A DNA stretch of 64,000 nucleotides, taken from positions 8,179,224 through 8,243,223 of the forward strand of contig NZ_JADWYI010000001.1 of NCBI RefSeq assembly GCF_016904885.1, given 5' to 3'. This stretch comes from Archangium primigenium (lineage in GTDB: Bacteria > Myxococcota > Myxococcia > Myxococcales > Myxococcaceae). Positions 1 to 64,000 of this stretch are shown here, piece by piece (position 1 is the stretch's first letter; each line of letters opens with the position of its first letter). The notes under the pieces were generated by a model. That model was not told the DNA's origin. It did no database searches and saw only the letters and a list, made by a program, of their open reading frames with translations. The position numbers and the translations under genes were made by a program.

Positions 1-422
1 CCTCGCCGAGCGACACGCCGGGGACGGCCAACTGCGACTTCGTCATCTTCCCGCCCCGGTGGATGGTGGCCGAGCACACCTTCCGGCCGCCCTGGTTCCA
101 CCGCAACGTGATGAGCGAGCTGATGGGCCTGGTGCACGGCGTCTACGACGCCAAGGCGGATCAGTTCGTGCCCGGCGGCGTGTCGCTGCACAACTGCATG
201 AGCTCGCACGGCCCCGACCGCAAGACCTACGAGGCGGCCGTGGCCGCGGAGCTCGCGCCGAAGAAGATCGACAACACCCTCGCGTTCATGTTCGAGACGC
301 GCTGGGTGATTTCCCCCACCCGCGCGGCGATGGAGAGCCCGTCGCTGCAATCCGATTACGACACCTGCTGGGCGGACCTCCGCAAGGCCCAGGTGCCCGC
401 GCCGAAAGGCTCCGCGCAATGA
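1..422 (+). CDS. hmgA: Homogentisate 1,2-dioxygenase, C-terminal part (5' end outside window)
   Basis: Catalyses the ring opening of homogentisate to maleylacetoacetate, an Fe(II)- and O2-dependent cytoplasmic step of tyrosine and phenylalanine breakdown. The window opens inside the gene. From base 3, 139 codons are visible, about the last third of a protein usually 380-440 residues long. The hallmark [20 protein letters not shown] is present, followed by the three iron-ligand positions of the family: His in FHRN, Glu in MSELMG and His in SSHGPD. The TGA stop (420-422) overlaps the ATG of the next gene (ATGA), so the two are translationally coupled. That partner is the FAH enzyme expected two steps later in the pathway. 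The start is not visible. Confidence 0.95.
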
Positions 423-1429
423 AGCTCGCATCACTGAAGGAGGGGCGGGATGGCCGCCTCGTCGTCGTGTCCAGGGATCTCTCGCGGCGGGCCGATGCGT
501 CGGCCATCGCCCCCACGCTCCAGGCCGCGCTGGATGACTGGGAGCGCCACGCCCCGGCGCTGCGCGCGCTCGCCGAGCGGCTGGAGAGCGGCGCGCTCGC
601 GGGCGAGCCCTTCGACCCCACCCGGTGCGCGGCGCCCCTGCCCCGGGCCTACCAGTGGGCGGACGGCTCGGCGTACGTGAACCACGTGGAGCTGGTGCGC
701 AAGGCGCGCAAGGCGGAGATGCCCGCGTCGTTCTGGACGGATCCGCTGATGTACCAGGGCGGCTCGGATGGCTTCCTCGGCCCGTGCCAGCCCATTCCGC
801 TCGCCGACGAGGCGTGGGGCTGCGACCTGGAGGGCGAGGTCGTGGTCGTCACGCGCGACGTGCCGCTCGGGATCACCCGCGAGCAGGCGCTCGAGGCCGT
901 GGTCCTGGTGGGGCTCGTCAACGACGTGTCGCTGCGCAACCTCATCCCCAACGAGCTGGCCAAGGGCTTCGGCTTCTTCCAGTCCAAGCCCGCCTCGGCG
1001 CTCTCACCGGTGTTCGTCACCCCGGACGAGCTGGGCGGCGCGTGGCGCGAGGGCAAGCTGCACCGCCCCCTGGAGGTCTTCCTCGACGGTCAGCCCTTCG
1101 GCCGCGCCAACGCCGGGGTGGACATGACGTTCGACTTCGGCACGCTGGTGGCGCACGCGGCCCGCACCCGCACGCTGTGCGCCGGCACGGTCATCGGCTC
1201 GGGCACGGTGTCCAACCGGGGTCCGGATGGCGGCCCCGGGACGACCATCGCCGAGGGCGGCGCGGGCTACTCGTGCCTCGCGGAGTTGCGCACGGTCGAG
1301 ACGCTCCAGGGCGGCGCGCCCCGCACGCCCTTCCTCAAGCGGGGCAGTCGGGTGCGCATCGAGATGCGCGACGAGGCCGGCGCCTCCATCTTCGGCGCCA
1401 TCGACCAGGTGGTCGGCGAGGGCGCCTGA
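419..1429 (+). CDS. Fumarylacetoacetate hydrolase family protein
   Basis: A 336-residue FAH-fold enzyme that most likely cleaves fumarylacetoacetate to fumarate and acetoacetate, the last step of homogentisate breakdown. The metal-site signatures are readable: the Glu pair in DLEGEVVVV near residue 142 and the Asp in VNDVSLRN near residue 170, followed by the Gly-rich [15 protein letters not shown] stretch. The ATG at 419 overlaps the hmgA stop by four bases; an earlier in-frame ATG at 59 lies inside hmgA and is rejected. Family members also include other acylpyruvate hydrolases and decarboxylases, so the substrate is assigned from the coupled hmgA gene, which makes it fairly secure. Confidence 0.9.
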
Positions 1430-1549
1430 GGGCTCCCCCCCACCCGGGGGCCTCGTGTCTCCGGGTCGGCGGGGGTCCAACCTGGCGGACCCCGGACGGG
1501 CGGTCGATTCCTGAGGTCTCCTGACGGCACTGCCCTTATATGTGGGGGC

Positions 1550-3193
1550 ATGCTCCACGTCATACCGCTGGGCGGGCTGGGCGAGATTGGCCTCAATGCG
1601 ATGGTCGTCGCCTGCCGGGGGGAGATGCTGCTCGTCGACTGCGGCTTGATGTTCCCGCCCGTGGGCAACCTGGGGGTGGACATCGTCGTCCCGGACTTCA
1701 CCCACCTGCGCCAGAACGCCGCCCTGATGAAGGGGGTCCTGCTCACCCATGGGCACGAGGACCACATTGGCGCCCTGCCCTTCCTGCTGGCCGAGGTGCC
1801 CGTCCCCGTCTATGGCACCCGCTTCACCCTGGGCATGGTGCGCCACCGGCTCAACGAGCTGGGGGTGGAGGCGGACCTGCGGGAGATCGAGCCCCGGCAC
1901 CCCCTGCGACTGGGCGAGCACTTCACCGTGGAGGCCACCCGGGTCACCCACACGGTGCCGGACGCGGTGGGCTACATCATCCGCACCCCCGAGGGCCCCC
2001 TCATCCACACGGGGGACTTCAAGCTGGACCCGGACCCCATCGACGGCCTGCGCACGGACCTGGAGCGCTGGGGGGAGCTGGGCGAGGAGGGCGTGCTGTG
2101 CCTCCTGTCCGACTCCACCAACTCCGAGCGCGCGCACGAGACGGGCGGCGAGCGGCTGGTGGAGCAGACCTTCGAGCGGCTGTTCAAGGACGTGAAGGGC
2201 CGCATCGTGGTGGGCATGTTCGCCTCGCACCTGCACCGCGTGCGCCACGTGCTGGAGCTGGCGCGCAAGCTGGAGCGCAGCGTGGTGCTCATGGGGCGCA
2301 GCATGGCCCGCAACATCGAGATGGCCCGGGAGCTGGGCTACCTGCCCGGCGTCTCGGACTCCTTCTTCGTCGCCCCCGAGCACGCCGCCCTGCTGCCCCC
2401 CGAGCGCACCCTGATCCTGGCCACGGGCTCCCAGGCCGAGCCGCGCGCGGGGCTGTCCCAGCTCGCCTCGGGCGAGGGGGCCGTGCGCCTGGGCCCCGGG
2501 GACCTGGTGGTGTTGAGCGCTCGCGCCATCCCCGGCAACGAGCGGGCGGTGTCGGGCCTCATCGACCAGTTCCTCTGGCGGGGGGTGAAGGTCGTCTACC
2601 CGGACGTGGAGCCCGGGGTGCACGTGTCCGGGCACGCGAGTCAGCCCCAGCAGCGGCGGGTGTTGGAGCTCGTACGACCCAAGAACTTCGTCCCCATCCA
2701 CGGGGAGCTCCACCACCTGCACCGCCACCTGGCCACGGCGAAGGAGACGGGCCTCGCCCCCGAGCAGCTGCTGCTGGCCCAGGACGGGGATTTGCTCCAG
2801 TTCGAGGAGGGCCGGGGCCGCTTCGCGGGCAGCGTGCCCTCGGGCCGGGTGTACCGGGACCGGTTCGGCCAGGGGGTGGTGACGCAGGATGTCCTCCAGG
2901 AGCGCACCCGGCTGGCGGAGACGGGCCTCCTGGTGGCCGCCGTGGTCATCCAGCGGGCGAACCTCGAGGTGCTCTCGGGCCCCCAGATCACCGGGCAGGG
3001 GCTCAACCTGGACGAGCAGGTCGCCCTGCCCCGGGTGGCCCAGGACGCGCGGGAGCTCTTCCTGGAGATGTCCCGGGAGCTGCGAGGGGATGACGCCCGG
3101 GTGCGCGAGGAGCTGGTGAAGGCCGTGCGCCGGGCGTTCCGGCTCCACAGCGGCAAGCGGCCCGTGGTGGTGCCGATGGTCCTCAAGGTGTGA
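1550..3193 (+). CDS. rnj: Ribonuclease J
   Basis: A 547-residue metallo-beta-lactamase/beta-CASP ribonuclease expected to act as 5'-3' exonuclease and endonuclease in mRNA decay and rRNA maturation in the cytoplasm. It begins with PLGGLGEIGLN, typical of RNase J. The zinc-binding HxHxDH motif is THGHEDHIG at residues 66-74. Further signatures are IHTGDFKLDP (motif 3), the beta-CASP SDSTNSE stretch, SARAIPGNE, and SGHAS followed by FVPIHGE in the C-terminal half. The ATG at 1550 is preceded by a GGGGG stretch. Seventeen bases separate it from yajQ, and the run rnj-yajQ-unknown-rimO is tightly spaced, so co-transcription is likely. Confidence 0.95.
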   Translation: MLHVIPLGGLGEIGLNAMVVACRGEMLLVDCGLMFPPVGNLGVDIVVPDFTHLRQNAALMKGVLLTHGHEDHIGALPFLLAEVPVPVYGTRFTLGMVRHRLNELGVEADLREIEPRHPLRLGEHFTVEATRVTHTVPDAVGYIIRTPEGPLIHTGDFKLDPDPIDGLRTDLERWGELGEEGVLCLLSDSTNSERAHETGGERLVEQTFERLFKDVKGRIVVGMFASHLHRVRHVLELARKLERSVVLMGRSMARNIEMARELGYLPGVSDSFFVAPEHAALLPPERTLILATGSQAEPRAGLSQLASGEGAVRLGPGDLVVLSARAIPGNERAVSGLIDQFLWRGVKVVYPDVEPGVHVSGHASQPQQRRVLELVRPKNFVPIHGELHHLHRHLATAKETGLAPEQLLLAQDGDLLQFEEGRGRFAGSVPSGRVYRDRFGQGVVTQDVLQERTRLAETGLLVAAVVIQRANLEVLSGPQITGQGLNLDEQVALPRVAQDARELFLEMSRELRGDDARVREELVKAVRRAFRLHSGKRPVVVPMVLKV

Positions 3194-3209
3194 TAAGCGG
3201 CCCCAGCCC

Positions 3210-3707
3210 ATGCCCTCTTTCGACGTCGTCTCCAAAATCGACCTGGCCGAGCTCGACAACGCCGTCAACCAAGCCAAGAAGGAAATCGCCACGCGGTACG
3301 ATTTCCAGGGCGCCCAGGCGGACATCGTGCTCGCACCGGACAAGCAGTCGCTCACGGTGAAGGCCAACAGCGAGGATCGGGTGCAGACGGCCAAGGAAGT
3401 GCTGCTGGCCAAGCTCGCCAAGCGGGGCATCTCGCTCAACGCGCTGGAGTACGAGCCCATCGAGAAGACGGGCCTGTCCAACGTGAAGCAGCTCATCAAG
3501 CTGCAGCAGGGCATTCCGGTGGAGAAGTCCAAGGAGCTGGTGAAGCTGCTCAAGGACTCCAAGCTCAAGGTCCAGGGCTCCATCCAGGCGGACCAGCTCC
3601 GGGTCACGGGCAAGAACAAGGACGACCTCCAGGCGGCCATGGCCCTGTTCCGCAAGGAGCAGGACACGCTGCAGCTGGACATGCAGTTCACCAACTTCCG
3701 GGACTAA
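3210..3707 (+). CDS. yajQ: YajQ family nucleotide-binding protein
   Basis: A 165-residue protein of the YajQ/DUF520 family, small cytoplasmic proteins made of two RNA-recognition-like domains. Some members bind cyclic di-GMP and act as effectors. The start MPSFDVVSKIDLAELDNAVN is characteristic, as are TRYDFQGA (about residue 30), GISLNALEYEPIEKTGLSNV in the middle and the C-terminal KVQGSIQADQLRVTGKNKDDLQ. The length is exactly usual for the family. It lies 16 bases after rnj and four bases before the next gene. Whether this member binds c-di-GMP cannot be read from the sequence. Confidence 0.93.
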   Translation: MPSFDVVSKIDLAELDNAVNQAKKEIATRYDFQGAQADIVLAPDKQSLTVKANSEDRVQTAKEVLLAKLAKRGISLNALEYEPIEKTGLSNVKQLIKLQQGIPVEKSKELVKLLKDSKLKVQGSIQADQLRVTGKNKDDLQAAMALFRKEQDTLQLDMQFTNFRD

Positions 3708-3710
3708 GCC

Positions 3711-4838
3711 GTGCGCTCACTCGTCGCCTCCGCCGTGCTCGCGGCGCTGCTGCCCCTGTCCGCCGTGGCCCAGCCCCCGGCCCCCGCCCCGGCCGAGCCC
3801 AAGCCGCGTCCCATTCGCGCCATCCCCGCGCTCGCCCGGGAGGTCAAGCTGGACGGGAAGCTCAAGGACTTCCCCGCCACGCTCACCCTCAAGCCGCCGG
3901 CGTCGCTGGACGCGAGCGCGTCGTTCACCGCCCGGGTCGGCTGGCGCAAGGACACGCTCTTCCTGGCGGTGGAGACCACGGACGATCAGCTCCTGTCCGG
4001 GGACCTGCTCACCCTGACGCTCTTCTTTCCCGACGCGGGCGTGGCCGCCACCGGCAACACCTTCCGCTTCGCCTTCGATGGCAAGCGCGCCTCGCCGCCG
4101 GAGAGCAACACCTCGGCCTACGCGCAGAAGCTCGTGGAGGCCGGCGTGGAGCGCAAGGACAACACGCTCGTGCTCGAGGTGGCCGTGCCCGCGCGCGCCC
4201 TGCCCCGCTTCCCCGCGGTGGATCCGCTCGTGCTCGACCTGTGCCTCACCTACGAGGACGTGGACGGCGAGGGCACGCGCTCGGCCGTGTCCAACTGCAA
4301 GGACGGCGGGATGATCGGCGAGGCGCTGCGCCTGCCGGACGAGTTCCGCAAGGGCCTCAAGCTCAAGCCGCCCGAGAACGTGGTGGGGCTCGAGGGCAAC
4401 GCGGGCGGATGGCTCGGCTACGGCATCCTCAGCTACCCGTCCTGGGTGGAGGGCGACGCGGCCCTGACGGCCGACTCGCTGGAGCAGATGGTCGCCCCCG
4501 GCGGCATCTCCGCCGAGCAGGCGGGCCTGCACGTGCCCGAGGAGCTGTCCCTGCCCAACGGCAAGCCCCTGGTCGTCGTGCTGTCGGGCGAGAACCCCTA
4601 CAGCGCCAAGGGCACCTGCGACGCCGACAAGGAGCTGCGGTTTGGCTTCTACCTGGTGAAGGGCAAGACGGCCCAACGGGCGCTCGAGTGGCCGGCCGCC
4701 ACTTGCGCTCTGGGCCGCGCGAATTCGATGGTGCTGGACGAAGAAGGCACGTTGCGGATTGGTTACTCGAACGGCCCGACCATCAACTTCGCTTGGAGTG
4801 TCGATCACTTCGAGCGGACCGAACTTGGAATGCGGTAG
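3711..4838 (+). CDS. Secreted protein with N-terminal CBM9-like domain
   Basis: A 375-residue protein with a GTG start and a clear signal peptide: hydrophobic residues 4-19 ending ALA/VAQ, followed by a Pro/Ala linker. Residues about 35-200 read like a carbohydrate-binding module family 9 / sugar-binding fold: [11 protein letters not shown] at the start, [21 protein letters not shown] in the middle, then a beta-rich region. The C-terminal 170 residues, including [13 protein letters not shown] and a Cys pair ([14 protein letters not shown]), are not recognised. It sits four bases after yajQ and seven bases before rimO. No enzymatic residues are apparent. I infer a periplasmic or surface binding role only. 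Confidence 0.75.
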
Positions 4839-4845
4839 GAGAGCC

Positions 4846-6255
4846 GTGCGCACCACTTCTGAAAACAAGAACCTCTACATGATGACCCTCGGCTGCCCGA
4901 AGAACCGGGTGGACTCCGAGGTGATGCTCGGCACGCTCAAGCAGCGCGGCTACTCGCTGGTGCAGGATCCGGCCACCGCCGACGTCATCGTCGTCAACAC
5001 CTGTGCCTTCATCGGTCCGGCCAAGCAGGAGTCCGTGGACTCCATCCTGGAGATGGCCGAGCTCAAGAAGACGGGCGTGTGCAACACGCTCGTGGTCACC
5101 GGGTGTCTGTCCCAGCGCTATGGCGCCGAGCTGTCCAAGGAAATGCCCGAGGTGGACCATTTCCTCGGCACCAGCGCCTACGCCCAGATTGGCGACCTGC
5201 TCGCCGCCGAGGCCAGCCCCCGGCAGGTGATTCCGGACCCGGACTACATCCACGACGCGCAGACCCCGCGCGAGAACTCGATGCCGTCGTACACGGCCTA
5301 TCTGAAGATCTCCGAGGGGTGTGACAACGCGTGCGCCTTCTGCATCATCCCCACGCTGCGCGGTGGCCAGCGCTCGCGCCCCATCGCGGACGTGGTGGCC
5401 GAGGCCCAGAAGCTCGCGGACCAGGGCGTGCAGGAGCTCAACCTGGTGGCGCAGGACCTGACGGCCTACGGGCACGACCTGCCCGGGCGCCCCAAGCTGC
5501 ACGACCTGCTGCGCGAGCTGGTGAAGGTGGACGTGCGGTGGATCCGCCTGCACTACGCCTACCCGCGCGTCTTCACCGACGAGCTCATCGAGCTGATGGC
5601 CACGGAGAAGAAGATCGCCCGCTACCTGGACATGCCGCTGCAGCACGCGAGCGACAAGCTGCTCTTGTCCATGAAGCGCGGCCGCGACTCCACGTTCCTC
5701 AAGGGCCTGCTCACCAAGCTGCGCGAGCGCGTGCCGGGGCTCGTCATGCGCACCTCGATGATCGTCGGCCTGCCCGGCGAGACCGAGGAGGACTTCGAGA
5801 TGCTCAAGGAGTTCGTCAAGGCGCAGCGCTTCGAGCGCCTGGGCGTGTTCCAGTACTCGGACGAGGAGGGCACCGCGGCGTTCGACTACGAGAACAAGGT
5901 GCCCAAGCAGACCATCGAGCGGCGGTGGCGCGAGGTGATGGCCATCCAGAAGCGCATCAACCGCGAGCAGAACAAAAAGCTCGTGGGCAAGCGCATCGAG
6001 GTCCTGGTGGAGGGCCCCAGCGAGGAGTCCGAGCACCTGCTGGTGGGCCGTCACGAGGGTCAGGCGCCGGAGATCGACGGACAAGTCTACATCAACGATG
6101 GCCTGGCCTACCCGGGCGAGTTCGTCACGCTGGAGATCACCGAGGCGCACGACTACGACTTGGTGGGCAAGGTGGTGGAGCGGCCCAACCCCAAGGATCG
6201 CGTGCTCAAGGCGCGTGACACCCTGCCGCTGCCCGTGGTGACGGCGCCCCGCTAG
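4846..6255 (+). CDS. rimO: Ribosomal protein S12 methylthiotransferase RimO
   Basis: Radical SAM enzyme that methylthiolates the conserved aspartate of ribosomal protein S12. The N-terminal UPF0004 domain has the cluster cysteines at C17 ([11 protein letters not shown]), C53 (NTCAFIG) and C87 (TGCLSQRYG). The radical-SAM cysteines are C159, C163 and C166 in CDNACAFC, followed by [12 protein letters not shown], which favours RimO over MiaB. A TRAM domain forms the last about 70 residues. I take the GTG at 4846, preceded by AGGAGA, because translation upstream of it runs into the previous gene and lacks family resemblance; this gives 469 residues. Its stop codon overlaps the stop of the convergent lipoprotein gene in a CTAG. 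Confidence 0.95.
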
Positions 6256-6260
6256 CGGGG
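6247..6260. other. Perfect 14-bp palindrome containing two convergent stop codons
   Basis: CCCCGCTAGCGGGG is self-complementary. The rimO TAG (6253-6255) and the CTA complement of the opposing gene's TAG (6252-6254) share the central CTAG. As RNA it could only form a hairpin without a real loop, so a terminator role is uncertain. Confidence 0.5.
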
Positions 6261-7700
6261 ATCCTCGGGCTCCAACTCCCGCTCCTTCTTCGTGGGGGGG
6301 CGGGGCGTGGAGCCACGCTGGGGCACGAGCGCGTCCCCCAGCGGCGTGGGCTGGCACTCGCACACGGTGCGCCGGGTGTTGGACTCGTGCACGAAGGCGC
6401 AGGCGTTGGGGCACTCCGGCATGGGCCCCTCCTCGAAGAGCGCCAGCGCGAAGCCCCGCGCCGACTGGAGCGCCTCGGCGCACTCGGGCAGGGAGCGCGA
6501 CAGGTTCGGCCAGGGCAACAGGTGCTGCGTCGTCACGCCCCGGCTGGTGGGGGAGAACGAGAAGCCCACCTGGCATGCGAGCGACAAGGGCTCGCCCTTC
6601 TCCCCCAACGGCTCCAGGTACAGCCGCCCGCCCTCGGGCAGGTCGCGGAACACCGCCGCCGTGGCCGCCGTGCGTCCACCCGCCCCCCGCCGCACGTGCA
6701 GCGCGAAGCAGTCCTCCTCGCGCCAGGTCTCCGCGCCCCCCGTCGCCGAGGGACGGGCACAGCGCTGGACGTTCTCCGAGCGCTGGACCCGGGGCCGCCG
6801 CAGCAGCAGCGTGTTGCCCTGCACGTCCACCGTGGCCCGGAACCGGCCCCACACGTCCGGCCCCAGCCGGCCCAGCGTGGTGGGATTGCGCCACCCCACG
6901 CCCGCCTCCAGCACCACGGGCGCCACGCCCACGCCCGTGGCCACCTCCACCGCGTCCATCACGTAGGCCCGCGGCGGCAGCCGGGCGGCGGTCTCCAGGG
7001 GGTGCAGCCGCTGGGCCTCGGCGGAGCCCTGGGCCAGCCGGGAGAAGGGCTCGCGCGAGACCAGCACGAAGGGGCCCGTGAGCACCGCCTCGCCCTGGGT
7101 CAGCCGCGCCGCCAGCAGGGGCCAGTCCCCCACCGGCTCGCGCGACAGTTCCAGCACGTGGACGTCCTCGGCGGAGTTCGCGTCGGTCGCGGGCAGCGCG
7201 GCCAGCCAGGCGGCCCGGGGACGCGAGGGCTCGAAGGTCACCTCGCGGCGCAGGGGATCCAGCGTGAAGGCATAGGACCCGAGCACGTCCGCGCCGAGCG
7301 TCACCGCGCAGGCGCGCTCCCCGGTGAGGCCCACGCCCCGGGGGCCCAGGAGCACGCCGCCCACGCGCAGGCCCGTCAGCCGCACGAGCGGCCAGTCCCG
7401 CAGGTTGCCCGGAAGCGCGGAGACATCGGGCACCCGCGCCGAGCCCATGACGGGCGGCGCGGGCCGCTTCTCGTCCCAGCAGCCAGAGGACACCGCCGAG
7501 AGCGCCCGGGCGACATCGAGGACCACGGGCAGCGGACGGCCATTCAAGTCGCCCTCCACCGCGAGCCGCAGGTGCGGCGAGGGTAACAAGGGCAGCGTCA
7601 GGCCCGCGAGACTGCCCGGGGCCTCGACCGGTGGAGCCAGCGCCGCGGGGTGACACCCGGCGAGCAGCAACGACAGGGCCCCGGCGCGCGCGATCCGCAT
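6252..7700 (-). CDS. Lipoprotein with two degenerate retropepsin-like halves
   Basis: A 482-residue lipoprotein: signal peptide with lipobox LLAGC, lipidated Cys at residue 16. Two similar halves resemble aspartyl-protease repeats. The first has [14 protein letters not shown] (Asp62 where active enzymes have D-T/S-G) and the flap-like [16 protein letters not shown]. The second has [17 protein letters not shown] and [14 protein letters not shown]. Both lack the catalytic DTG/DSG triad, so proteolysis is unlikely. The C-terminus is Cys-rich ([15 protein letters not shown]), suggesting disulfides. The gene follows lolA by three bases and so belongs to the lolA operon; it is the last gene before the convergent rimO. 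The function is unknown; binding or scaffolding at the outer membrane is inference. Confidence 0.7.
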
Positions 7701-7703
7701 GGA

Positions 7704-8450
7704 CTACTTCTGCATCAGCTTCGTGAGATCGTCGATGCGCGTGCCCTGGGGCGGGTTGATCTTGAAGCGCTCGGCGTCGACGCCCACGTTCGTCTTGAGG
7801 TTCAGGAAGGCGATGGCGTTCTCGCTGCCGTCCGGATCCACCACGGTGCTCTTGAGCACCTGCGCCGTCTTCGGGTCCACCTCCAGGCGCACCTGGCGGA
7901 AGCGCGGCTCCTCCTTGAGCGGATCCAGCACGAGCAGCGTGCCCTTGCAGTCCTTGCACTCGCCCTTGGAGATGGAGAACTCGTCGGCGAGCTTGCCCTT
8001 GCCGAAGAGGAACGTCACCGAGGCGGAGAGCTGGTTGGTGTCGATGCGGCCCACGCTGAGCGTCTGCGCCTCGGGGTCGTGCGCGTACACCTTCTCGCCC
8101 GCGAGCACGAAGGTGCGCACCGAGGGCTTCTCGTACTCCCAGCGCATGAGGCCCGGCTTCTTGTAGATGACCTTGCCCGTGGAGGACTGGGTGCGCCGCA
8201 GGACCTTGTACTTGTAGTCCTGCTTGAAGTCGGCCGTGAAGTCCTGGGTCTTCTCGTAGAAGGCCTGCATCCGGTCGACCAGGTCCTTCACCTCGGGCGT
8301 CGGGGCCGCCTTCTTCGGCTCGGGGGCCTTCTCGGCGGGAGCGGACGCCTGCTGGGTGGGTGCCTGGGCGGCCGGAGGAGCGGCCGGGGTCTTCACCGGG
8401 GCCACCACGGGGGCGGCCAGCAGGGTCATGAGCAGCATCTCGAGGTGCAT
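7704..8450 (-). CDS. lolA: Outer-membrane lipoprotein carrier protein LolA
   Basis: Periplasmic chaperone that ferries lipoproteins from the LolCDE complex to the outer membrane. The preferred start is the ATG at 8450, preceded by GAGAGAG and giving 248 residues with a signal sequence; translation further upstream yields an Arg-rich non-signal extension. A Pro/Ala-rich linker (about residues 20-50) precedes the LolA fold: VDRMQAFYEKTQDFTADFKQ, then YKKPGLMRWEYEKP and LLVLDPLKEEPRFRQVRLEVD. A Cys pair (ECKDC) is unusual for LolA. It lies between the TrmH-type gene and a lipoprotein gene on the same strand. A family relative rather than the housekeeping copy remains possible. Confidence 0.88.
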   Translation of the reverse strand: MHLEMLLMTLLAAPVVAPVKTPAAPPAAQAPTQQASAPAEKAPEPKKAAPTPEVKDLVDRMQAFYEKTQDFTADFKQDYKYKVLRRTQSSTGKVIYKKPGLMRWEYEKPSVRTFVLAGEKVYAHDPEAQTLSVGRIDTNQLSASVTFLFGKGKLADEFSISKGECKDCKGTLLVLDPLKEEPRFRQVRLEVDPKTAQVLKSTVVDPDGSENAIAFLNLKTNVGVDAERFKINPPQGTRIDDLTKLMQK

Positions 8451-8530
8451 GGCGTGGCTCTCTCTCCGAGCGGGCGTGGGGGCCCGCGTGTTCCGTCCAT
8501 TCGTACGGACGCGCCGCGCGGGCCGGGCAT

Positions 8531-9220
8531 TCAAGGCGGCGTCGGAGGCGCTTTCTTGAAGATCTTCCGCCGCTGTTTCACGGCGAGCACATAGAAGCGA
8601 TCGCGCAGGACCTGGGCCTCGGCTTCCGTCAGATCTCCCACACGGCCCAGGTGCTCCTCGCGCCAGGAGATGGCGCGGGTGACACAGGCCGAGGCGGCGG
8701 CGGAGATGTTCAAGCTCTGGCTGAAGCCGCGCATGGGAATCCAGAAGGTCCCATCCGAGCCGTCCAGCACTTCCTGGCTCACGCCGTCACGCTCGTTGCC
8801 GAAGATGAGCGCGACCTTCGAGTCGAAGCGCAGGGAGTAGAGGCTCTGGGCATCCTCGCGGATCGCCGAGGCGTACAGAGAAAACCCCCGCGACTTGAGG
8901 TGCTCGCGGCACGAGGCGAAGTCCTTGTAGAGCTTCACGTCGAGCCACTTGTCGCACCCCTGCCCCACGCGGGAGTTGGGCATGAAGGGCGCCGCGGGGT
9001 TGACGATGACGTGCACTTCCTGGAGGCCATTGGCCTCGCAGGTGCGCATCACCGCCGCCATGTTGAAGCTGTCCTCCAGGCGATCCAACACGATCGTGAA
9101 GGTGCGCGTGCGCTGGGAGATGACCTTGTCGATCTTCTCCTTGCGCACGTCGAGCAGGAGCGACTCCGGATCGAGGCGCGCCTTCTCTTGCTTCTCGTAA
9201 CCAGGACCGCCACCCGCCAT
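8531..9220 (-). CDS. TrmH/SpoU-family RNA 2'-O-methyltransferase
   Basis: A 229-residue SPOUT methyltransferase transferring a methyl group from SAM to a ribose 2'-OH, probably tRNA Gm18 (TrmH). The three family motifs are present: motif 1 [13 protein letters not shown] with its Arg, motif 2 [13 protein letters not shown] and motif 3 [17 protein letters not shown], which form the trefoil knot. The C-terminal helix ends in Lys/Arg-rich KQRRKIFKK, a plausible RNA-binding tail. The ATG at 9220 lies four bases from the obg stop, so it is probably translated from the obg transcript. tRNA versus rRNA specificity is not certain from motifs alone. Confidence 0.88.
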
Positions 9221-9224
9221 GGAC

Positions 9225-10610
9225 TCAGGACCTCCGACGGCGCGCCGCGCTCGCCTTCTTGGCCGGGGCCTTCTTCGCGGCCGACTTCTTCGCCGGCGCC
9301 TTCTTGGCCGAGGCCTTCTTCACGACCTTCTTCGCGGGCGCCTTCTTCACGGCCGACTTCTTCGCCGCGACCTTCTTGGCCGAGGCCTTCTTGGCCGGCG
9401 CCTTCTTCGCGGAGGCCGACTTCTTCGCCGCGACCTTGGCTGGAGCCTTCTTGGCGGGCGCCTTCTTCGCGGAGGCCGACTTCTTCGCCGCGACCTTCGA
9501 GGCCGACGCCTTCTTGGCCGGGGCCTTCTGGGCGGTCGGCTTCTTGGCCGGGGCCTTCTTCTCGGCCCGGACCTTGGGCGGGGGCTCGACGTGCAGCTTG
9601 TCCGTGCGACCGGTGAAGAGCACCTCGGCCATCGCGTCGAGCAGGGGCTGCATGCCCAGGCCCGTGGCGCACGAGACCGGGAACACCGCGATGCCACGCT
9701 CGCGCAGGGCCCGCGTCACCGGCTCCACGCGCTCCTGGGCATGGGGCAGGTCCAGCTTGTTGAGGGCCACCACCTGGGGCTTGTGCGACAGCTCCTCGCT
9801 GTACTTCGCCAGCTCCTGGTTCAGGGTGTCGAAGTCGCGCAGGGGATCGCGGTCCTCGCTCTCGGTGCCCATGTCCAGCAGGTGCACGAGCACCTTGCAG
9901 CGCTCCACGTGCCGCAGGAACTGGTGGCCCAGGCCCACGCCGTCGCTGGCGCCCTCGATGAGGCCCGGGATGTCCGCCATCACGAAGGACAGGCCGTCCT
10001 TGTACTGGACCAGACCCAGGTTGGGCACGAGCGTGGTGAACGGATAGTTGGCGATCTTCGGCCGGGCCCGGCTCACGATGGAGATGAGCGTGCTCTTGCC
10101 CGCGTTGGGAAAGCCCAAGAGGCCCACGTCCGCGAGCAGCTTGAGCTCCAGGCGCAGCATGCGCTCCTCGCCCGGCGTGCCGTCCTGGGCGAAGCGCGGC
10201 GTCTGCCGCGTGGACGTGGCGAAGTTCATGTTCCCCAGGCCGCCCCGGCCGCCCTTGCACGCCACCACCTGCTGGCCCGCCTCGCTCAGGTCCGCCAGGA
10301 TCTCCTCGGTGGCCTCGTCGCGCAGGAGCGTGCCCACGGGCACCCGGAGGACGAGATCCTCCGCCGAGCGGCCGTTGCAGTCGTTGCCCATGCCCCCTTC
10401 CCCGTTCCGCGCCCGGTGGTGCTGCTGGTAGCGGTAGTCCAGCAGCGTCGTCAGCTGGGGATCGGCCACGAAAATGACCGAGCCGCCATTGCCGCCATCC
10501 CCGCCGTTGGGGCCACCCCGGTCGATGTACTTCTCCCGGCGGAAGGCCACGGCACCATTGCCGCCATCACCCGCCTTCACCTGGATGCGGACTTCATCAA
10601 CGAATTTCAT
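9225..10610 (-). CDS. obg: GTPase Obg with a histone-H1-like lysine/alanine tail
   Basis: Essential ribosome-associated GTPase (50S maturation). The start is the ATG at 10610, giving [19 protein letters not shown]; upstream codons are not Obg-like. The Obg fold spans about residues 1-160 with glycine-rich [12 protein letters not shown]. The G domain has G1 GFPNAGKST (166-174), G3 ADIPG, G4 NKLD and a G5-like SCATG. From residue 346 to 461 the usual C-terminal domain is replaced by a 116-residue basic tail of [12 protein letters not shown] units ending in RRRR. The gene follows rplU and rpmA, the usual order, after 135 bases. The tail resembles histone H1 or the C-termini of lysine-rich HU proteins. 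Confidence 0.95.
9228..9575 (-). repeat. Low-complexity APAKK-type repeat encoding the Obg tail
   Basis: About 348 bases of degenerate repeats built on GCC/AAG codons (complement: ggccttcttggcggg-like units). They encode Lys-Lys separated by Ala/Pro/Ser/Val. The reading frame stays open throughout and ends in the obg stop, so this is coding repeat rather than a CRISPR or satellite. Confidence 0.85.
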
Positions 10611-10698
10611 CAGACCCTCTGAAACGCGGAACGGGCCGCCTCCACGTCCAAGCGCCAGGGGCGGATGGACCGGGAGCGACCCGTTCGCGAGGTAATCC

Positions 10699-10723
10699 GG
10701 GAGCCCTTGCACTCCGGGCTCCC
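10699..10723. other. Perfect 8-bp stem hairpin between rpmA and obg
   Basis: GGGAGCCC (10699-10706) pairs with GGGCTCCC (10716-10723) across a nine-base loop, between the rpmA stop and the obg start. No T-run follows on the minus strand, so an mRNA-stability or partial-attenuation element is as likely as a terminator. Confidence 0.45.
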
Positions 10724-10745
10724 CTCACTCAGACGACGCCTTGAA

Positions 10746-11012
10746 TCAGGCGCTCGCCTGGGCCGGATAGACCGAGACCTTCTTGCGGTCCCGACCCTGA
10801 CGCTCGTACTTCACCACACCGTCGACCGTGGAGTAGAGCGTGTAGTCACGCCCGAGCTTCACGTTGCTACCGGGGTGGATGACCGTGCCGAGCTGACGCA
10901 CGAGGATGCTGCCCGCGGTGACGGTCTCGCCCGCGTACACCTTCACGCCCCGGTACTGCGGGTTGGAATCGCGACCGTTGCGAGAAGAACCCTGACCCTT
11001 TTTATGTGCCAT
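10746..11012 (-). CDS. rpmA: 50S ribosomal protein L27
   Basis: An 88-residue ribosomal protein close to the peptidyl-transferase centre. The start [19 protein letters not shown] is the textbook L27 N-terminus, in the form without the cleavable extension seen in Firmicutes. [24 protein letters not shown] and the basic [16 protein letters not shown] end follow. It is the second gene of the rplU-rpmA-obg block; the 60-base gap to rplU is consistent with one transcript. Confidence 0.98.
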
Positions 11013-11072
11013 GACACCGATTCCTAGGACTGCCGGCGCGCCACTCGGCGCTCCGGGAAGTGGGGGGCTGGA

Positions 11073-11381
11073 CTAGCCGGAGATGGAGGTGACCTTGACC
11101 TCGGTGTAGGGCTGACGGTGGCCACGACGGCGCGTCCAGCCCTCCTTCTCCTTGCGGAAGTGCAACACCTTGCGGTGCTTGTCCTGGGCGAGGATCTTGC
11201 CCACGACCTTCGCGCCCGACACGGTCGGCTGCCCCACCTTCGGGCTGTCGGAACCGCCGAGCAGCAGGATGTCGTTGAACGTCACCTCGGTGCCGACGTC
11301 GCCCGTGACCTTCTCGATCCGGAGCACGTCGCCCTCGGCCACGCGGTACTGCTTGCCGCCCGTGCGAATGACTGCGTACAT
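11073..11381 (-). CDS. rplU: 50S ribosomal protein L21
   Basis: A 102-residue ribosomal protein of the 50S subunit. It starts [20 protein letters not shown] and carries KIEKVTGD-like and [35 protein letters not shown] stretches diagnostic for L21 (given here as successive short motifs: [14 protein letters not shown], then RRGHRQPYT). It is the first gene of the rplU-rpmA-obg operon. A promoter-like element lies about 100 bases upstream of its ATG. Confidence 0.98.
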
Positions 11382-11475
11382 CGTTGAACCCCTGGTTGTC
11401 CGGGTCTAGCCAACCCGTGGAATACCGGTGAGCATGTCGGACGGACAAACCCGCCCCACGATGCAAAGGGGGCCC

Positions 11476-11504
11476 GATCTACGGGAGAAGCCCTGGGGAG
11501 TCAA
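11476..11504 (-). promoter_or_regulatory. Candidate sigma-70 promoter for rplU-rpmA-obg
   Basis: On the minus strand TTGACT (11504-11499) is followed after 17 bases by TAGATC (11481-11476). The -35 matches five of six consensus bases; the -10 is weaker. It would give a leader of roughly 90 bases before rplU. Confidence 0.45.
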
Positions 11505-11654
11505 GGCAGATGGTGCAGGGGAACATCCCCGCGGTCCAGGCCTCACGCCCCTCGCCGGTCGCCCCTGAAGGTAGGATGGGCGCCCTCATTTGTCTCCTCC
11601 TTTATCTCCTCTCTCTGCGTCAATGTCTCCGCCCACCACCTGGGAGTCGTCTCG

Positions 11655-11993
11655 ATGAGGAAGTCCGCATGGATACTGGCCTGCCTGACGGCGGGAGTCC
11701 TGGGCGGCTGCCGTGACACGCTGTGCGCGGAGATCGCGGACGCCTACGCCCAGGTGGATCAGAAGGCCCGGCCCTGCGTGGCGCGCGCGCCCCTGCCCGC
11801 CTTCACCGCCGCGAATTGCGAGCGCCAGGCCGATGCCTGCGATGCCAAGGATCGCGAGCGGCTCCAGGCCCAGTTGGACTGCTACGCGCGGCTGGAGGCG
11901 TGTGTGCCGGATCAGCGCGACGCCTTCCTGGACGCCATGGCCCGTTGTGATGGCGCGGCGCCGAGCAATGCGTGCGAGGCGGCCCTGTTCTGA
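11655..11993 (+). CDS. Small eight-cysteine lipoprotein, copy 1
   Basis: A 112-residue lipoprotein with signal peptide and lipobox LGGC (Cys19). The mature part is a short, probably helical domain with eight further cysteines, at TLC, RPC, ANC, DAC, LDC, EAC, ARC and NAC. The order and approximate spacing match those in the next gene downstream, so the two are paralogues and could form four disulfides. Sequence identity outside the cysteines is low (shared C-x-E-x-AD after the lipobox, and D-C-x5-AC). I do not recognise the family. An extracytoplasmic, disulfide-stabilised role is inferred. Confidence 0.75.
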   Translation: MRKSAWILACLTAGVLGGCRDTLCAEIADAYAQVDQKARPCVARAPLPAFTAANCERQADACDAKDRERLQAQLDCYARLEACVPDQRDAFLDAMARCDGAAPSNACEAALF

Positions 11994-12004
11994 TGATCCC
12001 ACGC

Positions 12005-12026
12005 GGCTGACTTCTCGCAATCAGCC
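12005..12026 (+). other. Inverted repeat GGCTGA-N10-TCAGCC
   Basis: A perfect 6-bp stem starting 12 bases after the stop of lipoprotein copy 1. It could be a weak terminator or an mRNA-stabilising hairpin; no T-run follows. Confidence 0.4.
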
Positions 12027-12050
12027 AGCGGATCGCTAGGATGCGCGGCC

Positions 12051-12071
12051 AATCTCACTGTCCGTGAGATT
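12051..12071 (+). promoter_or_regulatory. Perfect inverted repeat AATCTCAC-N5-GTGAGATT
   Basis: An 8-bp perfect stem around TGTCC, in the 215-base gap between the two lipoprotein genes and 138 bases before the second start. The comparatively AT-rich symmetric arms suit either a dimeric-regulator operator or a hairpin. The regulator is unknown. Confidence 0.45.
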
Positions 12072-12208
12072 TCAGGAGGAGCGGCCCCGAGGATGGGGAG
12101 CGCCTCTCCGACGACCTGACGCGCGCATGAATAACCGAGCGAATGGATCGCTCCAAGGCGCGCTTCACATCCACACCCAGTAGCAATCCCTGAGGGGGAG
12201 AACACACC

Positions 12209-12571
12209 ATGAAGAAGATGTTCGCGATCGCGGCGGTGGCCCTGGCCCTGACCGGCTGCAGCAGCAACGTGTGCGAAGAAGTGGCCGATTCCTCCGAGTC
12301 GCTCGCGAAGAAGTTCGAGCCCTGTTCGGATGGCTCGGAGTCGCCCTTCACCAAGCCCACCGAGGCCGAGATCAACCAGTGTAAGGAGAGCGTCGAGAAG
12401 AGCTGCTCCGACGCCGACAAGGAGGCGCTGCTGAAGACGGTGGACTGCTTCAACGGCATCAAGGCGTGCGCCAAGGGCAGCGAGCTCACGTTCCTGGGCG
12501 CCCTCACCGACTGCGCCAACAACCAGAAGAACATCAGCGAGGCCTGCCAGAACGCCCTCGGTAACGACTAG
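12209..12571 (+). CDS. Small eight-cysteine lipoprotein, copy 2
   Basis: A 120-residue lipoprotein, ATG preceded by GAGGGGGAG. It has a signal peptide with lipobox LTGC (Cys17), followed by eight mature cysteines in VC, PC, QC, SC, DC, AC, DC and AC, paralleling the gene at 11655. The mature chain is Glu/Asp/Lys-rich and probably helical, with DADKEALLKTVDCFNGIKAC aligning to DAKDRERLQAQLDC of copy 1. A strong hairpin follows at 12598. No enzyme motif is present. It may be a surface or periplasmic protein whose fold is held by disulfides; the function is unknown. Confidence 0.78.
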   Translation: MKKMFAIAAVALALTGCSSNVCEEVADSSESLAKKFEPCSDGSESPFTKPTEAEINQCKESVEKSCSDADKEALLKTVDCFNGIKACAKGSELTFLGALTDCANNQKNISEACQNALGND

Positions 12572-12597
12572 TCGGGTCGCGCCTCCGGGCGCGTGAA

Positions 12598-12627
12598 GAC
12601 GGCTGGTGGCACGAGCCACCGGCCGTC
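12598..12627 (+). terminator. Stem-loop terminator after lipoprotein copy 2
   Basis: GACGGCTGGTGGC (12598-12610) pairs with GCCACCGGCCGTC (12615-12627) around ACGA, a 13-bp stem with one G-T wobble, followed by CTCGTTTC. Placement 26 bases after the stop supports intrinsic termination. Confidence 0.75.
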
Positions 12628-12683
12628 CTCGTTTCGGGGTGGTGTTCACCCGCCCCCCCGCGAGCGGCTAGAGTGGGCGGGCC

Positions 12684-13646
12684 ATGTCCCCAGCCTCTCG
12701 CCGCATCCCCCTCGTCAATCTGTCCCACTACCGCTCGGGCAACCCCGAGGAGCGCGCCCGCTTCGTGCGCGTGTTCGGAGACGCCCTCAAGGAATTCGGT
12801 TTCGTGTCCGTCGAGGGCCACGGCATCGAGGATGGGCTCATCCGCCGCACCTACGCGGACGTGGAGTCCTTCTTCCGTCAGAGCGACGCGGTGAAGCACC
12901 GCTACCACGTGCCCGCCTACGGCGGTCAGCGCGCCTACACGCCCTTTGGCAAGGAGCACGCGAAGAACCGCACCGTGGGAGACCTCAAGGAGTTCTGGCA
13001 CGTGGGGCGAGACCTGCCCGAGGGCCACCCGCGCCGGCCCAACACCGCGGCCCACAACATCTGGCCCGAGGAGGTGCCCACCTTCCGCGAGAACACGCTC
13101 GCCCTCTTCAACGCGCTCGACGACGCGGCGGCCGTGATGCTCCAGGCCATCGCCGAGTACTTCGAGCTGCCGCGCACCACGTTCAGCGACATGGCCCAGG
13201 ACGGCACCTCCGTGCTGCGCGTCATCCACTACCCGCCCCTCAAGGAGAAGTTCGTCCCGGGCGCGGTGCGCGCCGCCGAGCACGAGGACATCAACCTCAT
13301 CACCCTCTTGTGCGAGGGCACCGCGTCCGGCCTGGAGATCCTCACCCGCGACGGCGAGTGGATCCCCGTGGACACGCTGCGCGGACAGATCGTCGTGGAC
13401 TCGGGCGACATGCTCAGCCGCATCACCAACGGCATCATCCCCGCCACCACCCACCGCGTGGTCAACCCGCCCTCGCTCGCCGAGGACAACACGCGCTACT
13501 CCATGCCCTTCTTCGTGCACCCCTATCCGGAGTGCATGCTCGAGGCCCTGCCCGGCACCACCTCGCCGGAGAAGCCGGGCCAGCCCCCCATCACCGCCGA
13601 TGCCTTCCTCCAGCAGCGCCTGCGGGAGATCGGCCTCATCAAGTAG
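12684..13646 (+). CDS. 2-oxoglutarate/Fe(II)-dependent dioxygenase, isopenicillin N synthase-like
   Basis: A 320-residue non-heme iron oxygenase. The N-terminal DIOX_N-like part (LVNLSHYRSG, then GFVSVEGHGIEDGLI) precedes the jelly-roll core. The facial triad is readable as His200 and Asp202 (AAEHEDINLITLL) and His257 (ATTHRVVNP). The co-substrate-binding Arg271-x-Ser273 lies in TRYSMPFF. This matches 2-oxoglutarate users rather than being decisive against an IPNS-type reaction. It stands alone, with a terminator upstream and a convergent gene downstream, so the substrate cannot be deduced from context. Confidence 0.85.
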   Translation: MSPASRRIPLVNLSHYRSGNPEERARFVRVFGDALKEFGFVSVEGHGIEDGLIRRTYADVESFFRQSDAVKHRYHVPAYGGQRAYTPFGKEHAKNRTVGDLKEFWHVGRDLPEGHPRRPNTAAHNIWPEEVPTFRENTLALFNALDDAAAVMLQAIAEYFELPRTTFSDMAQDGTSVLRVIHYPPLKEKFVPGAVRAAEHEDINLITLLCEGTASGLEILTRDGEWIPVDTLRGQIVVDSGDMLSRITNGIIPATTHRVVNPPSLAEDNTRYSMPFFVHPYPECMLEALPGTTSPEKPGQPPITADAFLQQRLREIGLIK

Positions 13647-13678
13647 ATGGGCCCGAGTGGAGGGCCCGGGTGACGGGC

Positions 13679-14221
13679 TCAGGCCCCCACGGGCCCCAGG
13701 TCCGTCACCGCGCCGCGGCCCCACTGCACCCCGCGCTGGGCCCGGTAGTCGGTGAAGAGCGAGCCGAGGATCGTCGTCGCGCCCACCAGCAGGTTCACGC
13801 CCGTGGCCCACCGGCTCCGGCGCGCGAAGCCCAGCACGAAGGGCGCGGCGATGACCCCCAGGCTCCAGAGGTGATCGATGGCCTCGTGGACCTCGATGGG
13901 GATGAACTTGCGCAGGCTCAGCCGGTAGTCCGTGAGCAGCGCGACCCCCAGGCCCGCGCTCCCCAGCACCACGCCCGCGAGCCGCGCCCCCCGACTCTCC
14001 GACAGCAGACCCGCCCCCAGGACACTCAGCGCGCCCTGGTAGTCGAGCACCGAGTGCAGGTCCTGCGGGATGAGCCGCCGCACGGGCAGCACGCCCAGCA
14101 GGGGCATGGCGGGAATGCCCGCCGCGGCGCTCGTGTCCAGCAGTCCCGTGTGCTCGCGCACGGACACGGGGACACTCGCCGCCTGACGGGGGGTCTGTCG
14201 GGGAAAAGGGAGGATGTCCAT
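13679..14221 (-). CDS. Internally duplicated membrane protein, SPW/DUF-like
   Basis: A 180-residue protein with four predicted membrane helices in two repeats. Repeat 1 runs from DLHSVLDY (54-61) to LLTDYR (95-100); repeat 2 from EVHEAIDHL (110-118) to LFTDYR (155-160). Each repeat has an amphipathic start with a conserved His and Asp, two hydrophobic helices and a TDYR exit motif, resembling SPW-repeat membrane proteins. The first 50 residues are polar and probably cytoplasmic. The gene is convergent with the dioxygenase and upstream of gatB, with a 71-base gap to its stop. I cannot assign a function. Confidence 0.65.
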   Translation of the reverse strand: MDILPFPRQTPRQAASVPVSVREHTGLLDTSAAAGIPAMPLLGVLPVRRLIPQDLHSVLDYQGALSVLGAGLLSESRGARLAGVVLGSAGLGVALLTDYRLSLRKFIPIEVHEAIDHLWSLGVIAAPFVLGFARRSRWATGVNLLVGATTILGSLFTDYRAQRGVQWGRGAVTDLGPVGA

Positions 14222-14292
14222 GCCTTGAGGGTAGGCATGGCCCGGAGCGTGCCCCCGACCCCGCCCGCCCCCCCGACTGGTGGGCGGACCGG

Positions 14293-15732
<1,440 letters not shown>

Positions 15733-15760
15733 GGCGTCTCCGTGTCTCTTCCCGTGGGTC

Positions 15761-17221
15761 TCACAGGGGCGCCAGGCGGCGCGTGAAGTCGTGCTCCCGC
15801 TCGAACGCCCGGCCGATGCGCAAGAGCCGCGCCTCGTCGAACGGCCGACCCATGAGCTGCAAGCCCACCGGCAGCCCCTCCCGGGTAAAGCCACAGGGCA
15901 GGGACAGCCCGGGCAGCCCCGCCAGGTTGCACGGCAGCGTGCACACGTCCATGAGGTACATGGACAGCGGGTCCTCCACCTTCTCGCCCAGCTTGAAGGC
16001 CGGCACGGGCGAGGTGGGCGTCACGATGGCGTCCACCTGGGTGAAGGCGCGCGTGAAGTCCTCGCGGATGAGCGTGCGCACCTTCTGGGCCCGGAGGTAG
16101 TAGGCGTCGTAGTAGCCCGCCGACAGCGCGTACGTGCCCAGCATGATGCGGCGCTTGACCTCGGGCCCGAAGCCCTGGTCCCGCGTCTGGCCGTACATGT
16201 CCTTGAGCCCCTTGCCCTCGCGCGCCCGGAAGCCGTAGCGCACGCCGTCATAGCGGGCCAGGTTGCTCGAGGCCTCCGCCGGGGCCAGGAGGTAGTACGT
16301 CGCCAGCGCGTACTTCGTGTGCGGCAGGGACACGTCCACCAGCGTGGCCCCGAGCTTCTCGTAGGCCGCGAGCGCCGCGCGCACCGCCGCCTCCACCTGG
16401 GGGTCCATGCCCTCGACGAAGTACTCGCGCGGCACGCCCAGCTTGAGCCCCGCCACGCCCGCCTCCAGGTCCGCCCGGTAGTCCGGCACCTCCACCGCCG
16501 CGGAGGTGGAGTCGAGCGGATCATGCCGCGCGAGCACCTGCAGCAGCGCCGCCACGTCGCCCACCGTGCGCCCCATGGGGCCCGGCGCATCCAGCGACGA
16601 GGCGTAGGCGATGACGCCCTGGCGCGACACGCGCCCGTAGGTGGGCTTGAGCCCCACCGTGTTGGTGAGCGCCGCGGGCTGGCGGATGGAGCCGCCCGTG
16701 TCCGTGCCCAGGGTGCCGAACACCTCGCGCGCCGCCAGCGCCGCCGCCGAGCCCCCCGAGGAGCCGCCCGGCGTGCGCGTCAAATCCCACGGGTTGTGGC
16801 ACGCCCCGAAGGCGCTCGATTCGTTGGACGAGCCCATGGCGAACTCGTCCTGGTTGAGCTTGCCCACGATGGGCATGCCCGCCTGCTTGAGCAGGGTCAC
16901 CGCCGTGGCGTCGTAGGGTGGCACGAAGCCCTGGAGCACCCGCGAGGCACACGTGGTCTCCACGCCCTCGGTGAGGAAGATGTCCTTGACGGCCACGGGC
17001 ACGCCATCCAGCGGGCCCAGGCGCGTGCCCGTGGCGCGGCGCGCGTCGCTCGCCTCGGCGGCCGCCAGCGCCCCGCGCTCGTCCAGACGCAGGAAGGCCT
17101 TCACCTTCCCGTCCACCTGGGCGATGCGCGCCAGGCACGCCCGCGTCGCCTCCACGGCGCTCGTCTGTCCCGAGGCGAGCTTCTCCGCCAGCTCCAACAG
17201 GGTGAGGTCGGTCAACGACAT
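15761..17221 (-). CDS. gatA: Asp-tRNA(Asn)/Glu-tRNA(Gln) amidotransferase subunit A
   Basis: A 486-residue amidase-signature glutaminase that supplies ammonia to GatB. The catalytic triad is complete: Lys79 (VPVAVKDIF), cis-Ser154 ([11 protein letters not shown]) and Ser178 ([11 protein letters not shown]), the same numbering as in well-studied GatA proteins. The [10 protein letters not shown] and [19 protein letters not shown] motifs are also present. The ATG at 17221 begins four bases after the gatC stop, indicating translational coupling. Presence of the full set implies that Asn-tRNA and/or Gln-tRNA is made by the indirect route in this organism. Confidence 0.97.
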
Positions 17222-17225
17222 GGCG

Positions 17226-17513
17226 TCACTCCAGGATCTTCGGGACGGCGAAGCTGGTGCCGCCCCGCGCCGGGGCATTGGCCAGGGCGCGCTCCGGCGT
17301 GAGCGACGGCCGGGGCGTGTCCTCGCGCAGGAGCGCCGCGGCGAGCGAGGCATGCGAGGTGGGCTCCACGCCCTCCACGTCCAGCTCCTCCAGTTGCGCC
17401 ACCGCGTCGAGCACGGCCGACAGCTGCACGGCGTAGCGCTCCTCTTCCGAGGCGGACAGCGACAGGCGGGCCAGACCGGCCACGTGACGGACCTGCTCGA
17501 CGGAGAGCTTCAT
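17226..17513 (-). CDS. gatC: Asp-tRNA(Asn)/Glu-tRNA(Gln) amidotransferase subunit C
   Basis: A 95-residue small subunit that wraps around GatA and GatB and stabilises the complex. The characteristic [21 protein letters not shown] helix opens the protein, followed by [12 protein letters not shown], and it ends FAVPKILE. The start is the ATG at 17513, only two bases after the stop of the upstream zinc-ribbon gene, so all four genes are probably one transcript. This gene is short and could be missed by annotation because a long spurious extension is open in the same frame. Confidence 0.94.
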
Positions 17514-17515
17514 GA

Positions 17516-17845
17516 CTACTTGTTCTTGAAGAGGTTGAGCACCGCGCCCATCCACTTGCCGTCGTTCTCGTGCTTCATCTGCTTCTGCAGCACCTCGAGC
17601 TCGCCGGCGTCCAGGAAGATGCCGTGGCAGTTGAAGCAGGTGTCGATCTCCACGTCGGCGCGCACGACGGGCTGCAGGTCCAGGCCGCACTTGGGGCACT
17701 TCATGTAGTGCAGGGCCTTGAGCTCCTCGCGCTGCTGGATCTGCAGCCGCTGGGCCTGCTCGAAGGCGAGCTTGCGCTTCTTCTCGATCTCCTCGTGCTG
17801 GAAGTACGCCTCTTCGGGGGTGGACGGCTTCTCGATGTGAGACAT
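17516..17845 (-). CDS. TFIIB-type zinc-ribbon protein
   Basis: A 109-residue protein. Residues 1-45 form a charged helix (EEIEKKRKLAFEQAQRL), followed by a zf-TFIIB zinc ribbon with Cys50, Cys53, Cys70 and Cys73 in MKCPKCG and DTCFNCHGIFLD. The tail NDGKWMGAVLNLFKNK is typical of small bacterial members. The start is the ATG at 17845, where the protein begins MSHIEKPSTPEEAYF. It is the first gene before gatC with a two-base gap. The role is unknown; zinc binding is strongly implied, nucleic-acid binding is not. Confidence 0.85.
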   Translation of the reverse strand: MSHIEKPSTPEEAYFQHEEIEKKRKLAFEQAQRLQIQQREELKALHYMKCPKCGLDLQPVVRADVEIDTCFNCHGIFLDAGELEVLQKQMKHENDGKWMGAVLNLFKNK

Positions 17846-17955
17846 GAGGGCTGGCTCCAGGTGCGACGCGACGGTATGAGGGCAAGATACATGCTCCGCT
17901 CCCGGGCGGCGCCCCAAAGTGGTGGGCGCGGCTCCCTGGACGACCCGCCGGAAAA

Positions 17956-17983
17956 TTGACCGGCCCCCTGCCCTCCCTACACT
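17956..17983 (+). promoter_or_regulatory. Candidate sigma-70 promoter for ftsK
   Basis: TTGACC (17956-17961), a 16-base spacer and TACACT (17978-17983) lie 47 bases before the ftsK ATG, in the divergent gap between it and the gat cluster. Confidence 0.5.
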
Positions 17984-18030
17984 CCGCCCGACGGCTGCTA
18001 CAGGCCGCTACTGGGGAGTGAGAGCAAGTC

Positions 18031-21000
18031 ATGGCGGAACGGACGGCCAGGGCGGAGAAGACGGCCAGGGCGGAGAAGACGGTCCTGTCTCGGCAGGACA
18101 TCGCCTCGAGGCGCAAGGCCATCGCGGAGAAGAAGGCCAAGCGGGGCCTGGGCGAGGAGGAGGCCGGACCGGGGCGCAAGGCGCTCATCGGCCTGGTGCT
18201 CCTGGCGGCCTCGGTGCTGTCGCTGGTGTCGGTGGCCACCTACAACATGAAGGACCGGCGCGGCCCCGGCTTCCAGAACGCGGTGGGCCCCATGGGGCAC
18301 CTCATCGCGGAGAACCTGCGCGGCCTGCTCGGCGTGTGGGCCTACCTGCTGCCCCTGTGCGGCTTCTACGCCGCCATGGTCGTGTTCGTGGGCAGCCGCG
18401 AGCGCCGGCGCTGGCCCCAGCTCGTCGCCTTCGTGCTGCTCACCCTGAGCGGCGCCGTGCTCGCCCAGCTCTTCCTCGGCAACCAGCCCGGGCAGGCCCA
18501 TCCCCCCGGGGGCCTCATCGGCTCCAGCCTGGGCGGCGTGCTCGTGGGCCTGTTCTCCACGGTGGGCACCATCATCCTGGTGACCACGGTGTGCGCCGCG
18601 GCGCTCATCGTCGGCACCCAGTACACCTTCCTCAAGCTGTGCTCGCTCGCGTGGCAGGGGGCGAGCGTGATCGCCCAGCGCGTGGAGGCCAGCGCGCTCG
18701 CCTTCTGGGAACAGCAGAAGCAGGCCTACCAGGAGCGCAAGGAGCAGTCCGCCAAGGATCAGGAGGAGGAGGACGCCTTCCTCGCGCAGCTGGAGGCCGA
18801 GGAGGCCGAGCTCGACGAGGCCGAGCAGCTCATCGCCGAGGCGGAGGAGGCCGAGGCCGAGGCCATGGCCGAGGAGTCCCTGCGCCTGTCCCGCCAGGAG
18901 GAGAAGGAGCGGCTGCTCCAAGCGAAGAAGGCCGCCAAGGACGCCAAGGACGCGGCGCGCGAGGCCCGGAAGAACCCGGAGCTGCCCGCCTCCACCCCCG
19001 TCATCGTCACCCCGCCCGCCGCCCCCGCGCGGCCCACGCCCGGCGCGGATCCCGTGTGGGCGTCGTTCCTGGCCCCCTCGGGCGCGGCCAACGCCGTGCC
19101 CCCGCCGCAGGCCGCCGCCCCCGCCCCCGCCGAGCCCGCCAAGGGCAAGCGCCCCAAGGCCCCGAACATCATCACCGGCCCGGGCGTGGACGCGCTCGAC
19201 GCCGAGGCTCCCCTGCCCGCGCCCGCGGCCCCCTCGGCCCTCATCCCCGCGCCGCCCTCCGCGCTCGCCGCGCGCACGCCCCTCATCGTGGAGCCCAAGG
19301 CCCCGCCCAAGCCCACCGCCGTCGTCGCCAAGAAGAAGGAGCACGAGTTCCAGTTCGTGGGCGGCCGCACCAGCTTCTCGCTGCCCCCGCTGGACGTGCT
19401 CTCCGTCGAGAAGAAGGAGCGCTCGGCGCTCGACAAGGACGCCTTCCTCACCACCGCGGAGAAGCTGCGCGCCAAGCTCGCCGACTTCGGCATCACCGGC
19501 GAGGTGGTGGAAATCCGTCCCGGCCCCGTGGTCACCATGTACGAGTTCCTCCCGGGGCCCGGCATCAAGGTGAGCAAGATCGCCGCGCTGCAGGATGACC
19601 TCGCCATGGCCATGGAGGCCATGCGCGTGCGCATCGTGGCGCCCATCCCCGGCAAGGGCGTGGTCGGCATCGAGGTGCCCAACCGCGACCGCGAGACGGT
19701 GTTCCTCAAGGAGATCGCCGAGCAGGACCTGTTCCAGAAGGCCAGCAGCAAGCTCACCATGTGCGTGGGCAAGGACATCGAGGGCATGCCGTACGTCTTC
19801 GACCTGGCCAAGGCGCCCCACCTGCTCATCGCCGGCACCACCGGCTCGGGCAAGTCCGTGGCCGTCAACTCCATGATCATGAGCATCCTCCTCAAGTCCA
19901 CACCCGAGGAGGTGCGCTTCATCATGGTGGACCCGAAGATGCTGGAGCTCTCCGTGTACGAGGGCATCCCGCACCTGCTCTTGCCCGTGGTGACCGACCC
20001 CAAGAAGGCGGCGCTCGCGCTGCGCTGGGCCGTGGAGGAGATGGAGCGGCGCTACCAGATGCTGTCCGAGGCGGGCGTGCGCAACATCGCCGGCTTCAAC
20101 AAGCTCGTGGAGACGACCGAGGCCGAGCGCGCCTCCAAGCCCGCCCACGAGGCGCCCCGCAAGGCCAGCGTCCCGAAGAAGCCCAAGAAGGTGCTGGTGG
20201 TGGACGCGGCCACGCCCGAGGACGCCCAGTTCGAGGAGCCCAGCGCGCCCACGAGCGCCGGGCCCGGGGTCGCCGCGCCCCGCTTCGACGATGACGAGGA
20301 GGCACTCGAGGCCACGCCCGAGTCCGAGGACGCCCCCGCGCTCGACGCGGCCGGGGACGAGGACGACGACGGCATGGACGAGGCGGTGGACGCCGCGCTC
20401 GGGGCCGCCGGGGACTCGGGCGACGCGCCCGAGGAGAAGAAGGAGTGGAAGAAGCTGCCCTACATCGTGGTCATCATCGACGAGCTGGCCGACCTGATGA
20501 TGGTGGCCAGCCGCGAGGTGGAGACGTACGTGGCGCGCCTGGCGCAGATGGCGCGCGCCGCCGGCATCCACCTGATGGTGGCCACGCAGCGCCCCTCCAC
20601 GGACGTGGTCACGGGCATCATCAAGGCCAACTTCCCCACGCGCATCAGCTTCATGCTGCGCTCCAAGCCCGACTCCATGACCATCCTGGGCACGGTGGGC
20701 GCCGAGGCCCTGCTCGGCATGGGCGACATGCTCATCATGCCGCCCACGAGCGCGCACCTGCAGCGCGTGCACGGCGCCTTCGTGTCGGAGAGCGAAATCA
20801 AGGGCGCGGTGGACCACCTCAAGTCCCAGGGCAAGCCCGTCTACGACGAGTCCATCCTCAAGCCGCGCGAGGAGGACGGCGAGGGCGGCGGCGGCGAGGA
20901 GGACGACCTGTCCGACGAGCTGTACGACCAGGCGCTCGCCACCGTGAGCGAGATGAAGGCCGTCTCCATCTCCATGCTCCAGCGCAAGATGCGCATCGGC

Positions 21001-21126
21001 TACAACCGCTCGGCCCGGATGATCGAGCGCATGGAGCGCGAGGGCGTGGTGGGCCCGGCCGACGGGGCCAAGCCCCGCGAGGTGCTCATCCGCGGCGTGG
21101 GGGAGATGGGCACCAGCGCGATGTAG
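18031..21126 (+). CDS. ftsK: DNA translocase FtsK/SpoIIIE
   Basis: A 1031-residue septum-located motor that pumps chromosome ends during division. A short basic N-terminus carries a six-residue duplication. Four membrane helices lie at about 50-70, 98-122, 130-150 and 168-197, then a long Glu/Ala-rich and Pro-rich linker to about 440. The motor has Walker A GTTGSGKS (602-609), MVDPKMLELSVYEGIPHL and the Walker B-containing IVVIIDELADLMM (about 812-824). Between AGFN (about 690) and LPYIVV (809) is an acidic, Pro/Ala-rich insertion of about 115 residues, where E. coli FtsK has only a few dozen. The gamma winged helix (KMRIGYNRSARMIERMEREG, about 985-1005) ends the protein. Confidence 0.96.
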   Translation: MAERTARAEKTARAEKTVLSRQDIASRRKAIAEKKAKRGLGEEEAGPGRKALIGLVLLAASVLSLVSVATYNMKDRRGPGFQNAVGPMGHLIAENLRGLLGVWAYLLPLCGFYAAMVVFVGSRERRRWPQLVAFVLLTLSGAVLAQLFLGNQPGQAHPPGGLIGSSLGGVLVGLFSTVGTIILVTTVCAAALIVGTQYTFLKLCSLAWQGASVIAQRVEASALAFWEQQKQAYQERKEQSAKDQEEEDAFLAQLEAEEAELDEAEQLIAEAEEAEAEAMAEESLRLSRQEEKERLLQAKKAAKDAKDAAREARKNPELPASTPVIVTPPAAPARPTPGADPVWASFLAPSGAANAVPPPQAAAPAPAEPAKGKRPKAPNIITGPGVDALDAEAPLPAPAAPSALIPAPPSALAARTPLIVEPKAPPKPTAVVAKKKEHEFQFVGGRTSFSLPPLDVLSVEKKERSALDKDAFLTTAEKLRAKLADFGITGEVVEIRPGPVVTMYEFLPGPGIKVSKIAALQDDLAMAMEAMRVRIVAPIPGKGVVGIEVPNRDRETVFLKEIAEQDLFQKASSKLTMCVGKDIEGMPYVFDLAKAPHLLIAGTTGSGKSVAVNSMIMSILLKSTPEEVRFIMVDPKMLELSVYEGIPHLLLPVVTDPKKAALALRWAVEEMERRYQMLSEAGVRNIAGFNKLVETTEAERASKPAHEAPRKASVPKKPKKVLVVDAATPEDAQFEEPSAPTSAGPGVAAPRFDDDEEALEATPESEDAPALDAAGDEDDDGMDEAVDAALGAAGDSGDAPEEKKEWKKLPYIVVIIDELADLMMVASREVETYVARLAQMARAAGIHLMVATQRPSTDVVTGIIKANFPTRISFMLRSKPDSMTILGTVGAEALLGMGDMLIMPPTSAHLQRVHGAFVSESEIKGAVDHLKSQGKPVYDESILKPREEDGEGGGGEEDDLSDELYDQALATVSEMKAVSISMLQRKMRIGYNRSARMIERMEREGVVGPADGAKPREVLIRGVGEMGTSAM
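18043..18078 (+). repeat. 18-bp tandem duplication in the ftsK start region
   Basis: ACGGCCAGGGCGGAGAAG occurs twice head to tail at 18043-18060 and 18061-18078. It encodes two ARAEKT copies in the cytoplasmic N-terminus. It is in frame, so it is a neutral length variation candidate. Confidence 0.85.
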
Positions 21127-21143
21127 GGCGCCGCGTGAGGCGC

Positions 21144-21974
21144 TCAGGGGCCCGGCGGGGGAAGCACTCCCGCCATCGTGGCCTCCAGTTCCTCCCGGCA
21201 GCGCAGCAGCTCGCGCTGCAGGACGTCCCGCCGGGCCGCGAACCGGCTCGCGGGGATGGGAATGGCCAGGGCGTAGCGCGGGCCCGTGGCGAGCCGCAGC
21301 GCCACACCCACCGCGCAGATGCCCTCGGCGTGCTCCTCCTCGTCCACGGCCACGCCCCGCTCGCGCACGCCCCGCAGGTCTTCGAGCAGCGCGGGCAGCG
21401 TGCGCAGCGTCCGGGACGTGAGCGGCTCCAGCCGCGAGCCCATGAGCCGGCGCACCTGCTCGTCCGTCATCTCCGCGAGCAGGGCCTTGCCGTGGGAGGT
21501 GCTGTGCAGGGGGTAGGTGTCTCCGAGCGCGCCGCGGACACTCAACGGCCGGTCGGAGAAGCTGCGCGCCACGCTCACCGCGCGCCGCCCCTGGAGCAGC
21601 GTCAGGTTGACGGTCTCGTCCACGCGCTGGCGCAGCGCGTCCAGGTGCGGCTGGGCCACCGACAGCACGTCCCCCCGGGCCGCGCCCGCCAGCGCCACCA
21701 GGCCCGGCCCGAGCCGGAGGCCGTCCTCCACCGTCACCCACTGCTCGTCCCGCAGCGCCCCGACGATCCGCTGCACCGTGGAGCGCGGCAACCCCACCTG
21801 CCGGGCGAGCCGCCCCAGGCTCGAGCCCTCGGACTGGCTCGCGAGCGCCCGGAGGATGGCCGCCGCCCGGGCGATGACCTGGATGGACTCCCCCCGCCCC
21901 TCCCGGGCCGTCGTCTCCTCGTCCTTCGTCCTGTCCCCCACCGCAGAGCACCTCCCGGGCGCCGGCATTGACAC
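21144..21974 (-). CDS. IclR-family transcriptional regulator
   Basis: A 276-residue regulator. The N-terminal winged HTH (about 30-95) contains IQVIARAAAILRALASQ and LARQVGLPRSTVQRIVGALRDE. The C-terminal effector domain has TLLQGRRAVSVARS, then LHSTSHGKALLAEM and the late AVGVALRLA stretch. The start at 21974 is a GTG; ATG at 21968 or a GTG at 21941 are alternatives. It is divergent from a Bcr/CflA-type exporter with 93 bases between. That gap holds a TGTACC palindrome, which strongly suggests it controls the transporter and itself. The ligand is unknown. Confidence 0.9.
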   Translation of the reverse strand: MSMPAPGRCSAVGDRTKDEETTAREGRGESIQVIARAAAILRALASQSEGSSLGRLARQVGLPRSTVQRIVGALRDEQWVTVEDGLRLGPGLVALAGAARGDVLSVAQPHLDALRQRVDETVNLTLLQGRRAVSVARSFSDRPLSVRGALGDTYPLHSTSHGKALLAEMTDEQVRRLMGSRLEPLTSRTLRTLPALLEDLRGVRERGVAVDEEEHAEGICAVGVALRLATGPRYALAIPIPASRFAARRDVLQRELLRCREELEATMAGVLPPPGP

Positions 21975-21997
21975 CGTGCGTCCTGGCCTTTAAGGGT

Positions 21998-22036
21998 TGT
22001 ACCGCTCCACAATACACTGTACCGCATCGTGGTACA
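21998..22036 (+). promoter_or_regulatory. Candidate IclR operator between regulator and exporter
   Basis: A perfect palindrome TGTACC-N7-GGTACA lies at 22018-22036. A second copy of its left arm, TGTACCGC, lies at 21998-22005, exactly 20 bases upstream of 22018-22025, about two helical turns. Placement in the 93-base divergent gap is what one expects for an IclR-type site. Confidence 0.6.
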
Positions 22037-22067
22037 TCCTTGTCGGGGCCGTGAGAAAGGTTCGGCC

Positions 22068-23300
22068 GTGCGCATCCGTCCCCAGTCCTTCGTCTTCACC
22101 CTGCTGCTGGGCGCGCTCAGCGCGCTGCCGCCCTTCTCCATCGACATGGGGCTGCCCGCGCTCGGGCTCATGGCCCAGTCGCTGGGCACGACGAGCGCGG
22201 GGGCGAGCCTGTCGCTCAGCCTCTTCATGGTGGGCTTCGCGCTCGGGCCACTCGTGTACGGGCCCCTGTCGGACCGCTACGGGCGCCGGCCGTTGATGCT
22301 CGTGGGCTGTGGGGTGTTCGTGGCGGCGGGCGTGGGCTGCGCGCTCGCGGGCTCGCTGCCGGTGATGCTCGTGTGCCGGTTCATCCAGGGCGCGGGCGCG
22401 GGCGCGGGCTCCGTGCTGGTGATGGCCATCATCCGCGACCTGTTCGAGGGCGCCGTCGCGCGCACGCGCCTGTCCTACGTGAGCCTCGTCATGGGCGTGG
22501 CGCCGATGATCGCCCCCACGATTGGCGCCGGGGTGCTGGCGGTGAGCCACTGGCGCGCCATCTACTTCACGCTCGCCGCGGGCGGGCTCGTGCTGCTGCT
22601 GGCCACCGCCGGGGGCTTGCAGGAGTCGGCGCCCCGGAGCCAGGCGCCCCTGTCGCCGCGCGGCCTCGCCCGGAGCTACGCGCGGGTGTTCGGCCACCGG
22701 CTGTCGCTCGGCTATTCGCTGCTCAGCGCCCTGTCGTTCGGCTGCTGCTTCGCCTACATCTCCGGCTCGCCCCTGGTGCTCATGGACGTGCTGGGCGTGT
22801 CCACCGCGGTCTACGGCACCTGCTTCGCCCTCACCGCCCTGGCGATGATGGCGGGCGCGTTCGCCAATGGCCGGCTCAGCGCGCGGGGCGTCCCGGCGGC
22901 CCGGCTGCTGACGCTGGGGCTCGCCCTGGGCGGCCTCGGCTCGCTGCTGCTCGTGCTCGTCACCGGGACGGGCCTGGCCTCGGTGGCCACGCTGCTGCCC
23001 CTGTTCGCGCTCACCAACTTCAGCCTCGGCTTCATCACCCCCAACGCCACCCACGGCGCGCTGCAGCCCATGCCGGACATCGCCGGCGTGGCGAGCGCGG
23101 TGCTCAATGCCCTGCGCATGCTCGTGGCCGCGGCGTCCAGCGCGCTCGTGGCCGTCCTCTTCCAGGGCACCAGCGCGCTCCCCGTGGCGGTGGTGATGGC
23201 GGGCTTCGCGCTCGCCTCGGTGCTCGTCTACGTCCTCGTCGTGCGGCCCGTGGAGCACCAGGCCCCGCCCGACACCGACGCCCTGCCCACCCGCGCCTGA
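22068..23300 (+). CDS. Bcr/CflA-type MFS drug-efflux transporter
   Basis: A 410-residue inner-membrane protein with about 12 hydrophobic helices. The first helix ends in FSIDMGLPALGLMAQSLG, typical of the Bcr/CflA subfamily. MFS motif A is GPLSDRYGRRPLML between helices 2 and 3, and PMIAPTIGAGVL is in helix 5. The GTG at 22068, eight bases after a GAGAAAGG ribosome-binding site, is preferred over a GTG at 22029 that lies within the putative operator. It is likely a proton-driven exporter of small toxic molecules or metabolites under control of the divergent IclR regulator. Confidence 0.9.
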   Translation: MRIRPQSFVFTLLLGALSALPPFSIDMGLPALGLMAQSLGTTSAGASLSLSLFMVGFALGPLVYGPLSDRYGRRPLMLVGCGVFVAAGVGCALAGSLPVMLVCRFIQGAGAGAGSVLVMAIIRDLFEGAVARTRLSYVSLVMGVAPMIAPTIGAGVLAVSHWRAIYFTLAAGGLVLLLATAGGLQESAPRSQAPLSPRGLARSYARVFGHRLSLGYSLLSALSFGCCFAYISGSPLVLMDVLGVSTAVYGTCFALTALAMMAGAFANGRLSARGVPAARLLTLGLALGGLGSLLLVLVTGTGLASVATLLPLFALTNFSLGFITPNATHGALQPMPDIAGVASAVLNALRMLVAAASSALVAVLFQGTSALPVAVVMAGFALASVLVYVLVVRPVEHQAPPDTDALPTRA

Positions 23301-23358
23301 GCCCAGTCCCCCGGGGGGGTTGCCAGCGGCCCCGGGCGCCCTCCAGAGTCCCCCCGCC

Positions 23359-23640
23359 ATGCTCGTCACCATCAACCGCTTCCGCGTGTCCGCCCAGGAA
23401 GCCACGCACCTGGAAGCCGCCTTCGGGGCCCGCTCGCGCACGGTGGACCGGTACGAGGGCTTCCTCGGGCTCGAGGTGCTGCGCTCCTTCGAGCCCGAGC
23501 CGGAGCTGCTCCTCATCACCCGCTGGCGGGACAAGGAGTGCATGAAGGCGTACTTCCAATCCGAGGACTTCAAGGCCACCCGGGCGGCGAGCGCACGCCA
23601 GGACGCCACCTTCACGCTGTACGAGGTGTTGGCGCGCTAA
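23359..23640 (+). CDS. ABM-domain (antibiotic biosynthesis monooxygenase) protein
   Basis: A 93-residue single ferredoxin-like ABM domain. It starts LVTINRFRVSAQEATHLEAAF, with GFLGLEVLRSFEPEPELLLI and TRWRDKECMKAYFQSEDF, which resembles IsdG/HmoB-type dimeric heme oxygenases as well as quinol monooxygenases. The start ATG (23359) is not preceded by a strong ribosome-binding site. It lies 58 bases downstream of the exporter on the same strand and may be co-transcribed, which fits a detoxification theme. Heme versus small-aromatic substrate cannot be decided here. Confidence 0.8.
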   Translation: MLVTINRFRVSAQEATHLEAAFGARSRTVDRYEGFLGLEVLRSFEPEPELLLITRWRDKECMKAYFQSEDFKATRAASARQDATFTLYEVLAR

Positions 23641-24849
23641 CCGGGCCCTCCCCCCGGCTTTCCTCTTGGTCCCGGGGCCCACATCCGGATATGGGCCGTG
23701 CCCATGGCCGAACGTCTCGCCCTCTTCGCCACCACCGCCCGCGGCACCGAGGACCTGCTCGCCGAGGAACTCAAGGAGCTGGGTGCGCGCCGCATCCGCC
23801 AGGACCGCGGCGGCGTGCGCTTCATGGCCTCGCTCGACGAGGCCCTCAAGGTCTGCCTCTGGTCGCGCATCGCCATGCGCGTGCTCTACCCCCTGGGCGA
23901 GTTCGAGGCCCGGGGCGCCGACGGGCTGTACGCGGCCGTGGCCAGCGTCCCCTGGGAGGAGCACCTCACCCCGGAGACGACGTTCGCGGTGGAGGCCACG
24001 CTCAAGGACAGCGAGCACAGCCACACGGGCTTCGTGGCGCTCAAGGTGAAGGACGCGGTGGTGGACCGCATGCGCGACAAGCGCGGCGCCCGGCCGGACG
24101 TGGACACGCGCGACCCGGACGTGCGGGTGGTGGCCCACCTGGTGCGCGAGAAGCTGTCCTTGTCGCTGGACCTGTGCGGCGAGCCCCTGCACCGGCGCGG
24201 CTACCGGGTGCGCCCCACCGCCGCCCCCATGAAGGAGACGCTGGCGGCCGCCCTGCTGCGCGCCGCGGGCTACACCGGCGAGGAGGCCCTCGTCGACCCC
24301 ATGTGCGGCTCGGGCACGGTGCTCATCGAGGGGGGCCTCATCGCCCGCCGCCGCGCGCCCGGCCTCACCCGGACGTTCGCCGTGGAGAAGTGGCCCCACC
24401 TGGGCACCCGCGCGCGCGAGCTGCTCGAGGACATGCGCGCGGACGCGCGCCGCAACGAGCGCAAGGTGGCCGTGCCGCTGCTCGGCTTCGACAAGGATCC
24501 CGAGGCCCTGGAGGCGGCGCTGCGCAACGTGAAGGCGGCGCGGCTGGGCGAGGAGATTCAGCTCACCGAGGGCGATGCCACGAAGCTGCCGCCCCTGCCC
24601 GAGCCCCCGGGCCTGCTGCTCACCAACCCGCCCTATGGCGACCGCATCGGCGGCGCGGGCGGCCAGAAGGGCATGAAGAGCTTCTACTTCAAGCTGGGCG
24701 ACAGCCTGCGCGCCCAGAAGGGCTGGCGGCTGTTCGTGCTCTCGGGGAACGTGGCCTTCGAGAGCGCCTTCCACGCGCGCCCGAGCGTCCGCCGCGACCT
24801 CTGGAACGGCCCCATCGAGTGCACGCTGCTCGGCTACCCGCCCTTCTAC

Positions 24850-24915
24850 GAGGCGCGCACGCGGCCGGCACAAGAGGCGCGCACGCGGCCGGCACAAGAG
24901 GCGCGCACGCGGCCG

Positions 24916-24921
<6 letters not shown>
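24850..24921 (+). repeat. Three tandem 24-bp repeats at the end of the RlmL-like gene
   Basis: GAG GCG CGC ACG CGG CCG GCA CAA occurs three times in frame (24850-24873, 24874-24897, 24898-24921), the third with TCA for GCA. It encodes EARTRPAQ three times. The repeat tract ends at the plsY stop. Confidence 0.9.
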
Positions 24922-25500
<579 letters not shown>

Positions 25501-25514
25501 GGCGGACCGCCTTG

Positions 25515-25946
25515 TCAGGTGAGCAGGTAGGGAAAGCGCGTCACCACCACCACCCAGGCGTAGTTGACGAGGATGAGGGCGATGGCCACGAGGCGCACCC
25601 GCTGCCACTCGGTGTCGGACAGCTCCAGCCGGGGCACGGGCATGGCGAAGGCCAGGTGCAGCACCGTCACCACGGCCATGAGCGCGAAGAAGAACGCGGC
25701 CACGGTGCCCAGCGGGTTGACGTGCCAGGCGCTGGCGAACTGGAAGTGCGCCACCCGATCCGCCACGCGGGTGAGGCCGCAGCCCAGGCACGGCCAGCCG
25801 GTCTGCTCCCGGAAGGTGCAGCCCCAGAAGGGGATGAGCCGGGCCACGGGGATGTAGCGGGCCACGAACAGCCCGACGAGGCCCACGACGCCCAGGGTGT
25901 CGGACACCCCGAAGACGCGGTTGGGCGCGGGAAGATGGAGCTTCAC
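25515..25946 (-). CDS. DUF2752 membrane protein
   Basis: A 143-residue protein with three membrane helices. The family hallmark CxxCGLTR appears as PCLGCGLTRV near residue 55, preceded by IPFWGCTF. The helix 'AFFFALMAVVTVLHLAFAMP' and a C-terminal helix with NYAWVVVVTRFPYL follow. It starts with GTG at 25946. It is immediately upstream of plsY on the same strand. The family is uncharacterised; the paired cysteines may be redox- or metal-active, which is inference. Confidence 0.8.
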   Translation of the reverse strand: MKLHLPAPNRVFGVSDTLGVVGLVGLFVARYIPVARLIPFWGCTFREQTGWPCLGCGLTRVADRVAHFQFASAWHVNPLGTVAAFFFALMAVVTVLHLAFAMPVPRLELSDTEWQRVRLVAIALILVNYAWVVVVTRFPYLLT

Positions 25947-26014
25947 GTCGCGGAGTGTACTCGGGAAGCCCCGCGCCTTGCCCGCCCAAAGGCTTTCGCG
26001 CTAATTCCTGGGGG

Positions 26015-26578
26015 ATGAAGACCTCGCGCGCTGCCTTGGTGACGCTGTTCGCCCTTCCCCTCGTGGCCCTCGCCGGAAACCCGCCCGCCGCCCAGAAGGC
26101 GGCCGCGAAGAAGCCGGCCGAGAAGGCGGCCGTCCAGGCCGAGTGCCCCCACCCCCACGAGGCCGCCGCCGGCGAGAAGCCCAAGGAGGACTGGACGCTC
26201 ACGCGCGGCGAGCCCCTCAAGGGCGCCCCCGCGGTGGCGCTCACCGAGCTGCTCGCCAAGCCCCAGGCCCACGACGGCCAGACGGTGCGCGTGGAGGGCC
26301 AGGTGCGCAAGGCCTGCCAGAAGAAGGGCTGCTGGATGGAACTCGCCTCCAGCGACAAGGGCGCGGGCGTGCGGGTGACGTTCAAGAACTACGGCTTCTT
26401 CGTCCCGCTGGACGCCGCGGGCTCGGCGGCGCGCGTGGAGGGCGTGGTGAAGGTGTCCGAGCTCACCGAGGACATGGCCAGGCACTACGAGGCCGAGGGC
26501 GCCATCGTCCCCCGCGGCGGCGACGGCAAGCCGCGCGAGGTGCAGCTCGTGGCCTCCGGCGTGGAACTGCGCCGCTAG
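26015..26578 (+). CDS. Secreted DUF4920 protein
   Basis: A 187-residue protein with a signal peptide (hydrophobic residues 6-20, ending ALA/G) followed by an Ala/Lys-rich linker. From about residue 70 it carries a DUF4920 domain: VALTELLAKPQAHDGQTVRV, then the signature VRKACQKKGCWMELAS with a C-x4-C pair, and GVRVTFKNYGFFVPLDAAG. The ATG follows GGGGG. The fold of this family is OB-like and periplasmic; the conserved cysteines suggest metal or redox chemistry. No function is established to my knowledge. Confidence 0.8.
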   Translation: MKTSRAALVTLFALPLVALAGNPPAAQKAAAKKPAEKAAVQAECPHPHEAAAGEKPKEDWTLTRGEPLKGAPAVALTELLAKPQAHDGQTVRVEGQVRKACQKKGCWMELASSDKGAGVRVTFKNYGFFVPLDAAGSAARVEGVVKVSELTEDMARHYEAEGAIVPRGGDGKPREVQLVASGVELRR

Positions 26579-26587
26579 GCCCCCCCC

Positions 26588-27187
26588 ATGGCACGCGGCT
26601 TCAGCATGCGGGGCGTGATGGGCGTGGGTGACCGCGCCGTCCAGCACGCCCGTGCCTGGTTGCAATCCCAGGAGCCGGGCTCCCGCGTCCATGACGTGCA
26701 GGAGGACCCGCGCTTCCAGCACCGGGGCGTGGACCTGCTCTGGGAGCTGCCCTCGGGCGAGGTGCGCGGCATCGAGGTGAAGGGCGACCGGCAGCCCCGC
26801 CGCAAGCGCTACTTCTTCGAGCTCGTCTCCAACCTGGAGCGCGACACCCCGGGCTGCTTCCTCTACAGCGGCGCGGACCTGATGCTCTACGTGTTCCTCG
26901 TGCAGGGCGAGCTGCACGTGCTGCCGCTCAAGGCGGTGCGCGAGTGGTTCCTGCCGAGGGCCAAGGCGTACGAGCTGCGCCACACCTTCACGCAGACGGG
27001 CGCCATCCGCTACACCACGGTGGGCGCCATCGTGCCGGTGAAGGACGTGCAGGAAGGGGTGGCCGCGGTGAAGGTCATCCGCCTGCCCCGCCGGGGCGAG
27101 GAGCCGGAGGCGTCCACCTCGGAGGCCTCCCTCGCCGCCGCGAGCGCGGCGACCCCGGAGCCCACCGAGGAGGACGTGCCCTACTGA
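26588..27187 (+). CDS. PD-(D/E)XK nuclease-like protein of unknown function
   Basis: A 199-residue cytoplasmic protein. Residues 18-100 match the restriction-endonuclease fold pattern: an N-terminal helix (VQHARAWLQSQ), then Asp49 in RGVDLLWELP, then Glu63-Val-Lys65 in RGIEVKGDR, giving the order D-x13-E-x-K. The following helix YFFELVSNLERD and strand PGCFLYSG also fit. The tail is Glu/Ala-rich. It starts nine bases after the DUF4920 gene. Catalytic competence is plausible because all three positions are intact. Family members include repair nucleases and DUF proteins; the substrate is unknown. Confidence 0.6.
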   Translation: MARGFSMRGVMGVGDRAVQHARAWLQSQEPGSRVHDVQEDPRFQHRGVDLLWELPSGEVRGIEVKGDRQPRRKRYFFELVSNLERDTPGCFLYSGADLMLYVFLVQGELHVLPLKAVREWFLPRAKAYELRHTFTQTGAIRYTTVGAIVPVKDVQEGVAAVKVIRLPRRGEEPEASTSEASLAAASAATPEPTEEDVPY

Positions 27188-27244
27188 GCGCCGTCCGCGC
27201 CCCCGCGCCGCCCGGAGCCGGGCGACGGAGGGACGGAAGTAGGC

Positions 27245-28162
27245 TCAGTGCCGGTGCTGGTGGCGCCGGTGGCCGGGGTGGGCCTCGTCGTGCGCCTTCT
27301 CCACCCGGGCGCGGTCCTGCTCCAGGGCCTGGAGCGCGCCGCGGTCACCCAGCTGCTTGTAGGCGTGCTCCAGGCGGGCGATCATGTCCAGCGCGAGGTG
27401 CCAGTCCTGGCCCCGCTCGCCCTCCTCCAGGAGGGGACGGCCCACGGCGGCGACCTTGTCGTTGGCGCCCAGGTGCAGCAGGGCATCCACCGCGAGCACG
27501 CGCGAGAGCGGCGTGCGGCCCCCGTCCGTGACGACCTTCTGCAGCTCCTCGATCGCCGGGTCACGCTCGCCCTTGGCGGCGCGGATGATGGGCTTGGCCA
27601 CGCCCCGACGATCCGGCAGGAGGAACTCCTCGAGGTCGGCGAAGGCGTCGGCGAAGTCGCCATGGCCCGCCTTGGCGAGCATCTCCGCCAGGTCGTCGAA
27701 CACGCGGGCGGAGCGCTCGTCGAACACGCGCAGCGCCTCCTGCATGAAGTTCACCTCGGGCTCGCCCTTGTCGTTGGTGGGCACGCGCTTGCGCAGCTCC
27801 CCGATGCGCTCGAAGGCGGGCGCCACCGGGGCCTGCTTCTGACCCTGGAGCAGCTGGCCGAGCGAGCCCATGAGCTGGGCGAGTCCCTCGGAGAACTCAT
27901 AGGGCGCGAGCCGATCCCCCAGCCAGCGGCGCCACAGCTCGCCGGCGGCGGCGAACGGGAAGGGCTTGAACTGGCCGGTGCCCTTCCACGCCATCAACCA
28001 CTGCTCGGCGATGCCCGAGGGATAGGCCTTCTCGGCGAGCTGACGGAAGTCCGCCTCGCTCACCTGGATGCCGTAGTTGCCGAGGGTGCCGAGGATGGCA
28101 TCCGTCGAGTAGTCCTTGAGTCCCTTGCCCTGCCACGCCTTGTCCACGCGTTCCGTGCTCAC
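27245..28162 (-). CDS. Helical protein of unknown function with His-rich tail
   Basis: A 305-residue protein with a GTG start and no signal peptide. The N-terminal 110 residues are helical, with TDAILGTLGNYGIQVSEADF and WLMAWKGTGQF. The central and C-terminal parts look like TPR/HEAT helical repeats (LLHLGANDKVAAVGRPLLEE, then ARLEHAYKQLGDRGALQALE). It ends with a histidine-rich segment HPGHRRHQHRH that could bind metal. It sits upstream of no obvious partner on the minus strand and convergent with the nuclease-like gene. I do not recognise the family. Confidence 0.65.
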   Translation of the reverse strand: MSTERVDKAWQGKGLKDYSTDAILGTLGNYGIQVSEADFRQLAEKAYPSGIAEQWLMAWKGTGQFKPFPFAAAGELWRRWLGDRLAPYEFSEGLAQLMGSLGQLLQGQKQAPVAPAFERIGELRKRVPTNDKGEPEVNFMQEALRVFDERSARVFDDLAEMLAKAGHGDFADAFADLEEFLLPDRRGVAKPIIRAAKGERDPAIEELQKVVTDGGRTPLSRVLAVDALLHLGANDKVAAVGRPLLEEGERGQDWHLALDMIARLEHAYKQLGDRGALQALEQDRARVEKAHDEAHPGHRRHQHRH

Positions 28163-28255
28163 TGCGGCTGCAAGCCTCCTGGGCGCCGGAAGCGGCGCGT
28201 GGGGCCTTCTAACAGACAGCGGGAGGAGGCGGGCAAGGGCTCGCCGCGCGCGGCC

Positions 28256-29794
28256 TCACGCGGCGCTCGGCGGTGCCACCCCGTCGACAATGGGCCAGGT
28301 GACGGCCCGGCGTCGGCCGTCCTCCACCCGGCGGGCCATGTAGGGCTGACAGCCTCGGGCCTGGAAGGCCTTCTTGAAGGCGGCGAAGCTGCCTCCGTCC
28401 TTCCAGGCATCCAGGGCGGCCAGACCCGACTCGGGCCCACACTGGGCGAGCATGTACTCCACCCACGCCCAGCGGGCCGACGTGGGCCGCACCTCGGCAC
28501 GGCCCTTGAGCCCGCGCCGCAGCCGCTCCAGGCGGGCCTCCACCTCGCGGATGCCCGCGAAGGGGGCCCCGTCCAGGGGCGTGTTGCGCTTGGCCACGAA
28601 GGGAGCCACGCCGAGCGCCACCGGCATGATGCGCGACAGCTCCGTGGTGAAGCGCGCCAGCTCGTCCACGTCCGCGTCCTCCTCCAGGGGCAGGCCCACG
28701 ACGTTGTAGACCTTGAGCTGCCGCATGCCAGCCGTCTTGGCGAAGTGGGCCGCGCGGAGGATCTGCTCCTCGGAGTGCTTGCGATCCACCAGGTCGCGCA
28801 TGCGCTGCGAGGCGCCATCCGCGGCCACGGTGAGGTTGGTGGCGCCGCCGCGCCGCAACTGGTCCACCAGCTCCTGGGTGAGCCGGTCGGCGCGCAGCGA
28901 GGACACCCCCACCTCGCGGCCCGCGTCCACCAGGGTGCGCAACAGCTCCACGATGCGCGGATGGTCCGTCACCGCCGCGCCCACGAGCCCCACGCGCTTG
29001 GCATAATCGGGGATGAGCGAGAGCACGCGCTCGGGCGGCACGGTGCGCATGCCCCCGTTGGTGGTGCGCCGCATGACGCAGTAGTGGCACCCGCGCGAGC
29101 AGCCCCGCTCCGGCTCGATGAGGAACATGGAGCGCAGCTCGGTGTGGGGCGTGACGATGGCCGAGCGCGCCGGGAGCCGACCGTCCGTGGCCTTGGCCAC
29201 GTGGTAGCGCGTGCCGCCGCGCCCGGGCACGCGGAAGCCCGGCACGGTGGCCAGGTGCGCGAGCAGGGCCTCCTTGTCCATGGACTGCGCCGCGTCCAGG
29301 AGCACGTGGATGAGATCCTCCGCCTCGCCCTGCACGAGCACGTCCACGAAGGGCTCGAGCGGATCCGGGTTGGAGAAGGTGAGCGGGCCACCGGCGACGA
29401 TGACTGGATGGCGCTCGGTGCGCTCCGCTGTGAGCAGGGGGATGCGCGCCAGCTCCAGCATGGAGAACAGCCCGGTGAGCTCCAGCTCGTAGGCCACCGA
29501 GAAGGCCAGCAGGTGGAAGTCGGCCGCGGGCGACTGCGTCTCGAGCGAGAAGAGCGGCGTGCGGGTGCGGCGATAGGCCTCCACGTCATCCGGCAGGAAG
29601 ACGCGCTCGGCGGTGGCCCCGGGGTGGGCATGCACCTCGCCGTAGATGGCCTGGTAGCCCAGCGAGCTCATCCCCACGTGGTAGGGGCTCGGGTAGCAGA
29701 GGGCGACCCGGTAGGGGGCCTCCTTGTAGAGCGTGCCCTGCTCGTCGGCCAACAAGGCCCGAGCGCGTTCGACGAGTGAGTAGCGACCCTCCAT
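28256..29794 (-). CDS. B12-binding-like radical SAM protein
   Basis: A 512-residue enzyme. The N-terminal about 160 residues resemble a cobalamin-binding fold (YRVALCYPSPYHVGMSSLGY, VIVAGGPLTFSNPDPLEPFVD). The radical-SAM Cys232, Cys236 and Cys239 are in ERGCSRGCHYC, the usual C-x3-C-x2-C binding a [4Fe-4S] cluster. The remaining barrel has VGVSSLRADRLTQELVDQLRRG and YNVVGLPLEEDADVDEL. The ATG at 29794 is preceded by AGGAAGG; frames upstream are Arg/Pro-rich. The product is unknown; this type of protein appears in many Gram-negative genomes as an uncharacterised radical SAM protein. Confidence 0.8.
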   Translation of the reverse strand: MEGRYSLVERARALLADEQGTLYKEAPYRVALCYPSPYHVGMSSLGYQAIYGEVHAHPGATAERVFLPDDVEAYRRTRTPLFSLETQSPAADFHLLAFSVAYELELTGLFSMLELARIPLLTAERTERHPVIVAGGPLTFSNPDPLEPFVDVLVQGEAEDLIHVLLDAAQSMDKEALLAHLATVPGFRVPGRGGTRYHVAKATDGRLPARSAIVTPHTELRSMFLIEPERGCSRGCHYCVMRRTTNGGMRTVPPERVLSLIPDYAKRVGLVGAAVTDHPRIVELLRTLVDAGREVGVSSLRADRLTQELVDQLRRGGATNLTVAADGASQRMRDLVDRKHSEEQILRAAHFAKTAGMRQLKVYNVVGLPLEEDADVDELARFTTELSRIMPVALGVAPFVAKRNTPLDGAPFAGIREVEARLERLRRGLKGRAEVRPTSARWAWVEYMLAQCGPESGLAALDAWKDGGSFAAFKKAFQARGCQPYMARRVEDGRRRAVTWPIVDGVAPPSAA

Positions 29795-29909
29795 GCACCT
29801 TCCTGGGGAAACCGTGTGACGAGGTCCGTCCATAACACCGCGGCCCCGTACCCCCACTCCCATTCTGGGGAGCGGCGGCCGGGGCCGGAGTGGAATTCGA
29901 GCGGAACGA

Positions 29910-29934
29910 CGCCCGGCGGGTGAGCCGCCGGGCG
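29910..29934 (-). terminator. Stem-loop terminator after the TBDR-lipoprotein operon
   Basis: CGCCCGGCGG (29910-29919) pairs perfectly with CCGCCGGGCG (29925-29934) around a five-base loop, beginning six bases after the lipoprotein stop. On the minus strand it is followed by a TCGTTCCGCTCG run with few Ts. Confidence 0.65.
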
Positions 29935-29940
29935 GTCGAG

Positions 29941-30759
29941 CTACTGCACGGTGCCGGGCTTGAAGGACGGCGGCCGCACCGCGGGCACGCAGCGCCGCAG
30001 GTCCGGGTCGCACACCACGTTGAAGTCCGGGTTGACGCCCGCGGTCGGACCGCAGTTCTCCTCATCCAGGGGCGCGCCGGGGTCGCACGGAGCGGCAGGC
30101 CACAGGGCCCACATCTCGTACTCCGCGGTGCAGGTGTCGTCGGTGATCTTCACCGTGCCGCGCATCTGCGTGCCAGGAGCCGAGGGCGCCGAGTACACCT
30201 CGACGTTCTCGTACTGGTAGGCGAACGTCTGCGCACCCACGATGAGACCGCCACCATCCGCGGCGTTCTTGTAGGCGGCGGGCGCGGCCACGCGGGCCTC
30301 ATTGAAGCCCGTGGCGAGGCACAGGCCATCGGCGTCCGGCTCCTGGGCCAGGGTCGTCGACAGGCCCGTCGCCGCGGTCGGGTCCACCACGCCCTCGGCG
30401 CGACGCACCGTGGCGGTCAGCGGATTGCCGTCCGGACCGACGACATCACGCTGGTAGGTGGCGCGGAACAGCGAGGCGAGCCGCCGAGGACGGATCGCGA
30501 TGCGCGCGCCCCGGTTCTCGGCGACCTCGGCCGCCGAGGCGTCCGGGTTCGTGTACTTGAACACGCCCATGTCCTCACCCTTGAACTGGCCGCAGGACAG
30601 CGCCGCGTCGGCCGGGTTCTTGAGGATGTACTTCGCCTGCCACGCGTAGGCGCTCGCGTCCTGCACGAAGCAGCCCGCCGTGGGCTGCTCGAGGTTGCAA
30701 CCCGCCAGGGTACCGACCGCGCCAAGCACGGCCACTGCCATTGAAATGCGCTTGCTCAT
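29941..30759 (-). CDS. Lipoprotein partner of the Oar-like receptor
   Basis: A 272-residue lipoprotein: signal peptide with lipobox LAGC (Cys21; start ATG at 30759). The mature part has eight or more cysteines (AGCFVQD, LSCGQFKG, GLCLATG, DTCTAEYE, APCDPG, ENCGPTA, VVCDPDLRRCVP). No repeat or enzyme motif is obvious; the C-terminus is Cys/Pro-rich. It begins 30 bases after the receptor stop on the same strand, so it is almost certainly co-transcribed and probably a surface or periplasmic accessory to the receptor (comparable in placement to SusD-type partners, but not homologous to SusD). Function unknown. Confidence 0.7.
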   Translation of the reverse strand: MSKRISMAVAVLGAVGTLAGCNLEQPTAGCFVQDASAYAWQAKYILKNPADAALSCGQFKGEDMGVFKYTNPDASAAEVAENRGARIAIRPRRLASLFRATYQRDVVGPDGNPLTATVRRAEGVVDPTAATGLSTTLAQEPDADGLCLATGFNEARVAAPAAYKNAADGGGLIVGAQTFAYQYENVEVYSAPSAPGTQMRGTVKITDDTCTAEYEMWALWPAAPCDPGAPLDEENCGPTAGVNPDFNVVCDPDLRRCVPAVRPPSFKPGTVQ

Positions 30760-30789
30760 GTGTCTTGGAGTTCCCATCTGGCTGGAGGA

Positions 30790-33700
30790 CTAGAACGTGT
30801 ACTTGATGCCCAGACGGATCTGCCGGGGCGGCTGGTAAGAGGTGGCCTTGCGGAAGTTCGGGTTGACCTCCGAGGCCTCCAGGGGGCGGCCCTCGTCCAC
30901 GTTGAACACCTCGCCCGGGGTCAGCTCGCTGCCCGCCGCCTTGCCGCCGTCGATGGGCAGCACGCTGGACAGGGTGTAGTTCGAGTCGACCGTGGCGATC
31001 TGCTGGAAGTTGAAGACGTTGAAGACGTCGAGCGTGAACGACAGCTGGTTCGTCTTGGTGATGTTGTAGTTCACGCCGATGTTGCCATCGATGTTGTTCA
31101 CCCAGGGCGTGCGGCCGCCGGTGCCACGCGTGAGGATGAACGCCTCGCTCGGGCCGTACAGGGGGTGACCACCGATGTAGCTGATGGGCGTGCCGGAGTT
31201 GCCGCGGTAGGACACACCCAGGCTGGCGCTCAGGGCGTTGGAGAAGCGGAACTCCTTGGCGCCGAAGAGCTTGATGGCGTGCGTGCGGTCGAAGGGCAGC
31301 AGGCCCGAGCGGTTCTTGAGCAGCGAGACGAGGTCGAAGTCCGAGAGGATGTTCGGATCGAGCTGCGCGTTCTCCGGACGGAACAGACCGGGGTAGTTGC
31401 CGGTCAGGCGCGACCAGGTGTAGCTCGCCTGGGCGAGCCAGCCCTGATCGAAGGTGCGGTTGAGGAGCACCGTCACCGCGTTGTAGTCACGCACGGCCTT
31501 CGGGAAGTCCTTGGCGAAGCCGTCGCCCGGGTTGCCCAGGAAGTACGTGTTGCCGTCATCGCGGCTCATGTCCTCGATGACCGAGTTCATCTTGCGGAAG
31601 GTGTAGTTGGCACCCAGGCGGATGTTCGCGAGCAGCTCGTACTCGGCGCCCAGGAGCAACTCGTCGGAGCCCTGGGGCTTGAGGTTCGGGTCCACCGGCT
31701 CCGGATCGGCCTTGCCGCCCGAGTACTTGAAGCTCGGGTTGAGGCTCGTCGGCGCGTTGGTCACGAGCGCGGCGTCGGAGATGCAGCCCGCCTGGCCCTC
31801 GGCCGTGTCCACGGTCGCCGGGTCGCACAGCCGACCCGCACCGCCCACGCGGTTGGCGGCGTAGCGGCGCTCACCCGGGAAGGCGCGGTCCAGCAGGTTG
31901 ATGGGCACCTGCTCGTAGTAGCGCGCGAAGTTCGCGAACAGCTTCATCCGGCCGTTGGCCAGCGGGTCCACGATCAGGCCGACGCGGGGCGACAGCTGGT
32001 TGCCGAGCACGAACGCCAGGTTGCCGTCACCGCCGAACAGGAACTGCGCGTCGTAGCGCACGCCCACGTTGAGCGTCACGCGGTTGGCGATCGTCCAGCT
32101 GTCCTGGAGGAAGCCGCCCGCCGTGGTGCTGGTGGAGACCGAGCTCTGGGTGAGCGCGGGCACCGCGACGTCCGGCGCCGTCTGGTAGCCGTAGCGGCGG
32201 TAGTCCGCGAACGTGTTGCCGTTGAGCGCCTCGCGCAGGAACACGCCACCGGAGTAGGCCTTGAGCTGGTTGTAGCTCAGCTGCTCCACGTCCACGCCCG
32301 CCTTGAGCACGTGGTTGCCCAGCGCGTTGAGCAGGTAGGTCGCCTTGGCGTTGACCTGGTAGCGGTCCAGCTTGCCGTCGCTGATGAAGCCCGGGCCGCC
32401 GGCGTTGTACGTCTGGGCCGGGCACGTGAGGGCGCCGTTGGGCAGCGTCTCGCACAGACCCTGGTAGGCCAGGGTGGGCTCGTAGTACTCGATGGAGCGG
32501 TTGGCGCGGTACTGCACGGCCGCCAGACCCGCCAGGCCCGTGGTGGCGCCCACCGCGGTGCCATCGGACGGGAGCGTGGAGGCCACCTGGTGGAACCAGC
32601 CCGCCGTCGCGTCGAGGAGGAGCTTCTTCTCCATGAACGCGCCCGCGTACTTGAGGGCCACCGCGGTGCTGCTCGCCACGTCCACGACCTGACCGTAGCT
32701 GTCCGGCTTGCCGGGCAGACGGCTCGGCAGACCCCCCGACTGCGGGTCGATCGAGAGCACCCCGTTACCACCGGAGGAGCTCGGCGTGCCGTTGATGGAC
32801 AGCGACACGTTGTGATCCTGGTTCACCAGGTACGTCAACTTGGCCAGGTACTGCAGCGCCTGGGCCTGGACGCGGTAGTCGCGGTTGGAGCCCGGGATCG
32901 GCGAGGCGACGTAGCCGCCCGTCTCCGGATCGATCTTCAGCGAGCGGTCAGCCCCCGTGCCCTCGGACTCGTAGTAGTTGACCGTACGGGTGTGGGTGTA
33001 GCGGCTGAACGACGGCGCCACGCCGGCGAAGAACCACAGCTTGTCCTTGAGGATGGGACCACCGAGGGTGGCGCCCACGTCGCCCAGCAGGTTCAGGGCG
33101 TTGCGGCCACCGACCACCGAGTTCGAGCTGATGACCCGCTGGCGCTCACCCTCGAACAGGCCCGGGGTAACGGTGCCGTACACGGAGCCGTGGAACTCGT
33201 TGGAGCCGGACTTCGTCACCGCGTTGAGCACGCCGCCCGTCGAGCGGCCGTACTCCGGCATGTAGCCACCGGTGATGATGTTGACGTCCTGCACGAACTC
33301 GACGCTCAGCGGGCTGCCGTTGACGCCGAAGGCCGGGTCGTTCGTCGACAGACCGTCGACCACGTAGCCGTTCTCGGGCGACGTCGCGCCGTTGATGGAC
33401 ACGCCGTAGGAGTCGTTCTGCGCGCCGGGGGCGAGCTCGGCCAGGCTGTCGAAGGAGCGCGCCGCGCCTCCCTTGCCGCCCGGACGGTTCACGGCGATGC
33501 GCTTGATGAAGTCCTGGTCGACGTTGACGCCCACGTTCGTCGAGCCGACGTCGATCGTCGGCGGGCGGGCCACCACGTCGATGACCTCGGTGAAGCTCTC
33601 GGGCAGCAGCTCCACGTTCACGCGGATGGTGCGATCCAGGCGCAGCTGGATCTCCGAGCGGGCGTAGGGCTTGAACTGCTCCTTGTCGAAGCGCAGCGTG

Positions 33701-33936
33701 TACACACCCGGCGGCAGCTGGGGAATACGGTACTGGCCTTGCGCGTCGGTAACGACGACCTGCTCACCTTGAAGGTTCGGCGAGGTGGCGGTGACCACGA
33801 CATCCGCGACCGGCTTCTTGTTCTCGGCGCTAACGACCGTACCGATGATGACGCTGTCCGCGTAGGCCGCAGTCCCGTACGTCAGACCCGCGACCACGAC
33901 CGCTCCAGTCGCCCGGAGCATTCGTCTCACTTGCAT
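30790..33936 (-). CDS. Oar-like TonB-dependent receptor
   Basis: A 1048-residue outer-membrane protein. It has a signal peptide (hydrophobic 9-24), a carboxypeptidase-regulatory-like domain (about 28-112: IIGTVVSAENKKPVADVVVT, LPPGVYTLRFDKEQF), a TonB-box-like EVIDVVARPP and a plug from about 125 to 260 with NGATSPENGYVVDGLSTND. A long beta-barrel follows, ending in the C-terminal aromatic signature QIRLGIKYTF (ends in Phe). This architecture is that of Oar proteins, abundant in myxobacteria. The ATG at 33936 follows a leader of about 50 bases. The gene is divergent from tonB-exbB-exbD-exbD. Substrate is unknown; uptake or surface export are both described for Oar-like proteins. Confidence 0.9.
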   Translation of the reverse strand: MQVRRMLRATGAVVVAGLTYGTAAYADSVIIGTVVSAENKKPVADVVVTATSPNLQGEQVVVTDAQGQYRIPQLPPGVYTLRFDKEQFKPYARSEIQLRLDRTIRVNVELLPESFTEVIDVVARPPTIDVGSTNVGVNVDQDFIKRIAVNRPGGKGGAARSFDSLAELAPGAQNDSYGVSINGATSPENGYVVDGLSTNDPAFGVNGSPLSVEFVQDVNIITGGYMPEYGRSTGGVLNAVTKSGSNEFHGSVYGTVTPGLFEGERQRVISSNSVVGGRNALNLLGDVGATLGGPILKDKLWFFAGVAPSFSRYTHTRTVNYYESEGTGADRSLKIDPETGGYVASPIPGSNRDYRVQAQALQYLAKLTYLVNQDHNVSLSINGTPSSSGGNGVLSIDPQSGGLPSRLPGKPDSYGQVVDVASSTAVALKYAGAFMEKKLLLDATAGWFHQVASTLPSDGTAVGATTGLAGLAAVQYRANRSIEYYEPTLAYQGLCETLPNGALTCPAQTYNAGGPGFISDGKLDRYQVNAKATYLLNALGNHVLKAGVDVEQLSYNQLKAYSGGVFLREALNGNTFADYRRYGYQTAPDVAVPALTQSSVSTSTTAGGFLQDSWTIANRVTLNVGVRYDAQFLFGGDGNLAFVLGNQLSPRVGLIVDPLANGRMKLFANFARYYEQVPINLLDRAFPGERRYAANRVGGAGRLCDPATVDTAEGQAGCISDAALVTNAPTSLNPSFKYSGGKADPEPVDPNLKPQGSDELLLGAEYELLANIRLGANYTFRKMNSVIEDMSRDDGNTYFLGNPGDGFAKDFPKAVRDYNAVTVLLNRTFDQGWLAQASYTWSRLTGNYPGLFRPENAQLDPNILSDFDLVSLLKNRSGLLPFDRTHAIKLFGAKEFRFSNALSASLGVSYRGNSGTPISYIGGHPLYGPSEAFILTRGTGGRTPWVNNIDGNIGVNYNITKTNQLSFTLDVFNVFNFQQIATVDSNYTLSSVLPIDGGKAAGSELTPGEVFNVDEGRPLEASEVNPNFRKATSYQPPRQIRLGIKYTF

Positions 33937-33993
33937 GCTGGGAACCCCTCCAAGGTGGGCTGCACTTCAACTGCAACTATAAAATGGCTCGGG

Positions 33994-34021
33994 AAAATAT
34001 CCGAGGTCCACCAGTTGTCAA
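33994..34021 (-). promoter_or_regulatory. Sigma-70-like promoter for the Oar-like receptor
   Basis: On the minus strand TTGACA (34021-34016, perfect consensus) is followed after 16 bases by TATTTT (33999-33994), about 58 bases upstream of the receptor ATG. The region is markedly richer in A/T than its neighbours. Confidence 0.65.
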
Positions 34022-34092
34022 TACGGCGTTGCTTTTTGGTGACTCCTGGGGCATTGCGCGTCCTCGCAGGTGGACTTCCAGGGTGGGGTCAC

Positions 34093-34120
34093 TTGCACCC
34101 GTTCCCGGTTTTTGTAATGT
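34093..34120 (+). promoter_or_regulatory. Candidate promoter for tonB-exbB-exbD-exbD
   Basis: TTGCAC (34093-34098), a 16-base spacer and TAATGT (34115-34120) lie 69 bases before the tonB ATG in the divergent gap. The -35 shares four of six consensus bases. Confidence 0.4.
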
Positions 34121-34189
34121 AGCGCGCCTTTTGCGATCCGGACGGGATGTGGTGGGTATCCACCGGAGTGAGTAGAGGAGCTCTAGCGC

Positions 34190-34948
34190 ATGTTCGACTC
34201 TGTCCTTGACCGCGGGCAAGGCCCCAAGTCCCGTATCGGGCTGGGCGCCGCCGTCTCGGTGGTTCTGCACGTCGGTCTGGTGGGTCTCATCGGGTGGCTG
34301 TCGATCCAGCCCCCGAAGGAAAAGGAGAAGGAGGTCGAGGTGACCTTCAAGCAGGCCATGGCTCCGCCCGTGGCCGCGCCTCCGCCGCCTCCCCCCCCGC
34401 CTCCGGCGAAGAAGAAGAGCAACCCCACCAAGAAGCCGGTGGTGAAGAAGCCGGACGTGATCGTCCAGCCCAAGGAGATGCCCAAGGAGCCGCCCAAGGA
34501 GGTCGAGCCCGAGCCCGCCGCCGAGGAGGAAGAGGAGGCGAGCGAGGAGGAGGTCGAGGGCGGCGTGGAAGGCGGCGTCGAGGGCGGCGTGGTGGGCGGG
34601 GTGATCGGCGGCGTGGTGGGCGGCGTGCTCGGCGGCCAGTTGGGCGGCACCGGCACGGACGTGCTCCCCTTCGGCGCCGGCATGACGCGTCCGGAGAAGA
34701 TGTCCGGTCCCGCGCCGCAGTACACCCGCGAGGCCCTCGAGGCCCGCGTGCAGGGCCTGATGATCGTCAAGTGCGTCATCACGACCGAGGGCGCCGTCGA
34801 GCGCTGCCGCATCATCAAGCCGCTGCCCCACATGGATCAGGCCGTGCTCGAGTCGCTGTACGCCCAGCGCTACAAGCCCGTCACCTTCCAGGGCCGCGCC
34901 GTCCAGGTCGACTACACCTTCAACATCCGCCTGAGCCTGCCCCGCTAG
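34190..34948 (+). CDS. tonB: TonB-type energy transducer with Gly-Gly-Val repeat linker
   Basis: A 252-residue inner-membrane protein spanning the periplasm to energise an outer-membrane receptor. A short cytoplasmic tail precedes one membrane helix (about 17-38). The periplasmic part is unusual: a nine-Pro stretch (about 64-72), Lys/Pro-rich segments, a Glu run (112-121), then about eight x-G-G-V/x tetrapeptides (123-153). The conserved TonB C-terminal domain occupies about 175-252 (YTREALEARVQGLMIVKC, YKPVTFQGRAVQVDYTF). It starts the operon with exbB and two exbD genes, divergent from the receptor. In evidence of dedicated pairing, no other receptor gene is in the window. Confidence 0.88.
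   Translation: MFDSVLDRGQGPKSRIGLGAAVSVVLHVGLVGLIGWLSIQPPKEKEKEVEVTFKQAMAPPVAAPPPPPPPPPAKKKSNPTKKPVVKKPDVIVQPKEMPKEPPKEVEPEPAAEEEEEASEEEVEGGVEGGVEGGVVGGVIGGVVGGVLGGQLGGTGTDVLPFGAGMTRPEKMSGPAPQYTREALEARVQGLMIVKCVITTEGAVERCRIIKPLPHMDQAVLESLYAQRYKPVTFQGRAVQVDYTFNIRLSLPR
34556..34648 (+). repeat. GGV tetrapeptide repeat in tonB
   Basis: About 93 bases encoding E-G-G-V and V/I/L-G-G-V/Q-type units in tandem, built on GGC-GGC-GTG/GTC codons. The units are degenerate at the third codon positions, so it is an old rather than recent expansion. Confidence 0.8.
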
Positions 34949-35016
34949 TTCTTCCTTACCCCCCCTGTCGTTCCCGCCGTACCCAACCGCGCTCGAGGAG
35001 GAGCGTTCCCCCAATC

Positions 35017-35697
35017 ATGGATTTCTCACTCGCACACATCTGGGAGAGCACGGGTGCTTTCGCCCGTTTCATCATCTTCACCCTGGCGTTCATGTCCGTG
35101 TCGTCCCTGGTCGTGATGGCCGAGCGCATGCTCGTCTTCCGCAAGACGCGCAAGGACTCGCGCAATTTCGCCGCCAAGATGGGTGCCATCCTGGCCAAGG
35201 GGGACCTGCAGCAGGCCGCCGGCGCCAACCTGGGCAAGGACGTGGGCCACCTGGGCCGCGTGATCAACTCGGGCCTGACGGCCTTCCGCATCAGCCCGGC
35301 CAACAAGGACGTGGCGGTGGAGTCCGTGGCGCGCGCCCTGGAGCGCCAGGCGCAGCGTGAGGTGCAGAGCCTCAAGCGCGGCCTCGGCGTGCTGGCCACC
35401 GTGGGCTCCACGTCTCCGTTCGTCGGTCTGCTCGGCACCACGATGGGTATCGTGAACGCCTTCCAGATGATGTCGGCGGCGGGCTCGGGCGGTCTGGCCA
35501 CCATCTCGGCCGGTATCTCCGAGGCGCTCATCACCACGGCGTTCGGTCTGCTCGTGGCCATCCCCGCCGTGATCGCCTACAACTTCCTGTCCGGTTGGGT
35601 GGACGGCCGCTCGGTGGACATCTCCGAGTCGTCCAACGAGTTCCTGGACGTGGTGGCGCGGCACTTCGGTGGTGGTTCGCACGCCCCCCAGGCGTAG
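35017..35697 (+). CDS. exbB: MotA/TolQ/ExbB proton channel protein
   Basis: A 226-residue inner-membrane proton channel subunit that powers TonB. Three membrane helices are visible: ARFIIFTLAFMSVSSLVVMAE (about 13-33), a second around ATVGSTSPFVGLLGTTMGIV (about 127-147) and a third LITTAFGLLVAIPAVIAYNF (about 170-190). The TSPFVGLLGTT and SEALITTAFGL motifs are the family hallmarks. The ATG at 35017 is preceded by GAGGAGGAGCG. It follows tonB by 68 bases and precedes exbD by 102 bases. TolQ versus ExbB is decided by the tonB neighbour. Confidence 0.93.
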   Translation: MDFSLAHIWESTGAFARFIIFTLAFMSVSSLVVMAERMLVFRKTRKDSRNFAAKMGAILAKGDLQQAAGANLGKDVGHLGRVINSGLTAFRISPANKDVAVESVARALERQAQREVQSLKRGLGVLATVGSTSPFVGLLGTTMGIVNAFQMMSAAGSGGLATISAGISEALITTAFGLLVAIPAVIAYNFLSGWVDGRSVDISESSNEFLDVVARHFGGGSHAPQA

Positions 35698-35799
35698 CGC
35701 ACTCCCTCCCTCGAGAGCTTCCGGCCCGACTCCTCCCGCGCCGCGGGAGGGACGTGCAGGGCCGGGCCTCTCTCTCCTCTTCCAAGCAGCAGGTGCACG

Positions 35800-36225
35800 A
35801 TGGGTATGTCAACCGGTGGCTCCCAAGGGGGCCCCAAGGCCGAGATCAACGTCACGCCTCTCGTGGACGTGGTGCTGGTGCTCCTCATCATCTTCATGGT
35901 CGTCACGCCCATGCTCCAGCGTGGCAAGTCCGTCACCCTGCCCAAGGCCGCCAAGGTCGAGGGTGAAAAAGAATCCCAGAAGGATCCCGATCCCATCGTC
36001 CTCTCCGTGACCGCGGACAAGAAGACGTACATCGAGCAGGACGAGTTCGATGCCGCCGCGCTCGAGCAGAAGCTGCGCACGGACCTCGCCTACCTGCCCA
36101 ACAAGAAGATCCTCCTCAAGGGCGACAGCACCCTCACCGTGGGCGACGTGCGCCAGGTGATGGACATCACCCGCAAGGCCAAGGCCAAGAAGGTCTTCCT
36201 CGGTGTCGAGGAGCAGAAGAACTAG
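35800..36225 (+). CDS. exbD: ExbD/TolR biopolymer transport protein, copy 1
   Basis: A 141-residue partner of ExbB. One membrane helix (about 20-42) contains the essential Asp in TPLVDVVLVLLIIFMVVTPML, the proton-pathway residue. The periplasmic domain follows with KKTYIEQDEFDAAALEQKL and LKGDSTLTVGDVRQVMDI. It is the first of two exbD genes separated by two bases. The C-terminus ends KKVFLGVEEQKN. ExbB, ExbD and TonB form the complete complex. Confidence 0.92.
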   Translation: MGMSTGGSQGGPKAEINVTPLVDVVLVLLIIFMVVTPMLQRGKSVTLPKAAKVEGEKESQKDPDPIVLSVTADKKTYIEQDEFDAAALEQKLRTDLAYLPNKKILLKGDSTLTVGDVRQVMDITRKAKAKKVFLGVEEQKN

Positions 36226-36227
36226 CC

Positions 36228-36713
36228 ATGGCCACGCGCAAATTCGTCAAGCCCACCACGCCCCCCAACTCGGAGATCAACGTCACGCCGCTGGTGGACG
36301 TGGTGCTGGTGCTCCTCATCATCTTCATGGTGGTCACCCCGCTGCTCGAGAAGGACATCGAGGTGCGCATCCCGGAGACCGAGGAGGTCCCCGCCGAGCA
36401 GCAGCCGCAGGACGACACCCAGCTCATCGTCAAGCTGGACCCCGACGGCAGCTACTCCATCAACACCGAGCCGGTCTCGCCCACCGACTACGTCAACAAG
36501 CTCAAGCGCATGCTGAGCGCCAAGAAGAAGGAAGACCGCATCGTCTTCTTCGTGGCCGACGACAAGGCCAGCTACAGCAAGCTCGTGGCCGCCTTCGACG
36601 GCGCCAAGCAGGCCGGCGCCTTCGTGCTCGGCATGGCCACCGAGGACATCCCCCTGGCCCCCGCGGGCTCGGCGGATCCGGGCGCCGCGCCGGCCCCCGT
36701 CCCGACGCCCTGA
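36228..36713 (+). CDS. exbD2: ExbD/TolR biopolymer transport protein, copy 2
   Basis: A 161-residue second ExbD with the same N-terminal membrane helix and Asp (EINVTPLVDVVLVLLIIFMV), but a different periplasmic part: an acidic PETEEVPAEQQPQ, then YVNKLKRMLSAKKKEDR and SYSKLVAAFDGAKQAGA, ending in a Pro/Ala-rich tail. Two bases separate it from exbD copy 1. Two ExbD proteins beside one ExbB suggest either a mixed complex or separate use with different TonB proteins, as described in some myxobacterial and Xanthomonas loci. Which is true cannot be read here. Confidence 0.9.
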   Translation: MATRKFVKPTTPPNSEINVTPLVDVVLVLLIIFMVVTPLLEKDIEVRIPETEEVPAEQQPQDDTQLIVKLDPDGSYSINTEPVSPTDYVNKLKRMLSAKKKEDRIVFFVADDKASYSKLVAAFDGAKQAGAFVLGMATEDIPLAPAGSADPGAAPAPVPTP

Positions 36714-36767
36714 CGCTCAGTCCCGTTTCACAACCCAGGGCTCGTCGGTTAGAGTGGGAAGATTCCC

Positions 36768-37391
36768 ATGGCCGACGAGCTCCTGATTTTTGAGCAGACC
36801 ATCGAAGCAGTCTTCGTGCGCGCGCTGCATGGGCGCCTGTCGCCGGCCTGCAAGGAGCGCCTGCTCAAGGCGGGGCTCGACCTCGGCCAGAAGCTCAGGC
36901 CCGCCTACCCGTTCGATGCGTGGATGAACTTCCTGCGTATCACCGCCGAGGAGCTCTACCCCCAGCTCCCGCTCGACCAGAGCGCGTTCAAGCTCGGCGA
37001 GGCCTATATGGACGGCTACCGGGAGACGATGCTCGGGCGCGCCGTGCTCTCGCTCTTGCGCGTCCTCGGGCCGCGACGCGCCCTCATGCGCGCCACGCAG
37101 AACTTCCGCTCGGGCAACAACTACACCGAGTCACGCCTCAAGGAGCTGGGGCCGCGCCAGTTCGAGCTGTGGATGAACGAAGTGGGCCCCCTGCCCATGT
37201 TCACCGCGGGCATCATCCACGCCGGCCTGCGCACGGCCGGCGCGGAGAACATCCAGGTCGCGCTGGCCGGCTACGACGGCCACGCCTGCACCTACTGCAT
37301 CAACTGGAGCGAGGCCTCGGTCGCCTCGGGCGTCGCGGGCAAGGGCGACTCCAAGGCCGCCACCAGGTCCGGATCCATCAACTCCCTGTAG
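36768..37391 (+). CDS. DUF2378 (TIGR02265) family protein
   Basis: A 207-residue cytoplasmic protein of a family I know only from myxobacteria. Signatures are EQTIEAVFVRALHGRLSP at the start, YPFDAWMNFLRITAEELYP and the late ELWMNEVGPLPMFTAGII, with the near-C-terminal CTYCINW. Length is usual (about 180-210). The last 15-20 residues (GVAGKGDSKAATRSGSINSL) overlap the convergent membrane gene and are poorly conserved. No function is established. It lies 54 bases after exbD2, beyond the energy operon, and may be transcribed separately. Confidence 0.85.
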   Translation: MADELLIFEQTIEAVFVRALHGRLSPACKERLLKAGLDLGQKLRPAYPFDAWMNFLRITAEELYPQLPLDQSAFKLGEAYMDGYRETMLGRAVLSLLRVLGPRRALMRATQNFRSGNNYTESRLKELGPRQFELWMNEVGPLPMFTAGIIHAGLRTAGAENIQVALAGYDGHACTYCINWSEASVASGVAGKGDSKAATRSGSINSL

Positions 37392-37939
37392 ATGACCTCC
37401 GCGAGGAGGCCCGTCACCATCCAGATGGGCAGGATGTAGAGCGACGTCATCTGCCAGAGGATGGCGCCCGCGTCCGCGTAGTACCAGATCTGGTAGCCCG
37501 TCAGCTTCAGGAGGAACACGCCGCTGAGGCCCTCGAACAAGAGGATGGCGAAGCCGTAGAGCACCGCGCGCAGCAGCGTGGGGTGGCGGAAGGTGCGGCG
37601 GTAGATGGCCTCGATGAAGAAGAAGCAGGCCACGCCGTAGATGAGGAACATCCACAACGAGCACTGGCCGTACGCCGTGGACACGGGCGTGTCCCAGATG
37701 CCGTTGAGGCCCAGCCGGTCATCCACCCGCCACTGGAAGCGGAAGAGCATCTCCAGCACCGGCACGTGCCGGGCGATCCGCACCAGGTTGTAGAAGAAGA
37801 TCTCCGAGGACAGGCCCACCATTCCGTAGAGACAGAAGCGGAAGATGGCGAACGTCAGCTTGAGCCGCGCGTTGCGCTTGATGTCGGCGCGGCGGACGTG
37901 GACGGAGGCGGCGGGTGTGGCCGGAGCGGTTTGTTCCAT
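37292..37939 (-). CDS. CmpB-like putative membrane protein
   Basis: A 215-residue membrane protein with about six helices, starting with ATG at 37939. SSEIFFYNLVRI near residue 43 and the pair IYGVACFFFIEAIYRR and LLFEGLSGVFLLKLTGYQIWYY resemble the putative ABC-transporter type IV (CmpB) family. WQMTSLYILPIWMVTGLLAE forms the last helix. The C-terminal tail MDPDLVAALESPLPATPEATEAS is polar. It overlaps the DUF2378 gene by 100 bases in the opposite orientation. Family assignment is tentative and the transport role is unproven. Confidence 0.6.
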   Translation of the reverse strand: MEQTAPATPAASVHVRRADIKRNARLKLTFAIFRFCLYGMVGLSSEIFFYNLVRIARHVPVLEMLFRFQWRVDDRLGLNGIWDTPVSTAYGQCSLWMFLIYGVACFFFIEAIYRRTFRHPTLLRAVLYGFAILLFEGLSGVFLLKLTGYQIWYYADAGAILWQMTSLYILPIWMVTGLLAEVIYRELMDPDLVAALESPLPATPEATEASLQLMQ

Positions 37940-38107
37940 GAGGATTGAGATTAGCTGAACTCCTGACACGACGTCCGCTCCCACGTTTCAGTCATGCGGC
38001 GCCCCGGGACGCGGCATCCGCCGCCGAAGACACCTCCGCCGGTGTCTGCCTCCGGGCCCCGGGACGGTACGCGCCTTGCTCCTCTGGCGAGCCCAGGAGG
38101 GCGGGAC

Positions 38108-39712
38108 ATGCTGGCGCGGGTTCGGTCGGGCGCGTTGATGGGGATCGACGCGGTGGTGGTGGAGTGCGAGGTGGATATGGCCCTGGGGCTGCCCTACTTC
38201 AACGTGGTGGGGCTGCCCGAGGGCGCGGTGCGTGAATCGAAGGTCCGGGTCGTCTCGGCGCTCAAGAACTGCGGCTTCGAGCTGCCCTCCAAGCGCATCA
38301 CCGTGAATCTGGCGCCCGCGGACATCCGCAAGGAGGGCGCCGCCTTCGAGCTGCCCATCGCCCTGGGCGTGCTCGCGGCGGCGAAGCTGCTGGCCGAGGA
38401 GCCCCTGGGGCGCTTCCTCTTCGGCGGGGAGTTGTCCCTGGACGGTGGGGTCAAGCCCATCAAGGGTGTCCTGCCGCTCGCGGTGGCGGCGCGCGACGGC
38501 GGCTACCACGGGGTGATGGTGCCCGAGGCGAACGCGGCCGAGGCCGCCCTGGTGGAAGGGCTCGAGGTGCTGGCGGTGCGGCACCTGCGCGACGCGGTGG
38601 GGCACCTGAGCGGCGACAAGCCCCTGAGCGCCTTCCTCCGCGAGCCCCCCGGACGCGGCCGGGCCTCGGCCCACCCCGCCCCGTTGGACCTGTGCGACGT
38701 GCGGGGCCAGGCGGACCTGAAGACGGCGCTGGAGCTGGCCGCGGCCGGGGGTCACAACGTGCTGCTCTGCGGGCCTCCGGGCTCGGGCAAGACCATGCTG
38801 GCCCGGCGGCTGCCCGGCATCCTCCCCACGATGACCTTCGACGAGGCCCTGGAGGTGACGAAGATCTACTCGGTGCTGGGACTGCTCGGCGACACCCAGT
38901 CCCTCATGCGCGAGCGGCCCTTTCGCGCCCCCCACCACACCATCTCCGACGCGGGCCTCGTGGGCGGAGGCCCCGCCACGCGTCCCGGAGAGTTGTCGCT
39001 CGCGCACCATGGCGTGCTCTTCCTGGACGAGCTGCCCGAGTTCCGCCGCAACGTGCTGGAGGTGCTGCGCCAGCCCATGGAGGAGGGGGCCATCCATCTG
39101 GCCCGCGCCAGCCAGCACGTGACCTATCCGTGCCGGGTGATGCTCGTGGCGGCGATGAACCCCTGCCCGTGTGGCTACTTCAACGTCCCGGGACGCACGT
39201 GCACCTGCACGGAGAACCGCGTCCACGACTACCACTCCCGGGTGAGTGGCCCCCTGCTCGACCGGATCGACATCACCCTGCAGACGCGGCCCGTGGAGTT
39301 CCACCACATGGGACGCGGGGGCACCTCGGAGCCCTCCAGTGCCCACTACCGCGAGCGCGTGGAGGCCGCGCGCGAGCGTCAGCGGCGCCGCTTCCAGGAC
39401 GAGCCCGGCGTGTACTGCAACGCCCAGATGCCCACCCGGCTGCTGCACCGCCACTGTCAGTCCACGCCCCGTGCCGAGCAGATGCTGGAGCGCGCCGTGC
39501 GACGGTTCGGCCTGTCCGCGCGCGCCCACGACCGCATCCTCAAGCTGGCGCTGACCCGGGCGGACCTGGAAGGACACGCGCGCATCGAGGACATCGACAT
39601 GGCGCTGGCCATCGATTGCCGACAGATGGATCGCCGGGGCTGGCTCCATGTCAACACCCAGGGAGGCCCTCCGCGCGCGCTGCCCGCCTTCCGGGAGCCC
39701 GGAGACCCGTGA
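38108..39712 (+). CDS. YifB/ComM-family magnesium-chelatase-like AAA ATPase
   Basis: A 534-residue protein. The N-terminal ChlI-like domain (about 1-200) starts MLARVRSGALMGIDAVVVEC with LPYFNVVGLPEGAVRESKVRV. The AAA motor has Walker A GPPGSGKTMLARRLPGILP (about 224-242) and Walker B-type LFLDELPEFRRNVLEVLRQP. A Cys-rich insertion (PCPCGYF, CTCTEN) and a C-terminal Mg_chelatase_C end the protein. The start is the ATG at 38108; the upstream extension is Pro/Arg-rich. In naturally transforming bacteria ComM unwinds recombining DNA; the role here is unknown, but 2 kb downstream lies recA. Confidence 0.92.
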   Translation: MLARVRSGALMGIDAVVVECEVDMALGLPYFNVVGLPEGAVRESKVRVVSALKNCGFELPSKRITVNLAPADIRKEGAAFELPIALGVLAAAKLLAEEPLGRFLFGGELSLDGGVKPIKGVLPLAVAARDGGYHGVMVPEANAAEAALVEGLEVLAVRHLRDAVGHLSGDKPLSAFLREPPGRGRASAHPAPLDLCDVRGQADLKTALELAAAGGHNVLLCGPPGSGKTMLARRLPGILPTMTFDEALEVTKIYSVLGLLGDTQSLMRERPFRAPHHTISDAGLVGGGPATRPGELSLAHHGVLFLDELPEFRRNVLEVLRQPMEEGAIHLARASQHVTYPCRVMLVAAMNPCPCGYFNVPGRTCTCTENRVHDYHSRVSGPLLDRIDITLQTRPVEFHHMGRGGTSEPSSAHYRERVEAARERQRRRFQDEPGVYCNAQMPTRLLHRHCQSTPRAEQMLERAVRRFGLSARAHDRILKLALTRADLEGHARIEDIDMALAIDCRQMDRRGWLHVNTQGGPPRALPAFREPGDP

Positions 39713-39761
39713 GGCGCGCCGTCCCCCCACGAGGCGCCAGGACGCGTTAAGAAGGGGGGCG

Positions 39762-40577
39762 ATGAAGCCCTTGTCCTTCGTCGTCGCGCTGCTCCGGATG
39801 CTCTTTCTCTGCGGGTGGTTGGCGTTCTGGATCACCCTCTCCGGGCTGGCGGCGCTCGTCACGCTCAACGGAGCGCTCCCCCTGGTGATGGCCCGGCGCT
39901 TCTGGGCGCCCATGCACTGGCGCATCACGGGCTCGCCCCTGCACGTGGAGCCGCTGCCCGACATCGACTGGCGCCAGCCCCACATCTTCATGATGAACCA
40001 CCAGTCCACCCTGGACATCCCCGTGGCGTTCGCGGTGCTGCCGGTCAACCTGCGCTTCATCGCCAAGCACGTGCTCAAGTGGGTGCCCTTCCTCGGCTGG
40101 TACATGGCGGGCACGGGGATGATCTTCATCAACCGCACCCACCGGCGCGAGGCCGTCAAGAGCCTGGCGAAGGCCGGAGAGCGCATCCGCGCGGGCGCCA
40201 GCATCCTCGTGTTCCCCGAGGGGACGCGCTCGCGCGACGGGGTGCTGCTGCCCTTCAAGACCGGAGGCTTCGCGCTGGCGCTGGAGGCGGGCGTGCCCAT
40301 CGTCCCCGTGGCCATCGAGGGCTCGCGCCAGTCCCTGCCCACCGAGGGCCCCCTGCCCCTGCCCCGCCGCCACCCCATCCGCGTGAAGGTGGGTCCCCCC
40401 ATCCCCACCACGGGCCGGACCGGGGCCGAGCGGGAGGCCTTGCTGCACGAGGTGCGCGAGGCGCTCGTGCGACTGCACCGCGACATCGGAGGCGCGGGCG
40501 GCGCGCCCCAGGAGACGCGCGAGGCGCGGCGGGCCACGCGACGCGAGCGCGCCGCCAACGGCTCCTCCCCGTCCTGA
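39762..40577 (+). CDS. plsC: 1-acyl-sn-glycerol-3-phosphate acyltransferase PlsC
   Basis: A 271-residue inner-membrane-associated enzyme that converts lysophosphatidate to phosphatidate. Signatures: catalytic NHQSTLD (H-x4-D, about 79-85), a second block [15 protein letters not shown], and the glycerophosphate-binding [10 protein letters not shown]. One N-terminal hydrophobic helix is present. The C-terminal tail is Arg/Glu/Ala-rich. The ATG at 39762 follows AAGGGGGGCG. Together with plsY at 24916 it supplies phospholipid precursors; both acyltransferases are in the window but not linked. Confidence 0.93.
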
Positions 40578-40751
40578 GGCCCCGCCCTCCCGCGCACGGG
40601 ACGCCTCGCGCGAGAGGAGACGCCCGAGGTCGCTTCTTCCCAGGAAACCTCGGACGGCACGGCGGTTGCTCTCGCCATCCCTCGGCCCCCGCCTGGACCC
40701 TGCCGGTCCCCGCGCGGGGCCTCCCCGGGGACGGGCGGCGAGGAGCGACGG

Positions 40752-41795
40752 ATGAACAAGCTGACGGAGAAGCTCAAGGCGGTGGCGGCGGCGGTGGCGG
40801 CGATCGAGAAGCAGTTCGGCAAGGGGGCGGTGATGCCCCTGGGGGGCGAGGCGCGCGAGCAGCGGGTGGCGGTGATTCCCTCGGGCTCGGTGGGGTTGGA
40901 TCGGGCGCTGGGCGTGGGCGGCTATCCGCGGGGCCGGGTGGTGGAGCTGTTCGGCAACGAGTCCTCGGGCAAGACGACGCTCACGCTGCATGCCATCGCC
41001 CAGGTGCAGGCCCAGGGCGGCGTGGCGGCCTTCATCGACGCGGAGCACGCCCTGGACGTGCACTACGCGCGCAAGCTGGGCGTGCGCGTGGAGGACTTGC
41101 TCATCTCCCAGCCCGACACGGGGGAGCAGGCGCTGGAGATCACCGAGCAGCTCGTGCGCTCGGGTGCCGTGGACCTCATCGTGGTGGACTCGGTGGCGGC
41201 GCTGGTGCCGCGCGCGGAGATCGAGGGGGAGATGGGGGATGCGCACATGGGCGTGCAGGCGCGGCTCATGAGTCAGGCGCTGCGCAAGCTGACCGGGGCG
41301 GTGAGCCGCACGGGGTGCTGCATCATCTTCATCAACCAGATCCGCATGAAGATTGGCGTGGTGTTCGGCAACCCCGAGACGACCACGGGTGGCAACGCGC
41401 TGAAGTTCTACTCCTCGGTGCGCCTGGAGATCCGCCGCACGGGCAACCTCAAGGACGGCGAGAGCGTGGTGGGCACCAAGGCCCGGGTGAAGGTGGTGAA
41501 GAACAAGGTGGCCCCGCCCTTCCAGGAGGCGGAGTTCGACCTGCTCTACGGCGTGGGCATCCACCGCGCCGGGGAGGTGCTGGACCTGGGCGTGCAGGCG
41601 GGACTGGTGGACAAGGCGGGCAGCCACTTCAGCCTGCGGGGTGAGCGCATCGGTCAGGGGCGCGAGCGGGCCGCCGAGTGGCTGCGGGAGCACCCGGAGG
41701 CCTTGGAGGCGGTGGCCCGGGAGCTCGTGGCCACGGCGCTCCCCACGCGGCCCGCCGCCGAGCCGGAGGCGGAGCCGCCCACGGCCCAGGCCTAG
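40752..41795 (+). CDS. recA: Recombinase RecA
   Basis: A 347-residue DNA-strand-exchange ATPase and SOS coprotease. It has Walker [11 protein letters not shown] (about 67-76), Walker [32 protein letters not shown] (L2 region) and [15 protein letters not shown]. The tail is short with little acid, different from the usual acidic E. coli tail. The 174-base upstream region is GC-rich and I find no consensus LexA box (myxobacterial or E. coli-type). It ends four bases after the convergent DUF1285-like gene's stop, so the two overlap by four bases (41792-41795). Confidence 0.97.
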
Positions 41796-42304
41796 GCCTC
41801 CGGGAGGACCAGCGACGCGGGCAGGGGCAGCAAGCGCTCCCCGGCGCGCAGGGCGAGGCGGCCCCCGGCCTGCTGCTCCAACAGTTCGCCGAGCTGGTAC
41901 TGGGCGTCGCGCGAGAAGCGCGCCCGGGCCCGTCCGCCCTTCACCTGGCACGTCAAGACGCCCTCGGCGTCCACGTCCAGGGACGAGGGCTCCAGGGCCT
42001 CGGCGCTGCGATCGCTCAAGCGCACCGAGACGCGCGCCTCGGAGACATCCACGGTGCGCACCTCGTAGGCGGCGCCCTCCACCGTCACGTAGCACCAGTC
42101 CGCGCCAATGCGCAGTTGGTAGCGCCCCGTCTCGTCGAGCACCAGGGAGCTGTTGAAGAGCTCGATGATGCGCGGGTGCTCGATGGGGGCGTCGTCGTGC
42201 CACCAGCGCAACCGCGCATCCAGGCGGATGCCGCTGTCCTCGCGCGTGTGCCAGCGCGTGCCAGGAGGAGGAGGAGACGAGGGCGGTGCGGGCGGTGTGC
42301 TCAC
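41792..42304 (-). CDS. DUF1285-like protein
   Basis: A 170-residue cytoplasmic protein with a Pro-rich N-terminus, starting with GTG at 42304. [24 protein letters not shown], then [29 protein letters not shown], has the pattern of DUF1285 proteins (strand-rich 'W-x-G-x-P-I ... LF-x-S-x-L-x-x-D-x-x-G-x-Y' layout). It lies 54 bases after the membrane gene that precedes it in the same direction. The family is uncharacterised. Assignment is by eye. Confidence 0.65.
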
Positions 42305-42358
42305 ACGGCAGATGTGCGCGTCCCGGCGCGACCGGTCAAGCCCGAACGGGCGCGGGCC

Positions 42359-43780
42359 CTACCAGTTCCGAACAAGCTCGGTGTAGCCCCGGAAGGCCAC
42401 CGCGCCCCAGAAGTTCACCAGCACGCCCAGCACGAGCAGGGAGAGGACCGCCCGATGACGCAGGGACCAGCCCCCCAGGGCGAAGAGCAGCAGGAGATAG
42501 GGCGTGTAGTCGAGGCTGAAGCGGAAGCCGAACTGCATGTAACCCGTGTTCTGGTAGAAGAGGCCGGGCAGCGCCGTCACGGCCACCGTGAGCCACAACG
42601 GCCAGTGCAGGCGCGGGCGTGTCCTCGGCACCAGCAGCAGGACGAGCAGCGGCAGCGTGAGCAGCAGCGTCAGGCCGTGCGGGTCGTACGTCAGGCGCGG
42701 AGGGTGCCACGACATGCCGGGCAGCTTGAGGAAGGCCGCCTCCAGGTTGCGCCCGAGGTAGGCGAGGTTGAACAGGCCCAGGCGATCGATGTCCGCGTTG
42801 ACGCGGTTGTTGTAGAGGAACGCGTGGCCGAACTCGCCCGGGCGGCCGAAGCGATAGACGTTGTAGGCCGCCGCCAACAGGCCGAGGGGCGCGGCCCCCA
42901 GGGCGAACAGGCCCAGCTTGCGCGCCACGGGCCTCCAGTTCGCCCCCAGCGCCCGGAGTTGCGCGAGCCGATCCGGACCGGGGCACACGGCCTCCAGCAC
43001 GAAGAACAGGCCGGCGAACAAGAGCGGCGTGCGCGTGAGCGTGGCCATGGAGAAGAAGACGCCGGCGAGCAGGGGCCGGTGCGCGCGCACCGCGTGGCGC
43101 ACGTAGAGGCACGTGAAGGCCACGCCCATGACCTCGGCGCTGAACCACACCTCGCCCCGGATGGCCGCGTAGAAGAAGAGCGTGCCAAAGGCGAGCACCA
43201 GGGCCAGGGCCACGTTCTCCGGGCGCTCACGCGCGCTCTCCCCCTGCTGGGAGAGAAAGCGCAAGAGCGAGTAGAAGAGCGCCACCGCCAGCGCGCCGAC
43301 GATGACGCCAAAGGAGGTGTCGTTGAACTGGTAGCCGTGCAGCGCCACGAAGGGCGCCATCACCACCGCGGGGAAGGACGGGAAGCTCACGTACCAGCGG
43401 TCCCCCGGCCGCGTGCGGCCCTCGCAGCGCGTCTTCGTGCCCGCCACCTCGCGCACGCAGGCCCAGTCCTCCAGGTTGGGCAGCACCTCGGGGTCCACGT
43501 CCAGCCGGCCCTCCAGCCAGCCCCGGGCCTGGTACACGAAGTGCGGGGCCGCGCTCTGGCGCAGGAAGCGCTGCGAGCTGAAGCTGGCCAGCACCGCGAA
43601 GCTCACCAGGAAGAGCACCACCTCCACGCGGTACGCCGCGAGCCACATCCGCGCCGCGACCCCCACCCCGCCTCCCTTGCGCTCGCCGGGAGCGGCCACG
43701 GGGGGCACCGGGGTGTGGCTCGGAGAGGGGGAGCCCGGAGAGGTCTCGGACGATGACGACGGAGCGGAAGGGCGGCTCAT
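42359..43780 (-). CDS. Multi-pass membrane protein, glycosyltransferase-like (GT-C)
   Basis: A 473-residue protein with a Pro/Ser-rich, unstructured N-terminal 45 residues and about ten membrane helices. After the first helix (VVLFLVSFAVLASFSS) come periplasmic segments (YQARGWLEGRLDVDPEVLPN, DRWYVSFPSFPAVVMAPFVA) like those of GT-C family mannosyl- or dolichol-type transferases. There is no diagnostic catalytic motif I can point to. Start ATG at 43780; the ATGA overlaps the cinA stop, so it is translated with cinA. The substrate and sugar are unknown. Confidence 0.6.
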   Translation of the reverse strand: MSRPSAPSSSSETSPGSPSPSHTPVPPVAAPGERKGGGVGVAARMWLAAYRVEVVLFLVSFAVLASFSSQRFLRQSAAPHFVYQARGWLEGRLDVDPEVLPNLEDWACVREVAGTKTRCEGRTRPGDRWYVSFPSFPAVVMAPFVALHGYQFNDTSFGVIVGALAVALFYSLLRFLSQQGESARERPENVALALVLAFGTLFFYAAIRGEVWFSAEVMGVAFTCLYVRHAVRAHRPLLAGVFFSMATLTRTPLLFAGLFFVLEAVCPGPDRLAQLRALGANWRPVARKLGLFALGAAPLGLLAAAYNVYRFGRPGEFGHAFLYNNRVNADIDRLGLFNLAYLGRNLEAAFLKLPGMSWHPPRLTYDPHGLTLLLTLPLLVLLLVPRTRPRLHWPLWLTVAVTALPGLFYQNTGYMQFGFRFSLDYTPYLLLLFALGGWSLRHRAVLSLLVLGVLVNFWGAVAFRGYTELVRNW

Positions 43781-45042
43781 GGGCGGGAGGCGGACGACAG
43801 CAGGTGCTCGCGCAAGAGCTCGAGCGCGTGGGAGGCGGCGAAGAGGCGGATGAGCTCGCGATCCCCGGACAGCGAGAAGCGCTCCGCGCGCGTGGGGCCG
43901 CCCTCCACGGCGAGCGCGCAGTAGACGGAGCCCACGGGCTCCTCGGGCGTGCCCCCGGTGGGGCCCGCCACCCCCGTCACGGACAGGCCGTAGGTCGTCG
44001 CGCAGGCGGCGCGGATGCCCTCGGCCATGGCCACCGCCACCGGCCGCGACACGGCGCCATGGCGCGCCAGCAGCTCCGGCGACACGTGCGCCCAGGCCGT
44101 CTTCATGCGCTCGGCGTAGACGACCGCGGAGCCCACCAGGAAGGCGCTCGCGCCGGGAATGGCGGCGAGCTGGGAGGCGATGAGGCCCCCGGTGCAGCTC
44201 TCCGCGAGGGCCAGCGTGGCCCCGGCGTCCGTGAGCCGCCGCGCCAGGACGGCCGCGTAGGTGTCCTGGTCCGCGCCATAGACGGCCGGGCCCAGCTCCG
44301 CGCGCGCGGCGGCCTCGGCGGCGGCCAGGGCGGCGTCCGCCTCGGCCTGGGAGGGCGCCTCGGCCATGAGCTTGAGCTGATTCTCCGGTGCGTGCGTGCG
44401 AAAGCCGAACACCACCCGGGGGTGCGCCACGGCCAGCGGGGCCACGCGCGCGTCGAGCACGGACTCGGGCAGGCCCACCGTGCGCAGCAGGCGGAAGGCC
44501 CGCCAGACACGTCCCGGCCGCCGCTCCAGCTCCGCGCGCACCCGCGGCAACACCTCGCCGTCCACCAGGGCCCGGTACTCGCGCGGCACGCCGGGCAGGA
44601 AGAAGAGCTGACAGTCTCCGAGCCGGACGATGAACAGGGGCGCCGCGCCCACCGGGTTGGGCACCACCTCGGCGCCCCGGGGCACGAGCGCCATGCGGGC
44701 CACGTTGGGCGTCAGCTCGCGGCCACGCTTCCGGGCCCGCTCGGCCAGGGCTTCCCGGGTCGCCGCGTCCTCCACCAGGGGCACCCGCGCGGCCGCCGCG
44801 GCGCATTCCGCCGTGAAGTCATCCGCCGTGGGGCCCAGGCCCCCGGAGACGATGACCACGTCCGCGCGGGCCGCGGCCTCCTCCAGCCCCCGGGTGATGT
44901 CTTCTCGTACATCCCCCACCAGCACCACCCGATCCACCTTGATGCCCAGCTCGAAGAGCCGGGCCTCCAGGAAGGGGCTGTTGGTGTCGGGGGTCAGACC
45001 GGTGACGAGCTCGTCCCCGGTGCACAGCAGCTCGACGCGCAT
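43777..45042 (-). CDS. cinA: CinA-family protein (nicotinamide-nucleotide amidase)
   Basis: A 421-residue protein with two domains. The N-terminal MoCF-like domain opens ELLCTGDELVTGLTPDTNSPF with IVSGGLGPTADD. The C-terminal CinA domain (about 265-421) has the catalytic-site motif LALAESCTGGLIASQL and VTGVAGPTGGTPEEPVGSV. Such proteins deamidate nicotinamide mononucleotide to recycle NAD. Length is usual for the two-domain form (about 410-430). The gene lies in a minus-strand group with pssA (29 bases upstream) and the membrane protein. Confidence 0.93.
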   Translation of the reverse strand: MRVELLCTGDELVTGLTPDTNSPFLEARLFELGIKVDRVVLVGDVREDITRGLEEAAARADVVIVSGGLGPTADDFTAECAAAAARVPLVEDAATREALAERARKRGRELTPNVARMALVPRGAEVVPNPVGAAPLFIVRLGDCQLFFLPGVPREYRALVDGEVLPRVRAELERRPGRVWRAFRLLRTVGLPESVLDARVAPLAVAHPRVVFGFRTHAPENQLKLMAEAPSQAEADAALAAAEAAARAELGPAVYGADQDTYAAVLARRLTDAGATLALAESCTGGLIASQLAAIPGASAFLVGSAVVYAERMKTAWAHVSPELLARHGAVSRPVAVAMAEGIRAACATTYGLSVTGVAGPTGGTPEEPVGSVYCALAVEGGPTRAERFSLSGDRELIRLFAASHALELLREHLLSSASRP

Positions 45043-45071
45043 GGGCGGCGCATCCTAGCCGCCCGGCGCGA

Positions 45072-45926
45072 TTACGCCACGCCCTGCTCGTCCGCCGGAC
45101 GCTCGTCGAGGTCGCCCTCGTCCTCGTCCGTCTCCTCCAGGAGCGTCAGGGCCGGCGGCGCGGCGCCCGCCTTGCGCGTGGCGAGCCGGTGGCGCATCAC
45201 CAGGGCCGACTCCACGAGGCCGTAGGCGAGGTAGGCGAACGAATAGGCCACGAGCACGTAGGCCGGGTGGAAGCGCGAGCCGATGAGCACGCCGCCGGTC
45301 AGCATCGCGCCCAGCACGAGCACGGCGCGCGGCGACAGGCGCAGGTCCTTGAAGGTGCGGTAGCGCACCGTGGACACCATGAGGAGCGAGAGCACGACCG
45401 ACGCCACGGCCACGGGGCCCCGGGCCGCGTCGGACAACACCTCGCCCCCCGTCGCGGCGTGGTGGGCGATGATCATCGACACGAGCACGCTGGCGGCCAG
45501 CGGGATGGGCAGACCCACGAAGAAGTTGCCGCCGCCGCCGCTCGGGCTGCGCATGGCGATGACGTTGAAGCGCGCCAGCCGCAGCGCGCCGCACGCGGCG
45601 AAGGCGAAGGCGAGGAACAGGCCCAGGAAGCCCATGGGCTCGAATGCCCACTTGTAGATGAGCAGGGCGGGCGCGGCGCCGAACGACACCACGTCCGCCA
45701 GGCTGTCGAGCTGCATGCCGAAGTCGCTCTGGGTGCGCGTGAGGCGCGCCACCCGGCCATCACAGCCATCGAAGAACATGGCGAAGAGGATGGCCAGCGA
45801 GGCCTGGTGCAGCTGGGCGGGGCCCACCTCCGCCCCCGCGCACAGGGTCATGGCATAGAAGCCACACAGGATGGACGTCACCGTGAAGAGATTGGGGAGA
45901 ACAAACAACAGTTTGCGCGGTCTCAT
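45072..45926 (-). CDS. pssA: CDP-diacylglycerol--serine O-phosphatidyltransferase
   Basis: A 284-residue CDP-alcohol phosphatidyltransferase that makes phosphatidylserine. The signature D-G-x2-A-R-x8-G-x3-D-x3-D reads FDGCDGRVARLTRTQSDFGM followed by QLDSLADVVSFG. FTVTSILCGFYAM opens helix 1 and several more helices follow. The C-terminal 30 residues are acidic and non-conserved. Start ATG at 45926. With plsY and plsC it makes three phospholipid-synthesis genes in the window. Confidence 0.9.
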   Translation of the reverse strand: MRPRKLLFVLPNLFTVTSILCGFYAMTLCAGAEVGPAQLHQASLAILFAMFFDGCDGRVARLTRTQSDFGMQLDSLADVVSFGAAPALLIYKWAFEPMGFLGLFLAFAFAACGALRLARFNVIAMRSPSGGGGNFFVGLPIPLAASVLVSMIIAHHAATGGEVLSDAARGPVAVASVVLSLLMVSTVRYRTFKDLRLSPRAVLVLGAMLTGGVLIGSRFHPAYVLVAYSFAYLAYGLVESALVMRHRLATRKAGAAPPALTLLEETDEDEGDLDERPADEQGVA

Positions 45927-46031
45927 CAGGTGTATCCCGCCTCCTGTGTCGGCCAGTGGCCGTTCGGGTGAAAGCCGAACGAGAACGGATCATATCAGGG
46001 TTTTATTTGCCCCATTCAGGCCGGAGGGATG

Positions 46032-47153
46032 ATGGACGCGGTGCGTTGGACTCCGTGGGTGCTCGGCGCGGTGCTCGTCCTGGGGGCGCTCAACCTCCTG
46101 TGGATCGCGGCCGTGCGCTGGTGGTACCGCCTGCGCACCCCGCCTCCCGAGTTGCTCCGGGCGCGGTGTCAGGACGGCTGGGAGCTGACGGTGTACTTCC
46201 GGCGCGCGGCCCAGCGGCGCTACGAGGAGCCCGTGCTGCTGTGCCATGGGCTCGCCGCCAACCGCTACACCTTCGATTTCGAGCCCCCCTATTCGCTCTC
46301 GCACGCGCTCGCGGAGGCGGGCTTCGACTGCTTCATCGTCGAGTGGCGGGGCATCGGCGGCTCGCGGCCCCCGCCCCGGGGCCGACGCTGGCCGGACGTC
46401 ACCGTGGACGACATCGTCGCCCAGGACGGGCCGGCGCTCATCGACCTGGCGCTCGCCCGCACGGGTGCCCGGCGGGCCTTCTGGGTGGGCCACTCGCTCG
46501 GTGGGCTGGTGGGCTACGCGGTGGCCCAGGGCGCGCACGCGGACAAGCTCGCGGGCCTGCTCGCGCTGGGCGCGCCGGTGTTCTTCCCGCCGGATCGGCT
46601 CATCCGCCAGCTCATCCACGCGGGCAACCGGGCCTCGTGGCCACGGGGCCTGCGCAACGAGTGGCTCAGCCGCACCCTGGCGCCCTTCCTCGGCTACGTC
46701 ACCCTGCCCCTGTCCGACGTCATCATCAACCCCAAGCACATCCCCCCGGCCATCCAGCGCAAGGTCTACGCGAACATGATGGCGTCCATGAGCCGCAACG
46801 TGCTGCGGCAGTTCCGCGATTGGATCGACCATGACGCGTTCCGCTCGTTCGACGGGAGCGTGGACTGGCGCGCGGGGCTGTCGGGGCTCACCCTGCCCGT
46901 GCTGGTGATGGGCGGCAGTCAGGACAGGCTCGCGCCCCCCAAGAACCTGCGCGCGCAGTTCGAGCTGGTGGGCTCGCCGGACAAGCACCTGTACATCTTC
47001 GGCTGCGAGCGGGGGGACAAGATGGACTACGGGCATGGGGACCTGCTCTTCGGCACGGGCGTCGCGCAGGAGGTGCACCAGGAGGTGCGCACCTGGCTCG
47101 CGTCCCATGCCACGCCGTGGACAGAGCCGGCCGAGGCGCCGACCTCAGCGTGA
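46032..47153 (+). CDS. Membrane-anchored alpha/beta hydrolase
   Basis: A 373-residue protein. An N-terminal hydrophobic helix (about 10-28) anchors it to the membrane. The alpha/beta-hydrolase core has the oxyanion HG in LLCHGLAANRYTF, the nucleophile in VGHSLGGLVGYA, Asp in GGSQDRLAPP and His in YGHGDLLFG, so the catalytic triad is intact. It resembles the PHA-depolymerase/PhaC-side alpha/beta hydrolases. Two ATGs at 46029 and 46032 share GGAGGG just upstream; 46032 gives the better spacing. The substrate is unknown. It overlaps the convergent beta-helix lipoprotein gene by nine bases. Confidence 0.8.
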   Translation: MDAVRWTPWVLGAVLVLGALNLLWIAAVRWWYRLRTPPPELLRARCQDGWELTVYFRRAAQRRYEEPVLLCHGLAANRYTFDFEPPYSLSHALAEAGFDCFIVEWRGIGGSRPPPRGRRWPDVTVDDIVAQDGPALIDLALARTGARRAFWVGHSLGGLVGYAVAQGAHADKLAGLLALGAPVFFPPDRLIRQLIHAGNRASWPRGLRNEWLSRTLAPFLGYVTLPLSDVIINPKHIPPAIQRKVYANMMASMSRNVLRQFRDWIDHDAFRSFDGSVDWRAGLSGLTLPVLVMGGSQDRLAPPKNLRAQFELVGSPDKHLYIFGCERGDKMDYGHGDLLFGTGVAQEVHQEVRTWLASHATPWTEPAEAPTSA

Positions 47154-48575
47154 GGCCTCGCCCACGCAGGGCACGGCGGGCCCCACGAGGCCCTCGCCGA
47201 CCACGCGGTGGAAGGTGACCCGGGTGCCCCCCGTGCAGTCGGCCGCCGCGGCGAGGCCTCCGGCGTTGCGCTCCGCCACGAGCCCGTCCGCGTGCAAGAC
47301 GCCGTTCTCCAACACCACGAGCGCGGGGCCCTGGGCGTCCTGGACGCGGAGCCGCTCGGCGGAGACGCGCGCGAGGGTCTCGCTCCACACGCCCGCTTCG
47401 TGGCACGCCTCCAGCGAGGCGTCGCGCAGCACCACCCGCGCGCCCTGGGCCGCCAGCACGCCCACGCCCGCCGCGCCCCGCACCACGAGCCCCCGGGCCT
47501 CCACGTCCACGTCGCGCAGGTGCAGCCCGTCTCCGGAGTCGCCCTCGCGCGAGGTCAGCCCGGTGAACAGGGCGCGCGACAGCCGCACGGTGCCGCGCGT
47601 GGCGGTGAGGCCATAGGCCTCCGCGTCCTCGACCCGGAGGCCGCGCAGCACCGTGTCCGAGCCCACCAGGGACACGGCGCCGAAGTTGCCGCTGCCGCGC
47701 ACCCGCGTGTCCACCAGCTCGCCCCGCGCGCCCACGAGCGACACGCCCGCGCGCACCGCGCCCAGCGAGGTGAGGCCCCGCGTCTCCAGGGTGCCCTGGA
47801 GGGCCTGGACGCCATACTCGTGTCCGGTGACGGTGACGTCCTCGAGCCGCAGCGTGCCGTGATCCACGAAGAGCCCCACCTCCGGGCCGGGCGTCACCGT
47901 CACCTGTCGCAGGACCACCCGCCCCCGGGACTGGTGGAGCCCCGTGGCCGCGCCCTCCACGCGCAGCGCCTCCCCGTCCACCTCGGCGTCACGTGCCTCC
48001 AGGGCGCGCCGGAAGGCCCCCGTGAAGACGGTGTCCCGCACCCGCGCGCGCGCCCCGTCGATGCGCAGGCCCACCGTCCCCGGACCGCCCGCCTCGAAGC
48101 GGCTCCCCTCCACCGTCAGGTCCCCCGCCCCCATCGACACGCCGCCCTCGCGCTGCCCCTGAAAGCGCACCGCCTCCAGGCGCATCCCGCCCGCGGCCTC
48201 CAGGCCCCACGCGCCGCCCTGGAGCGTCAGGCCCCGCAGGAGCGCGCCTCCGGCGGCCCGCACCACCGGCCCCTCGCCGCCCCCCACGAGCACCGCGCCC
48301 TCGCCCACCACCTCCGCCCCGGCCGGCAGCACGAAGGGACCCGGGTAGGCGCCCGGCGCCAGATGGATGCGCGGGGGCCGCGGCCCGTCGGCCCGCGCCA
48401 GGGCCTCGGCCAGCGAGCGCCAGGGCCGCGTCCGGGAGCCCTCTCCGGCCTCACCCCGTGTGCCGTCCACCCACACCTCGGGCCCCGGGCCGGGGCGATC
48501 GGGCGGGGAGGCGTCCTTCCGGGAGGAGCAGGCCAGCGGCAGCAGGCAGGCGATCAGCAGGAGCGCACGGTTCAT
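47145..48575 (-). CDS. Lipoprotein with right-handed parallel beta-helix
   Basis: A 476-residue lipoprotein (lipobox LPLAC, Cys16). After a DUF1565-like opening ([39 protein letters not shown]) it consists of about 14-15 short repeats of 20-25 residues, of the form G-x-x-L-x-G-x-x-x-x-G-x-x-V-x-G (for example [20 protein letters not shown] and [20 protein letters not shown]). This is typical of pectate-lyase-like beta-helices. No Asp-rich catalytic site is apparent. The C-terminus has two cysteines (AADCTGG, AVPCVGE). Likely a surface-exposed binding or structural protein; partner unknown. Confidence 0.75.
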
Positions 48576-48902
48576 GGGTCCCCCAGCCTACGGCCAGCCC
48601 CGGTCCCAAGTCCCGTCCGGATCAGACCGGCCGCGCAAGGGATCGAAATGACAAAGAAAACCGTCGCCAATCGATCACATCCACCCCTCCGGACTGTCTG
48701 CTTGAAAGCCGTGCAACGGCACACACGCCACGTATGTCCTCGGGGTTTTCTAGAGGAGACAGGCCCCCCGTCAAATTCCTCACATCCCGCGCACGGGGCC
48801 GATCTACCGGGCCCGCAACCCCTGTCAGCGTTGACAGGCAAAAGAGCGATTTGCTACCAACCTCTGGCTTTCGCAGTTCAACGTGGCGTGGAGGAGTAGC
48901 GG
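48576..48902 (+). other. 327-base intergenic region before the HU gene
   Basis: No ORF of convincing character. It is less GC-rich than its flanks (for example GAAATGACAAAGAAAACC at 48645-48662 and TTTTCTAGAGGAGACAGG around 48745). It carries the probable hup promoter at its end. I see no tRNA-like or riboswitch-like fold, but a small RNA is not excluded. Confidence 0.5.
48831..48860 (+). promoter_or_regulatory. Candidate sigma-70 promoter for the HU gene
   Basis: A perfect -35 TTGACA (48831-48836) with an 18-base spacer to TACCAA (48855-48860), 43 bases before the ATG. A GGAGGAG ribosome-binding site lies at 48890-48896. Confidence 0.55.
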
Positions 48903-49172
48903 ATGACCAAGGCAGAGCTCGTGGAGGTGGTGGCGGCGCAGTCGCGGCTGACGAAGAAGTCGGCGGCGGAGATTCTCGACATCGTCTTCGCCAACATCGG
49001 CAAGGCGGTGAAGAAGGACCAGCGCTTCAGCTACCCCGGCTTCGGCACCTGGTCGGTCCGCTCGCGCAAGGCGCGGAAGATCCGCAACCCCCAGACCAAC
49101 GAGATGATGAAGCTCAAGGCGAGCAAGACCGTGGGCTTCCGCCCCGCCAAGGAGCTGAAGAACTCGCTGTAG
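48903..49172 (+). CDS. HU-family DNA-binding protein
   Basis: An 89-residue nucleoid protein of standard length. The start [21 protein letters not shown], the dimer-core [18 protein letters not shown] and the DNA-binding arm [23 protein letters not shown] are typical; the arm holds the conserved RNPQT with a kink Pro. The tail PAKELKNSL is short. Its own promoter and a strong ribosome-binding site are visible, as expected for an abundant protein. Note the contrast with the Obg tail, which carries the lysine-rich type of extension. Confidence 0.96.
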
Positions 49173-49212
49173 AGGGCCCAGGCGCTCGCGCCGCGCGAGG
49201 GGCCGTCCACCG

Positions 49213-49241
49213 GGGGCGTCGTCCGCTAGGGACGGCGCCCC
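49213..49241. terminator. Bidirectional stem-loop between HU and the M23 gene
   Basis: GGGGCGTCGTCC (49213-49224) pairs with GGACGGCGCCCC (49230-49241) with one wobble and a five-base loop; the M23 stop codon is in the loop. Shared between convergent ends. There is no long T-run. Confidence 0.55.
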
Positions 49242-50239
49242 TGTGTCATGTAGGGGCCCACGGGCGCCACGCGCTGGACGAACGCGGGCTCCTCGCCCGA
49301 GTCGGTGGGGCCCAGCTCGTCGAGCGGATCCACCGGCACGCCGTCCTTCCACAGCTCGAAGTGCAGGTGGACGCCGGTGGCCAGGCCCGTGCGGCCAGCC
49401 GCGCCCACCACGTCCCCCTGCTCCACCACGTCCCCGACCACCACCAGCACCCGCGACAGGTGGCTGTAGCGGGTGGTGATGTCCCCGTCGTGCTGGAGGA
49501 TGACCTGGTTGCCGTGGCCCCCGGCCGGCCCGGCGCGCAGGACGACGCCCGGGGACGAGGCCGTCACGAGCTGGCCCGCCTTGGCCGCCAGGTCCAGGCC
49601 CTGATGGTCGCGCTCGGTGCCGAGGATGGGGTGCAGGCGGCTGCCGAAGACGCTGGTGACGACGACGGGATCCACGGGCCAGGCGAAGCGGTTCGACTGG
49701 AGCGACGTCGAGCGGCGGGCGGCCCGCGCCTGCAGCCGCCGCAGCTCCGCCATGCGCGTGGCGAGCGCGTCCATGCGCGCGAGCACCGCGTCGGCCAGGT
49801 CCGCGGGGATGTCCCCGTAGAGGCGCGCGTCCAGCTCCAGCTCGGACTCCAGGGTCGTGCGGGTGCGCACCACGTCCAGCGAGGACGTCCTGGGCACGGG
49901 CGCGCGCAGGAAGACGTCCAGCCACGTGTTGATCTCCCGCCAGTTGACCACCTGGGCGTCGGGCATGGGGCTGCCCTGGACCACGTCCTGGCGGGTCGCG
50001 CGCGCCAGGGTGACGAAGTGCTCCAGGGCCTGGCGCAGCTCGGGGGAGTCGAGCCCGTCTCCCTCGGCGGTGAGCCGGGATGGGGGCGCGGAGCGCACGG
50101 AGGCCGACGGCGCCTCGTCACCCGTGGGATAGGGCGCGGGGTCCGAGTACAACTCGTCGAAGCTCATCTTCTGCCGCGCGGCCGGAACGACACAGGCCGA
50201 CGACAGGGCGAGCCACAGGAGGGGAACGAGACGGCGCAA
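49226..50239 (-). CDS. M23-family metallopeptidase lipoprotein
   Basis: A 337-residue lipoprotein (LSSAC, Cys16) with a TTG start at 50239. An N-terminal helical region (to about 200) precedes a C-terminal M23 (LytM-type) domain with the zinc motifs [10 protein letters not shown] (H-x3-D) and HLHFELW (HxH), intact, so it is probably an active peptidoglycan endopeptidase. Its placement convergent with HU is incidental. The TTG start, not preceded by a clear ribosome-binding site, means the true start could be elsewhere, but the lipobox needs this N-terminus. Confidence 0.85.
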
Positions 50240-50269
50240 GGACTCGGGAGTCTACCAGGGCCCCGGGAA

Positions 50270-51298
50270 TCAGCCAGCCAGCCCCTGGCGCACGCGCCGC
50301 AGCACCTCGTCGATGTCCGCCGCCGAGACGTCCAGGTGGGTGACCAGGCGCACCGCGCGCGGGCTGGAGCCCGTGGCGCCCACGAGCACTCCCTGGGCCG
50401 CCAGCCGAGCGACCGACTCGGCCTGCGGGGCGGCGAACTCGGCGACGACCATGTTCGTCTCCACCTGCCGCGGGTCCACCGTCACGCCGGGCACTTCGGC
50501 GAGGCCCGCCGCGAGCCGCCGCGCCAGGGCATGGTCCTCGGCGAGCCGCTCCACGTGGTGCTCCAGGGCGTACAGCGCGCCGGCGGCGAGCACGCCCACC
50601 TGGCGCATGGCCCCGCCCAGCCGCTTGCGCAGCCGCCGGGCCTCGGCGATGAGCGCGCGCGAGCCCACGATGGCCGAGCCCGCCGGCGCGCCCAGGCCCT
50701 TGGAGAAGCACACCGCCGTGGTGTCCGTGAGCGAGGCCCAGGCGGACGCGGGCACTCCCGCGGCCACCGCGGCGTTGAAGAGCCGCGCGCCGTCCAGGTG
50801 CACCGCGAGGCCCGCCGCGCGCCCCGCCTCCACCACCGCGCGGAAGCGCTCCAGGGGCCACACCTTGCCGCCGCCCCGGTTGTGGGTGTTCTCCAGGGAC
50901 ACCAGCCGCGAGCGCGGCCCGATGAAGTCCGTGCGCACCGCCGCCGTCACCTGCTCGGGGGAAAACACGCCCCGCTCCCCCTCCAGGGGCGCGGGCTGCA
51001 CGCCCCACAAGCCCGCCAGGGCGCCGCTCTCGTAGTGGATGATGTGGCTGCCCCCCTCGGCCAGCACCTCGTCACCCAGGCGGCAGTGCAGCCCCATGGC
51101 GATCTGGTTGGCCTGCGTGCCCGTGGGCACGAAGAGCGCCGCTTCCAGGCCCAGCAGCTCGGCGACACGCTCCTCGAGCCGACGGGCCGTGGGGTCCTCG
51201 CCGTAGATGTCGTCGCCCACGTCCGCCTCCGCGATGGCGCGGCGCATGGCCGGGGTGGGCTTGGTCACGGTGTCGGAGCGCAGATCGATGGTCTTCAT
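50270..51298 (-). CDS. ltaE: Low-specificity L-threonine aldolase
   Basis: A 342-residue PLP enzyme splitting threonine/allo-threonine to glycine and acetaldehyde. Starts [19 protein letters not shown] at the ATG at 51298. [25 protein letters not shown] and the PLP-Lys200 in [13 protein letters not shown] are typical. The second substrate-binding portion follows, with ETNMVVAEF near the end. The gene is divergent from nth with a 94-base gap. The stop lies 30 bases upstream of the M23 gene start, so they may share a transcript. Confidence 0.9.
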
Positions 51299-51392
51299 GG
51301 AGTCCTCGGACAGGGTGTCCTGGGAGGTCGTGGAAACTGCTTTACTGCCCAGGTCGCGCTGGCGTACAGCGCCTCCCGTGGCACGTGAAACG

Positions 51393-52061
51393 ATGGAGTC
51401 GAAGCGGCAGCGGGCGGTGGAGGTGGTGGAGCGGCTGGAGCGCTCCATGCCGGACGTGCGCATCGAGTTGGATTATCGCACGCCGCTGGAGTTGCTGGTG
51501 GCCGTCATCCTGTCCGCCCAGTGCACGGACAAGCGGGTGAACCTCGTCACCCCCGCCCTCTTCGCGCGCTTCCCGGACGCGGCCGCCTACGCCCGCGCGA
51601 GCGTGGAGGAGGTGGAGCCCTTCATCCAGTCTTGTGGCCTGTACCGCGCCAAGGCGAAGAACATCGTGGCGGCGGCGCGCGCCCTGCTGGCCGAGCATGG
51701 CGGCGAGGTGCCCCACGCGCGCGCCGCGCTGGCGACACTGCCGGGCGTGGGCAACAAGACCGCGGGCGTGGTGTGCATGCACCTGGGCGGCGACGAGGCC
51801 TTCCCCGTGGACACCCACGTCAAACGCCTGGCCTTCCGGCTGGGCTTCACCCGGCACACGGCGCCGGACAAGGTGGAGGAGGACCTGTGCCGCCTCTTGC
51901 CCTCGCCCCGGTGGATGAAGGGGCATCAACTGCTCGTGTGGCATGGGCGGCGCACGTGCTTCGCGCGCTCGCCCGCGTGCGAGCGCTGCACCGTGGCGGA
52001 GCTGTGCCCGAAGAAGGGCGTGAAGCTCAAGCCGTCGGACGCGACTCGCGAGACGTCTTGA
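51393..52061 (+). CDS. nth: Endonuclease III
   Basis: A 222-residue DNA glycosylase/AP lyase for oxidised pyrimidines. HhH motif LPGVGNKTAGVV with catalytic Lys122, and catalytic Asp140 in FPVDTHVKR. The [4Fe-4S] cluster C-x6-C-x2-C-x5-C reads Cys189, Cys196, Cys199, Cys205. ATG 51393 is preferred; GTG 51378 is an alternative. Its last 35 bases overlap the convergent def gene, the tail PSDATRETS being unimportant for the fold. Confidence 0.95.
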   Translation: MESKRQRAVEVVERLERSMPDVRIELDYRTPLELLVAVILSAQCTDKRVNLVTPALFARFPDAAAYARASVEEVEPFIQSCGLYRAKAKNIVAAARALLAEHGGEVPHARAALATLPGVGNKTAGVVCMHLGGDEAFPVDTHVKRLAFRLGFTRHTAPDKVEEDLCRLLPSPRWMKGHQLLVWHGRRTCFARSPACERCTVAELCPKKGVKLKPSDATRETS

Positions 52062-52548
52062 CGCGCTTCATCCGCTTGCGGATGAGCTCGCGCTTGAGCG
52101 ACGACACGTGGTCCACGTAGACGATGCCGTCGAGGTGATCCACCTCGTGCTGCACGGCGATCGCCAGGAGGTCGTCACACACGAGCGTCTGCTCCTGCCC
52201 CTCGGCATCCAGGTAGCGCACCGCCACCTTCGCCGCGCGCTCCACGTCCTCGCCCTCGCCGGGAATGGACAGGCAGCCCTCGTTGAAGACCACCTTGCCC
52301 TCCAGGGAGATGATCTCCGGGTTGATCATCGCCAGCGGCTGGATCTCCGGCTGGCGCGAGCGGCAGTCCAGGACGATCACCCGCTGCAGCACGCCCACCT
52401 GCGGCGCCGCGAGGCCCACGCCCTCGGCGGCGTACATCGTCTCGAACATGTCGCGCACGAGCGCCCGGGTGGCGTCGTCCACGCGGGCCACCGGCCGGGC
52501 CTTCTGCTTGAGGGTGGGATGGGGCCAGATGAGGATTTCGCGAACCAT
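52027..52548 (-). CDS. def: Peptide deformylase
   Basis: A 173-residue metalloenzyme that removes the formyl group from nascent N-termini. The three motifs GVGLAAPQ (43-50), EGCLS (90-94, metal Cys92) and QHEVDHLDG (133-141, His134, Glu135, His138) are intact. Start ATG at 52548. The last C-terminal residues (KRVKTSRESRPTA) overlap the nth tail. It lies downstream of the priA-coiled-coil gene pair after a 77-base gap and is likely the end of that transcript. Confidence 0.96.
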   Translation of the reverse strand: MVREILIWPHPTLKQKARPVARVDDATRALVRDMFETMYAAEGVGLAAPQVGVLQRVIVLDCRSRQPEIQPLAMINPEIISLEGKVVFNEGCLSIPGEGEDVERAAKVAVRYLDAEGQEQTLVCDDLLAIAVQHEVDHLDGIVYVDHVSSLKRELIRKRMKRVKTSRESRPTA

Positions 52549-52625
52549 GCCGTCCCTCTTAACCCCGACCCGGGCGGACGGGCAACCGCCTCCCGGGACA
52601 GGTCCACCGCGCCGTCCTCCGGGCC

Positions 52626-55600
52626 TCAGTCGCGCAGGCTGCGCGCATACTCCTCACGCAGGCGATCATCCGCGAGCGCCCGGGCCGCCTCGCTCAGCGA
52701 GGTGGCGATCTGCTGGGCGCGGTGCTGGAGCACGGGGTCCGGGTGCCCGGCGAAGCGCAGGGGGTGGAACTCGGCGGACAGCAGCGCGTGGGCGCGCTTG
52801 ACGTCCTCGCCTCCGGCGGTGCGCGCCAGGCCCAGCACGGAGAAGTAGTCCGCGTCCTGGATCTCCTCGAACTTGGACTCCAGGCGGCGCACGTCCAGTT
52901 CGCCCGGCGTGTCGTCATCGGGCTCGGCGGCCTCGGCGGGCCGCACCTGGAGCAGGCCCAACGCCTGCCCGAGCCCGAGCGCCCGCAGGGCGGTGTCCTG
53001 GGGCAGCCCCGCGCCCAGCACGAGCTGCTCGATCGTCTGCTCGCCATCCACCTCGGCCAGCAGCCGCGACTCGCGCGAGGACAGGCCGAAGGTGTCGGGC
53101 TCGGGCTCGGCGCCCAGGCGGAAGACGCCCGCGCGCAGTCCCCCGGCGAGCGACAGGAAGGCCTCGGCCGAGACCCGATCGCGCAGCGCCTCGGTCAGCA
53201 GGTGCAACAGGGGCCGGGTGGACGCGGCGAGGGCCACCTCGTGCGGCGGCGCCTCCTCCACGAGCCGGTAGAGCGACGCGTCCTCGGCAAGCGCGTCCAG
53301 GGCCACCTGCTCGGTGTAGCGCTGCACGAGCGGGATGACCTCGGTCTCGCGCACGTAGCCCCGGCCCCGCATGGCCTCGAGGAGCGCGGTGTTGGAGGTG
53401 CCCCGCACGAGCCGCAACTCGTTCGCCTGGCGCGCGTCGATGAGCCCATCGGCCCGCGCGCGATCGACCAGCGACTCCTCCGGCGCCGAGGACATGGCGC
53501 CCACGAGCGCGCCGTCCCGCAGCCACAACACCCGCAGGGCCCGGGCGCCCTTGAGCTCGAAGCGGACCTGGATCCGCGCCTCGCGCAGCCGGATGACGAG
53601 CCGCGCCAGCCCCTCGCCATTCACGCTGCCCCCGCGGGGGATGTCCACCGCGGGGCCCTCGGGGGCCTGGAAGGTGATGAGCGCGGCACGGGCGCGGGCC
53701 GCCAGGTCCGCCGTCTCGGCCTCGGCGCGGGTGATGGCCGCCTCGGTCTCCGCGCGCACCCGGGCCACCGTCGCCTCCGCCTCGCGCAGCACCCGCGCCT
53801 CGGCCTCCTGGTGGGCGCGCTCGGCCTCGGCCCGCAGCGACTCCAGCCGGACCCGTGCCTCGCGCTCCTCGGTCAGGGCGCGCGCGAGCTGCTCGGCCTC
53901 CGCGCGGGCCGCGTCCAGGAGCCCGCCGCGCTCCGTCAGCGACTCCTCGAGTCGACCGAGCCGCGTCTCCACCTCGACCCGGGCGTGCTTCTCCTCGGCG
54001 GCACGGGACCTCGCCGCGGCGCGCTCCTTCTCCACGCGCTCGATCCGGGCCTCCGCCTCCAGCCGCAGCCGCTCGGTGTTCACCGCCCGCGTCTCCGCGT
54101 CCACCCGCGCCCGCTCCAGCTCCTCGGCTTGCGCCTCCACCGCGCCCAGCGCCTTCACCGCGTTCTCGACCTGCCCCTCCAGCTCTCCCCGCAGCCGCTC
54201 GGCCTTGGCCAGTCGCTTGTCCGCCTCGTCGGCGCGCTCCTGGAGCGCGGCGCGGGCCTGGGTCAGGCGCTCGTTGCGCGCCTCCTGTTCCACCCGCAGC
54301 CGCTCGGCGTTCATCGCCCGCGTCTCGGCATCCACCCGCGCTCGCTCCAGCTCCTCCGCCTGGTACTGGAGCTCCGCGTGCGCGCGCTGGAGGCGCTCGA
54401 CCTCGGCCGCCAGCGCCTGACGGGCCTGCTCGGCATGGGCCTCGTGCGCGGCCCGCGCGTGCGCGTGCTCACCGGCCTCGGCCACCGAGGCCTGGCGCAG
54501 CCGCTCGACCTCGGCTTCCCGCTCCGCCTGGGCCTGGCGCAGCCGCTCGACCTCGGCCTCCAGGGCCTGGCGCGTGCCTTCCGCTTCCACCTCCCGCTCC
54601 GCGTGCGTCTGGCGCAGCCGCTCGACCTCGGCCTCCCGCTCGGCGTGGGCCTGACGCAGCCGCTCGACCTCGGCCTCCAGGGCCTGGCGCGTGCCCTCCG
54701 CCTCCGCCTCCCGCTCCGCGTGGGCCTGACGCAGCCGCTCGACCTCGGCCTCCAGGGCCTGGCGCGTGCCCTCCGCCTCCGCCTCCCGCTCGGCGTGCGT
54801 CTGGCGCAGGTGCTCGAGCTCGGCCTCCAGGGCCCGGCGCGTGCCGTCCACCTCGGCATGCGTCTGGCGCAACCGATCGACCTCGGCCTCCAGGGACCGG
54901 TGCGCGCCCTCCGCCTCCGCGTCCCGCTCGGTGTGCGTCTGGATCAGCCGCGCGACGCGCTCCTCGGACACCTCGCGCAGCCGCTCCAGCTGGTTCTCCA
55001 GCCCGGCGTGCTCGCGCTGCATGCGCTCGACGCGCTCCTCCAGCTCGGCGCGCAAGAGGGCCTCCGCCTCCGCGCGCGCCTGCGCCTCGCCCCGGGCCTT
55101 CGCCAGGGACTCGGCCCGCGCATGCGCCTCGCCGCGCTCCTGCTCGGCCTTGCCCAGGCGCGTCTCCGAGCGCTGCCGGGCCTTCTCCGCCGCCTCCGCG
55201 CTCAGCTCCAGGCGGGCCCGGGCCCGCGCCTCCGTCTCGGCCTGGGCCTCGGCCCCGGCGCGCGCCTTGTCCGCCGCCTGCGCGCGGGCCTCCGCGTCCG
55301 CGCGCGCCTTCATCTCCAGTTGCACCCGCGCGTCCGCGGTGGAGCGCGCCCGCGCATCCACGTCCGTCGCGCGGCGCTCGGCCTGGGCGCGCGCGTCCGC
55401 CTCGCTCCGCGCCCGCGCTTCCGCCTCGCTCCTCGCCCGCGTCTCGCGCTCCACCTGCTCCTGGAGCGCGCGGCTCCGCGCCTCCTCCTCGCCGCGCGCG
55501 CGTGCCTGCTCCTCGGCCACCGCGGAGAGTCGCTCGCGCAGACCCTCCACCTCGCGCTGGGCCCGGTCCCACTCGGTCCGGAGCGACACGGCGTGGGCCT

Positions 55601-57119
55601 CGTGGGCCTCCTCGCGCGTGCGCAGCTCGGCGCGCAGCCGCTCCGTGCCCGCCGCGAGGGCCTCGCGCGCCTCGTCCCGCTCGGACTGCAGCTGCGCGAG
55701 CCGCCGCTCGGCGCGCATGAGGCGCACCTCCATGAGCGCGAGCGCGTCCTCCGCGTCGAGCGCCTCCACCGCCGGCGCCGGCGCCTCCGGGGTGTCGCGC
55801 AGCGGGAACTTGTCCGTCCGGGGAGACAGCTCCCCTTCCGGCGTGGGATCGACATCGCGCGGCGGGAGCGCGGGCGTGCCCAGGGCGGGCGTGCCCGGAG
55901 AGGACACCTCGTCATCGAACCAGGTGGCGCCCACGTCCTCCGCGCGCGGGGCCTCGGCCTCCGAGGGCAGAGGCGCGTCGTCGGGGACGGGCTCCAGCTC
56001 CGAGCCATCGCCCTCCAGGGCGCCCGGAGCGGTGGCCGCGGCCGCGGCGGCCTCCAGGAGGGACAGGGACGGCGTGGGCCGCGCGGGCGTCAGCTCCACG
56101 TCGAAGAAGCCCTCGTCCCCGAGCTGGGGGCCGGCCCTGCGCGGGGGCGCCATGGACTCGGCGGGCTCGGCCGCCGCGTCGATCTCCCACTGCGCCAGGC
56201 GCTCGGCCTCCGCGCGCGCCTCCGCCTCGATGTCCACGGCCTTCACCGGGGGCAGCGAGGGCAGCGGCTTGACGGGCTCGGCGACGGGCTGGGGGCTCTC
56301 CACGGGCCCCATCTCCACCCGACTCACGGCGGTGATGGTGGGGATGGCACCATGGGCGGACGCGCGGGAGCGCGCCCCGCCCGCGGGCCCGGCGGCCTCG
56401 GCGTCGGACAGGGGCTCGGGGGCGATGCGGCCCGAGCCCGCCACCGCCTGCTCCGTCTGGCCGAAGAGGGACTCGGCCTCCGCGTCCGCCTCGGCCTCGG
56501 CGAGGGCGGCGGCCAGGGGCGACAGCGCCCGCTCGCGCTCCGGCAGGAAGGCGTCGGGCAGGGGCGGCAGCGCGTCGGACGTCGAGGCGGGCGCGGGGGG
56601 CTCGGCGTCGAGCGCGAACGGGGACACCGGCTCGTTGAAGAGCGCCTGCTCGAGGCCGAGGTTGCGCGAGGGGGCGGCGCCCCGGGGTTGCAGTCCCGGC
56701 GGGCTCGCGAGCAGGGGCGTGGGCGAGACGGGCGCCTCCACCTCGTCCTTCACCACGAACCAGGACTCGGGCCCCGGCGGCGCGGCGATGAGCGACGTCA
56801 CCTGGTTCATGAAGCCCGCCCCGTCCAGGGGCAGGGGGGACACCGGGGCGGCGCTGCCCTCGATGCCGTCGCCGAGCAGCAGCACCCGCGCCAGTCGCAT
56901 GTCCGGATGCAGCCCCAGCTCCTCCAGCACCAGGTGGCCGCGTCCGCTCTCCACGCCGGGCGCCAGGACGATGAGCACGGGCAGGTGGTGCCCGAAGCCG
57001 ATGAGCGCATCCGCCACGGAGGTGGCGAGGATGACCTCATAGCCCTCGCGCGCGAGCAGTCGCCGCACGGAGGCGATGATGGCGATGTCGTCGTGGACGA
57101 GGAGGACGGATTCAGCCAT
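52626..57119 (-). CDS. Giant receiver-like/coiled-coil/PATAN-like/degenerate J-domain protein
   Basis: A 1497-residue cytoplasmic protein, ATG at 57119, 27 bases after the priA stop. Residues 1-120 look like a receiver domain ([21 protein letters not shown], then [11 protein letters not shown]) in which the phospho-acceptor region reads VLAPG, without a convincing Asp. A Pro/Ala/Glu-rich linker follows to about 455. Residues about 460-1145 are coiled coil with a 25-residue repeat. About 1147-1400 resembles PATAN/DUF4388 ([20 protein letters not shown]). Residues 1420-1497 look like a J-domain ([20 protein letters not shown]) with HPL in place of HPD. AglZ/FrzS-type motility scaffolds share receiver plus coiled coil. 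Function unknown. Confidence 0.75.
54492..54900 (-). repeat. 75-bp (25-residue) tandem repeat in the coiled coil
   Basis: Units such as [20 protein letters not shown] repeat with a period of about 25 residues, near-identical in the 54540-54840 part and diverging outward. 25 residues is seven helical turns at 3.57, so it preserves coiled-coil register with 7+7+11 spacing. Confidence 0.75.
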
Positions 57120-57146
57120 GGCAGCCACAGGAGGGGGGCGCGCAGT

Positions 57147-59390
57147 CTACAGCATGGCCGCGGGATCCACGTCGATCGTGACGCGCACGGCGGAGGGAAT
57201 GTCGACCAGTTTCGCTTCCAGGCGGGCGAGCAGTGGGGCGAGCGCCGCGTGCGTGGGGCCCTTGAGCAACATCTGCCAGCGCGTCTTGCCGCGGATGCGG
57301 GCGATGGGGGCCACGGCGGGCCCGAGCAGGCGAACCCCCCAGGACGAGGGCGGCATGTGACGGCCCAGGTAGTCGCCGAGGAAGCGCGCCACGCTGGCGG
57401 TCTGCTCGGGGCTCTCGCCCTCCAGGCGCACCGAGGCCATGCGCGTGTAGGGCGGCCAGGACAGGGCGCGGCGCCGCGCGAGCTCCCCCTCGGCGAAGCC
57501 GTCGAAGTCGTGCACCAGCATGCGCCGCACGGGCTCGGCGTCCGGGTTGTACGTCTGCACGAGCACGCGCCCGGGATCCTTGCCCCGCCCGGCGCGGCCG
57601 GCCACCTGGGTGAGCAGGTGGAACGTCCGCTCGGCGGCGCGGAAGTCCGGGATCGCGAGCGACGTGTCCGCCATCACCACGCACACGAGCGTCACGCCGG
57701 GGAAGTCATGCCCCTTGGCCACCATCTGCGTGCCCACCAGCACGTCGATCTCCCGGCGCGCGAAGGAGGCGAGCAGCTCCGTGAGCCGCTCGGCGCTCGT
57801 GGCCGAGTCCCGGTCCAGGCGCGCCACGCGGGCCTGGGGCACGCGCTCGGCCACCTCCGCCTCCACGCGCTCGGTGCCCACGCCCATCTTGAGCAGGGGC
57901 CCGGTGCACTCGCGGCAGTGCTCGGGCACCGGGTGGGCCTCGCCGCAGTAGTGGCACACCGCGCGGTTCTGCGAGCGGTGGTAGGTGAGGCACACGTCGC
58001 AGTCGCCGCACTTCACCGACGCGCCGCACACCTCGCACAGGAGGAAGGTGCTGTGGCCGCGCCGGTTGAGGAAGAGGATGACCTGCTGGCCCCGGCCGAT
58101 CGTCTCCGCCATGGCGTCCAAGAGGGGCGCGGACAGGATGGGCGCCTCCTGCATCACCAGCGGATCCTTCGGGCGCTCCTGGCGCAGGTCCACGCACTGC
58201 AAGGTGGGCATGGGCCGGTCATCCACGCGCCGCGTGAGCTCCAGCTTGCGGTAGCGGCCCTTGCGCGTGTTCTCCAGCGTCTCCAGCGACGGCGTGGCCG
58301 AGCCGAGCACCACCACCGCCCCGGCCTGCTTGCCGCGCACCACGGCCAGGTCGCGCGCCTGGTAGCGCAGCTTGTCCTCCTGCTTGAAGGACGGATCGTG
58401 CTCCTCGTCCACGACGATGAGGCCCAGGTCCGCCACCGGGGCGAACACCGCCGAGCGCACGCCCACCGCGATGCGCACCGTGCCCTTGCGCAGGGCCTGC
58501 CAGTGAAAGAGCCGCTCGCGATCCTTGAGCGCCGAGTGCAGCACGGCCACGTCCCCGCCGAAGCGGCTGCGAAAGCGCCCCACGAGCTGCGGGGTGAGCG
58601 CGATCTCCGGCACCAGCACCAGGCTGCCCCGGCCCCGCTCGAGCGCGCGCTCCACGGCCCGCAGGTACACCTCCGTCTTGCCGCTGCCGGTGACGCCGTG
58701 CAGGAGGAAGGGCTGGAAGCCCGGCGTGTCCACCGCCCCATGCAGCACGTCCACCGCCGCGGCCTGCTCGGGGGTGAGCCGCTCGGGCCGGTTCTGCCCC
58801 AGGCCCTCGCGCACCCCGGGCGCGAGCACCACCTGGTCCAGCCGCACGAGGCCCCGCGCGGCCAGCTTCTTGAGCGTCTCGCGCGCTCCGGGAATGGCGT
58901 GCGCCACCTCCTCCAGCGGCGCCCGGCCCCCCACCGCGAGGAGGTACGCCAGGGCGGCGGACTGGGCCGGGGCGCGGCGCAGCAGGTCGGGCGTCTCGGT
59001 GACGAGCGCCACGGCGAACTCCTGGATGTCGGGCCGGGCCTCCTTCTCGTCCTGGGCGGTGGACAGGCCCGGCGGCAGCGCGCCCCGGATGACCTCCCCG
59101 AGCGGGTAGCGGTAGTGCTCGGCGGCGAAGCGCAGCAGCGCGATGAGGTCCGGCGGCAGGGACGGCGAGTCCTCGAGCACCTTGAGGATGGGCTTGAGCT
59201 TGACGCTCGCGCCCTCGGCGGGAGGCACCGCCGGCCCGAGGAAGAAGCCCAGCGTCATGCTGCGGCCAAAGGGCACGAGGATGCGCTGGCCCGGCGAGAG
59301 CCGCCCGGTCAGCGCCTCGGGGACGACATAGGTGAACTCGCCCCGGACGGGACGGCCGACGGCGACGGAGGCGAGGGCGGAGGCATTCAC
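57147..59390 (-). CDS. priA: Primosomal protein N' (PriA helicase)
   Basis: A 747-residue 3'-5' helicase restarting collapsed replication forks. Walker A GVTGSGKTEVY and DEEH-box LIVVDEEHDPSFKQ are present, with GRGQQVILFLNRRGHS and a zinc-binding domain of eight cysteines (LCEVCGASVKCGDCDVC, CHYCGEAH, HCREC). The N-terminal DNA-binding domain opens VRGEFTYVVPEALTGRLSPG. The GTG at 59390 gives usual length; a TTG at 59444 lies 18 codons upstream. It is the first of a priA-coiled-coil-def transcript. Confidence 0.94.
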   Translation of the reverse strand: MNASALASVAVGRPVRGEFTYVVPEALTGRLSPGQRILVPFGRSMTLGFFLGPAVPPAEGASVKLKPILKVLEDSPSLPPDLIALLRFAAEHYRYPLGEVIRGALPPGLSTAQDEKEARPDIQEFAVALVTETPDLLRRAPAQSAALAYLLAVGGRAPLEEVAHAIPGARETLKKLAARGLVRLDQVVLAPGVREGLGQNRPERLTPEQAAAVDVLHGAVDTPGFQPFLLHGVTGSGKTEVYLRAVERALERGRGSLVLVPEIALTPQLVGRFRSRFGGDVAVLHSALKDRERLFHWQALRKGTVRIAVGVRSAVFAPVADLGLIVVDEEHDPSFKQEDKLRYQARDLAVVRGKQAGAVVVLGSATPSLETLENTRKGRYRKLELTRRVDDRPMPTLQCVDLRQERPKDPLVMQEAPILSAPLLDAMAETIGRGQQVILFLNRRGHSTFLLCEVCGASVKCGDCDVCLTYHRSQNRAVCHYCGEAHPVPEHCRECTGPLLKMGVGTERVEAEVAERVPQARVARLDRDSATSAERLTELLASFARREIDVLVGTQMVAKGHDFPGVTLVCVVMADTSLAIPDFRAAERTFHLLTQVAGRAGRGKDPGRVLVQTYNPDAEPVRRMLVHDFDGFAEGELARRRALSWPPYTRMASVRLEGESPEQTASVARFLGDYLGRHMPPSSWGVRLLGPAVAPIARIRGKTRWQMLLKGPTHAALAPLLARLEAKLVDIPSAVRVTIDVDPAAML

Positions 59391-59506
59391 GGCGGCGAGC
59401 GGCCACTCTAGCGGCGGCTCCTGACACCGGTAGTTTCCAGCCAACCGAGCGCCCCGTTCACGCGGGCGCCCTCACCCCGCGTGCGGACGGCGCGGCCCCG
59501 AGTCCG

Positions 59507-59809
59507 TCAGGCCCTCAAGGGCAGCATGTCCGGCGGGCACTCCCAGTAGGTGTACTCGCACGTGGCGAGCGCCGGATCACACGGCACCTGCATCACGGTG
59601 ATGAGCTCGCACGGGTGCCGGGGACCGTCCAGGGCCGGACCCGCGGGCACGGCCGCCGGCGTCTCGGTGGGCCACTCCCCCCGCGGGGACGCCCGCTCGC
59701 GCAGCCGCGACACGTCCAGCCCCCGCGTCACCTCCGGGGGCACGCACACCGCTGGCAGGATCGACGCCGAGCCCAACACCGCCCCCAACACACACAGCTT
59801 CGTTCGCAT
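59507..59809 (-). CDS. Small secreted protein of unknown function
   Basis: A 100-residue protein with a signal peptide (hydrophobic residues 5-20, through SILPAVCVPP) and ATG at 59809 preceded by AGGAGGGTCTC. The mature part is short with four cysteines (HPCELIT, VPCDPA, ATCEYT, WECPPD), implying two disulfides. It lies upstream of priA on the same strand with a 116-base gap. No known family. Confidence 0.7.
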   Translation of the reverse strand: MRTKLCVLGAVLGSASILPAVCVPPEVTRGLDVSRLRERASPRGEWPTETPAAVPAGPALDGPRHPCELITVMQVPCDPALATCEYTYWECPPDMLPLRA

Positions 59810-59989
59810 GAGACCCTCCTGGCCGCGACACGGACGAAACTACCCGCTGGGTCTGACATGCCGGGGCCCTCGTCCCGCGGAGGACGGCACCGCGCCGGGC
59901 GCGCGGGGGCGTCCACTCCGCTCAAGGATTTCCGGGGGTTATGGAATGTCGGGCGGTGGACGGCGCGGCCCCCCGCCCCACTCCAAGAG

Positions 59990-61192
59990 TCACCCCGAGG
60001 TCAGCACGAGCTTGACGAGCTCCGGCGGGCTGCCCACGCGCATGGGCGGCCCCCAGAAACCGCAGCCCCGGCTCACGTAGATGTGCGAGTCCCCGTGCCG
60101 GTAGAGCCCGGCGGAGAACTCCCACTCCAGGCCGATGAGGAACGTCATGGGGACGAGCTGGCCGCCGTGGGTATGACCGGAAATCTGCAGGTCCACGCCC
60201 CGCTCGGCCGCGACACGGAAGTGGGCGGGCTGGTGCGCGAGCAGCACGCAGGCGCGCTCGGGGTCGCGGTCCGCGAGCGCCCGCTCCAGGTCATACCCCC
60301 TGACGCCCAAGCGCCGGCCGCCGCTCCAGTCGTCCACGCCCACCAGGTCCAGCGAGCCGCCCGCGTCGCCGATGCGCACGTGGCGGTTGCGCAGGGACGG
60401 GATGCCGAGCGACTCCAGGTACGCGCACCACGCGTCCGCGCCCGAGGAGTAGTCGTGGTTGCCGGTGACGAAGTAGCTGCCGAAGCGCGAGCGGAGGTTC
60501 GCCAGCGCCGCCACGTGGCCGCCGAGCGTGGGCACGTCCCCGTCCACCAGATCTCCGGTGATGGCGACGAGGTCCGGCTTGAGCGCGTTGGCGCGGCGCA
60601 CCAGCTCGTCCATGAAGTGGCGCTGGATGAACGCGCCCACGTGCACGTCCGTGAGCTGCACGATGCTCAGGCCCTCCAGGGCGCGGGGCAGCTTGGGGAT
60701 GCGCACCACCCGCTCGGTCACCTCGGGGGCGGAGAACGCGCGCCAGCTGCCGTAGGCGGCCGTCGTCCCGCCGGTGACCCCCGCGCCCCCGGCCACCGTG
60801 CGCGCCAGGAAGCGCCGCCGCGCCTCGTCCACCGCCGGCGGCTCGGGCGCGCGGGAGCGCTGGCGCCATTTCTGGCCCCGCGTCCACAGGGCCCGGCCCA
60901 GGTCCCAGACGAGCAGCGCCAGCACGAGAAAAAGCGCCACGCCCATCCACGCGTAGGTCACCCGCGCCACCGGCTCCGCGAGGGACTCGGGCAGCACGTC
61001 GCGCACCGAGCGCCGGAACATCAACGGCACGCTCATGAGCACGAAGAACGCGAGGGCCAGCCACCGGAGCGCGCGGCCGTGCACCGTGTCGCGCACCAGG
61101 CGCCGGTACAGGTACAGGTGGCCCAGCACCGTGCCGCCCAGGATGAGGACGGAGAAGAAGGAGAACCGGAACGGCAACGCACACCCCGCCAC
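59990..61192 (-). CDS. Membrane metallophosphoesterase
   Basis: A 400-residue protein with three or four N-terminal membrane helices (about 10-25, 42-60, 80-98), then a basic motif RRRFLARTVAGGAG that resembles a twin-arginine signal but is internal. The calcineurin-like domain (about 170-400) has all metal motifs: QLTDVHVG, ITGDLVDGD, TGNHDYSS, SGHTHGGQ. This arrangement occurs in bacterial YkuE-like phosphodiesterases, possibly acting on UDP-diacylglucosamine-type lipids or cyclic nucleotides. GTG start at 61192. It is the third gene of the operon started by 62600, 60 bases after the methyltransferase. Confidence 0.85.
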   Translation of the reverse strand: MAGCALPFRFSFFSVLILGGTVLGHLYLYRRLVRDTVHGRALRWLALAFFVLMSVPLMFRRSVRDVLPESLAEPVARVTYAWMGVALFLVLALLVWDLGRALWTRGQKWRQRSRAPEPPAVDEARRRFLARTVAGGAGVTGGTTAAYGSWRAFSAPEVTERVVRIPKLPRALEGLSIVQLTDVHVGAFIQRHFMDELVRRANALKPDLVAITGDLVDGDVPTLGGHVAALANLRSRFGSYFVTGNHDYSSGADAWCAYLESLGIPSLRNRHVRIGDAGGSLDLVGVDDWSGGRRLGVRGYDLERALADRDPERACVLLAHQPAHFRVAAERGVDLQISGHTHGGQLVPMTFLIGLEWEFSAGLYRHGDSHIYVSRGCGFWGPPMRVGSPPELVKLVLTSG

Positions 61193-61252
61193 GCGAAAGG
61201 AGCCCGAAAGGCCCGGAGATACCGCGCGTCGCCCGGGCGCATTCCCCGGGGC

Positions 61253-61813
61253 TCAGCGCCGCGCCACCAGCCGCGCCTCGTGCCGGCCCGCCCCGGTCCA
61301 ACCCTCGGTGAGCTCCACCACCCGCAGGCCCTGGACGAGTCCCGGCAGCTCACCGTCCTCCAGGAGGAAGCGCGCCGAGGGGTGCGCGTGCCGCGTGAGG
61401 TTCTTCCGGGTGGGCTGGGCGAAGAGGAACCACCCCCCGGGCGCGAGCACCCCGGGCAGCGCGGCGAACAGGGGGCGCCACAGGTAGTTCAGACAGACGA
61501 CGACGTCGAAGGGGCCCGGCGGCGGACCCACGGCCTCCACGTCCCGGGGCAGGCACGTGAGCGCCAGCCCCTGCGCGCGCGCGGCCGCGGCGGCGGCCTC
61601 CAGGGCCACGTCCGAGACGTCCACCAGGGTGACGTCCAGGCCCCGCCGCGCGAGCCCGAGCGCGTCCTGGCCCAGGCCCCCCGCCACGTCCAGGGCCCGC
61701 CCCGCGCGCGGCAGCCGGTCCTCCCACGCGCGCAGGAAGTCGGAGGGGGCGCCGGGGCCCTCGCCCCGCTCGCGATAGCGCTGGTTCCACCGCTCCCGGT
61801 CCGCCTCGGCCAT
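61253..61813 (-). CDS. Class I SAM-dependent methyltransferase
   Basis: A 186-residue small methyltransferase. ERWNQRYRERGEGPGAPSDFL followed by motif I ALDVAGGLGQDALGLA and VTLVDVSDVALE matches TehB/thiopurine-type methyltransferases; 'YLWRPLFAALPGVLAPGGWFLF' is the later strand region. ATG at 61813. It follows the LolA-like gene by seven bases. The substrate is unknown; small-molecule or metalloid is possible. Confidence 0.8.
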   Translation of the reverse strand: MAEADRERWNQRYRERGEGPGAPSDFLRAWEDRLPRAGRALDVAGGLGQDALGLARRGLDVTLVDVSDVALEAAAAAARAQGLALTCLPRDVEAVGPPPGPFDVVVCLNYLWRPLFAALPGVLAPGGWFLFAQPTRKNLTRHAHPSARFLLEDGELPGLVQGLRVVELTEGWTGAGRHEARLVARR

Positions 61814-61820
61814 GGCGCGC

Positions 61821-62600
61821 CTAGAACAGCGAGTCCGCGGGCTTCGAGCGCGTGTCCCCGGTGAGCGCCGTGAAGCGCAGGAGCCGCTCGCCGCCGCGCC
61901 AGACCTCCACGGTGCGCGGCATCATCTCGCCCGTGGCCGAGGACGTGTAGTCCTGCAGGCGCACGTCCCACTCGGGGCCCTTGCCCTCCTTGTGCTTGAG
62001 GCGCGCGGGGCGGAAGGTGTCCTTGTAGATCCAGAACTGCGGCTGGCCCTCGGCGGGCCCGCCCAGCACGTACACCACCTCGCCGCCGAAGCGCGCGAGC
62101 GACGTGGTGCGCGGCTCGATGCCCAGGGACGACAGGTGCGCCTCCAGCTCGTCCCGGCTGCGCGCGGTGAGCAGGGCGCACAGCTCGCGCACCGCCTCGC
62201 TGAGCGCCGGAATCTCCGGGCCCTCCACGCGCTTGCGGCCCGCGGAGAACACCGAGGCCACGGCCCCGCCCGCGCGCGCCTTCGCCTCGAAGCGGCAGCG
62301 GCCCGGCGGGCGGATGTACACCGTGCCGTCCACCTCCAGGTCCGGCTTGTCGGTGGGCAGGCCCAGCGCCGCGCCCGCCTCGCGCACCCCCGGTCCATAG
62401 AAGCGCAGCGAGCCGTCCGCCTTGAGCGAGGCGAAGGTCTGCGCCTCGCGCGCGGCCACCATGCGGCGCATGATGGAGCCGCCGGGCAGCACGTAGGCCC
62501 CGGCGCTCAGGGCCACCAGCGCGCCGAGGAGCAAGGCCGGTCGCCACGGGGCGCGGGCACGTCGGCGGAGGGGCACGGTCGTCGGAGGGGGGGTGGACAT
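61821..62600 (-). CDS. Membrane-anchored protein resembling LolA/LolB-type lipoprotein sorting
   Basis: A 259-residue protein, start ATG at 62600, with an N-terminal Pro/Arg-rich segment and one anchor helix (about 21-38, ALLLGALVALSAGAYVL). The rest is beta-rich: SLRFYGPGVREAGAALGLPT, YIRPPGRCRFEAKARAG, FWIYKDTFRPARLKHKEG and a terminal GGERLLRFTALTGDTRS, reminiscent of outer-membrane lipoprotein-sorting (LolA-like) folds. It is divergent from the PorV-like gene. Function uncertain. Confidence 0.6.
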   Translation of the reverse strand: MSTPPPTTVPLRRRARAPWRPALLLGALVALSAGAYVLPGGSIMRRMVAAREAQTFASLKADGSLRFYGPGVREAGAALGLPTDKPDLEVDGTVYIRPPGRCRFEAKARAGGAVASVFSAGRKRVEGPEIPALSEAVRELCALLTARSRDELEAHLSSLGIEPRTTSLARFGGEVVYVLGGPAEGQPQFWIYKDTFRPARLKHKEGKGPEWDVRLQDYTSSATGEMMPRTVEVWRGGERLLRFTALTGDTRSKPADSLF

Positions 62601-62658
62601 AGGGGCGGGGAATCTAGTGATGGCCTCCCCCTCCATCAAGGCAGTTAGGATGCCCGGC

Positions 62659-63525
62659 ATGTCGCATCGCGCCACGCTGCTGCTCGCCCTCTGTCTCTCT
62701 TCTTCCGCGCTCGCCCAGGAGGCGGACGCACTCCAGGCCCCCGTCGCGGAGGACTTGCGCGATCTGTCGAGCGCGCGGGCCTACGGCATGGGCGGCGCCT
62801 GGCGCGCGCTGGGCTCGGACGCGGCCACGGGCACGGGCAACCCCGCGAGCGTCGCCGCCGTGCGCGGCTACCGCGTGGAGGCGACGGGCGGCTGGGACTG
62901 GGTGGGCAAGGACGCCGCGGCCACGGTGGCCGTCGCCGACTCCGCCACCAGCCCCCTGGGCGCGGGCATCTCCTACCAGCTCATCACCCTGGGCAAGGGC
63001 GCGGCGCGCACCACCGCGCACCTCAACACGCTGGCGCTCGCGGCCCCCCTGAGCGAGAACCTGATGATCGGCGTCTCCGGCCGCTACCTCGTCATGCGCG
63101 GCGGACGGCAGGCCAACGCCCTCACGATGGACGCGGGCGTGCTCCTGCGCCCCACCCCGCTGCTCGCCCTGGGCGTGTCCGCCCACAACCTCATCGACAC
63201 GAAGCACGCGGAGCTCACCCGCTACTACTCGGCCCATGCCGGGGTGCTCGTGGGGCAGCTCACGATCGCCGCCGACGTGCGCGGGGACTTCGCCACGGAC
63301 GCGCGCCGCACGCTCACCTACAGCGGCGGCCTGGAGTACGTGCTCGGCCAGAACATCCCCGTGCGCGTGGGCTACACCTGGGACGGCTTCACCCGCACGT
63401 CCCAGGCGGGCGTGGGCATTGGCGTGGTGACGTCCGGGGGCGGCATCGACCTGGGCTACCACCACGACTTCGGCGGCGAGGGAGGCCGGCTGCTCTCCCT
63501 CACCTTCAAGGTCCAGGTGCGCTAG
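62659..63525 (+). CDS. PorV/PorQ-like outer-membrane protein
   Basis: A 288-residue protein. Signal peptide HRATLLLALCLSSSALAQ, then the PorV-type opening LSSARAYGMGGAWRALGSDAATGTGNPAS and repeated beta strands (LGVSAHNLIDTKHAELTRYY), ending with TFKVQVR as a beta-barrel. ATG 62659 with TTAGGA eight bases upstream is chosen; ATG 62650 is an alternative. It is divergent from the LolA-like gene and overlaps the next by four bases. Members act in transport or in secretion systems. Confidence 0.75.
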   Translation: MSHRATLLLALCLSSSALAQEADALQAPVAEDLRDLSSARAYGMGGAWRALGSDAATGTGNPASVAAVRGYRVEATGGWDWVGKDAAATVAVADSATSPLGAGISYQLITLGKGAARTTAHLNTLALAAPLSENLMIGVSGRYLVMRGGRQANALTMDAGVLLRPTPLLALGVSAHNLIDTKHAELTRYYSAHAGVLVGQLTIAADVRGDFATDARRTLTYSGGLEYVLGQNIPVRVGYTWDGFTRTSQAGVGIGVVTSGGGIDLGYHHDFGGEGGRLLSLTFKVQVR

Positions 63526-64000
63526 GCGCCCAGGGCGCGCAGGGGCAGGTAGCGCTCGGAGGCGGAGAAGCGCACGAGCTCCACGCTCTCCGGCTCACTG
63601 GCCTTGAGGGCCCGCAGCGCCGCCACGGCCGGCCCCGGGCCTCCGCAGGCGACCAGGCCCGCGCGGTTGGCCGAGTGGCGCGCGGCCTCCGAGAGCGCGC
63701 CGGCGTCGAAGCCCTTCTGCGCCGGCTCCAGCAGGGACAGGGCCCGCTCGCGCGCCCGGGGCGACAAGGCGTCGAGCACCACCCGCGCCTCGGGGCCGAA
63801 CTCCGAGCCCCCGCGCAGCACCGAGGTCAAGAGCGCCACCGCGCGCAGGAGCTGATCCTTGCGCAGGCAGCGCAGCGCGAGCAGATCCGGCCCCAGGCAG
63901 AACAGCGAGCGGCCGGCGAAGAAGCGCAGCTCGGACTCGGGCAGCACCTGCCGCACGGCCTGGCGGCCCACGAGGACGCGGGCATGGCCCGGGTAGACGA
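63522..64000 (-). CDS. Unknown protein, C-terminal part (5' end outside window)
   Basis: The frame is open to the window edge, so only the last about 158 residues are visible, beginning VYPGHARVLVGRQAVRQVLPES. It is Ala/Leu/Arg-rich and helical, with ELRFFAGRSLFCLGPDLLAL and ERALSLLEPAQKGFDAGAL, and no signature I recognise. Ends convergent with the PorV-like gene, overlapping by four bases. Confidence 0.55.
   Translation of the reverse strand, partial: VYPGHARVLVGRQAVRQVLPESELRFFAGRSLFCLGPDLLALRCLRKDQLLRAVALLTSVLRGGSEFGPEARVVLDALSPRARERALSLLEPAQKGFDAGALSEAARHSANRAGLVACGGPGPAVAALRALKASEPESVELVRFSASERYLPLRALGA

Follow-up and report, generated by a model that had tools for sequence, protein, structure and literature searches.

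A pseudo-receiver, coiled-coil, PATAN and J-like protein encoded behind priA in Myxococcota: a candidate adaptor scaffold

In Myxococcus xanthus, the gliding protein AglZ combines a pseudo-receiver with a long coil and is not known to carry PATAN and J domains at its end. J folds also occur without the HPD motif, as in the small mitochondrial protein Pam16/Tim16, which is not known to contain a receiver or PATAN domain, serves as a regulator rather than an activator and pairs with Pam18. FrzS of M. xanthus, likewise a pseudo-receiver followed by a coiled coil, is a polar regulator of type IV pili, and its receiver is described as working without phosphorylation and binding SgmX (PMC12632262). 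PilB, the pilus motor, is a binding target of PATAN domains in cyanobacteria (PMC10519157), some PATAN domains are encoded near mglA/mglB genes (PMC4316618), and MXAN_3211 and MXAN_4965 appear as PATAN proteins in one paper.

The gene described here lies at 52626..57119 on the minus strand of the window, the 64,000-nucleotide stretch of Archangium primigenium DNA that was analysed, with its ATG at 57119, its stop at 52626 and a product of 1,497 residues that is conserved across the phylum; all features below, neighbours included, are on this strand. The preliminary description had the coordinates and length exactly right and gave no strand. A GTG start at 57128, upstream of the ATG, is not favoured, as most of 13 aligned orthologs start at the ATG. 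From the N- to the C-terminus, the protein consists of a receiver-like domain, a low-complexity linker, a proline-free heptad-like coil, a PATAN/DUF4388 domain and a J-like domain. Taken alone, it scores under the Pfam gathering cut-offs (DnaJ 22.5 against 27.8 bits, DUF4388 18 against 25, Response_reg 13.5 against 30.2), and the domain counts among relatives given below are Pfam matches at E<=0.01. The receiver and J-domain folds originally proposed are both backed by profile searches, the check named beforehand, and by AlphaFold models. No publication could be linked to the gene in a literature search that covered few subscription journals.

The pseudo-receiver (56775..57119, residues 1-115), assigned from the Response_reg profile, an AF2 model and solved receivers matched by profile and fold, carries Ala53 at the acceptor Asp position, Gly83 at the Thr position and Leu96 at the Lys position. 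As in FrzS, Ala replaces the acceptor Asp and Gly replaces Thr87, and a long coil follows; whereas FrzS retains the Lys and has Ser10 as part of the acidic pair, the protein described here retains the Asp pair and is without the Lys (FrzS residues from PMC1974792). The suggested likeness to FrzS in the first two parts thus holds, whereas a PATAN or J domain goes unmentioned for FrzS in the portions of literature consulted. The protein is nevertheless not the FrzS ortholog, as a separate FrzS-like gene, the likely FrzS of the same genome, lies at G000:C1:6700994; it is 88% identical to the FrzS receiver, and our protein matches this locus at 26% identity over 84 residues. A frame of 1,289 residues with a FrzS-like receiver (28%) is found elsewhere in the genome. 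The likeness to AglZ is one of layout in the first two parts, and that to Pam16/Tim16 is a J fold without HPD, to which our protein adds a receiver and a PATAN domain. PATAN is also joined to a receiver in the cyanobacterial response regulators PixG, PilG and TaxP2, in which, however, PATAN is N-terminal, so that the order is reversed, and for which the available part of the source mentions neither coil nor J domain (PMC10519157).

The combination of all four parts had been called unfamiliar, but the pairing of PATAN with J is not unique: the same genome encodes a receiver-PATAN-J-TPR protein and a PATAN-J-TPR protein, both with intact HPD. Within the order, L084, L085, L154 and L155 all carry PATAN followed by J, as our protein does, and L084, L154 and L155 also have a receiver on the N-terminal side (L154 and L155 judged by eye). 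Unlike it, all four have HPD, show no long coil and lie away from priA, and L084 and L085 carry TPR after the J domain. The protein described here stands apart by its long coil, by having lost HPD, by having no TPR and by its constant position behind priA.

Between the receiver and the C-terminal domains lie an Ala/Pro/Glu-rich linker (55710..56774, residues about 116-470), delimited by composition, and a heptad-like Ala/Glu/Arg-rich coil (53670..55709, residues about 471-1150), delimited by composition and periodicity. The 680 coil residues, 471-1150, include 0 Pro and 20 Gly, and their hydrophobic period of 3.5 (z 6.4 against 200 shuffles) agrees with the long coiled coil first read there; a period of 2 is equally strong (z 7.1), so part of the coil signal is low-complexity A/E/R repetition. 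Coil length differs widely among orthologs, which measure from 288 to about 2,330 residues. The 288-residue form is receiver and J only, some orthologs are receiver-PATAN-J without the coil, and others are receiver-coil-J without PATAN; in all members read, the receiver and J-like ends stay, while coil and PATAN may each be missing.

Since its ends look like inactive signalling and chaperone parts on a variable rod, the protein is probably a connector between proteins, and we lean towards a soluble, two-ended adaptor scaffold in the style of FrzS and AglZ. The N-terminal receiver fold, without phosphoryl-accepting residues in the order, would dock one partner through its protein surface as in FrzS; the disordered linker and coiled rod of freely varying length would serve oligomerisation and spacing; and the C-terminal module of PATAN, winged-helix-like and J-like parts would grip a second partner, the J fold minus its Hsp70-activating residues acting as a binding module. 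The proposal that both ends are binding modules rather than enzymes or chaperone activators is supported in this lineage by the residue losses. What the analysis documents is the gene with its domains, residue losses, conservation and synteny, and the lack of single modules in some members. Adaptor action and oligomerisation through the coil are what we infer, and the partners and process are guessed: the setting would most likely be signalling or polarity in connection with MglA-type GTPases, and a role in polarity or motility is a tentative guess, clearly less probable than the scaffold itself.

The J-like domain (52632..52868, residues about 1418-1496), assigned by the DnaJ profile, fold matches and a motif census, invites another reading, in which it would bind either a genuine J protein or an Hsp70, for example SglK, in the manner of Pam16 and Pam18, and hold it at a site set by receiver and coil. 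DnaJ (PF00226) is matched in 40/41 relatives, a profile search against solved J domains gave a best E of 1.8e-11, VIA matched 6rzy_A (Z 9.9, rmsd 2.1, 70 aligned), and Foldseek reported a probability of 1.00, yet a best E of 9.9e-3. That the J fold is intact, with its invariant residues kept (Y282, F283, L286, G287, A300, D341, R345 and Y348 in the numbering of the A2/A3 alignment), speaks for Hsp70 regulation, as do the HPD-bearing PATAN-J-TPR cousins in the same genome, the requirement of SglK, a DnaK-type Hsp70, for social motility in M. xanthus (PMC8265645) and a cyanobacterial DnaK/DnaJ system that works with pili (PMC9239167). However, the motif EFHPLRF at residues 1450-1456 has HPL where HPD is expected, as had been noticed, and the HPD Asp is missing from every ortholog inspected: the motif lacks it in 67 of 68 loci and is unrecognised in the remaining one, and a reading by eye of 20 loci from other orders or classes found none with the Asp. 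The position of DnaJ Lys31 is Glu in 40/41 sequences, and no Hsp70 or J gene is present among the nine neighbouring frames of the window that were scanned. An active Hsp40 is ruled out by the absence of HPD, and the residue pattern suggests that the domain does not activate Hsp70; overall, we regard a role in Hsp70 regulation as unlikely, if worth keeping in view.

The surroundings of the gene raise the question of a tie to PriA. Upstream, priA (57147..59444; Pfam PriA_C and PriA_3primeBD) ends at a distance of 27 bp, and downstream, def, for peptide deformylase (52027..52548; Pfam Pep_deformylase), follows after 77 bp. The gene was matched in 139/195 Myxococcota genomes at E<=1e-30, one HPD-bearing paralog having been taken out by hand, and in 95/96 genomes of its own family; it is conserved in several classes of the phylum and is found in M. 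xanthus strain AM003 as well. In the ortholog tree, the branch uniting all orthologs against four cousins has a support of 0.37, and several inner branches are also weak. The adjacency to priA pointed out earlier recurs across orthologous loci: in four sets that overlap in part, priA is directly upstream in 13/13, 24/27, 4/4 and 11/12 testable loci, and def downstream in 17/19, 38/40, 2/5 and 9/19. The priA link thus outlasts the def link; by eye, the downstream genes of loci without def share nothing obvious. These counts, the survival of the link where def is gone and its presence in three genomes of 2.1-2.7 Mb favour a functional pairing with priA, through a role in replication restart or in tying the replisome to another structure. 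Such a role nonetheless has only a small chance of being correct, given that operon order can last without common function and that a Pfam scan of the protein at E<=1 found no DNA-binding or helicase-loading domain. Relatives also have priA without the gene. The preliminary description had treated absence of the gene from close relatives with the same priA-def neighbourhood as telling against its reading; such absence is not the pattern of the gene's own family, but it is found beyond it, where priA is followed directly by def in 14/16 testable gene-lacking genomes of the order. Whole sister families have priA and def adjoining without the gene, which is therefore dispensable there. The adaptor scaffold that we favour does not, as it stands, account for the priA link.

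The PATAN/DUF4388 domain (53178..53651, residues about 1157-1314), recognised by the DUF4388 profile and an AF2 model, is as previously described: DUF4388 is matched in 41/41 relatives, and the C-terminal part of the protein alone reaches 21 bits with a cut-off of 25. Between PATAN and J, the AF2 model has a helical segment (52938..53180, residues about 1314-1394) that may be winged-helix-like, a reading of helix order and of weak VIA matches (Z 7.1-8.4) to chains in structures of GATOR1/KICSTOR and SEA. These matches cover model residues 171-253 and barely include the PATAN part: 9o5d_C (Z 8.4, rmsd 3.6, 78 aligned), 7t3a_C (Z 7.5, rmsd 3.0, 75 aligned) and 7t3b_B (Z 7.1, rmsd 3.1, 72 aligned). 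With the C-terminal model, Foldseek found no hit reaching E<=0.001. In GATOR1, the longin/winged-helix unit of NPRL2/NPRL3 is the GTPase-activating part. It is conceivable, and in our judgement improbable, that the PATAN/winged-helix-like unit is a bacterial counterpart of that unit and the protein a receiver-gated, rod-spaced regulator of MglA-type GTPases, in which the J fold would be a docking module and co-expression with priA would tie polarity to replication.

The retained acidic pair of the receiver (Asp10 in 38/38 sequences of the order, Asp11 in 35/38) could point to a conventional response regulator, controlled by phosphorylation and using PATAN/J as its output. The fold is well supported: Response_reg (PF00072) is matched in 38/38 relatives, the AF2 model has a pLDDT of 87.5, and a profile search against solved structures gave a best receiver E of 1.7e-12, with FrzS at 1.9e-10. 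The top Foldseek match of the model is the FrzS receiver (E 3.9e-8, TM 0.81), other receivers being nearly equal; VIA-align matched DivK 1mav (Z 18.6, rmsd 1.9, 114 aligned), and FrzS is not among the best 50 receiver entries that it listed. Against phospho-regulation, the acceptor Asp is found in none of 38 sequences of the order (A30/Q4/S3/G1), the Thr column reads G34/S3/gap 1 and the Lys column L30/R6/S1/Q1. The claim that the receiver lacks the acceptor Asp therefore stands for the protein itself and its order and fails for some orthologs of other classes, which retain the Asp, two of them with the KP motif too. The phospho-switch may thus be ancestral to the receiver family, while the receiver is presumably not phosphorylated in this order, and we consider phospho-regulation here highly improbable. 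That the gene is a spurious frame in GC-rich DNA, as the open opposite strand across the whole region might suggest, is dismissed as next to impossible: an open opposite strand goes with high GC (codon-position GC 85/51/96% in the minus frame), whereas protein-level conservation (29-78% identity across 354 C-terminal residues of the ortholog alignment) sits in the minus frame and, with the conserved synteny, rules this out. The gene is real and inherited over much of the phylum Myxococcota.

With regard to partners of the adaptor scaffold, co-occurrence was examined in 89 genomes, 39 chosen within the order and all 50 outside it from the phylum survey, with the genome of the short variant (G021) counted as gene-bearing. 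MglA, searched at E 1e-20 in one search and 1e-60 in another, is present in 45/46 gene-bearing genomes (one a fragment) against 28/43 gene-lacking ones, and in all 16 gene-lacking genomes tested within the order. This nesting carries little weight, with genome size as a confounder, and it was set aside; co-occurrence thus decides neither for nor against a polarity or MglA role, which is plausible. PilB exceeds the cut-off in 40/46 gene-bearing and 30/43 gene-lacking genomes, and a partner confined to type IV pili was rejected, PilB being below cut-off in six gene-bearing genomes (G100, G132, G135, G142, G145 and G186). Little can be built on these absences: among the six assemblies, five are split into at least 230 contigs and three are less than 90% complete. 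PilB is present in two sisters of G135, and in G100 a PilB-like fragment lies close to the start of a contig.

A large protein at a fixed place behind priA, in several classes of Myxococcota and even in three genomes of 2.1-2.7 Mb, is a clean system in which to study how folds from signalling and from chaperones turn into plain docking parts. If the reading related to NPRL2/NPRL3 were true, it would point to a phylum-wide system of which we found no description in the literature. M. xanthus, which also carries the gene, is the species in which mutants of FrzS, SgmX, MglA and SglK have been investigated, and this makes the gene an accessible new candidate for a part in polarity, in motility or in regulation linked to replication.

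The target gene runs on the minus strand from position 57119 to 52626 of the window and encodes 1,497 residues; coordinates, length and the adjoining priA are as given in the preliminary description. priA lies upstream on the same strand and ends 27 bp ahead of the ATG, def starts on that strand 77 bp past the stop codon, and nth follows beyond def on the opposite strand. The gene is real, conserved and architecturally unusual. A 2,229-codon open frame on the plus strand (52722-59411), antisense to priA and the target, is probably an effect of GC composition. A minus-strand frame of 284 amino acids (AA) upstream of priA (61821-62675) gave no Pfam match; of 42 named loci, 14 carry a relative of it ahead of priA, 13 of them at 50-56% identity and the remaining one at 35%.

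The proposed receiver-like, PATAN/DUF4388-like and J-like parts were supported by Pfam searches of relatives, by profile searches and by AlphaFold models. Pfam matched DUF4388 in 41/41 and DnaJ in 40/41 C-terminal sequences of relatives, and Response_reg in 38/38 N-terminal ones; the target sequence alone falls under the cut-offs for all three domains, which may explain its unfamiliar look. A profile from the N-terminal alignment matched solved receivers at E 1.7e-12, and one from the C-terminal alignment matched J domains at E 1.8e-11. The receiver model has a pLDDT of 87.5, and the model of the last 354 residues one of 88.5. Foldseek ranked the FrzS receiver first for the receiver model (E 3.9e-8, TM 0.81) with other receivers nearly equal, and FrzS is not among the 50 receiver entries at Z 16.8-18.6 in the VIA-align matches listed, which argues for a generic receiver fold. 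For the C-terminal model, Foldseek returned J domains at probability 1.00, yet none with E < 0.001, and J-domain matches in VIA-align span Z 7 to 10.5. Residues 471-1150 contain no proline and show a heptad-like period (z 6.4), with a two-residue repeat equally strong.

Among 195 genomes of Myxococcota, 140 matched at E<=1e-30, and 139 were retained after manual removal of G034, whose match (L154), inspected by eye, carries TPR-like repeats and has both HPD and the acceptor Asp; the short version in genome G021 (288 AA) was missed at this threshold and would bring the count to 140. Most of the 139 carriers were called by E-value alone; of the 23 carriers beyond the order, 20 had their loci inspected. 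The gene is found in 95 of 96 Myxococcaceae, the sole absence being a 78% complete genome (G005), in 21/49 genomes elsewhere in the order and in 23/50 outside it. Carriers by name include M. xanthus AM003 and species of Archangium, Corallococcus, Pyxidicoccus and Hyalangium. In a tree of 69 modules the inner order mostly follows taxonomy, with several weak branches, and the branch uniting all orthologs against four cousins has a support of only 0.37. A contig titled Comamonas sp. KCTC 72670 (L061, BNCN01000002.1) carries this myxobacterial locus (priA 79%, target C-terminus 66%) and is probably mislabelled or contaminated. Genome G008 holds two diverged copies (L032 and L033), only one of which adjoins def in the sequence available; either a duplication or a bin of mixed origin may account for them. 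We found no paper tied to the target gene, although a mention under its DK1622 locus tag could have escaped.

Linkage was scored where at least 900 bases lie on the side in question. priA is upstream in 13/13 order relatives, 24/27 named contigs (the two sets partly overlap, some assemblies being in both), 4/4 of five odd cases and 11/12 loci from other orders and classes; the corresponding values for def downstream are 17/19, 38/40, 2/5 and 9/19. The exceptions for priA are L069, L072, L073 and L174, and at L069 a priA match begins about 6.2 kb ahead of the receiver. The link to priA outlasts that to def, notably in G133, G134 and G135 (2.3, 2.7 and 2.1 Mb; 88, 99 and 94% complete), where the entire layout is kept 5-20 bp behind priA and the search across the order gave no second match at E<=1e-10. 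At their loci (L152, L151 and L153, respectively), all of the same family, def is no longer downstream. It had been considered that close relatives might lack the gene beside the same priA-def pair. This does not describe the target's own family, but of 30 genomes viewed behind priA, 19 lack the gene, and in 14 of these no more than about 135 bp separate the end of priA from def (G022, G023, G028, G029, G032, G034, G037, G039, G049, G050, G052, G053, G054 and G062). Sixteen were testable, the sequence behind priA being too short in G026, G143 and G144; in G020 def begins 751 bp past priA, and in G024 no def was seen within 1.5 kb. As G062 and G063 belong to one genus but the gene is present in G063 alone, losses (or gains) have been recent in places.

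The supposedly unfamiliar domain combination is less singular than first described, since PATAN and J recur together in the same genome in L084:1634-3517 (receiver-PATAN-J-TPR, 627 AA, HPDS) and L085:682-3012 (PATAN-J-TPR, 776 AA, HPDT); with the J protein of L083 (406 AA, HPDR), these cousins make PATAN plus J a local theme. What sets the target family apart from L084 and L085 is the absence of HPD and TPR, the usual coil and the position behind priA. A literature search for receiver-PATAN-J-TPR or PATAN-J-TPR proteins returned no paper. Within the family, BLAST and inspection by eye revealed a receiver-PATAN-J protein without coil (G132, 538 AA), a receiver-coil-J protein without PATAN (G014, 852 AA) and, between priA and def, the receiver-J protein of G021 (L122:585-1448), in which Pfam at E<=0.01 detects the receiver alone and the J-like end was recognised by its similarity to the target (37.5% across 88 residues). 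Ortholog lengths reach about 2,330 AA. The receiver and J-like ends persist and the middle is free to vary, as expected for an adaptor that depends on its docking parts but not on a set spacer length; we favour the view that the target protein acts as such a two-ended adaptor.

Published work describes PATAN binding to PilB in cyanobacteria (PMC10519157), PATAN in some mgl neighbourhoods (PMC4316618) and binding of the FrzS receiver to SgmX (PMC12632262), and by analogy a role in polarity or motility would be a fair first guess. Co-occurrence counts do not decide the matter: MglA is found in 45/46 gene-bearing (one a fragment) versus 28/43 gene-lacking genomes, including all 16 gene-lacking ones tested within the order, and PilB above cut-off in 40/46 versus 30/43. 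The link to priA makes a replication-linked role a further candidate. Between PATAN and J, model residues 171-253 gave weak VIA-align matches to chains of GATOR1/KICSTOR and SEA entries, namely 9o5d_C (Z 8.4, rmsd 3.6, 78 aligned), 9o5a_C (8.2, 2.8, 76), 8adl_S (7.8, 3.3, 77) and 7t3a_C (7.5, 3.0, 75), where Z < 8 may reflect merely a common arrangement. These chains are NPRL2/NPRL3-type, and the modelled PATAN strand order (two strands, helix, three strands, helix) resembles that of longin/roadblock domains; on this weak lead the PATAN/winged-helix-like unit might, with low probability, be a counterpart of the longin/winged-helix unit of NPRL2/NPRL3 in GATOR1.

The degenerate J-like domain without HPD was confirmed. 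In the HPD-Asp column of 41 C-terminal modules, the six most frequent letters account for 40 modules and Asp is not one of them; the motif Asp is absent from 67 of 68 loci in a census, the search pattern not recognising the motif of the other, and inspection by eye of 20 loci in other orders and classes showed HPD in none. The column aligned with Lys31 of DnaJ holds Glu in 40 modules and Gln in one. As proposed, the receiver lacks the acceptor Asp in all 38 aligned sequences of the order (Ala 30, Gln 4, Ser 3, Gly 1); the Thr column is Gly in 34/38, the Lys column never holds Lys, and the acidic pair is kept (Asp10 38/38, Asp11 35/38). FrzS, which works independently of phosphorylation, carries Ala53 in the acceptor position and Gly88 in the Thr position (PMC1974792). 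The proposal does not extend to all orthologs, however, as by eye the acceptor Asp is present in L169, L177 and L178 (G146, G149 and G153, from another class), the latter two also with a KP motif, and apparently in L173, L174 and L180; some of the 20 loci begin within the coil and show no receiver. Among the sampled members, HPD is therefore lost across the whole family but the acceptor in only part of it, and the orthologs at L169, L177 and L178 could allow the switch from receiver to pseudo-receiver to be dated inside the family.
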